Assembly (NCBI GenBank): GCA_963921795.1
Contig: OY997643.1
Span: 9,207,033 to 9,271,032 of the forward strand
Direction: 5' to 3'
Length of the DNA stretch: 64,000 nt
Origin: Nannobrachium achirus
Lineage: Eukaryota; Chordata; Actinopteri; Myctophiformes; Myctophidae
The translations under genes were made by a program, and so were the position numbers. Within the stretch, counting starts at the first letter, position 1; the number at the start of each line of letters is the position of its first letter. The notes beneath the pieces were generated by a model that saw only the letters and a program-made list of their open reading frames with translations, was not told where the DNA came from and made no database searches. Shown here one piece after another: positions 1 to 64,000 of this stretch.

Positions 1-714
1 ACACATTCAGAGTGAAATCTACAGACAGTTCAGCAACACCAACCCCCCCCCCAACTTCATTAAATGCCTTTGTTACACTCTGTGTACAAAATTCCCCATC
101 ACCAGCTTTATTGTCCCCATTTAGAGCAGGCATGCCCCAGTGAGTTGTTTTCTGTCCTGCAGAGCAATAATGGTTCATGTGGTAACAGTTCATTGTGTCA
201 GAATTGATCTGTGTGTGGTTTAAAAAGTTTGTTTTTGTAATTGCTAGCTAAACTTCAGTGGCTAAGCTAACAGGCCCTAGTTTAACCTGTGTGTGAGTGC
301 ATGCTGGGTCTAAGCTGGCACATGAGTGCATGGCTCATTTCAGTAATATGCTATGTTTGTGTAGGTTACTACTGCATATTGTTTATTGTCTCCTTATCCT
401 TATGTATTATTTTTATATTTTCAGATACCATTCATCATTGTGTATGTTTGTGTCCGCCAACTACCTCCTTTATAAAAACCACATAAAACGCCATCAAGTC
501 TCATCATTGATTACTGCTCTTTGACTGGAGCCCTGTGGTGGGCAGAACCTCAACTCCAGAATATACAGTCCTCCATTTCCAAAGCTATAATATTTCACAC
601 TCTGTTTTTCTTTAACCATTACAATACTTATGCAGAACTGTGTTCGAATATTAATTAGTTGCACCCCGTCGCTACAATGAAAATAGTGCAGTTCAAGTAT
701 AAACATAGTATACC
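1..714. other. non-coding 5' flank
   Basis: No coding exon, RNA gene or TE terminus that I recognise. Short open frames here have no family resemblance. In particular no sarcomeric myosin N-terminal exon (residues 1-117) is found, although it would be expected upstream of the first myosin exon at 5086. A short poly-C run lies near 44-52. Confidence 0.6.
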
Positions 715-3700
715 TCAAGTATAAGAAAAGTGCAATTCAAGTATGTTTTGAGGATATAAATGGTATACTTCAAGTATGAAAATAGTGCAGTTCAAGTATA
801 AACGTAGTACGTAAAGTATAAAAAACGTGTAATTCAAGTACACTGCAAGTAAAAGAGTAGTGTCCATTAAGTGTCCATTAAGTTGACGCATAGTATGTTT
901 TGAGTATATAACTGGTATGGTTCAAGTTTAAAAGTTGTGCAGTTCAAGTATGACCATAGTATACCTCAAGTAAAAGAAGGGTGCAATTCAAGTGCACTGC
1001 AAGTAAAAGAGTAGTGTATATTAAATTCACGCATAGTATGTTTTGAGTATATAAATGGTATACCTCGAGTATGAAAATAGTGCAGTTCAAATATAAACGT
1101 AGTATACGTCAAGTATAAGACAAGTGCAATTCAAGTAAAAGAGTAGTGTCCATTAAGTTCACGCATAGTATGTTTTGAGTATATAACTGGTACGGTTCAA
1201 GTTTAAAAGTAGTGCAGTTCAAGTATGACCATAGTATACGTCAAGTATAAGAAAAGTGCAATTAAAGTGCTCTGCAGGTAAAAGAGTAGTGTACATTAAG
1301 TTCACGCACAGTATGTTTTGAGTATATAAATGGTATAGTTCAAGTTTAAAAGTAGTGCAGTTCAAGTATGACCATAGTATACCTCAAGTATAAGAATAGT
1401 GCAATTCAAGTACAAGAGTAGTGTCCATGAAGTTCATGCACAGTATGTTTTGAGTATATAAATGGTATGATTCAAGTTTAAAAGTAGTGCAGTTCAAGTA
1501 TGACCATAGTATACCTCAAGTATAAGAAAAGAGCAATTAAAGTGCACTGCAGGTAAAAGAGTAGTGAACATTCAGTTCACGCACAGTATGTGTTGAGTAT
1601 ATAAATGGTATACCTCGAGTATGGAAATAGTGCAGTTCAAATATAAACACAGTTTACGTCAAGTATAAGACAAGTGCACAGCAAGTAAAAGAGTAGTGTA
1701 CATTAAGTTCACGCATAATATGTTTTGAGTATATAAATGGTATACCTCGAGTATGAAAATAGTGCAGTTCAAATATAAACGTAGTATACGTCAAATATAA
1801 AACAAGTGCAGTTCAAGTAAAAGAGTAGTGTCAATTAAGTACACGCATAGTATGTGTTGAGTATATAAATGGTATACTTCAAGTTTTAAAGTAGTGCAGT
1901 TCAAGTATGACCATAGTATACCTCAAGTAAAAGAAGAGTGCAATTCAAGTGCACTGCAGGTAAAAGAGTAGTGTACATTAAGTTCACGCACAGTATGTGT
2001 TGAGTATATAAATGGTATACTTCGAGTATACAAATAGTGCAGTTCAAATATACACGTAGTATATGTCAAGTATAAGCTAAGTGCAATTCAAGTACAATGC
2101 AAGTAAAAGAGTAGTGTCCATTAAGTTCACGCCTAGTATGTTTTGAGTATATAACTGGTATACTTCAAGTATAAGAAACGTTCAATTCAAGTACACTGCA
2201 GGAAAAATATTAGTGTACATTAAGTTCACGCAAAGTATGTTTTGAGTATATAAATGGTATGAATCCAGTTTAAAAGTAGTGCAGTTCAAGTATGACCATA
2301 GTTTACCTCAAGTATAAGAATAGTGCAATTCAAGTACAAGAGTAGTGTCCATGAAGTTCACGCATAGTATGTTTTGAGTATATAACTGGTATGATTCAAG
2401 TTCAAAAGTAGTGCAGTTCAAGTATGACCATAGTATACCTCAAGTAAAAGAAGAGTGCAATTCAAGTGCACTGCAAGTAAAAGAGTAGTGTACATTAAAA
2501 TCAGACATAGTATGTTTTGAGTATATAAATGGTATACCTCGAGTATGGAAATAGTGCAGTTCAAATATAAACGCAGTTTACGTCAAGTATAAGACAAGTG
2601 CACAGCAATTAAAAGAGTAGTGTACATTAAGTTCACGCATAGTATGTTTTGAGTATATAAATGGTGTACCTCGAGTATGAAAAAAGTGCAGTTCAAGTAT
2701 GACCATAGTATACCTCAAGTATAAGACAAGTGCAATTAAAGTGCACTGCAGGTAAAAGAGTAGTGAACATTAAGTTCACGCACAGTATGTTTGGAGTATA
2801 TAAATGGTATACTTCGAGTATAGAAATAGTGCAGTCCAAATATACACATAGTATATGTCAAGTATAAGCTAAGTGCAATTCAAGTACAATGCAAGTAAAA
2901 GAGTAGTGTCCATTAAGTTCACGCCTAGTATGTTTTGAGTATATAACTGGTATACTTCAAGTATAAGAAACGTTCAATTCAAGTACACTGCAGGTAAAAT
3001 AGTAGTGTACATTAAGTTCACACATAGTATGTTTTGAGTATATAAATGGTATACTTCAAGTTTAAAAGTAGTGCAGTTCAAGTGTGACCATAGTATACCT
3101 CAAGTATAAGAATAGTGCAATTCAAGTAAAAGAGTAGTGTCCATGAAGTTCACGCATAGTATGTTTTGAGTATATAACTGGTATGGTTCAAGTTCAAAAG
3201 TAGTGCAGTTCAAGTATGACCATAGTATACCTCAAGTAAAAGAAGAGCGAAATTCAAGTGCACTGCAAGTAAAAGAGTAGTGTACATTAAAATCACGCAT
3301 AGTATGTTTTGAGTATATAAATGGCATACCTCGAGTATGAAAATAGTGCAGTTCAAATGTAAACGTAGTTTACGTCAAGTATAAGACAAGTGCACTGCAA
3401 GTAAAAGAGTAGTGTACATTAAGTTCACGCATAGTATGTTTTGAGTATATAACTGGTATGGTTCAAGTTTAAAAGTAGTGCAGTTCAAGTATGACCATAG
3501 TATACCTCAAGTAAATGAAAAGTGCAATTCAAGTGCACTGCAAGTAACAGAGTAGTGTACACTAAGTTCACGCACAGTATGTTTTGAGTATATAAATGGT
3601 GTACTTCAAGTTTAAAAGTAGTGCAGTTCAAGTATGACCATAGTCTTCCTCAAGTAAATGAAAAGTGCAATTCAAGTGCACTGCAAGTAAAAGAGTAGTG

Positions 3701-4380
3701 TACATCAAGTATGTTTTGAGTATATAAATGGTATACTTCAAGTTTAAAATTAATGCAATTCAAATATAAACGTAGTATACGTCAAGTATAAGAATAGTGC
3801 AATTCAAGTAAAAGAGTAGTGTCCATTAAGTCCATGCATAGTATGTTTTGAGTATATAACCGTTATACTTCAAGTATGAAATAGTGCTGTTCAAATGTAA
3901 ACGTAGTACAATTCAAGTACACTGCAGGTAAAAGAGTAGTGTACATTAAGTTCATGCATAGTATGTTCCGACTATATAAATGGTATACTTCAAGTATGAA
4001 AAAAGTGCCGTTCAAATATAAACGTAGTATAACTCATGTATAAGAAAAGTGCAATTCAAGTACACTAGAGGTAAAAGAGTAGTGCACATTAAGTTCATGC
4101 ATAGTATAGTTTGAGTATATAAATGGTATACTTCAAGGTTACGAGTAGTGCAGTTCATATGAACTTAGTATACCTCAAGTACAATAAAAGTGCTATTCAA
4201 GTACACTGCAGGTAAAAGAGAAGTGCACATTAAGTTCACGCATAGTATGTTTTACGTATATAAATGGTATACTTCAAATTTAAATGTAGTGCAGTTCAAG
4301 TATGACCATAGTATACCTCTCGTATAAGAGAAGTGCAATTCAAGTAAATAAGTAGTGTACTTAAGTATACATCTGAGTAT
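715..4380. repeat. ~3.7 kb AT-rich satellite-like tandem array
   Basis: About 25 degenerate head-to-tail units of roughly 130-145 bp. Each unit contains a block of the type AGTATGTTTTGAGTATATAA followed by ATGG, then blocks around GTAGTGCAGTTCAAGTAT, ACCATAGTATACCTCAAGTA and AAAAGAGTAGTG. Landmarks at about 892, 1035, 1167, 1311, 1441, 1583 and 1719 give the period. Units differ by internal deletions and fall into several subtypes that alternate, suggesting a higher-order arrangement. No protein is encoded. It lies upstream of the first visible myosin exon, so it is either inside an abnormally large myosin intron or in the flank. Confidence 0.9.
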
Positions 4381-4700
4381 ATGAATGGTTTATTTTAAGT
4401 AAGGGAATAGCACAATTCTAGTGTATGAATACAATAATTTAAGTATACTCATATATACTTCATGTATACTTTAAGTAAACTTAGAGTTTACTCGAGTATA
4501 CTCAAAAGTGGGCCAATTCAGATTACTTTTAGTACGGTAGGTATACTGTAAGTATACTAACTAGTACACTAACTAGTACATTTGTTAGTATACTACTTGT
4601 ACATAAATATCAGTATACTTGTACTTAAAGTATACTTAAGAAATATACTCAAAGTTGACTTAAGTATACTTAGAAAAGTAAACTTGAAGTTTACTACTTT
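4381..4700. repeat. degenerate AGTATACTT-rich tail of the array
   Basis: The ordered unit breaks down into irregular copies of short AGTATACTTAAGTA-like words in both orientations, self-complementary over short distances. It looks like the decayed edge of the upstream array. From 4700 to 5085 there is unique non-coding sequence; around 4900-4960 it resembles the CACACTTGCAATTTCC segment repeated near 9550. Confidence 0.7.
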
Positions 4701-5085
4701 TTGGTAAGGGGTCCAATGAGTTTCTTTAGATAGGAGGGGGTATTGCTGTGGATCCACTGATGGGTAAGAAGGCAGATCCTTGAAGGCTACTCCATCCTGA
4801 AGGAGATGGGAAGCTAGTGTAGAGAATGGAGTATGGCTGTGATATGTTCTCTCTCATCATCAGGATCCTATATAGCAGCACATGACATTCTAGCTACTCA
4901 GACTATAAATAGGCAACCACACTCGCAATTTCCCCGAATTTTATCTTTCTAGTTCTGAATGTACTGGAGCTTCTGGATGCTCATGTTAGGGACCCCGATG
5001 AGAAGTGCGTTGCAGACAGTAGTCAAAGCCTTGAGGAGACAAGGGTGAGCAAGTTAATGTTCTTTCTCTTCTCCCCTTCCTTCAG

Positions 5086-24773
<19,688 letters not shown>

Positions 24774-24857
24774 GTTCTGCAATTCAAGTCACCGCAAAGA
24801 GTCATGAAATATGACCCGTTGTATTCAAAAAGTCATAAAATATGACCCATTGTATTC

Positions 24858-24863
24858 AATAAA
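24858..24863 (+). other. myosin polyadenylation signal AATAAA
   Basis: AATAAA lies 85 nt after the myosin stop codon, at the end of a compact 3' UTR. The UTR contains two near-identical copies of a GTCAT(G/A)AAATATGACCC segment (24804 and 24832), a small tandem duplication. Confidence 0.8.
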
Positions 24864-25348
24864 GGTGGCAACAAAAGAATGATGTTTCTCATATTCATTA
24901 CTTCGTCAATCACTTGTTATTGTCAGTTATTCTGGTTCTAACTCACATGTACACTATACTATTTTTAAGCCATTGCAAAGATAAATAAATGTGTACTTAA
25001 AAGTGCTGTCTTACATTACATTGAATCTTCACATTGAAATTCGTCTCAGATCCTATATTTAGGTGACACATCATGAGACATGACCCTTGACACAGGATGG
25101 TTGTCCAGTGCCAAGTCCTCGTCAGCACCATTCAAATTTGGCTTGTCGGTTGGAACACATTATTCTGTAGTGAGACAAACTCAACTCACATACATATTAT
25201 TAGTGTTTTACAGGGACTTTAATTAACAGTAACTAGAGATGCAGCGCATCATGAATTATTTGTCAGTAGCATTTATTGAATCAAAGTACATGTGCATGAT
25301 AGACTCTGACATTGTCTGTCCCAGACAATGACAGAAAGACAGACAGGC

Positions 25349-25403
<55 letters not shown>

Positions 25404-25640
25404 GTAGGCTACACACTCTTAAGACACACATGTTAAAACACTTGATGTGAAACGAACATTTTTAATGTAGCTAGTATTACTCTGGCTGGAGTGTGAAACG
25501 TGTAATGCAGTAGACCAGGGGTAGGCAACCTTAGGCACGGGTGCCAAAATCACTGGCACACTGGCAGAAGTGTGAGAGAGAGGATTTATATTTTAAAATC
25601 AACTAATCCAAAATCACCGCTAGCGGGGCTATTGTATGCG
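24864..25640. other. intergenic, with (AGAC)n and a solo hAT end
   Basis: No gene seen. A perfect AGAC tract runs ~25331-25402. At 25517 CAGGGGTAGGCAACCTTAGG matches the left terminus of hAT-type elements; no right partner is evident. Confidence 0.6.
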
Positions 25641-27150
25641 GTCTTAGTGATCATTACATGATCTTCTCTACGCGTAAGATACACAAACCCAAGGCTAGTG
25701 GCCACAAAACAGTTGTAGCTAGAAGCCTTAAAAACTACTCCGGTGAGGCTTTAAATCACACACTAGCGAATACAGACTTTTCCCCAGAACTGCTGTGTAC
25801 AGATGTCGAAGGAGCATGGTGTGGTTTTAAAACCAAATTTGACCGATGCTCTAGACGACGTGGCCCCCTTGCAAACCACCAGGGTTAAAGCCCGCCAAGA
25901 GCCATGGTATAACTCAGATATTACCGAATCAGCTAAACTCAGAGACAAAAAGTACGATGAAAAACGAAAGTGCTGCAAAAAGCTTAGAAAAAAATTCAAC
26001 CCTGACCTCAATATCCAAATCAAACATCTTACTGCTCAGTGCAAGAAACTTAGAAACCAGACGACCGCCCTAATTAGATCCGCAAAAAAAAAACTACATC
26101 GACGACAAAATCGACGAATACAAAAACAAACCACGAGACCTATGGAAGTTGCTTAACAACCAATTAGGCTTAAAACCTAAAACCATATGCCACAGCATAA
26201 ACATCAAAACGGACGCCGCTCTCATTTCTGACAAATGTGAAGTGGCTAATCATCTTAACAAAACCTTTACCACCATGGCCCGTTCACTGGTCGAAAGACT
26301 GGTCGCCCCATCTGGGCGGTATGGTGTAAAATTTGTTAAGAAATTCTACAATAAACTGGGCGTCAGAAAAGACAGTTTTAAACTTGCCACAGTGACAACT
26401 GATGAAGTGTTTAAAAAAGTGAGCGCCCTACCTCAACACAAGGCCACTGGCCTTGATAAAATTCCAGCTAGATTTCTCAGAGATTCAGCCGCCACCATTG
26501 CTCTAATCATTACCCACATAATTAACCTTTCCATCGAACAGGGATCATGTCCCACAGGACTTCAAACTAGCAAAAGTAACCCCCCTGCATAAAAAAGGTA
26601 GCAAACTAGACCCTGGAAACTACCGTCCCGTTTCCATTCTTAGCTCCATATCCAAAGTCATGGAGAAAATAGTCTACGAACAGATAGCAAGATATCTCGA
26701 TGAGAATAATCTGAGTTCCAATCTGGATTCAGAAAATCTCATTCCACTGACACATGCCTTCTCTATTTGACTGACCAAATCAAACGCGAAGCGGATGACG
26801 GCAAATATAGCGGCATGGTCATGATGGACCTCCAGAAGGCATTTGACACCGTAAATCATTCTATTCTGATTGAGAAACTAAAAGCCATCGGTCTTGACAG
26901 CGCAGCAGTGAGTTGGATGCAATCTTACCTGGTGGGGAGGGAACAGGTGGTGGAGATTAACGGTACCCTGTCCCCCCCCCCCCCCCCCCCCCCCTCCCAG
27001 TAAGCTGTGGTGTTCCTCAAGCATACTGGGACCTCTGTTGTTCCTAATATACGTGAACGACATGGCAACTTTATCGCGGTAAATGCAACTCTGCGAGGGT
27101 ACAAATTTAACCACATGGATGCGGACCCGGAGTAATTATAACAAAACACA
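25640..27150 (+). mobile_element. degenerate non-LTR retrotransposon (LINE), reverse-transcriptase part
   Basis: Three frames carry pieces of one ORF2-like protein: a linker region (KARQEPWYNSDI ... YIDDKIDEYK), then pre-RT and RT blocks GLDKIPARFL, NYRPVSILSSISKVMEKIV, GFRKSHSTDTCLLYL, MMDLQKAFDTVNHSIL and, after a poly-C run, CGVPQGS and GPLLFLIYVNDM. Order and motifs fit an L2/Rex1-type LINE. It is broken by frameshifts near 26150, 26580 and 26720 and by the C-run at 26971-26993. The endonuclease and the FADD-type catalytic block are missing. Dead copy. Confidence 0.85.
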
Positions 27151-27298
27151 CGTAGGCCACCTGCTCATATATTGAACATAATTCCCAAGCAATAAATGAG
27201 CCGCTGAGCTAAATCATCTCTTCTTGTGACTTGTGTGCCTCACTGTCCAACACAACGTCTGTGCTGATGACTGTGTTGATGCGGTGTGAGTGTGTGTG

Positions 27299-27341
<43 letters not shown>

Positions 27342-27346
27342 GTGCG

Positions 27347-27380
<34 letters not shown>
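27299..27380. repeat. (TG)n microsatellite
   Basis: Near-pure TG with a few CG interruptions. Open frames through it are artefacts. Confidence 0.95.
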
Positions 27381-27660
27381 AGGAGTCGAGGCGTCCTCTT
27401 CAAGTGGTTAACGACATTCCTTTTTTCCCGTTTCTTGATAAAATATATTTATATTGGGACACACAGTTTGAGAACCGCTGTCATAGAGCAGAGTTAAAGT
27501 AATTCACTACTGCGCCTATGTTTGACAACGGTGGCCGTGTGGGTACTTCTTGCTACGGATACATCTTGTACGTTCAGTCCATCCAGTTGGGTGCTGTACG
27601 TAAGGGTCTGTATACGGAGCTAAATCATCCGGAGTATTACGTACTGGGAGTCAAACCGGA

Positions 27661-28270
27661 TTTGATTTGATTTTATTTTATTTGAAAAGCAGTAAATACA
27701 ATACAGCAATACAGCAAATCGAGGATTGCGCAGAAAAGTCGTAAGACTTATTTCCGCTGAGGTCCTCATACAATTAACAGTTAATAAGTCTAAAAACAAA
27801 ACAAATTACAGTACAGACATACGTATACAGTACAAACAAATAATAAAAACATAAACCCATACTCCCTTGTCTTCCTTAGACTATAGTGGTACCCTTTCTA
27901 AAAGACCTGCTTTTATCGTCTGTTTAAAAACCCTTACATTGGTTGTCAATTTAACATTTGCTTCTAGTTTGTTCCACTGTGTGGCTCCTAGGTAGGTAAA
28001 AGAACCCTTACCTGCTTTCCCTTTAAAAGTTGGGTGGCTCATGTCTGCTATGCTAGCTCTGGTAAAGTGCGTGTGCACATCACTTATTCGCGTAAAACAT
28101 CTCTTTAGATATTCAGGGACCTCTCCATATTTAATTTTATGAATCATGGTCAGTCTTGACATGGTAACCCTGGATTCTACAGGTAGCCAGGATCAAACGG
28201 AGGAAAGTTCTCTCACCCTCCGTTGCTTGTGTATTCCTGCGGTCCTTATGTACTACTATGCATGGTACTT
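27661..28270 (-). mobile_element. LINE 3' fragment (ORF2 C-terminus and tail)
   Basis: On the minus strand a 93-codon frame (28162-27881) reads MIHKIKYGEVPEYL ... GATQWNKLEANVKL, the type of sequence that follows the RT domain in LINE ORF2. It ends in an A-rich tail of AAATA/AAATC repeats at ~27690-27661. It is oriented tail-to-tail with the RT fragment at 25640-27150, so it is a separate insertion or a rearranged piece. Confidence 0.7.
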
Positions 28271-28307
28271 AAGCTGGCTTCAGGTTTTATCTGTCTTTAT
28301 TATAGAT

Positions 28308-28803
28308 CAGGGGTCTTCAACAGGGGGTCCGGGACCCCTCCAAATCTTTGTGTGATATACACTTCTTTTTCATGTTTTTTTAATATTAACTATTTGAACC
28401 CTAGTGTCCAAATTCTGAGAATTTTAGCCGACAAATAGCATACAAGCTCACAACGCGTCGTGCTGTGAGGCGTTGTGAGCTTGTAGATCAGCTGTTTTCG
28501 GCAAAGAGCTTTGTTGTAGAGGGGAAAAAGAGCACACTGAGTACAGAGTTAAAGGTCAAGTTTATTAAGTATTGACGGTTCAAGTGCATGGTTAAATATC
28601 TGAAAACATACATCATACTGCAGTCTTAGCACTCTGAGATTTCTTGTGACAATATAGCACAAATTGACATGAATCCAAAATACACAATGATTGTGCTTCC
28701 AAACAATGAAACTATATGGAAACTATGAAAAGGTTGTGGGGGTCCCTGCTTCATCTCTTTCTCAACTAAGGGGTCCTTGGCCTGAAAACTTTGAAGACCC
28801 CTG
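28308..28803. mobile_element. hAT MITE with 8-bp target duplication TTATAGAT
   Basis: Termini CAGGGGTCTTCAA and TTGAAGACCCCTG are perfect inverted repeats. Flanked by TTATAGAT at 28300-28307 and 28804-28811, the 8-bp duplication expected of hAT. It carries the recurrent hairpin module at 28433-28499. No coding capacity. Confidence 0.92.
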
Positions 28804-28947
28804 TTATAGATGAACAGTAGACTGAAATGTGGAGAGAGATTGGGGGGTAACACGCAGCAAAGGTCATCGAGATCGGGACTCGAACCTGCAACACCAACCT
28901 GTACTGTAGGTGCCCAGATGGCCACACCAGCACCACACACGCACACG

Positions 28948-29112
<165 letters not shown>

Positions 29113-29274
29113 GTATAGAGACAGTGAGTGTGTGAGTGAGTGAGTTCACCCAGCCCTATTTCGGCCAATTTAAAATTGCCAATCTCCACCTAGATCTGCT
29201 ATTATTTTCATACGAGTGTTATACATTTGAAAACTAGAAATGGGACATTATGCATGAGGACTACTTTTACTTAA

Positions 29275-29625
29275 AGGAGTAGTTCATCCCCAAAATGACT
29301 TTTTTTCTATTGATTAGTCACACCATGGAGAGTAGAGTTCAATAATATTTTTTGTTTTTTGTCACATTCCTAAGACAAAGATGTGATAACAATACATTTA
29401 CCCCCATTCGTTCCAGATGGGGACCCGTTTCGAAACGGGTCCCAATCCGGAATCAATGGGGGTAAATCGAAACGGGTCCCAATCCGGAATCAATGGGGGT
29501 AAATTTACTCGAATCAAATTTTTGTCTTAGGAATGTGACAAAAACAAAAAAATGTTATTGAACTCTACTCTCCATGGCGTGACTAATCAATAGAAAAAAA
29601 GTCATTTTGGGGGTGAACTACTCCT
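29275..29625. mobile_element. TTAA-target foldback MITE
   Basis: Flanked by TTAA (29271-29274 and 29626-29629). Long inverted arms begin AGGAGTAGTTCA-CCCC-AAAATGAC and continue ~150 bp. The centre is GACCCGTTTCGAAACGGGTC, and the right arm has a direct duplication of ~37 bp (CGAAACGGGTCCCAATCCGG and onward). A truncated relative starts at 35661. Confidence 0.85.
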
Positions 29626-29691
29626 TTAAGTAAACATTATAAATACTTTCCTCATCACTGTGTATAAAGAAAATCTAGTAAAATATAGGCT

Positions 29692-29903
<212 letters not shown>

Positions 29904-29925
29904 GATATATTCATTTTTATTTGTA

Positions 29926-30363
29926 TTAGAGAACCGCCCATGCATTTTCAACATATAGAGCCTACCTTTGAGTTATGTGGAAATAAGAAAAAGGAGGATT
30001 GATTTTGGGGTTTGGCTTGCAAAGTAGCCTAAACCGTCACGGGTGTGACAGGTGGAAAGTCTGGTGACGTGAGGTTAAGTGACATTAGTATAGATTTAGG
30101 ACATTATTAAAAAACATACATTAATCAATGTTACACTTTGTCTATTCAAAAATAGAAATCTGCTGGCTCACAACATGTTGCCGCAATGCGTGTATTCTTT
30201 GTATTCTTGCCATGCATTAGCCAAACTATCAAAGGCTTTTTTTATAAGCCATACCAAATTGTACATTTTATTATGACATCTGGTTGACAACAGAGGGAGC
30301 CAGAAGCCAGAGTGTAGAGTGCGGCAATGTTTTGCACTGTGAAAAGCCATCAATAATGTAGGC
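29926..30363. other. unassigned intergenic DNA
   Basis: No gene, terminus or tandem repeat recognised. Confidence 0.5.
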
Positions 30364-30641
30364 CAGTGGTTCTCAACCTTTTCAGGCCACGACCCCCAAA
30401 ATAATCATATTTTATCTGGGGACCCCCCACACCCTGATGAGCTCTAAGAGTTGAGGCATTACATTTTGTATAACACGGTTCTATTGTGAAAATAGCAGAT
30501 CTACATGCTCACAACACCTTTATTAAGTATTGACAGTTTAGCTGGTTAAATATCTGAAAACCCACATTAACATGAATTCAAAATATACTGATGATCGCGC
30601 TGTCATATGGAATCTATAAACAGGTTGTGGGGGTCCCTGCT

Positions 30642-30715
<74 letters not shown>

Positions 30716-30753
30716 TAAGGGGTCCTTGGCCTGAAAAACGTTGAAGACCCCTG
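30364..30753. mobile_element. hAT-like element with mismatched ends and (CT)n core
   Basis: Starts CAGTGGTTCTCAACC and ends GTTGAAGACCCCTG: the left end matches one terminus family in this window and the right end matches the family at 28308. Half a hairpin module lies at 30487-30516 and a perfect CT run at ~30645-30711. Flanking 8-mers do not match, so a chimeric or rearranged copy is likely. Confidence 0.65.
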
Positions 30754-31202
30754 CACTATACAGTATATCATTGGCGTATTATTGTGTAATGCTCATCCAC
30801 TCTGGCGGAGTGCCTCAAGGTATATGCACATTGTTCATGAGCATGATTTAGCTGACATGGGGAGTGAGCATGCTGGATACATTGCTGAATAAGCTCCACG
30901 ATCCACACACATACAGGCGGTAAACATTGCTGCCGTGAAATCAAAGTGCAGCCAGTCAGTGTACAGCGTGCCGAGGGTGGAAGGGAAGCATTCATGGCGA
31001 GATAAGCAGCTGATAATTGGCCATCATTGTCACAACATATAGGCCTCCCTTTACCCCCCATGCCCAACGGATTAGTTGCCTAGCAACACATGGGGGATCA
31101 GTCTGTTGTCACGGCGCTTGCTTCTTTCCTCCGTTGCCCTCTGGATTGGTGCTCCCTCGCTAATGGTGGACGAGAGGGAGAGATGGAGACCGGAGGTGGG
31201 GG
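30754..31202. other. unassigned intergenic DNA
   Basis: No coding exon or TE terminus recognised. The open frames here lack family resemblance. Confidence 0.5.
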
Positions 31203-31695
31203 CAGGGGCGTCACAAGGGGTAGGAAAGTGGGACTGAGTTACTAGGGCCCAAGGTGGAGGGGCCCTAGTAACTTTAGCTATTGAAAAATAGCAGATATAC
31301 AAGCTCACAGCGCGGCACCGAGTGCCGCGCTGCGAGCTTGTAGATCTGCTATTTTTGAAAAGTCGTGAAAATGTGCGCAAATCTTTGAATATATTTATTT
31401 TTTTAGTGAACATTTGTAACAAAAATGTTGCTTCTGGGGGGTCCCTGGAACTAAATATTTTGAGATGGGGGGGTCCTTCACATGAAAAAGTTAGAGCATC
31501 ACTGACATGGAAACATAGGTTTCTTGGCACACATTTTCACGATTTTTCAAAAATAGCAGATCTACAAGCTCGCAGCGCGGCACTCGGTGCCGCGCTGTGA
31601 GCTTGTATATCTGCTGTTTTTCAATAGTTAACATTCATGGGGGGCCCGCAGTGAATCCTTGTACCCAGGGCCCAGAATTTGGTGTGACGCCCCTG
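31203..31695. mobile_element. hAT MITE with 8-bp target duplication GGTGGGGG
   Basis: Termini CAGGGGCGTCACA and TGTGACGCCCCTG are inverted. Perfect 8-bp duplication GGTGGGGG at 31195-31202 and 31696-31703. It contains two full hairpin modules (31281-31358 and 31549-31622) flanking a segment found inverted at ~34240-34400 and ~44430-44580. Confidence 0.92.
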
Positions 31696-32795
31696 GGTGG
31701 GGGAGAGCGGACTTGACCCTGCGTGTGTATGCTCTCTGTACTCTGAATAAGACCTGTGTTGTTGTCAGCCGACTCACTGTCAGGTGGAAACCTTGTATTT
31801 TCAATAAAATGTAATAAAAGAAAATAACCTGTGTTTTCCCAATGGATCCAATGATATAGTTATTTACTCACACATTGGTATAAAATAGAAGATCTACAAG
31901 CTCTTGTTAAGTTTGCCGAAGAAGAAGAAGAGACAAGGGTGTCTCTACAGCATACCCTTCTTTTTCATCAACTCTAAAATAAATGGGACCATATTTTAAC
32001 AAAACGCATATCATGGTTGATTGAAAGAAGACTTTAAACTAGCGACTGGAAGCATATAGTATTCATGTCAATGTTCATCAAGGTAATAAAATCAAGTGCA
32101 AAGTTCGGCAAAAACACATTCACTTGAATGGAGCATATTCCTTTTTGGTACCAGCATCGGGGGAAAACCGCAAAACTAGTGGCCAAATTCGAAGGAACGG
32201 TGCATCCTCATTGTGACGGCCGAGGCGGCCTTCATTATTATTTCTAGTATTACTATTATGGTGCCTGTTGTGCTGTATTATGCTGCCCTGTGCCTCTCAA
32301 CTGCAGTTGGTGTCAGTCTGTGAAGGAGAGGAGGTGCTGTCTACCTGCCCGGCGGCGTCCGTCCGTCCGTCCGTCCGTCCGTCCGTCCGTCCGTCCATGT
32401 CCGAATCTGGTGCATGTTAACCTGGTGAAAATACTATGCCTAAACCTAAACCTAACCCTAACCTCAGTAAAACTATGCCTAAACCTAACCCTAAAAACTA
32501 ACTCTAACCAAATTAGGACTAATGAGGTGTAGGACTAATGAGAGGTCTGCCATTTTACTGACCAGCCTAGTGGGGTTAACGGTGTTAAAGGCAGAGCAGC
32601 AGCGTGACATACCGTACTTCCCTGCATTGTTGTTGTCAAAGGTACATGGGAGAGGGTGGCGTGCAGAACCTGGGAGATGCCATTGTCGGGTGGCAGGCAA
32701 ACCGTAACGGGTCGATGGAGCTTGGTAATTGACAACATTGTGTTTTGATATTTTGTGGTACCGTGCACATATTATGTAGCATTGACTCCATATAC
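31696..32795. other. intergenic with short repeats
   Basis: Holds a half hairpin module (~31886-31912), a GTCC tetranucleotide run (32358-32395), and CCTAAACCTAACCCTAA-like words (32436-32510) also seen near 46510 and 51830. No gene seen. Confidence 0.55.
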
Positions 32796-33634
32796 CAGTG
32801 TTGTTTTTGACAGCAAATAATGTAGTTTTAGTCATAGTCTTTTGAATAAAATGTCTTTTAGTTTTAGTCATAGTCTTTTGAATAAAATGTCTTTTAGTTT
32901 TAGTCATAATTTAGTCACCTGAAAAGTCTGATTTTAGTCGACTAAATATCATAAGATTTTAGGCGACTAAAATGTATTTTGGCAGGCCTTGATGCCATTG
33001 TAATGGCTGCTTTTACACTTGGTTGCGTGCTGAAAATAGCCGAGCTTGTGGATCTGCTATTTTCAGCACGCAACACCTCCTGAGTGCAACCAAACATAAA
33101 ATGAGTCCTTCCCTAACGTTTTAGTCAGCAGCCATATTGGAGAGAAGTTGGGTCTCTTACCACTTCCTTCACAGTGTTACCAATGATACTAATGAAGGCT
33201 CTGTTCCGTTTCACGTAGCACAGTGGTTCTCAAACCTTTTATTTCAAGGACTCCCATAACTCTGAGAGCATACAAATGGGTCCATTTGGTTCCATTTGTA
33301 TGCTCTCAGAGTTACACACCTTTTTAAGGGGTAATTTGGAACCCCCAAGTTACCCTGGACCACGTTTTGCGACCCACCGGTGTAGCAGTGTTTCCAGTGG
33401 GCCAAGATGCTCAATATCAGCACCCTGACTCTGTTTGAACAGAATGGAACAGAGCCGTCATTAGTATCATTAGTAACACCTGTGAAGGAAGTGAGAAGAG
33501 ACCCAACTTCTGTACATATAGCCAAATAGTCTTCACAGCGTACTTTTTATTTCGTTTTTATTTAGTTTTCGTCAGTGAAAAGAACGCAGTCGACAAACAT
33601 TTTTCGTCAAAGTTTTAGTCGAAAATCAACACTG
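32796..33634. mobile_element. hAT element with 8-bp target duplication CCATATAC
   Basis: Termini CAGTGTTGTTTTTGA and TCGAAAATCAACACTG. Perfect duplication CCATATAC at 32788-32795 and 33635-33642. Left interior has tandem TTTTAGTCATAGTCTTTTGA segments. A shortened palindrome of the hairpin family (33021-33074) and a nested element (33134-33512) lie inside. Confidence 0.9.
33134..33512. mobile_element. nested inverted-repeat element, copy 1
   Basis: Outer arms of ~80 bp (GGAGAGAAGTTGGGTCTCTT ... AAGAGACCCAACTTCT) enclose a hAT-like core that starts CAGTGGTTCTCAAACC. Core inner hairpin CCATTTGTATGCTCTCAGAG. A second copy lies inverted at 48829-49194. Confidence 0.8.
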
Positions 33635-33924
33635 CCATATACCGATATATCTCTATATCGGTTTACAGAGAAATGTCCCACTCTCTCTCCTCCTACACTG
33701 TAAAAACGTTGCCATGTGTAGGCTGCTGTGTGTTGCCTCTCTGTCTCTCAGCTCTCTCGATCTCCCCAGAAGTTAATCCTGATTATATACGCTGCCGAAC
33801 TGGTGCAGAATGAGACCAGGGATAATGCCTTTTTACCCAGAAACATTTCCAAAAGCTCGCCTTTTGTTCCAGTATCTAATCATATTCTATTGCTTTGTGC
33901 TTTCACAGGCGTGCCATGATAGGT

Positions 33925-34491
33925 TTAACCCATTCAGAACGGGTACACATTATTGTGTATCATTATTTTATGCTTTAACTATTGAAAAATAGCAGATGTA
34001 CAAGCTCACAGCGCGGCACTCGGTGCCGTGCTCCGAGCTTGTAGAAAAGTCGTGAAAATTAGAATTTTTACACGATTCTATAAGTGTCTTTTGAATCCTT
34101 CTAAGGTTTTTTTTTTAAAAACCCTATGTTTCTATGTCAGCAATCTGGCAAGCCATCGTCAAAGAAAAGGTCCTTTTCACTTGAACTGGAGCTCAGTTAG
34201 TCTGTTCTTGAGAGACTGCTATATCGGTGGTTCTCAAACCTTTTCATGTGAAGGACCCCCAAAATGATATGTATTTGGCCACGGACCCCCATCTCAAAAT
34301 ATTTAGTTCCAGGGACCACCCAGAAGCAAATTTTGAGTTACAAACGTTCGCTTTGAAAATACATAGTCAAAGATTTGCACACATTTTCACGACTTTTTCA
34401 AAAATAGCAGATCTACAATTTCGCAGCGCGGCACTCGGTGCCGCACTGTGAGCTTGTATATCTAATAATTCTAGGCCTAAATGGGTTTTAA
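33925..34491. mobile_element. TTAA-target element (piggyBac-like ends) with two hairpin modules
   Basis: TTAA at 33925-33928 and 34488-34491. Ends CCCATTCAG and the complement of CTAAATGGG. Hairpin modules at 33982-34046 and 34400-34463. The same element, interrupted by a 3.7 kb foldback, occupies 40347-44695. Superfamily is inferred only from TTAA and CCC/GGG ends. Confidence 0.75.
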
Positions 34492-34694
34492 TTAACAACT
34501 CACTGTGAAAAATATGATTCCACCCTTAATCAGCCGACTGTGACATTTTTTTTTGTGCAGAGAATTAGTGGAGCTGCCGAAGCACAGCATGGCGTATCAG
34601 TTTTGCTTTTTATTTGGGGAGAAAAAATGGTTCAGTGGCAACTCCTCCCCTGTCCACAGCTGACAATGAAATGCGCCGGACCCCTCTTTGACCC

Positions 34695-35111
34695 CTCTTT
34701 GAGGCCGGCCATTAGGAAAAAAAATAAAATAAAATGTCGGCCTTCGTTACATTTTGGGGGCTGTGCGGCCAACAAAGTAAATCGTCACTGTCGGGCAGAA
34801 ACCTTGTATCTCTAAGTTTCAAATTTGCAATTTTTTTCACAAAGCAAATCCCTGCTTCACGTTTTCACTAGTTTAAATTATTTTTAAAATGATAAATACT
34901 AAACAAACGGTTTTAGACATACAAGATTTTCACCCGACAACGACGAAATATAACTCATGTAATTGGCCAACTGGCTTGTCACTTGTCATGATCTGAAATG
35001 GCAAAGTAGCAGCAGCGCTATAGAGAGAGATCTCTCTCTCTCTCTATAGCGCGCAATGAGGGCCTCTCAAACTCTTTTTCCCGGGCCGAATCAGGGGCCC
35101 AGCACGTCCCT
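34695..35111 (-). mobile_element. truncated hAT copy related to 52530-53110
   Basis: Matches that element in reverse orientation, with CAGCACGTCCCTG as one end at ~35111. The region of the hairpin module is absent here. Contains (AG)n/(CT)n at 35025-35045. Confidence 0.7.
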
Positions 35112-35656
35112 GGTCCTTGGGCGAGACACTGAACATTGCCTCCAATGAGTCGGTCGGTGTCCGCTTGCCACCTTTGGTGTGTGAATGTGGGACGTGAGGA
35201 AGCTTCACCCCCCCAATGTACTGTATGAATGAATGAACCTAAAGCACTTCGAGAAAAAAAATGCAATTCATTGGAGACTGGGAAATAAAGGCCTATTTTA
35301 AGTGAACGTTGACAATTCTGTCAAGTGTGTTCCAGAAAACTCGAAGGATTTAGAGGGCGTGTGTGGAGTCGGCCTGCAGGTCTAAATGGGTTTCTTAATC
35401 CAGCTCTTAAACCACAACACAGCGTTCACCGCGTTTCAAATTGCATCAGCGTGCGGAGGTTCCCTGGCAGCAGTTCCAGCCGGGTGCTTATAATTGCTGT
35501 GAGAGTTGTGTCACTGTGCTGCGTTGGATGAGACGGTAGCAACGTGGCTCACTGAGTCCCTGTGGTTGAATTCCTCTGTGTGTTCGCAAATATGAAAGAG
35601 GCTTAAACAGAAACGAATGGTGATTGTTCCCACTGTCCCTCTACTGGCTATAGCAC
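35112..35656. other. unassigned intergenic DNA
   Basis: No gene or repeat terminus recognised. Confidence 0.5.
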
Positions 35657-35660
35657 TTAA

Positions 35661-35918
35661 AGGAGTAGTTAACACCCAAAATGCCTTTTTTTCTATCGAT
35701 TGCACTCCATGGAGACTTGAATTCATGGATATTTGTTTGTTTTTGTCCAATTCCTAAGCCAATAATTTGAGGACACTCTTTTTATCTTCATAGGTAACAA
35801 AGCAGGTTATTTGTGTTTCCATAAGGAACCACTGCAGATCATAAAACTATTGGCTTTAGGAATGCGACAAAAACAAAGAATTCAAGACTCCACGGGTGAG
35901 TAATCAATCAAACAATCA
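35661..35918. mobile_element. truncated TTAA-target MITE related to 29275-29625
   Basis: TTAA at 35657 then AGGAGTAGTT-AACACCCAAAATG. Inverted interior (CAATTCCTAAGCCAATA ... TTGGCTTTAGGAATGCGACA). The right end is replaced by the next hAT-like element. Confidence 0.7.
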
Positions 35919-37040
35919 GTGGTTCTCAAACATTTTTTATAAGGTCTCCCATGTTAACCTGACAATCGTTTTTGCCAGAGTCACCCCATAGGAGATTCGG
36001 GTCGTTAAAGCAGAAATAAGCAGTTTTCTCCTGACATAAGCAGGAATCATGCAATTGCTTATTTTTATTTTAAGGACGTTTTAATACCTCTAAAATGACA
36101 AATTAAACATTGTCCAAATTGTCAAATATATAGAGGCAGAAATTGTGAAAATAGCCGATTGTGAAATAGCCCAGGTCTGCCATTTTGTGAAATAGAAAAA
36201 AACAAAACTTTTGGATTGGAATATGTTTGAAACATTTTAAAGAAGAAATAAGCAGTTTTCTGCTGACATAAGCAGGAATCATGCAATTGCTTATTTTAAA
36301 AATGTATTTTATTTTTATTATATTGAGGTGGCTAACAATGCTCCCTAAAAAAAATGTAGTCTCTGTGGCGCTTCTAGGAGCCGCAGTCTACCTCCAAAAC
36401 TATTATTTTATCTGTAAGAAGCTCCGTCATTAGCAGCTCATTGGTGCATGAACCAGCCGACCGGGGCTAAAAGGATCGACAGACAGGTCAACCAATCTGA
36501 ACAAGAACAAGAGACGGTCCTGATTGGTCTGTTATTTTGGATGGGTGACCCAGTTTAATCGACCAATGACAGAACTTCTCACAGATAAAAATAATAGTTT
36601 TGGAGGCAGATTGCAGCCCATTTCTTTAGGAAGCATTGTTAGCCGCCTGAATAAAATAAAATTAAAATACATTTTTAAAATAAGCAATTGCATGATTCCT
36701 GCTTATGTCAGCAGAAAACTGCTTATTTCTGCTTTAAAATGTTTCAAACATAGGCCTATTCCAAAAGTTTTGTTTTTTTCTATTTCACAAAATGGCAGAC
36801 CTGGGCTATTTCACACTCGGCTATTTTCACAATTTCTGCCTCTATATATTTGACAATTTGGACAATGTTTAATTTGTCATTTTAGAGGTATTAAAAAGTC
36901 CTTAAATTGGCACTTTAGAAATGTGAAGATACCCTCTATAGTCTATACACTTAAACATTATGTTGGTTTGTTTACAGTTGAGTGAGAAAACAATGTTTCA
37001 CATTAAGTTAATCATCTGGGGACCCCCCAAAATAATTGGG
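35919..37040. mobile_element. hAT-like element containing a ~0.84 kb foldback
   Basis: Left end CAGTGGTTCTCAAACA at ~35925. Arms 36070-36447 and 36563-36906 are inverted copies (for example GCAGTTTTCTGCTGACATAA pairs with its complement at ~36705) with a loop of ~115 bp. The outer right part (GGGGACCCCCCAAAATAAT) matches the right part of 51057-51749. No coding capacity. Confidence 0.8.
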
Positions 37041-37549
37041 TGGACGTGTGTGATGTACTGACGTCATCAAACAATAAAGTCGACTTCAACTCAACTTTTT
37101 ACTGAGTCGAGACGACTTGCAAAAATCACAAGTCGTTAATGCCCTACTGTGTGTCTACATCTCTCTTCTCTCTATCATTCTTCTGTAGCTTCGCCCTGCG
37201 CTTGCTGCGACTGTATCAGTGTTTCAACACCATCTGTTGAAATGGACTCACACAATGCACAAATGGCTGACTGCTCCAATGACATCTTCACCCAGAGTCT
37301 CTTGTGATAGGTTACAGCAATTTTAACCATGGCGTGTTTATTACAGCTGCAGTGGTTTTGGCTTCTAGTCAGACATGCACGCACACACGCACACACACAG
37401 TGTACATGCACACACATGTACTGAAGCGCTAGAGAGGCCCTATAGCTGCCTGAGGACTGGAAGCCTAATATCTCTCTTGGTCAAAATGGGGGAATTCCCC
37501 TTTTGGATGAACGGTCGATGTTTGGTGACCCGGGTTGGAATCAGGTGAT
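37041..37549. other. unassigned intergenic DNA
   Basis: No gene recognised. A short CA-rich stretch at 37378-37416. Confidence 0.5.
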
Positions 37550-37582
37550 TAAACACACACACACACACGCACACACACACAC

Positions 37583-37664
<82 letters not shown>
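37550..37664. repeat. (AC)n microsatellite
   Basis: About 115 bp of AC with three GC interruptions. Confidence 0.95.
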
Positions 37665-37668
<4 letters not shown>

Positions 37669-37768
37669 CGGGGAAAGATGAAAATGTTGGGAGTTTGTGC
37701 TACAAAAGCCCCTTTTCGACTGCAGCTTTAGCACCACACTACACAACACCATACCACATAAAAATATC

Positions 37769-38512
37769 GGTCCCATCCTCTTTTACAGTACACTTTAAGA
37801 CATAATAAGACATAATAAGACATAATAAGACAGAATAAAGCCATAATAAGAAATAATGTGTTGGTAATTAGAGCTAATATATTTTATTAGACAGAAACAA
37901 AGACAGAATAGTAGAAAGAGCGAATACATTCTCTGGCACCGTCACCTGCCGCGGAACTGCAGCGGCAGACACTGCCTTCACGACCGCTAGTTCGACCAGC
38001 AGTCGCACTGCATCGCCGGCGATAGGACCAGCAGTCCCGCCAGTAGGACCGGCGGCCGCCGCACGGACCGGCAGGTCCCGTAGCGGTAAACTGCCCGTCC
38101 GTGCGGTGGTGGCTGAGACAGAATAGCAGAAAGCGAATACATTATCTGGCACCGGCATCGCTGGTAACTGCCACGGCAGCCACCACCGCACGGACGGGCA
38201 GTTTACCGCTACGGGACCTGCCGGTCTGTGCGGCGGCCGCCGGTCCTACTGGCGGGACTGCTGGTCCTATCGCCGGCGATGCAGTGCGACTGCTGGTCGA
38301 ACTAGCGGTCGTGCGGCAGTGTCTGCCGCTGCAGTTCCGCGGCAGGTGACGGTGCCAGAGAATGTATTCGCTCTTTCTACTATTCTGTCTTTGTTTCTGT
38401 CTAATAAAATATATTAGCTCTAATTACCAACACATTATTTCTTATTATGGCTTTATTCTGTCTTATTATGTCTTATTATGTCTTAAAGTGTACTGTAAAA
38501 GAGGATGGGACC
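37769..38512. repeat. 744-bp near-perfect palindrome with GC-rich core
   Basis: Arms 37769-38115 and 38177-38512 are inverted copies, loop ~61 bp. Outer arm is AT-rich (ACATAATAAG repeats), inner arm very GC-rich (for example CGGCGGCCGCCGCACGGACC). The loop holds a partial copy of the arm segment AGAATAGCAGAAAGCGAATA, showing local duplication. Alanine/proline-rich frames across it are by-products of the GC-rich arms. Confidence 0.92.
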
Positions 38513-38575
38513 AAAATATCTACATTTTCCATTACACAAAAGTACCCCTATCCGCAAGAAACAAATTGACCCCCA

Positions 38576-38780
38576 CTTTTTAACTGTGATTATAATACAA
38601 TATACATTTCTATTACAACTATCCTAATTATAATACACTATAATGGATTATAACTGTGATTATAATACACTATAAAGTATTAATGTATTACTATGATAAC
38701 TATAATACACTATAATAGATTATTACAGTAATTATAACACAATAGGATCTATTATCATCTATTACAACTATATCTGGTGG
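38576..38780. repeat. AT-rich tandem TATAATACACTATAA repeats
   Basis: Irregular short-period repeats of CTATAATACACTATAATGG type. From 38781 to 39675 nothing else is recognised, except that 38925-38990 (GTGTGGAGTGGTGTGGTG ... AAAAGGGGCTAAA) is an imperfect inverse of 37708-37760, an outer inverted pair around the palindrome. Confidence 0.6.
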
Positions 38781-39675
38781 TCTAAATGAAAAGTCAGTGA
38801 GTGGTCAGTCATTATGAAGTGTTTGGCCCTGTTTGGCCTAGCTCAGACCTACTCTGGATTGGATACTTTTTAGTACCACGTTCACTTTCACACCACTCTA
38901 CCCAGGTCCTTGTAGTGGAAAACCTGGCACAAGTAGGCGGTGTGGAGTGGTGTGGTGTTGGGCCATGTCAGTGGAAAAGGGGCTAAAGAGTTTCACTCAT
39001 TTACGCCTCTAGGCTCTAAAGCTGTGTTGTGACATGAAGTTGAATCAGACTGAGCCACCAGATCACTCCATTTGTTTTGTTTTTGTTCCGATACTGTATG
39101 TAAGACTTGCAGCATCCTCAAAACAAACATTTGCAAGAAGGGATTTGCAAAAGCTTTTCTCTGGCCTGCATTTTCAAATCATGTTTTCTTGCAATCAGGG
39201 GATTTTGTGGAGGCTACATCTAACAAAAAAACTCAACATGTTTCTAGATAAATAAATAAAAAGACCTCATGACTTTGCCTTGTGCTCTAGCAACTTAACA
39301 ACTAAGAGCCAAATAACATGCCCCCACAACAGATTGTATTTATTTTTAGTTAAATCCTTTGTTTAATTCTGGTTGTGTCAAACTCAATAGTACAAGCTAC
39401 AACAAGGATTATAGGCAAAAATACATTATCAAATGTATAGAATCAGTCCATAACATACTGTACTGTACATTTACCCAGCTGATGACTGCTCAGAGCGGAA
39501 CTCTATATATGGGCATAAAAGGGACACAGACAGACAACAGGCACAACCGGTGTTGCATTAACCCGTGGTGGAGCACGCATTTCCAAATTCGCATCGGTCT
39601 GGCATTGCTCCAGAGCAGGCCATTCAATTCAATGCCAACGATGAGAAATCTCGTCAATTTGTCCTTTGTCTAAAC

Positions 39676-40041
39676 CGGTGTTTCTCAACCTTTTTTCTGC
39701 ATGGGCACACTTTTCATGTCCCAAGAATCCACGGGCACACCAACATAATACAGGGGTGTAAATATCGTCACTGTCGGGAAGAAACCTTGTATCTCCAAGT
39801 TTAAAATGTGTACGTTTCTTCGCAAAGCAAAGCCCTGCTTCATAATACAAGGCTGTCGCACAACAGTAGTAAAAACAGCAGATCTACAAGCACACAACGC
39901 CTCGCACCGCGAGGCGTTGTGTGTTTAAATCATTTTTAAAATGATAAATACAATACTGGCTTTCAGCAGTTTCAAGGGGCACACTTGACCCTTCTCAGGG
40001 GCACACCAAAGGTCCCCAGGCGCAGTGGTTGAGAAACACTG
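39676..40041. mobile_element. hAT MITE, duplication GTCTAAA(C/G)
   Basis: Ends CGGTGTTTCTCAACC and GGTTGAGAAACACTG. Flanking 8-mers GTCTAAAC (39668) and GTCTAAAG (40042) differ at one base. Contains the hairpin module at 39871-39923 (CACACAACGCCTCGCACCGC and complement), and an interior also found in 52530-53110. Confidence 0.88.
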
Positions 40042-40346
40042 GTCTAAAGCGATACGAAAGTTCCCAAGATTCTCCAATCCATCCACCTCCATGTAAATGG
40101 ATTTAGAAAAGTCTTATTTTTTATCTTCTTTTCCCAGATGCATTTTTGGGTAAAAACAAGCTTAAGAAAGGAGGATCACGGTTAAAATGTTATTTTTCTG
40201 GTGTGGAAAGAAGAGAGACAATTCTTTCCAATGTCACTTCCTTTGTTTACATTCACGTTGGGAAAAAAAAGGTCTGCGGATCTTCAAAGTAAAAACGCTC
40301 AAAATCGCAGGCAAGGGGAGGCTGGACGATGTTTAAACTCAGGAAG
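40042..40346. other. unassigned intergenic DNA
   Basis: No gene or terminus recognised. Confidence 0.5.
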
Positions 40347-42609
40347 TTAACCCATTCAGAACGGGTACACATTATTGTGTATCATTATTTTATGCTTTAA
40401 CTATTGAAAAATAGCAGATATACAAGCTCACAGCGCGGCACCGAGTGCCGCGCTGTGAGCTTGTATATCTGCTATTTTTGAAAAATCGTGAAAATTAGAA
40501 TTTTGACCCGATTCTATAAGTGTCTTTTGAATCCTTCTAAAGTTTTTTTGAAAAACCTGTTTGTTTCTATAGCGGAGCAGCTAGGTGCTACGATCTTTCA
40601 ATTTATGATACAAGCGTGAAAATTGGCATGAACAGTCTCCATGGGTCACTTGACAAGAAAATTGTCCGAGGCAATTGAAATTTCAAGATGGTGGCCATTT
40701 TTCAAGATGGCCACCACGTAGTGAAGCAATTAAGTGATATAAGGGTTTATTTGGTGATACAAGCATGAAAATTGACATGAGCAGTCTCTGTGGGTCACTT
40801 GACAATAAGCCACCCTCAGCTACTTGAAATTTCAAGATGGCGGCCATTTTTCAAGATGGCTACCACCTAGTGGAGCAGTTAAGTGATATAAGTGTTTATT
40901 TGGTGATACAAGCATGAAAATTGCCATGAGCTGTCTCAAAGGCTCATTTGACAAGAAAACACCCACAGCCACTTGAAATTTCAAGATGGCAGCCATTTTT
41001 CAAGATTGCCACCACCTAAATGGAGCATTAAGCAATGTAATTGTTTAGTTAGTGACACAAGCATGCAAATTGGTAAGAACAGTCTTTATGACAAGAAATC
41101 ACTTCCAGCCACTTGAAATTTCTATTTTCAAGATGGCCCCCTGGATCCTCAAAAGATCCATTGTCTCATCGAAATGTATGTATTCTTCATTAAGGACGAT
41201 TTGGTGAAATTTTATTTTAGATTATGTTAAAGAACTACTTTTAACACCTCATCATACAACAGTGTTGATCATAGATAGATTAGAAAAGTATCTGCACTAC
41301 CAGGGCACATTGGTTTAGAAAAGTATCTGCACTACCAGGGCACATTGGTGATATATCACTGCTGTTAAACTCAGAGTTCAATGTTCAATGTCAGCTAGTT
41401 AGATAGCCGCACCTCAATTGACAGGTTGTGCCAGTGTGGGAGAGCCGAGCCATGGTTAATGGGGGTTTAATTAAAAGGATGGTGTACAGATCGCGCAGGA
41501 TTTAAATGGCATTGGAAGAACGATTGGACTAAGTGTAGGGTTAAGTAAAGGCATGAACTTTGTTGTATCCCATACATCAAAGTGCTTGGTAAAAGGTGGT
41601 AAAAGGATAAACCCTCGGCCTCTGCCTAAGACATGGCAGAAGCCATCACAACACTTGAGAAAACTAACTGGGACAGATGTTTCATTTGTTAATAGGTCAC
41701 TGAGGAAAAACTAATTTAGCAGAGTTTATTCAGCAGAGAGCACAATCGCACTGGTTATGATACCATTGCAAGCTATGATACCATTGCAAGAAATGTTCCA
41801 TTATTTCATAACAAAAAAACATCCCATGGATACACCTGGGACGTATCATCAGTGATGTAGTCCAAGCTCATTGGGGTTTCGGGTCTCGCAACATCATGCC
41901 CCTCACTTGGGTGACCCAGCTGGGGTTGATTAAGTTAGTAAGACTTATGTCCTAGTAGCTACCCATGATCAGTCCCATTGGGGAAAGACAGGACCATTCA
42001 CTCCACCGCTCCGGAACTACTCTGCCGAAACTGGGAGAGGGAAATCTCGCGCATGGAGGGACTAGGCTTTGTGGATTGACTCCTGTCCGGGCCCCTCCTA
42101 TGTCTCACCCTGGTCCAGGACCTGTGCATTGCACCAGACTCCAGCCCCAGACATTTCACTCAGGAGTGGTACATTCTTGAGCTGCAATGGTACTGTAGGC
42201 TCCACCTGGCCCAATGGTGGTGGTGGTGCCGCATGCAGGCTCCGCTTGTGGCTTGAATGGCCCTCCTAACCGTGGGTTTGTTGAGCCTCTTCCTCACGGA
42301 AGACACAAGCTGAGGCACTAACCCAACCTGCTCCCGGATGCCGTCTACATTCCAGCTGTCACCCGTCTCTCCGGTGGTCACCAGACTATTCCTGGTTGTC
42401 ACATAGTCTATTCTATGAGTCACTATAAATAAGATCAATGCTCTGCCTATCTTACTAAGTCCAACCCGACTAGATGAAGGTGATGGCATAGAAAGCACAT
42501 TGACAAGACAGGGCAAAATATCATTCAAGCTGTAAACTTAAGTTCAACAACACAGAGTTGGAAAGGGCCCAAAAGAGAGCATCTACTGCTGCTGAAGACA
42601 CCGAAGATA

Positions 42610-42800
42610 CCAAAACTATCCATGCCAAGAGGCCAAGAAGATCCCTGCCCTCAAAAGCTTTGTGCTTTATCTGTGAAGATAAAGCACAGTGCAGCGTCCC
42701 CCTTAGAGGACACAATGATTATGAAACTTAATGAAAGGGTTAATGAATGTGCCAGGAATCTAAGCGACAAGAAGTTCCTTGTAAAACATATTTGTGTCCT
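42610..42800 (+). pseudogene. relic cysteine-rich protein fragment in the foldback
   Basis: Adjacent frames read SKALCFICEDKAQCSVPLRG and, after one frame change, TMIMKLNERVNECARNL-SDKKFLVKHICVL. A CxxC segment followed by a helical R-V-N-E-C-A-x-L block recalls N-terminal modules of repeat-encoded animal proteins I cannot name. The CxxC part is also present inverted at 42790-42926. Not functional. Confidence 0.35.
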
Positions 42801-43129
42801 GTAAGGGGGACGTTGCACTCTCATCTTCACAGATAAAGCACAATGCTTTTGCAGGGCTGGGATCTTCTTGGCCTCTTGACATGGATATCTTTGGTATCGT
42901 CGGTGTCTTCAGCAGCAGTAGTTTATCCTTTTACCACCTTTTACCTGGCACTTTGATGTATGGGATACAACCAAGTTCATGCCTTAACCCTACACTTAAT
43001 CCAATCATTCATGCCATTTAAATCCTGTGCGATCTGTACACCATCTGGTTTGTGCCCTGGTAGTGCAGATATTCACTCTTTTCTAATCTATCTATGATCA
43101 ACAAATGTTGTATTTTGGTGATGTGTTAA

Positions 43130-43626
43130 CTCATTAAAAGCCAACCCCGCGATGTCGCGGGAAAAGTAATAGAGTATCTATAGTGCCATCCACGCGATGT
43201 CGCGGGAAAAGTAATATATTACTGTAACGGCGAGTAAAAATACCTAGTACAATGGCCGACGCTCCGGAGACGAAATCCGCGCTGATTTGTCATCATCACG
43301 GCTCCACGAGCACACAATAGTCATCCCATAACATTGAGGTGGACGGCCGATCTCATCTTTAATGTCCATTATCTCAAAACTACACTTTAGAAGCTAGGAT
43401 GGAGGCAGATGCTCGCTTATTTTACACAGTTATAAAAGCTCCCGGTCGGCCATTACACAACTCCACGTGGACACGCATCGGTTCCGGCGCACGATCCGAT
43501 GACGTCAGACCGGAAGTACTTCCGGTCTAGACTTCTGGCCTTCAAAATAAGACAGCGGCCGTTAATGGGGCCGGGAGGGGGCACTCTGGACCCCCTAATC
43601 CGTTAATGTCCTGGGCTCAGAATGAG
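43130..43626. mobile_element. TTAA-target MITE inside the foldback right arm
   Basis: TTAA at 43126-43129 and 43627-43630. Ends CTCATTAAAAGCC and GGCTCAGAATGAG. Has a direct repeat CGCGATGTCGCGGGAAAAGT twice near its left end. Absent from the left arm, so it inserted after the foldback formed. Confidence 0.8.
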
Positions 43627-44699
43627 TTAAAAGTTGTTCTTTAACATAATCTAAAATAAAATGACACCAAATCGTCCTTAATGAAAAATAAATACATTTC
43701 TATGAGAAAATGGATCTTTTGAGGATCCAGGGGGCAGCCATCTTGAAAATTGAAATTTCAAGTGGCTGGAAGTGATTTCTTGTCATAGAGACTGATCATA
43801 ATAATTTGCATGCTTGTGTCATTAACTAAACAATGATATTGCTTAATGCTCCATTTAGGTGGTGGCAATCTTAAAAAATGTCTGCCATCTTGAAATTTAA
43901 AGTGGCTGTGAGCATTTTCTTGTCAAATGAGCCTTTGAGACAGCTCATGGCAATTTTCATGCTTGTATCACCAAATAAACCATTATATCACTATAGTGCT
44001 CCCCTAAGGTGGTGGCCATCTTGAAAAATGGCCACCATCTTGAAATTTCAAGTAGCTGTGGGTGGCTTATTGTCAAGTGACCCACAGAGACTGCTCATGC
44101 CAATTTCCATGCTTGTATCATCAAATAAACCCTTATATCAATTAATTGCTTCACTACGGTGGTGGCCATCTTGAAAAATGGCCGCCATCTTGAAATTTCA
44201 ACTGCCTCGGACAATTTTCTTGTCAAGTGATCCATGGAGACTGTTCATGCCAATTTTCACGCTTGTATCATGAACTGAACGATTCTGATGAAAAAGGGCA
44301 GTTAGCCGCTCCGCTAGCAATCTGGCCAGCCATCGTCAAAGAAAAGGTCCTTTTCACTTAACTTGAGCTCAGTTAGTCTGTTTTTGAGAGACTACTGTGT
44401 CAGTGGTGCTCAAACCTTTTCATGTGAAGGACCCCCAAAATGATATGTATTTGGCCACGGACCCCCATCTCAAAATATTTAGTTCCAGGGACCACCCAGA
44501 AGCAAAATTTGAGTTACAAACGTTCGCTTTAAAAATACATATATTCAAAGATTTGCACACATTTTCAGGACTTTTTCAAAAATAGCAGATCTACAAGCTT
44601 ACAGCGGGCACTCTGTGCCGCGCTGTGAGCTTGTATATCTGCTATTTTTCAATAGCTAAAGCATTCAATAATTCTAGGCCCTAAATGGGTTTTAAAGAG

Positions 44700-47600
44700 T
44701 CAAACATTGACAAGTTCCTCGGTGGGGTGGTGGCTGCACCGCACGGAGGAGCTGTGACTGTTGCTCAACTGGAACCTCTTCCGCATGGCGTTCAGGTTCA
44801 CCCTCCTCCGGAAGGTCTCCGTGGTGAAGTAGTACACCAGGGGGTCCAGCATGGCGTTGAGGCACGCCACCATCAGGGCGTAGCGGTAGGCGCCCAGCAG
44901 GGGGCAGGGCGTGTCCCGGCGGTAGAGGTAGAGCAGGGCCAGCACGGTGTGGTACGGGAGGAAGCTCAGCAGGAAGATGAAGAGGCTGCCGCCGACCAGC
45001 CTGCGGATCTTCTGGCTGTCGACCTATATAGTCCCGGGGGAAAAAAAGGGTAATTTTTTGGCTGAATGTGGATTCTTCGGTTAACGTTTTTTTTCCTCAA
45101 CTGATTCTTGCAGCTTATAGGGTCACCTCTTAAAGGGGTACTGTCACTGTAAAGGGGTTGAGGGGCAGATTACACTGTGACATGAGCTTCTCTGAAAACG
45201 GTCTGAAACAGTCTGAAGCTCATGTCACAGTGTAATCTGCTCCTCGCCCCCCAACAACAGCTGACCAGTACAGTAAGTAGTCATACAGTCAGGCTATACA
45301 GACAATTAATTTGATTGGCTTATAATTGCGCATCCCCACGATGACATCATAAAAATATTAACTTGTTTTTTTAAGATGATTCTTAAAGTGACAGTAACCC
45401 TTTAGGTGACAGGCCCCCTTTAAGGATTCAAGAGGGTGCCCAGTGTTATCCCTTTAGTTATTAATATGCATTCATCTGAAAGGAGTAGAAAGCAGATCTG
45501 ATGCATTTGATTTGATTTCTGTCCATGTACAATTTCACAATATCTCAGTGTTGTTCTGGGCATGAAGGGGTTAATATTTAAAAATGCATAAATATTAAAA
45601 TCTAATGCACCACACATATTCACTTTCATGGATAAACACTGTAGAAAGCAAATTGTATGCATTTAGATCAAGTATTTTTGCATGAAATGCCATAAAAGTC
45701 AATTTTGGGTGGGTTTTTAGAGGTTTGGGCATGAAGGGGTTAAAATAAAAATGCCCCAAGGGATAACACTGGGCACCCTCTTGAATCCTTAAAGGGCCAT
45801 TTCACCTCTGGGACAACCCAATCTTATTTTATTGTGTTTGGGACACGATCAACACAATCCTGAGTTATTTTTTGTGTTCAATCTGTGTTTTTAGATATTT
45901 TAGTATTTCAGCATGTACTAGTGATGCGTTTTGCATCATATGATGCGTTTTGCATCACTAGTACATGCTGAAATACCAAAAAATATCTCAAAACATAGAT
46001 TGAACACAACAAATAACTCAGGATTGTGTTGATCGTGTCCCAAACAACAATAAAATAAGATCGGGTTGTCCCAGAGGTGAAATGGCCCTTTAAGAGGTGA
46101 CCCTAAGCTGCAAGAATCAGTTGAGAAAAGAAAACGTTAACCCACGAAACCACGTTCACCCCCACAGCTCCCGGACTAACCAGGGGCGTCTGGGCCACGG
46201 GGCTGCGCTGCACGGCCCTCACCAGGCCCCAGGAGCAGGCCAGCATGGCGCCCAGCGGGATGCCGAAGCCGATGGACAGCGTGGAGAAGAGGATGCCCGG
46301 CTGAGTGTAGGTGTAGACGGGCAGGCTGCCGAAGCAGCGTGGCTCCACGTCCTCATGCTGTTTGAAGCAGAATCGGAGTCGTTATACGAAACTACCCAAA
46401 ATGTCCAGTCTATACAATATTATATGAGTTTTTTTAAATAAAAGGACCCAGATTGTAACAATATTGTAACAATATCGATATTTCTACGTCCCATTAGTCC
46501 GACTAAGGGTTAGGGTAAGGTTTAGGCATAGTTTTACTGAGTTTAGGGTAAGGGTTAGGGTTAGGTTTAGGCATGGTAGCATTCCAAATGTTTGGAGTGA
46601 CCAAAAAAGTGAGTGCGAGCTATTTTCTTTGTTCCTAGCATTACTGCGTTGGCAGTTTTAGCTCGGCACCGAAGAACGGAGGATGTGCTTTATTTTTCTT
46701 TGAGCATTCACCAGGTTAGCATTCACCAGCGTCGGCAGGTTCGCATTTCATCCGTTTAGCATTCACCAGCGTCAGACAAATGTGACGTCAAACTATCGAA
46801 CGTCATAATAACGCTACGCACCCTCCCAAAAGCTTTCTTGAGGTGTTTATCCTAGTTGACCTTGTACCAGTGAACTGTACTGTCATGAAACTGTGCCTTT
46901 TCCAATGCAAACTTCTAATAAAACAATAGAAAGAAGTAAATGAAAAAATGAAATCATCTTTTATATTCTTTAACTCTCCCAACGCTTTGAACGTTCACGT
47001 TCGCCCGATTTCGCAAGACCTCTCCGCCAATACGGCGCTCGTTCGGTTCGTTCGTCTGATGACTGTAAGCTGATGAGGGGTCGCGCGGCCGTCTACTGTA
47101 AACACATTTTCCGCGGTGATGGTGTAAAAAATCCATTATGCGTTAGATCAACGGAGAACAATTCACTTCCTTGTTGATTTCCTCTGGCTGTAAGGCTCTG
47201 TGGCCAGTGACTGGTCTTCTTCTTCTTCAACACATAACAGGCAAATTCACATTCATTCTCGCATGACGCCGCCCTCTGCTGCCTGGCAGACCAAAGTGCA
47301 CTATTGCACAACCCAAAAAAATAAAAATAAATAAATAAATGTCTGTCTGTCTATCTACTATAACGTCGCAAAGGTAAGCCGCTTTTTGATGGCACCAGAC
47401 CCAATAAATAAATAAATAATCTGGCAGTAGGAGAGTTAATTACAAAAACTAAAGTTGTCCATTAATGCAGAAGGTCCCATTTCACACCCATTTCACAACT
47501 TTTCGAATGTATATAAATGTATGAAATATATTTGGAAATTGCAGATCTACAAGCTCACAATGCGTCGCATCACGATTCCCAGGCTACAGCACACACACAC

Positions 47601-48737
47601 ATACCTTCTGCAAGAGGCGGCTCGGCAGGCTGGAGCCGACGGTGAAGACCCAGATGCCGAGGCACACCCACGCCGACTTCTTGCGGGCCTCGCGCACGCG
47701 CGACGACATGGGGAAGGAGACGGCCATGCAGCGGTCGAAGCAGTTGCAGGTGAGCAGGAAGACGCTGCTGTACATGTTGACGAGCAGCGCCAGGCCGGCC
47801 CACTCGCACAGCCACTGGGGCAGCGCCACGCCCAGGTGGTGCAGGATCCTCAGTGTAGGGGAGGAGGCGATATGGAAAAATACAATATCATAATATTTTT
47901 CCCAAGCTGTATCACTGTCACCATACATGATTTTATCGCGACTCTTTTTCACATTGGTTTTTATGATTACTTGACAAAAACTAGACTCTCTGGGTTCCTT
48001 TTGGGAGGTCTAAATTGAACTTTACAAGTATGTAAAGTTCTTGTAAAGGGGGGATACAACGCTGAAGAAGACTGTGGAAGAAGACCGAAGGGTCGAAACG
48101 CGTCCGTTGACTCTGTCCATTGAGGTAAATAAAATCATGTAAAAAGGAGATTCCTTGACTGCTGGCGACTACTTCTTTCTCATATGCTATTTTGAACTGT
48201 GCACCTAAAAGCCTTCAGCTAACTTGGAGTGTTGCGGGCTGTCTGCTTTATTGCAGATACCTTTCTCTACTAGAGTTCAGGGGAGACCTTGACATTTTAA
48301 AGTTTGAGAACTACTGATTTTGACCAAAATGCAGGTTTAAATTGAATTCTGCAACGAATCTCTGTATTAACAATTAAACAGGATTTCTTACAAGGCTCCC
48401 TCAATTGTATCACGATACATACGATACCTCTGAAAAGGCATATCGTGGAGACATTGTATCGTCTCAACTCTCAACGATAATTATCACCTTATCGCCCACC
48501 CCTACCTCAGCGGCAGCACCAGCACCAGCAGCAGGTCGGCCACGGCCAGGTTGGTCATGTAGACGGTGGTGTGCGACGACGACGAGCGCCGGGACTTCAT
48601 GCCGCCGCCGAAGACGGGGCAGCAGAAGACGAAGAGGGCGGCGAGGTTGGAGACGAGGCCCACCACGAAGGTGGTGCCGTAGACCGCCACGAAGATAGCG
48701 CCGATCTCCCCCGTGGAGCTGTCGTCACAGCCGGTTG

Positions 48738-48771
<34 letters not shown>

Positions 48772-48777
48772 GGACAT
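44700..48777 (-). CDS. class A GPCR, P2Y/LPA-receptor-like, four coding exons
   Basis: Rhodopsin-like seven-helix receptor at the cell surface. Exons in transcript order: 48777-48506, 47848-47605, 46357-46181, 45023-44700 (1017 nt, 338 aa, stop TGA at 44702-44700), all GT-AG. Start context GGCCACCATGT is a strong Kozak match. An N-terminal run of 11 Asn is microsatellite-coded. TM1 GLVSNLAALFVF; TM2 MTNLAVADLLLVLVLPLRI; TM3 cysteine in CEWAG and DRC in place of DRY; TM4 ending GIWVFTVGSSLP; loop cysteine PRCFGS; TM5 GFGIPLGAML; TM6 FLLSFLPYHT; TM7 LNAMLDPLVYYFTTETFRRR. FLPYH with DPxxYY and ETFRRR points to the P2Y/LPA/proton-sensor branch; the ligand cannot be told. Such receptors are often single-exon, so three coding introns are notable; the first is a transposon (see 47856-48504). 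The frame is intact. Confidence 0.88.
45081..46140. mobile_element. chain of four nested/abutting TTAA MITEs in a GPCR intron
   Basis: Outer MITE: TTAA at 45081 and 46137, arms CGTTTT...CTCAACTGATTCTTGCAGCT and complement (45085-45129, 46094-46136). Inside it are three more: ~45134-45403 (AGGGGTACTGTCACT and complement, with an inner hairpin at 45163-45245), 45424-45788 (GGATTCAAGAGGGTGCCCAG and complement) and 45793-46089. The last two share one TTAA at 45789-45792. Confidence 0.85.
45793..46089. repeat. 297-bp near-perfect palindromic MITE
   Basis: Arms of ~148 bp meet at GATGCGTTTTGCATC-ATAT-GATGCGTTTTGCATC with almost no spacer. Ends AGGGCCATTTCACCTCTGGG and complement. TTAA-flanked. Confidence 0.9.
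46358..47604 (-). other. GPCR second intron (1247 bp)
   Basis: Contains TTAGGG-like words at 46505-46575, a half hairpin module at ~47535-47575 and small (AAAT)n runs at 47325 and 47400. Neither end shows transposon termini with a target duplication. Confidence 0.7.
47856..48504 (-). mobile_element. hAT-type element that forms the first GPCR intron
   Basis: Plus-strand ends TAGGGGAGGAGGCGATA and TATCGCCCACCCCTA are inverted terminal repeats of the TAGGGGTGGGCGATA type. Flanking 8-mers are CCTCAGTG (47848-47855) and CCTCAGCG (48505-48512), a target duplication with one mismatch. On the gene strand the donor is CGCTGAG|GTAGGG and the acceptor CCTCCTCCCCTACACTGAG|G. The intron is therefore the element plus one duplication copy (657 bp), and splicing restores CTG-AGG-ATC across the site. 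Interior ~48050-48180 looks like a further nested repeat. Confidence 0.88.
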
Positions 48778-48828
48778 GGTGGCCTCGGAGAGAACATGAA
48801 GAGGGAGAAAGACAATAGGCTATGCACA
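48778..48828 (-). promoter_or_regulatory. GPCR 5' leader, short
   Basis: Only ~50 bp separate the GPCR ATG from the repeat element at 48829-49194, so the promoter is either within that element, beyond it, or an upstream non-coding exon exists. No TATA box is evident. Confidence 0.35.
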
Positions 48829-49194
48829 GAGGCCATTTTGGAGAGAAGTTGGGTCTCTTCTCACTTCCTTCACAGGTGTTACTAATAATACTAATGAAGG
48901 CTCTGTTGCATTCTGTTCAAACAGAGTGGGTGCTGATATTGAGCATGTTGGCTCACTGGAAACACTGCTACACCGGTGGGTCGCAAAACGTGGTCCAGGG
49001 TAACTTGATGGTTCCAAATTACCCCTTAAAAAGGTGTGTAACTCTGAGAGCATACAAATGGAGTTATGAGAGTCCTTGAAATAAAAGGTTTGAGAACCAC
49101 TGTGCTACATGAAATGAAACAGAGCCTTCATTAGCATCATTGGTAACACCTTTGAAGGAAGTGAGAAGAGACCCAACTTCTCTCCAATATGGCT
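48829..49194 (-). mobile_element. nested inverted-repeat element, copy 2, upstream of the GPCR
   Basis: Same structure as 33134-33512 but in the opposite orientation: outer arms GGAGAGAAGTTGGGTCTCTT and complement, core with CAGTGGTTCTCAAACC (minus strand). It lies directly upstream of the GPCR start. Confidence 0.82.
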
Positions 49195-49652
49195 GCTGCG
49201 CATATCGCCTATTCACCCTTTGTCAGCCTTCTTCTGGTTGGTCCCTGACTGACCAACCAGCACGCTCTTTTTATGCCTTTATGCCTACTGAAACCAAGTT
49301 TAAAATGAGAATTGAATACACAGAATAACAATACGAAGCAACAGAAAAAAAAACTAATTATTTCAATGGTAGTGGATGGAGAGAAAGAATTGTTGTCCAA
49401 CTAAGACACAGCAACCAATGGGTGCGAAGAGGGGCGTGACCACGGGCGGGACTTGAGAGGAAAGTTGAAAGTTCAGGGTTTTTTTGTGTCTGTAATTGAG
49501 TTCAGGAAACAAAAATGACAAATGTGATGTCACGAGACCTATGTTGGTAATTCGGGGCTATCAAAACCCCCCTTTAAATCGTATCGCACGATTCCATCGT
49601 CTTTGCCCGATGTGTTTGCGTTGATTGCGTCTGACTGTCTTTGGTTGTTCAG
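49195..49652. other. unassigned intergenic DNA
   Basis: No gene or repeat terminus recognised. Confidence 0.5.
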
Positions 49653-49720
49653 GTAGACAGATACAGTATACCTTTATTGATCCCACGATACGCAAGAGGT
49701 AGCACAGCAGTTCACGTTAC
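49653..49720 (-). mobile_element. LINE 3' tail trace
   Basis: AGATACAGTATACCTTTATTGATCCC is the complement of the GGGATAATAAAGGTATCT tail seen at ~63150. Very short truncated copy. Confidence 0.5.
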
Positions 49721-49759
49721 GGATACAGGGCATTAGAAGTACATTAAGATAGAGATTAA

Positions 49760-50235
49760 AGGGATATTTCACTTTAAAAAAAACTTTTGGTAATTTTATC
49801 ATCTAATCAGGCTTTTATGAACACCCTGAACAGTTTTTAATTTGCTTGATTCAATATTTAGATATTTGATGTAAACTTTACCAGGCCCTCCAGGCCCAGG
49901 GCCTCTCCCCACACACACCCATTGTAACTTCAAACTCCATTTTAACCATGATAGATTCCGTGTTTTATCCATAACTTTTTTCATTTATTTTTAATAATTA
50001 TTTGTTGTATTTCATTTTTTTCCATTTTCCCAAATAATTATTAAAAATAAATGAAAAACGTTATGGATAAAACACGGCCTGCTCACGTATTAGGAGGGTA
50101 GTATGAGTCACCAGAAAAAAATAATGGGTGTTTTTAATGAATCTATCATGGTTAAAATGAAGTTTGAAGTTACAATGGGTGTGTTTATGGAGAGAAGCCC
50201 TTCCCCTGTTTCCCTGTTGAAAGTGGAATATCCCT
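49760..50235. mobile_element. TTAA-target MITE, copy 1
   Basis: TTAA at 49756-49759 and 50236-50239. Ends AGGGATATTTCACTTT and AAGTGGAATATCCCT. Centre is an AT-rich hairpin (TTTATTTTTAATAATTATT and complement). A second copy lies at 53933-54458. Confidence 0.85.
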
Positions 50236-50239
50236 TTAA

Positions 50240-50655
50240 GATTAAGGTTTATAAGAAGAGTAACATTCAATAAAACACTATCAATTATTAGTAAAAAAAA
50301 AGAAAAAAAGTATACAAACATTTTCACCCTATACAATAAAAGGTATAGGCCTACACACATACAGTATACAGTACACCCTTATGGAGTAAGCCAGGTGTAG
50401 CACAAGAAAGAAAGTATAAGCAAAGTCAAGTGTGACATGTTTTCAAGAACAGGAAACTTACTGAGTTTATCTTTTGAGGAATTCAAGTCTCATTCCCTCT
50501 CATTCCAGGATGAAATTGTGTCTCTTCCTGCGCAGCATGTTTCTTATTCATGCTATGTACGTCCATCCAGATAATATGTCCTGAGGCATCACCCTGTTAC
50601 CTGTTACTGTACATTCGAAAAATCCCCAAATCTCTGTCTATGTAGTTATCTAAAC
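50240..50655. other. unassigned intergenic DNA
   Basis: Nothing recognised. Confidence 0.5.
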
Positions 50656-50866
<211 letters not shown>

Positions 50867-51056
50867 GCGCGCGCTCACACACGCACGCATGCACATTGTT
50901 ATTCTTTCTAGGTTACAGCTGCAATAAAGGAAGACATTCAAGGAGGAGAATTTATGGTCCAGATTTGTGCCAGTAATGCAAACGTGACTGGACAACTAAA
51001 GAGGTGGTTAAAGTGTTGTTGTTTGAGCTCAAGAGGTGGCCTGGGGTGCTTTAGTC

Positions 51057-51436
51057 CAGTGGTTCTCAACCTGTGGGTCTGGAACCCCAGGAAGGTCCTT
51101 TAGGGGCCGGGTTCCAGGGGGTCTCCAGTTAAATTATTCATTAGAATCAGTTTAACCATTTCCCCCCCTCTACATTGGCTGTTTAAAAATACCCGACATG
51201 CAAGCTCACAACGCGTCACGTCGTTGCCTGCTTGTAGATCAGTTATCTTACAGTAAAAAGAATTTTAAAACATTCTGACAAAGTTTTTTAAACATTGTAA
51301 CACAAGGCTTACACAAAACCGAAAATATTTTTTAAAGTCAGAATAGCAATGTTATGCAATCAGGAGAGAGAGAGTGAGAGAAACAGAGACAGAGACAGAG
51401 AGACAGAGACACAAAGAGAGAGCGAGAGAGAGAGAC

Positions 51437-51481
<45 letters not shown>

Positions 51482-51749
51482 TAGACTGACTGACTGACTG
51501 ACTGACTGACTCATTGGCTCACTGACTGACTGACATAATATTTGACAATTTGGCCAATGTTTAATTTGTCATTTAAATTGTCACTTTAGAAATGTGCAGA
51601 TACCCTCCCCATACACTTAAACTTTATGTTGGTTTGTTTACTGTTGAGTGAGGAAAACAATGTTGCACATTAAGTTAATCATCTGCGGACCCCCCAAAAT
51701 AATTTGGGGACCCGCCTGGGGGTCCCGACCCACAGGTTGAGAACCACTG
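51057..51749. mobile_element. hAT-type element with 23-bp perfect terminal repeats
   Basis: Starts CAGTGGTTCTCAACCTGTGG and ends with its complement CCACAGGTTGAGAACCACTG. Flanking 8-mers do not match. Contains a degenerate hairpin module (51186-51245) and (GACA)n/(TGAC)n at 51430-51530. Its right ~200 bp match 36840-37040. Confidence 0.85.
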
Positions 51750-52019
51750 TCCGAGAACACTCTCTCCTCATATCTTGCCCAGGATTTTCTCTTCACAGAT
51801 GAGTAAGCCTGGCTATGCGAGGTTACCCTAAACCTAACCCTAACCACACGTCGCACTAATGAGTCGTCGGATCGAAACAACCCGATTTGGAACATCCTCA
51901 ATATAGGCCTATGTAATCCTGGGCTCTGCTCTCCCTCTGCCGCGCCTGGGGAGACAACGGACTGGCCTCATGCTTCCTTCTGTGCATGACGTGTCCAAGT
52001 TGCTTCTTTTCACCCCACA

Positions 52020-52365
52020 GGGGGGATTTCCCCGGTTTGGACGTAGCGTGTGGAAGGAACACGTTATTCCTAACCAGTTCCTTTCCCCTCCTTCAGGCGC
52101 CCCGGCTGGCCAGGGGGAGGCAGTATATAGACCAGGATTACTGCATGTTTTTATGAGGGTATCTACCCTAGGAGACACGGGGAGCACATGCAAACTCCAC
52201 ACAGAAAGGCCCTTTTTCGCCAACCCCACCTAGGGTGTGGGCGCCGATGACGCGGAGGAGAGAACACGTCCCCCCAGCGCCCACAGCGTCCCCTGGTGGG
52301 AATCGAACCCAGGACCTTCTAGCTGTGAGGAGACAGCGATACCAACTGCACCACCGTGCCCCCGA
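52020..52365 (-). mobile_element. tRNA-derived SINE
   Basis: Minus strand from ~52365: GGGGGCACGGTGGTGCAGTT then GGTATCGCTGTC (A-box-like), CTGGGTTCGATTCCCACCAG (B-box), then TGTGGAGTTTGCATGTGCTC and CCCGTGTCTCC, the body typical of teleost tRNA-SINEs. The tail is degraded near 52020. The intervening part is GC-rich and diverged. Confidence 0.75.
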
Positions 52366-52529
52366 ATATAGGCCTTTTACTAGTGGTACTGCTACTTTAT
52401 CCTTAACATCTGAGCACTAGGCCTACAGTAGTACTTCTTCCACCACAGTCTGTGTGATGTTAAACTGCAGACAGGTCAGGCTGCAGCCTTCCATAAAAGG
52501 CAGCAGTTCTATTGCATAATACTGTATGC

Positions 52530-53110
52530 CAGGGACATGCTGGGCCCCTGATTCAGCCCGGGAAAAAGAGTTGGAGAGGCCCTCATTGCGTGCTATAGAG
52601 AGAGATCTCTCTCTATAGCACTACTGCTGCTACTCAAAGATTTGCCATTTCAGATCATGACAAGTGACAAGCCAGTGGGCCAATTACATGAGTTATATTT
52701 CGTTGTTGTCGGGTGGAAACCTTGTATGTCCAAAACGGTTTGTTTTGTATTTATCATTTTAAAAATGATTTAAACTAGTGAAAACAGCCAATCTACAAGC
52801 ACACAACGCCTCGCACCGCGAGGCGTTGTGTGCTTGTAGATCTGCTGTTTTCACTACTTTTGTGCGACGGCCTTGAATGATGAAGCAGGGCTTTGCTTTG
52901 CGATAAAATGTACACATTTGAAACTTGGAGATACGAGGTTTCTGCCCGACAGTGACAATTTACTTTGTTGGCCGCCCAGCCCCCAAAATGGAACGAAGCC
53001 CGACATTTTATTTATTTATTTTTTTTCACTAATGGCCGGCCTGGACCGGCCGGGAATGAACCAGCCATTCGGGAGTTGTCCCGCTTTTCCCAATGGCCAG
53101 CACGTCCCTG
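52530..53110. mobile_element. hAT MITE with 8-bp target duplication CTGTATGC
   Basis: Ends CAGGGACATGCTGGGC and GGCCAGCACGTCCCTG. Perfect CTGTATGC at 52522-52529 and 53111-53118. Contains the cleanest hairpin module (52776-52856) and AGAGAGATCTCTCT near the left. A truncated relative is at 34695-35111, and the interior is shared with 39676-40041. Confidence 0.93.
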
Positions 53111-53295
53111 CTGTATGCGTAAGGCCCGGTCTCTCCTTATCAGACAGAGATCCTAGAAGTGGATAAAGCGCACATGAGAGGAGACAGCAGCTCCTCTCTC
53201 CTCGCATCCTTTTGATTTCATGCGGTGAAAAATATTAGCCAATCACATCTAACCGCTCGCTAATCGCATGGACAGAGCCCTTCGGGCTGCGGGCG

Positions 53296-53616
<321 letters not shown>

Positions 53617-53888
53617 GCCTGCCTGGGCGATCCAATTAGATGCGAAATTCCTCCAGCTTCTCCAGAGGCTGGCTAAAAAACAGCAATCAGACAGTGAGGG
53701 ATAATAATGAAGCAAACAGTACAATAATAAAAGCATTGGGGGAAATGGATAATCTGGCTGCACTCCATGCTAACTACACCGTCAAAACCACACAAATTGG
53801 TTATTATGTGTATATTATTATAAGTATAAGTGAATCATTCGTTAATTCGCTTACACGCACACCAGCATATGCATATCAGTATAATCAG

Positions 53889-54570
53889 TGGTGTAAAGTA
53901 ACTGAGTACATTTATTTAAGTACTGTACTTAAAGGGATATTTCACTTTCAAAAAAACTTTTGGTAATTTTATCATCTAATAAGGCTTTTATGAACACCCT
54001 GAACAGTTTTTAATTAGCTTGATTGAATATTTAGATATTTGATGTAAATGTTACCAGGCCCTCCAGGCCCAGGGCCTCTCCCCACACACACCCATTGTAA
54101 CTTCAAACTTCATTTTAACCATGATAGATTCATTAAAAACACACATTATTTGTTCTGGTGACTCATACTACCCTCATAATATGTGAGCAGGCCGTGTTTT
54201 TTGGATAACATTCTTCATTTATTTTTAATTATAATTTTTTTGTATTTCATTTTTTCCATTTTTCCAAATAATTAATAAAAATAAATGAAAAAGGTTATCG
54301 AAAAAACACGGCCTGCTTACGTATTAGGAAGGTAAAATGAGTCTCCAGAAAAAAGAATGGGTGTTTTTAATGGTTAAAATGAAGTTTGAAGTTACAATGG
54401 GTGTGTATGTGGAGAGAAGCCCTACCACTGCTCCCTGTTGAAAGTGGAATACTGTTTTGAGTTATTTGTCCTTTACTTGAATATTTCCAATTTCCAATTA
54501 TTTTACTTCTACACCATTACACCTCAGATGCAAATACGTATTGTACTTTTACTCCAATACCACTGACTTT
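53889..54570. mobile_element. GTGTAAAGTAACTGAGTACA-type repeat with inserted TTAA MITE (copy 2)
   Basis: Outer repeat CAGTGGTGTAAAGTAACTGA ... TACTTCTACACCATTACACC is a common fish element type, interrupted at TTAA (53929-53932) by a second copy of the 49760 MITE (53933 to ~54458), whose right end is mutated. Confidence 0.75.
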
Positions 54571-54786
54571 AATTGAAGTTAACTTTTCCCAAATATGGAG
54601 ATGACTGACATCATAGACCACATGAGACCATATATGTCCATATATGGGCATTCCCCCCGAAAACGGGAATCGTACTTTAAGCATGATTCCCAGATGATGC
54701 CCTGCATAGGCCCTGTTAGAGTTTATAGATGCACTGTTAGGGTACCCCCTTATACTCATATATGGGGATTACAATGCACAAGACAT

Positions 54787-55391
54787 AGGCCAGGGGCCAA
54801 TTCTGATATCTTCACAAATTGGTACAATCCAAGGTGACCGTACATTTTGTACATTTTTTACTTCCTACATGTCTCCAGTTTACATTTTGGTATGATAACC
54901 CTTTCTGAGACCCAGCTTAATTGATGTTATCAGCCGCTAGAGTCGGTTTCCCATCGACTTTCTATACAGGAGGAAAATACCCAGAAAACATTTTTGCATT
55001 TGTTTTGCACAAAAAAACATTCCTTGGGCTACAAATGGCCCCAGAAAACGATGGTTTAGTGATGAAAAGTGATGACTCATCACTTTTCATCAGTTTTGTG
55101 GGCAAAACAAATGCTTGCAATGGATTCAGCATCATGACAAACCCCTAGTTAGACCCCTCACATCCTACTTAAATACCCAGAAAAAAAATGTTTTCTGGGT
55201 ATTTTCCTCCTGTATAGAAAGTCGATGGGAAACCGACTCTAGCGGCTGATAACATCAATTAAGCTGGGTCTCAGAAAGGGTTATCATACCAAAATGTAAA
55301 CTAGAGACATGTAGGAAGTCAAACATGTACAAAATGTACGTCACCTTGGTTAGTACCAATTTGTGAAGATATCAGAATTGGCCCCTGGCCT
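54787..55391. repeat. 605-bp foldback
   Basis: Arms 54787-54991 and 55189-55391 are inverted (AGGCCAGGGGCCAATTCTGA and complement). The loop contains a smaller hairpin, GTGATGAAAAGTGATGAC-TCATCACTTTTCATCA. No coding. Confidence 0.88.
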
Positions 55392-56102
55392 AACATAATT
55401 ACAATGCCTTGCCCATAATAACAGTAGGCCTAATGTCAACTAAGGACGACTAGAACATCATATCACTACCTGGTTCCCAAACCTTTCAGGTCGAGACCCA
55501 AAAGAGAAATTAGACGTTTGCTCTGGGACCCACAGACACCAAACTGAGACTCTGCACGACTCTATACTCCGCACCCAACGGAAAACAACAAACAATGCTT
55601 GCAGGGCAGAATTAGGACGATACCCACTCATTATAAAAGTAAAAAAGAGAGCACTTAAATTCTATAATCACCTAAAATAAAGCAACCAGACACTCTCCAT
55701 AACATAGCCCTCAACCATAGTGAAACTGTACCTTTTCCTATGCAAACTTCAAATAGTCTTCAATCAATCAATCAATCAATCAATCAGGAATAGATAGCAC
55801 CTTAACTCTGCAGCCGCACTGAGGCGCTCCAACACAATAGTGCATCAGTTCTTTTAGTTGTGCATACTAGCCTAGTATCCACCAAATGTTTCCTCAGCTC
55901 CCCTCAAGTGCAACCAGTCATTATACAGACAGCAATGTTAACTTAGCTTAGCTAACGTGAATATTTTTTTGTTTACAGTGAGAAAACACTACAAACATAA
56001 TGTAATGTCCTCTTCAAAGCATAAAACACAGACTGCAGTGAGGCCTCAGTGTAATCTCTTCCAGAGGGAGATTGACACTAGAAACTCAGCTGTTAACACA
56101 AA
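55392..56102. other. unassigned intergenic DNA
   Basis: A (CAAT)n run at ~55757-55785. No gene recognised. Confidence 0.5.
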
Positions 56103-58193
56103 TAGTAGGGGGAAATAAGGGTTGAACCATTACGCGTTGGATACACGCACCAACTTTGGTACACATGTCCCTTGGGTCATCCTAAAACATCCTAGAAGGG
56201 GTGCCCAAAAAAATCTTAAACAGGAAGTGAGTTATGGACAAAATTCAAAATGGCCGTCTAAACTGTTGACCGTTGACTCAAAAGACACCAAGATAATCTC
56301 CAAAAAGCATGAAATTTGGTACACATGTCCCTTGGGTTATCCTAAAACATCCTAGAAGGGGTGCCCAAAAACTCTTAAACAGGAAGTGAGTTATGGACAA
56401 AATTCAAAATGGCAGTCTAAACTGTTGACCGTTGACTCAAAAGACACCAAAAGAATCTCCAAAAAGTATAAGATTTGGCACACATGTCCCTTGGGTCATC
56501 CTAAGACATCCTAGAAGGGGTGCCCAAAGAAATCTTAAACAGGAAGTGAGTTACTGACAAAATTGAAAATGGCCACCTACAGTATTGGCAATTTACTCAA
56601 AAGACAACTTAAGAATCTCATAAAAGCATAAAACTGGGCACAATTTTGTCCCTTGTGTCATCCTAACACATACTAGTAGGGTTTTCCAAAATAATCTGAA
56701 ACAGGAAGTGAGTTATTGACTAATTTAAAATGGCCACCTACAGTGTTGACAGATGAAGCAAAGACACCTTAATGAATGTCATAAAGGCATGAAATGTGGT
56801 ACAAATGTCCCTTGAGTCTTAACGCATCCTACAAGGGGTGCCCAAATAGGTTTTAAACTGGAAGTGAGTTTTTGTCTGACCATGACCATGCACCTAAAGC
56901 AGTTGACACAAAAGAAAACATAAAGGGAAATTATTTGGCATGTACTGTACATTAAGTGTTCCTTATTATATCCCAGAAGGGGTTATTTATTTGTTTGGGA
57001 AGGGACCATATTGAAGAAATTTGGCTGTTTAAACAGTTGACAACTGCACAGTCTGCATAAACCTGGTGTATTTTCCAGTCTACTTTCTGCGTACATCATC
57101 TTCTCCACTCCCTCCACTGGCTCCATGTTGCTGCCCGCACAGAGTAAACACTGATGCTGTCCTTCAAAGCAGCCAAAAATATGGCACCTCCAATCCTCCA
57201 TGCCTAAAAAAAGGTTGAACCCTACATCTTGGGCAGCCTCTAGCTAGCAAGAGCGTCCATAGGTGTCCATGAATCAGCAACGCATCCATATGTTTCAGGA
57301 GATGGTAGAGATTGCAGGTTTCTGGACCAAATGCCAGATTGGTAAACTGCTCGATTTGAATGTTTGTAGCAGTGCAACCTGTATGGGAGGAATGGTTTCC
57401 ATTGAGAGACAATTTTGAGCTAACATGTCCCTCCTTATCATTGACATTTTCAATGTCAATTGTCTTGTCATACAGAACACAGGTGTATATTTCAAGCACT
57501 GTAAAACTGTTTGATTTCTGGGTGAACGCTTCAAAAGGATTAACCATACAAATAAATAACCCCTTCTACTCAATATGTACCAACTTATATAGGCTTTTAT
57601 GAAGTCCCTTTTTAGGCAACCCTTGTAGGATGTGTCGAGATCACCCAAGGGACATTTGTACCACATTGCATGCTTTTATGAGATTATTTAGGTGTCTTTG
57701 CTTCATCTGTCAACACTGTATGCGGCCATTTTTTTATTTAGTCAATAACTCACTTCCTGTTTCAGATTACTTTGGGCACCTAGGATGTCTTAGGATAACC
57801 CAAGGGACATGTATGCCAAATTGTATGCTTTTATGAGATTCTTTAGTTGTATTTTGAGTAAATCGCCAATACTGTAGGCGGACAATTTTGTCAGTAACTC
57901 ACTTCCTGTTTCAGATTTCTTTGGGCACCCCTTCTAGGATGTCTTAGGATGACCCAAGGGACACATGTGCCAAAGTGTATGCCTCTATGAGATTCTATAG
58001 GGTTTTAAGGCAATAGCCAACACTATAGGCGGCCATTTTTAATTTTGTCCATAACTCACTTCCTGTTTAAGATTTTTTTGGGCACCCCTTCTAGGATGTT
58101 TTAGGATGACCCAAGGGACATGTGTACCAAATTTGGTGCTTGTATCCAACGCGTAATGGTTTGGTCATTTTTTGCCCTTATTTCCCCCTACTA
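56103..58193. mobile_element. 2.1 kb foldback with tandem units in the arms
   Basis: Perfect 19-bp ends TAGTAGGGGGAAATAAGGG. Each arm holds 4-5 diverged units of ~150 bp, each with ACACATGTCCCTTGGGTCAT, CATCCTAGAAGGGGTGCCCA and AACAGGAAGTGAGTTATGGA. Centre ~56890-57600 is unique, with a weak minus-strand frame of no recognised family. Architecture parallels 40571-44315. Confidence 0.9.
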
Positions 58194-59033
58194 AAAGCAA
58201 TCTGTTGGACATTGAGTTTGATATGTCCATTCTAAACAACTTTTGCAGTGGGCCGCTAGGCTAGGGGTAGCCTTACATTAATTCGCTCCTGTAGAAGTTT
58301 CTGCATTGATGACGTTTATGGCTACAGGAGCGTCTTAACGCTTTGACAGACATGTCGGGAGTATGGTCTGCAAAACTGCTACTGCGGCTCTACACATGCA
58401 CACATGCGAGATATATCTTCCGTACAAGTTCGTTAAGGTTTTTGCGACTTGTCCGGTAGCCTTGTTTAATGTATTAGTCCGTATTGTTAAATAAAATGAG
58501 TTTTTACCAAGTGTGTGTCTTTTCCAAATCTAGCATCTCTGGTTTGGTTAAAGATGGCTGCACTTATCACGTGACGTTCATCCATTCCCCCATTCGCTCA
58601 TACAAGGACATGACGTAAGTGTATACGGAAGAATGCACAATAATGCTTCCAGCCACCAACGGGCGCTGTTGCAGCTAACGTTGTAGCAAACGAGGAAAAG
58701 TTGTACACTTGCAACTCATTTTATTTAACAATACGGACTAATAAATTAAACAAGGCTACCGGACAAGTCGCAAAAACCTTGACGAACTTGTACGGAAGAT
58801 ATGTCTCGCATGTGTGCATGTGTAGAGCCGCAGTAGCAGTTTTGCAGACCATACTCCCGACCTGTCTGTCAAAGCGTTAAGACGCTCCTGTAGCCATAAA
58901 CGTCATCAATGCAGAAACTTCTACAGGAGCGGATTAATGTAAGGCTAGGCTAGGGGGCTGCCCGGTGGCGGCCCCCTAGCCTAGCGGCCCACCGGGCATT
59001 TGCCCGGTATGCCAGATGGCCAGTCCGCCCCTG
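58194..59033. mobile_element. foldback (58269-58946) joined to a hAT-like end
   Basis: Arms 58269-58500 and 58715-58946 are inverted (AGCCTTACATTAATTCGCTC and complement), spacer ~214 bp. The segment to 59033 ends GGCCAGTCCGCCCCTG, the complement of a known-style hAT terminus CAGGGGCGGACTGGCC. The matching left terminus is not clear. Confidence 0.75.
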
Positions 59034-59042
59034 CAAACTATT

Positions 59043-59112
59043 CAAAATAGCAGATCTAGGACTACAAGCCCACAATGTTGCAGCATTGTGAGCTTGTAAA
59101 TCGGCCATTTTT
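59043..59112. repeat. hairpin module, diverged copy
   Basis: AATAGCAGATCT ... CTACAAGCCCACAATGTTGC and the complementary right arm GCATTGTGAGCTTGTAAATC. One of the ~18 modules (see findings). Confidence 0.8.
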
Positions 59113-59327
59113 TAGATATGATTATTTGTTTGCTTTAAAATATGTGTTTTAAATGTAGGAAAGAAAATGGGATTTTTTACTTGAGCCGTGACTCGTGACC
59201 CATAAATATAGACCTATATCACTGTTAACAGTCCGAACCTATGGAATTAAGCACCTGCTGATTTAATGCCTGGTGCGTAATTGTGCATTTTACGCGCAGA
59301 GCGCTGCATGCGTACTGGCTTCTTCTG

Positions 59328-59526
59328 CAGAGGCGTCAATTGGGTATGGCAAGCTATGGCAGCTGCCATACCTTGGCTACAAGGGGAAATAATAAAATGT
59401 ACTTTTCATCGTGCCTGTTGCTAAGGTATGGCAACATGACTGGTGTCTTTCATGCGCGTGAGGGCGCGCGTGCAAGACACCAGTCATGTTGCCATACCTT
59501 AGCTTTTTCTGAACTGACGCCACTGT
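59328..59526. mobile_element. small MITE with internal palindrome
   Basis: Ends CAGAGGCGTCAATTG and GAACTGACGCCACTG. Palindrome 59420-59500: TAAGGTATGGCAACATGACT and complement around GCGCGTGAGGGCGCGCG. Confidence 0.7.
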
Positions 59527-59879
59527 TCCTTCTGCATATGGAAAGTGACTTGAAAGCACGGCAGCATTTTAACATATAAGCACGAGTCGACGATACATTG
59601 CCGAGCTATAGATTTCCCAAATAGTCACAGGCTACCACTGTTTTTTGTTTGTCTATGCAATGAAAGAAATGTCTAAAAGTGCTCCCTGAAACACACTTGT
59701 CTAAGGGAAAAGCAGCAGGAGTCTCACAACGACTCGCCGACTCGCTGTAGGCTACAAAGATTGAGGGGGAAAAAATTACAAAGCGCTTCATCCAATCATA
59801 AAAGCTCTTCTTCGTGAAGCCAATCCCATAGCTGTCTCTACGGCACTTTACATTATTCAGCAAGCCGAGCCGAGGATAG

Positions 59880-59912
59880 CTCGGTGCTTTCCGTATGGAG
59901 TAGTAGCCTAAT

Positions 59913-59973
<61 letters not shown>

Positions 59974-60053
59974 CATCAATCGGGGGGAGGGTTGGCTTGC
60001 ATTATTATTGTTTACACTTTTGCTCTCAAATCCAGTGAGAAAGTCTTCTGGAA
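59880..60053 (+). promoter_or_regulatory. probable 5' UTR of the synaptophysin-family gene, with (GA)n
   Basis: A GA run (59913-59969) followed by GC-rich sequence leads into the ATG at 60054. No TATA element is obvious. The transcription start is not determinable. Confidence 0.35.
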
Positions 60054-60291
60054 ATGGATACTGCCAATCAGGTTCGTAAATCACTCAAACTTTTTCCTCC
60101 CTCTCCTTTTAGAAATGTGCACTTAATAATTCATCTGTTAATTGGACATACAGTAGGCTATAGCCGACAGCTAGACCAGTAGGCTATAAATGATTTGAAT
60201 CTTTGTGTAAATTGTCCTTGTGCAGCTTGCATCTTCGGGGACATTCCAAGTGCTGAAATTACCCCTGGGATTTATCCGTGTCTTGGAATGG
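60054..60291 (+). CDS. synaptophysin-family protein (synaptoporin-like), first two coding exons, 3'-partial
   Basis: Four-helix MARVEL-type protein of synaptic vesicle membranes. Exon 1 (60054-60071) codes only MDTANQ before the donor GTTCGT. Exon 2 (60226-60291), after TTGTGCAG, codes 22 residues beginning LASSGTFQVLK and ending GFIRVLEW before GTAAGT. Both junctions are phase 0. An 18-nt first coding exon plus a 66-nt second exon, with a cytoplasmic PLGF-R-LEW segment ahead of the first membrane helix, matches the family's known gene structure. QLAS-GTF-VLK favours synaptoporin over synaptophysin (QLVAGGQFRVVK). The next exon, expected to read FAIFAFATCG, is not found up to 64000, so intron 2 exceeds 3.7 kb. 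Confidence 0.8.
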
Positions 60292-60721
60292 GTAAGTCGG
60301 AAGTTTTGCTTTTGCACGAAATAACTTTATTGATGAAGACGTTCTAGGCTACATTTGCAGATGATGAATTACATGTGTCAGCTGTGTCTCACCCGGATTG
60401 CAGGGCAGGCTGCCCATAGTGTCTGATGTAGATTGGTTGTAGATTGGCTGTTTTTTGGGGCTAATTTCTCCCCCGGTATCTGACGAATGTTGGGGACGGG
60501 GCTCAAGTCAAGTGGTTTATTATAGCCTACCCGACGCGCAGATGATCCAGTTGTCCATGGTTGTGTTTACAGACTTCAGACCCAATGTGCCACACAGAAC
60601 CAATTGGCTGAAAAAGAAAAACCATAACATTCAGCTTCATTAGCATATGAGTTTGGACTTTAGAGAAATGACTGTAGCCAGAAGGAGAGCATAGGCTACA
60701 CACCGTACACATTTGTGTTTA

Positions 60722-60724
<3 letters not shown>

Positions 60725-60769
<45 letters not shown>

Positions 60770-60800
60770 CGTGCGTGTGTGTGTGTGTGTGTGTGTATGC
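60725..60800. repeat. (TG)n microsatellite
   Basis: TG with CG interruptions, ending in GCGCGCGC-type sequence near 60810-60825. Confidence 0.95.
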
Positions 60801-60953
60801 GCGCGCGCTTGCGTGCGCGCGCGTTTGTGGACAGAGGTAGGTATCAGGACAGGTGTGTGAAGATTTTCTCGAGTGAATGAAATTGAGCAATGAAAACCAC
60901 TGCTCATCAGACTTGTGTGTGTCACATTTGGGATGGTATAGAAGGCAGTGGTT

Positions 60954-61225
60954 CTCATAGTGGGGCCTATAGGGACCGTGGAGGGGTCCATTTTTAACCA
61001 TTTTCACCATTTTCACCTATATTGTATACTCTGGATATTCAAAAATATCCAATCTACAAGCTCATTTAAGTGTTTTTGTGACGCACTGAGCTTGCATATC
61101 TTTTTTTTTAAGATTATTATTATTATTATTTACACAGCTCTTGGCACCAACTCTTTTGAGATGGGTGTCTGTCCGCGGCCAAATATAAGTCTCATTTAGG
61201 GGGTCCTTGAGATGGAGAACTCTGA
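60954..61225. mobile_element. hAT-like remnant with a hairpin module
   Basis: Left end CAGTGGTTCTCATAGTGGGG. Module at 61038-61110 is eroded in its centre. GGGGGTCCTTGAGATGGAGA near the right edge resembles the right ends of related elements. Confidence 0.6.
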
Positions 61226-61375
61226 AGAAGCATTGGCATAAGAGCAGACCTCTTGGCTGTTGTTTGGTGTGTGACTAGATAGACACAGACATTATATGTG
61301 CATGGGCCAGGGACGCGCAGAGAATGTTAGAGAGGCAGGGGCTGACATTTCTAAAAGGGTCTTTTGGTGAAAATA

Positions 61376-61450
61376 TTGAAAATAGCAGACCTCCAAGCTC
61401 ACAACGCGTCGCACTGCGACGCGCTGTGAGCTTGGAGGTCGGCTATTTTC
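61376..61450. repeat. hairpin module with compensatory changes
   Basis: GAAAATAGCAGACCTCCAAG ... CTTGGAGGTCGGCTATTTTC. Both arms carry GACCTCC/GGAGGTC where most other modules have GATCTAC/GTAGATC, so pairing is kept although the sequence changed. Confidence 0.9.
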
Positions 61451-62003
61451 GTACTTATACCACACTGAACTAAGCATAAAAAAGGCAATACTGGAGATGT
61501 GGCGTACGGCATGGATTTCTACACAGAGAGGGCAATTCTTTCAACATAAGATGATGTGTTCAAGTTCAGGAGAGTTTGGACAAGGCAATTCTCTTGAATG
61601 CTGCCTTCAGGTATGGCTTGGAAAGGGGGACATTTGCATTTCTTTCACCATAATAAAAACTGCATTCATGGTCTGGAGAGGGCACTTTTTTACAGACGGA
61701 TAAAAGGGCAGGGGCTCAAGCCCCCTTTGATGTACTGTATATGTGTGCACGTGCCTGGTGTGGGCCATGCAGAGCCAAAAGAACAGGCAGACGATGACCC
61801 AAAGCAACATCTGTATGATGATGATAACACTGCAGAGTCCTGTGTGTGGGTGTATGTGCGTGTATGTGCGTGGGTGCGTTCGTGTTTGTGTGTATTCTTC
61901 TGAGACAGGCCTACCTCTATATTGACAGTTCATGAGTAACAATGTAATATAAAAGCATTTATTTTATTATTCGTAATAATACTGAAGTTATTATGAGACT
62001 ATT

Positions 62004-62605
62004 ACCAGTAAGACTCCCTAATCGGGAGATAAGCGACCGCCAGGTCGCATGTATACATGGGCAGTGGCAAGAATCGTCCACATGGTGGCGCTAGAAGAGG
62101 CCCATGTGCAGGTAGATGTGAAGATATTAAGTGGCATGTATGCCTATGTGTTGAGGGAATCTGCGTGGCTAATTGCAACAAAAAGGCATGTGGTGTTCAT
62201 GATTTGCGGAAGGGAGCAAACCAGCAAACTTTAGAAGGCAAACGTTGCCTATCAGGAGGGAATATGGGAAATGGTACAGATGCATGTTGCTGACATGAGT
62301 TGCTAAATAGTGTGTACCACTTTGTGTGATTTTTAGGCAAGATCTGTAGGAGAAGTGTCCATTAATGTTGTCACAAAAAGCAGCCTCATGGTGGCGCTAG
62401 AACAGGGGCATGTGAGAAATGAGGGGCTGAGAGGTTGTGATTTGCCAGCCGAGGAGTGTGTGTGCAAAGTTTGGCATGGATAGGGGCAACGGTGCCGGAG
62501 ATAAGGGTAGGGCCAAAAGTGTGACGTGACGTGACGGACAGACGGAGGAACTGACGGACAACTGCTGGAGGTTTTGATAGTAACTGCGATCTGGCGGTCA
62601 CAATT
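62004..62605 (-). mobile_element. GCGACC-end element, short copy
   Basis: Left GCGACCGCCAGGTCGCA (62033) and right TGCGATCTGGCGGTCAC (62585) form near-perfect 17-bp inverted repeats. AGTAAGACTCCCTA outside the left repeat matches the right end of 11698-12917 in reverse. Contains GTGGCGCTAGAA twice (complement of the TAGCGCCAC unit word). Confidence 0.75.
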
Positions 62606-62739
62606 AGACTACTTACTGTACAGTATGTAAAGTTTACTTTCAGAAATTTTGTTATTATAGGTTTTCCCCCCAAGCAAGAGTTTTCTATATCTGCAACGAT
62701 AGAGGGCGCTGCAGCTTCGAGGTTGACACTTTATTTTAG

Positions 62740-63180
62740 GCTCGGTTTAACCACTTAAACCCCATTGTCCGTATTATTTTTCTTTTTCTTTTGCTAGTTG
62801 TTTTTATCGCTCTGACCTTTGGACACTGCACTATTAGGTTGTGTTAGTAGTTTTTTTTTAGTATTTCTGCTTGTGTTTGACATGATGTAGAGATACTTGT
62901 TGCACTAACTAGCATTGACTGTTATGGTCACTTTGATTTGGGCACTGTATTATATTGATAGTCGTGCTTTAAGACACTTTATGTACGTATATTATTCGTT
63001 CCCTTTCCTGTTGTACCTTGCTCTTACTGTACTTACTGTACTCTGTACTCTGTTCTTGTTTTTTCTTTTTATCTTTTTCATACTTCTCTGTAACTTTGTA
63101 AATAACTTTATACTGCTGTGCTGCCTCTGGGCAACACATTTTCCCCCTTGGGATAATAAAGGTATCTATCTATCTATCTA
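62740..63180 (+). mobile_element. LINE 3' UTR and tail
   Basis: T-rich non-coding DNA ending CCCTTGGGATAATAAAGGTA then (TCTA)n, the 3' end typical of fish non-LTR elements. No coding part is left. Confidence 0.65.
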
Positions 63181-63342
63181 AAGCTTTCGCAGTTAACAGC
63201 TCACACCGCCTCGCGACCTGTTGTTGAGCTGTTCACTGCAAAACTTGCAAAAGCTTTCCCCACAATTACAAAACAGAAATTACACTAGTATAGAGCCCTG
63301 AGGGACTCACGGCTCAACCATATACCATCTTCTATAATATTA

Positions 63343-63415
63343 CCAGGGGCAGCAGTGGCCTAAATGGTAAGATGAGAGAGTTTGTCACAGAATAAAGGTT
63401 TGCGAAGATAAAAAA
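63343..63415 (+). mobile_element. possible degraded tRNA-SINE head
   Basis: GGGGCAGCAGTGGCCTAAAT followed by GGTAAGATGAGAG resembles the A-box half of fish SINEs; no B-box follows. After it: poly-C at 63497-63530 and a hAT-like trace at ~63957. Confidence 0.35.
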
Positions 63416-64000
63416 AAAAAAGATCTGGGAGAGGAAGTGAAAGGTCCCCCACCCCCAAGCTTGGTAATAGGTTTAAAGAGGTGGTGCCATGATTCCCCCC
63501 CCCCCCCCCCCCTCCCCCCCCCCTCTAAAACATGATTATCAGGTATTATGATTATACTAGGAGGAAGATTTTTTCCAAAAAAGTAAACAGAAAGAGTTAA
63601 AAAAAAAATCTTATGTGGCCACACCCCCAGTTCATTAAGTATGCATGGATGTCATGGTGGGTGGTGACCCAGCTGATATAGCCACACCCCACAGTGTTGG
63701 GTGAATGGTAATTGGGGAGGAGTTGATACTGTGACACATAGTATCTGTGTTTTTTAACTGACACTTTTGACCACAAGGTGACAGCTTCCAAGAGAAAACA
63801 AACAAATACTAAGAGAATACATCATTTCTCAAAAAAACCAGGGGGGCTAATGAAGTACTTTCAACCTCCTAGACACATGAAAAACAGAAAAAGTACAAAA
63901 CTATGGCACCGCCTCTTTAAAGTGGAGTGATTTGGAGGCTATATTAACTCATTTAGCTGGGGTCCCTGGACACTATTTTGATAACCACAGATTTAAATAA

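Follow-up and report, generated by a model that had tools for sequence, protein, structure and literature searches.

How does a receptor gene come to hold an intron that consists of a transposon and one copy of its target-site duplication? The locus that raises this question lies in a 64,000-nucleotide stretch of Nannobrachium achirus DNA, analysed here as a whole and referred to as the window, where a P2Y/LPAR6-like receptor is encoded by four exons (Table 1). The gene is intact, with a spliced coding sequence of 1,017 nt that is free of internal stops, and the 338-aa protein matches both the Pfam family 7tm_1 (E 2.6e-36) and the solved structures of LPAR6 (E 1.5e-34), with LPAR6, GPR174, CysLT1 and GPR35 near the top of the structural matches.

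The first intron of the receptor

On the gene strand, exon 1 ends in ...CTGCCGCTGAG at 48506 and exon 2 begins with GATCC at 47848, while the intron between them runs from GTAGGGGTGGGCGATA... at 48505 to ...TATCGCCTCCTCCCCTACACTGAG at 47849 and carries stop codons in all three frames. The first-pass annotation of this DNA had held that the intron is exactly the element plus one target duplication, which the coordinates and letters confirm, and that its exact removal restores CTG-AGG-ATC in frame in TM2; in agreement with the latter, the joined coding sequence has no internal stop and the LPAR6 alignment is gap-free across the junction, at PLR|IL. When the sites of the region were scored with a crude matrix, the donor at 48505 ranked third of 245 and the acceptor at 47849 ranked 103rd of 235, with AGs inside the element at 48072, 48430 and 48062 scoring higher than this acceptor. 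Intron 1 is very probably a hAT-like insertion that is spliced out exactly.

Table 1 Features of the receptor gene and of the element in its first intron (window positions)
Feature	Position	Strand	Basis
Receptor exon 1, coding (ATG at 48777)	48506..48777	-	spliced CDS; 7tm_1 match
Receptor exon 2, coding	47605..47848	-	spliced CDS
Receptor exon 3, coding	46181..46357	-	spliced CDS
Receptor exon 4, coding, with stop codon	44700..45023	-	spliced CDS
Receptor intron 1 (G + element + CACTGAG), 657 nt	47849..48505	-	sequence; paralog on C14 uninterrupted
Non-autonomous hAT-like element, 649 bp	47856..48504	-	family copies, end counts, alignments
Exon-side target-site duplication, gene strand CGCTGAGG	48505..48512	-	letters; 8-bp duplications in family copies
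Intron-side target-site duplication, gene strand CACTGAGG, containing the predicted 3' splice site AG	47848..47855	-	letters
5' terminal inverted repeat TAGGGGTGGGCGATA; with the preceding G, predicted donor GTAGGG	48490..48504	-	exact-copy counts
3' terminal inverted repeat TATCGCCTCCTCCCCTA, predicted acceptor pyrimidine tract; family consensus TATCGCCCACCCCTA	47856..47872	-	family alignments
Element stretch unmatched by ordinary family copies, probable nested insertion	~48036..48271	-	copy alignments

In the mechanism that we propose, a non-autonomous hAT-like transposon would have inserted into the receptor coding exon, duplicating its target CGCTGAGG. The 5' splice site would then be made up of the final G of the upstream duplication copy and the terminal repeat (G+TAGGGG), while a pyrimidine-rich tract would come from the opposite terminal repeat and the 3' splice site would be the AG in the downstream duplication copy; the spliceosome would remove the element and one duplication, bringing back the original frame, and the insertion would be tolerated as a new phase-2 intron. 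Exact removal would require donor and acceptor to occupy matching positions within the two duplication copies, and for an element that starts with TAGGGG and ends with CCCCTA three classes of duplication can be derived from the sequence as workable: those ending in AGG (mode A, with donor G+TAGGGG and the acceptor AG in the second copy), those beginning with GGT after an A (mode B, with the donor in the first copy and CCCCTA+G as acceptor), and those with AGGT in their interior. The splicing itself we infer from the frames, the empty sites and the strand bias described below; tolerance by selection and timing are inferred as well.

The element family and the paralogous receptor

The two duplications (CCTCAGTG at 47848-47855 and CCTCAGCG at 48505-48512) agree at seven of eight positions, the chance of an 8-mer match with at most one mismatch at one given place being 0.0004, and their single difference looks, from the letters, like a CpG-to-CpA change in the intronic copy. 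Across the 1.66-Gb genome to which the window belongs (as C6:9207033-9271032) the 15-base end TAGGGGTGGGCGATA has 4,114 exact occurrences (2,074 + 2,040), against 0 for the reversed control: the terminal repeat is no chance motif. In a DNA search that gave 2,609 first-look candidates, the 40 that were scored are mostly 91-95% alike over the first 233 bases of the element and mostly 77-89% alike over positions 470-649. In 13 copies the ends were placed purely by alignment, and every one of these has an 8-bp flanking repeat with at most one mismatch; a script requiring no more than one mismatch located both ends at 29 of 36 loci, with identical repeats at 18, and yielded a family consensus of ~476 bp, and another that allowed two mismatches recognised the second end at 40 of 50 places with an AGG-ended duplication and long flanks. 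The 8-bp target-site duplications and the short terminal inverted repeats (TIRs) TAGGGGTGGGCGATA, whose likeness to hAT ends we presume, are those of a hAT MITE, and by these sequence characters the family is large, non-autonomous and hAT-like. Scans for the TIR in 31 viral-contig stretches and three bacterial or archaeal genome contigs gave no match with a convincing paired end and duplication, and blastn against phage and plasmid sequences returned nothing.

The window copy departs from its family in places. Element positions 234-469 (approximately 48036-48271 of the window) are not matched by the usual family copies, and positions 189-428 match C12 at 95% (L044, C12:57365079-57368316, where positions 324-428 form an inverted second piece), and the family present at L044 is probably the one from which the stretch inserted in the window copy came. 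At the 3' end, GCCCACCCCTA of the family became GCCTCCTCCCCTA, with a longer pyrimidine run. The first-pass proposal that the terminal repeat itself supplies the splice parts needs one revision: the donor GTAGGG and the AG of the duplication stand, but the tract CCTCCTCCCCTA is absent from the other copies read, whose consensus is CCCACCCCTA. When the window was scanned for structures with hAT-like ends, the 649-bp element was missed, probably because of an indel in its 3' repeat. The same scan found four other hAT-like elements in the window (28308-28803, 31203-31695, 32796-33634 and 52530-53110), each with perfect 8-bp duplications and matching ends (CAGGG.../CAGTG...).

A protein search of the genome places the closest receptor paralog on C14, with 221 of 324 aligned residues identical (68%) and a 327-aa open reading frame (ORF) in four exons that has no internal stops. 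This paralog is uninterrupted at the window insertion target CGCTGAGG, where it reads CTGCCGCTGAGGATC / GTGCTGGCGCTGCCGCTGAGGATC; the empty site predicted from the window sequence is thus found, with CTGCCGCTGAGGATC unbroken. The private third intron of the C14 gene is in turn another copy of the family (529 bp, target-site duplication TGCTCAGG), located at an AGG site, WGLLR^AIRR, with the letters ...CTGCTCAG|GTAGGGGTGGACGATA......CATATCGCCCACTCCTATATGCTCAG|GGCC and two extra bases, TA, at its 3' end, and the window gene is unbroken at that site. Each paralog thus carries an intron of the same family and shows the empty site of its counterpart, the intron being absent at the homologous position in both comparisons; intron 2 is the only one that the two genes share. 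Between the paralogs dN is 0.21, dS 0.23 and dN/dS 0.92, so constraint on the receptors is weak by that measure; both frames are nonetheless unbroken.

Family copies in other genes

Flanks were read at 87 of the 220 AGG-type places in the genome, the window copy lying outside the 87; for 40 loci (L128-L167) the upstream side only was read, and such one-side-read places may be native exon ends rather than exon interiors. With both flanks read and one duplication copy removed, the frame is continuous across the junction at seven loci (L074, L093, L070, L089, L105, L098 and L088), whose introns contain 5-29 stops in every frame. The TTC39-like L074 has an Iml2-TPR_39 match (7.9e-31, residues 8-128) that spans the junction at residue 44, and the TRIM-like L093 has a RING before its junction at 76 and a B-box after it. 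At L070, which comes from a sample not chosen for AGG, a connexin match (1.2e-41) spans the junction, and the gene is split at a GGTGACGT duplication in mode B (ATGGAG|GTGACG...CCCCTAG|GTGACG). L089 is a piggyBac-like transposase, that is, a mobile-element gene, and the continuous ORFs of L105, L098 and L088 have no Pfam matches. In gene models, the same family accordingly occupies several unrelated intron positions (the window and C14 receptors and the TTC39-like, TRIM-like, connexin and piggyBac-like genes), with splice sites drawn from the element ends, the duplication or both and with the coding frame kept. L114 (C4:56615782, keratin-like) is the failed case and was set aside: its frames before and after the junction differ, which could reflect a pseudogene, other splice sites or an assembly error. 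A convincing second end was not found at L100, L109 and L113.

Some copies appear to sit at the edges of existing exons. At L076 (C1:12853156, EVI5-like by eye, with no Pfam match) and L121 (C5:11123182, ABCA4) they appear to be at native donors, for the sequence downstream of the join, read by eye, does not continue the same protein; if these are native exon ends, the terminal repeat would replace the native donor. By the same kind of reading, the copy at L115 seems to be at a native acceptor. Separately, three AGG copies on C6 (L137-L139, at 5824956, 5853615 and 5863052) have their duplication and a short upstream open stretch in common, and by their sequence resemble one segmentally duplicated insertion.

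The coding strand of the interrupted sequence was then compared with the orientation of the element at 84 AGG places, using ORFs of at least 50 aa in the ~270 nt before the element on both strands and a Pfam threshold of E 0.01; three tandem-repeat loci of the 87 (L099, L101 and L119) and low-complexity ORFs on both strands were left out. On the sense strand, the one that gives the donor, 70 ORFs matched 26 Pfam families in approximately nine domain classes (LRR, FAM65, olfactomedin, RING, butyrophilin Ig, transposase, NCOA, Wnt at 0.0033 and EGF at 0.0036), whereas 58 antisense ORFs matched one family, the marginal DUF3915 at 0.0043. The one-sided sign test gives 0.011, or 0.002 without DUF3915, and this bias does not follow from target preference alone, which predicts both strands alike. 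The Pfam list gives families (25 of the 26) and members only for L154; the other locus names were read from translations and are backed for L093, L154 and L128. Among PDB searches, for which sense ORFs only were queried, matches were obtained to LRRC4C (1.3e-58), myocilin (2.9e-28), otopetrin (4.3e-11), LSm6 (4.9e-10) and, for L121, ABCA4 (3.4e-22), and queries with L164 and L153 (Wnt-like and RIPOR-like) gave none. The coding regions of LRRC4C and of connexins are normally single exons.

Protein families were used for this comparison since open length separated AGG-sense from other sites poorly (at least 100 aa in 21 of 61 AGG-sense cases versus 6 of 30 and 17 of 109 at other sites), and open length alone was rejected as a coding test. 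The number of AGG-ended copies was likewise rejected as proof of selection: 220 of the 4,114 end in AGG versus 182 in CGG, GGG or TGG, with a binomial tail of 0.0002 for 220 of 402 that rests on one small sample, and approximately 2.1% (86) would be expected from position frequencies, a rough figure from a small sample, yet the count is confounded with target preference, A being favoured at the relevant duplication position (0.46 of 94 ends, again a small sample). The duplications sampled comprise 47 entries, with some copies represented from both strands, and were chosen for having no more than one mismatch. Much of the AGG count may come down to target preference. Mode B showed no genome-wide excess (103 ACC ends among 4,114) and was discarded as such. 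The suggestion of the first-pass annotation that any AGG insertion of the family could be born spliceable is supported, at the level of gene models, by the family copy of the C14 paralog and by the coding-exon insertions in other genes, where the coding strand is the donor-giving one with one marginal antisense match.

Alternative readings and known intron-making elements

If the element were not cleanly spliced, the insertion would be a disrupting one and the receptor copy dead or dying. The low score of the acceptor, the better-scoring internal AGs and the dN/dS against the paralog all point that way, but there is no stop or frameshift in 338 codons of the window gene or 327 of the paralog, and when unconstrained change of 10.5% is simulated, 7% of the runs for each lineage stay free of stops. 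The insertion is also not brand new, as indicated by the CpG-like change in its intronic duplication and by the further insertion and several changes in the copy, and its geometry recurs in other coding genes; we therefore regard disruption as very unlikely. Even less credible, to the point of being almost negligible, is a pre-existing intron that a transposon merely filled or replaced: the gene does have two further introns, and fish GPCR genes gain and keep introns (PMC3151243, in its available portion), but here the element and one duplication are the whole intron, with no intron sequence of other origin outside them, and the paralog is uninterrupted at the duplication.

The wider pattern could instead be made up of target preference and of insertions at native exon ends, leaving two real but isolated receptor introns and no introner-like family. 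Preference may indeed account for a large part of the AGG-ended copies, the copies at L076, L121 (native donors) and L115 (native acceptor) seem to be at exon ends, and coding sequence was not recognised at most of the 87 AGG places. Preference alone, however, predicts no strand bias, and not only the two receptors but also TTC39-like, TRIM-like, connexin and piggyBac-like genes contain exon-interior copies with exact frame; an insertion at a native donor would, moreover, depend on the terminal repeat to act as donor, as the exon would otherwise read on into the element. We consider this reading unlikely. The full explanation, in which the element inserted at CGCTGAGG, is spliced exactly as predicted and belongs to a family that behaves as an introner in this genome, is in our judgement highly probable from the sequence. 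The broader proposal is likely, with somewhat more reserve: a hAT-like introner family in a vertebrate, acting through an AG|GT register where the duplication ends in AGG or begins with GGT after an A, and responsible for tens to perhaps more than 100 introns (an extrapolation rather than a count), including reciprocal, independent ones in two receptor paralogs.

Vertebrates are held to gain introns only rarely, by a mechanism that is mostly unknown. In plants, maize Ds insertions in waxy, Adh1 and shrunken2 offer a close parallel, as exonic non-autonomous hAT elements that are spliced from pre-mRNA with splice sites at the element end and in the duplication; they differ in being single mutant alleles, in a plant, whose splicing is often imprecise. 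A high-copy family with intact ends, readable duplications and empty-site paralogs would let intron birth be studied in a vertebrate, including which targets are spliced immediately, at what rate the splice sites improve and what share of the insertions is tolerated.

Introners, as described in the available portion of a survey of eukaryotes (Gozashti et al. 2022, PMC9860276), comprise 548 families with several duplication and TIR modes, are present in 175 of 3,325 genomes, including only two animal groups, and give no evidence for such a gain pattern in vertebrates. Like the present family they are non-autonomous, have TIRs, duplications or both in many families and insert in exons; one splice site may come from the element and the other from the duplication, and mRNA length is unchanged in most families. 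Unlike those reported in that portion, the present family is hAT-like, makes 8-bp duplications and resides in a 1.66-Gb vertebrate genome. If our reading is right, DNA-transposon introners extend to vertebrates, where that survey of 3,325 genomes, as far as its available text goes, saw no such pattern.

The nearest vertebrate case is that of the transposon-born introns 3 and 5 of slc26a2 in notothenioids, with the element NTE-1 (PMC12357937, 2025, from the part of the article available). It too concerns a fish coding gene and a repeated element with inverted ends, and in its intron 3 the gt-ag lies within direct and inverted repeats and a later second insertion lengthened the intron; it differs in having 4-nt direct repeats and tgt...aca ends, which mark another element type, and in that the new introns lie in one gene, as opposed to one family in several genes here. 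The first-pass annotation had called a vertebrate coding case striking: with a single case already in print this is less so, and for a family-wide pattern more so. As far as the accessible sections of these articles go, what would be new here is the family-wide introner behaviour, a single transposon-born intron in a vertebrate gene being known (PMC12357937). No hAT or other introner family in a vertebrate is named in the titles and abstract openings among the matches listed from the open-access literature, which is mostly without subscription papers and without preprints, and a 2025 paper that examined, across 3,493 vertebrates, how human genes gained introns states in its available text that its methods were not designed for transposon-made introns (PMC12124190).

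Novel introns have also been described in fish melanocortin, P2Y and CHRM3 receptors (PMC3151243). In the portion of that article available, proto-splice MAG^R sites are mostly kept in the melanocortin cases, and some of the introns contain repeats; as here, these are intron gains in fish GPCRs, but no source element with TIRs and a target-site duplication is named. Our two receptor paralogs differ by four private introns at a dS of approximately 0.23. Private intron 1 of the C14 gene (L127, C14:9815981-9819253; 1,115 nt) starts in a AATTAATT-rich run and sits 20 nt upstream of the window splice point. Intron 3 of the window gene (45024-46180) consists almost entirely of a nested inverted-repeat structure that reaches near both splice sites (GT-TAGTCCGGG...CCCGGGACTA-TATAG), and the C14 paralog is uninterrupted at this site, reading GACCTGGTCGAC; by its sequence, this is a possible second transposon-born intron, from another family.
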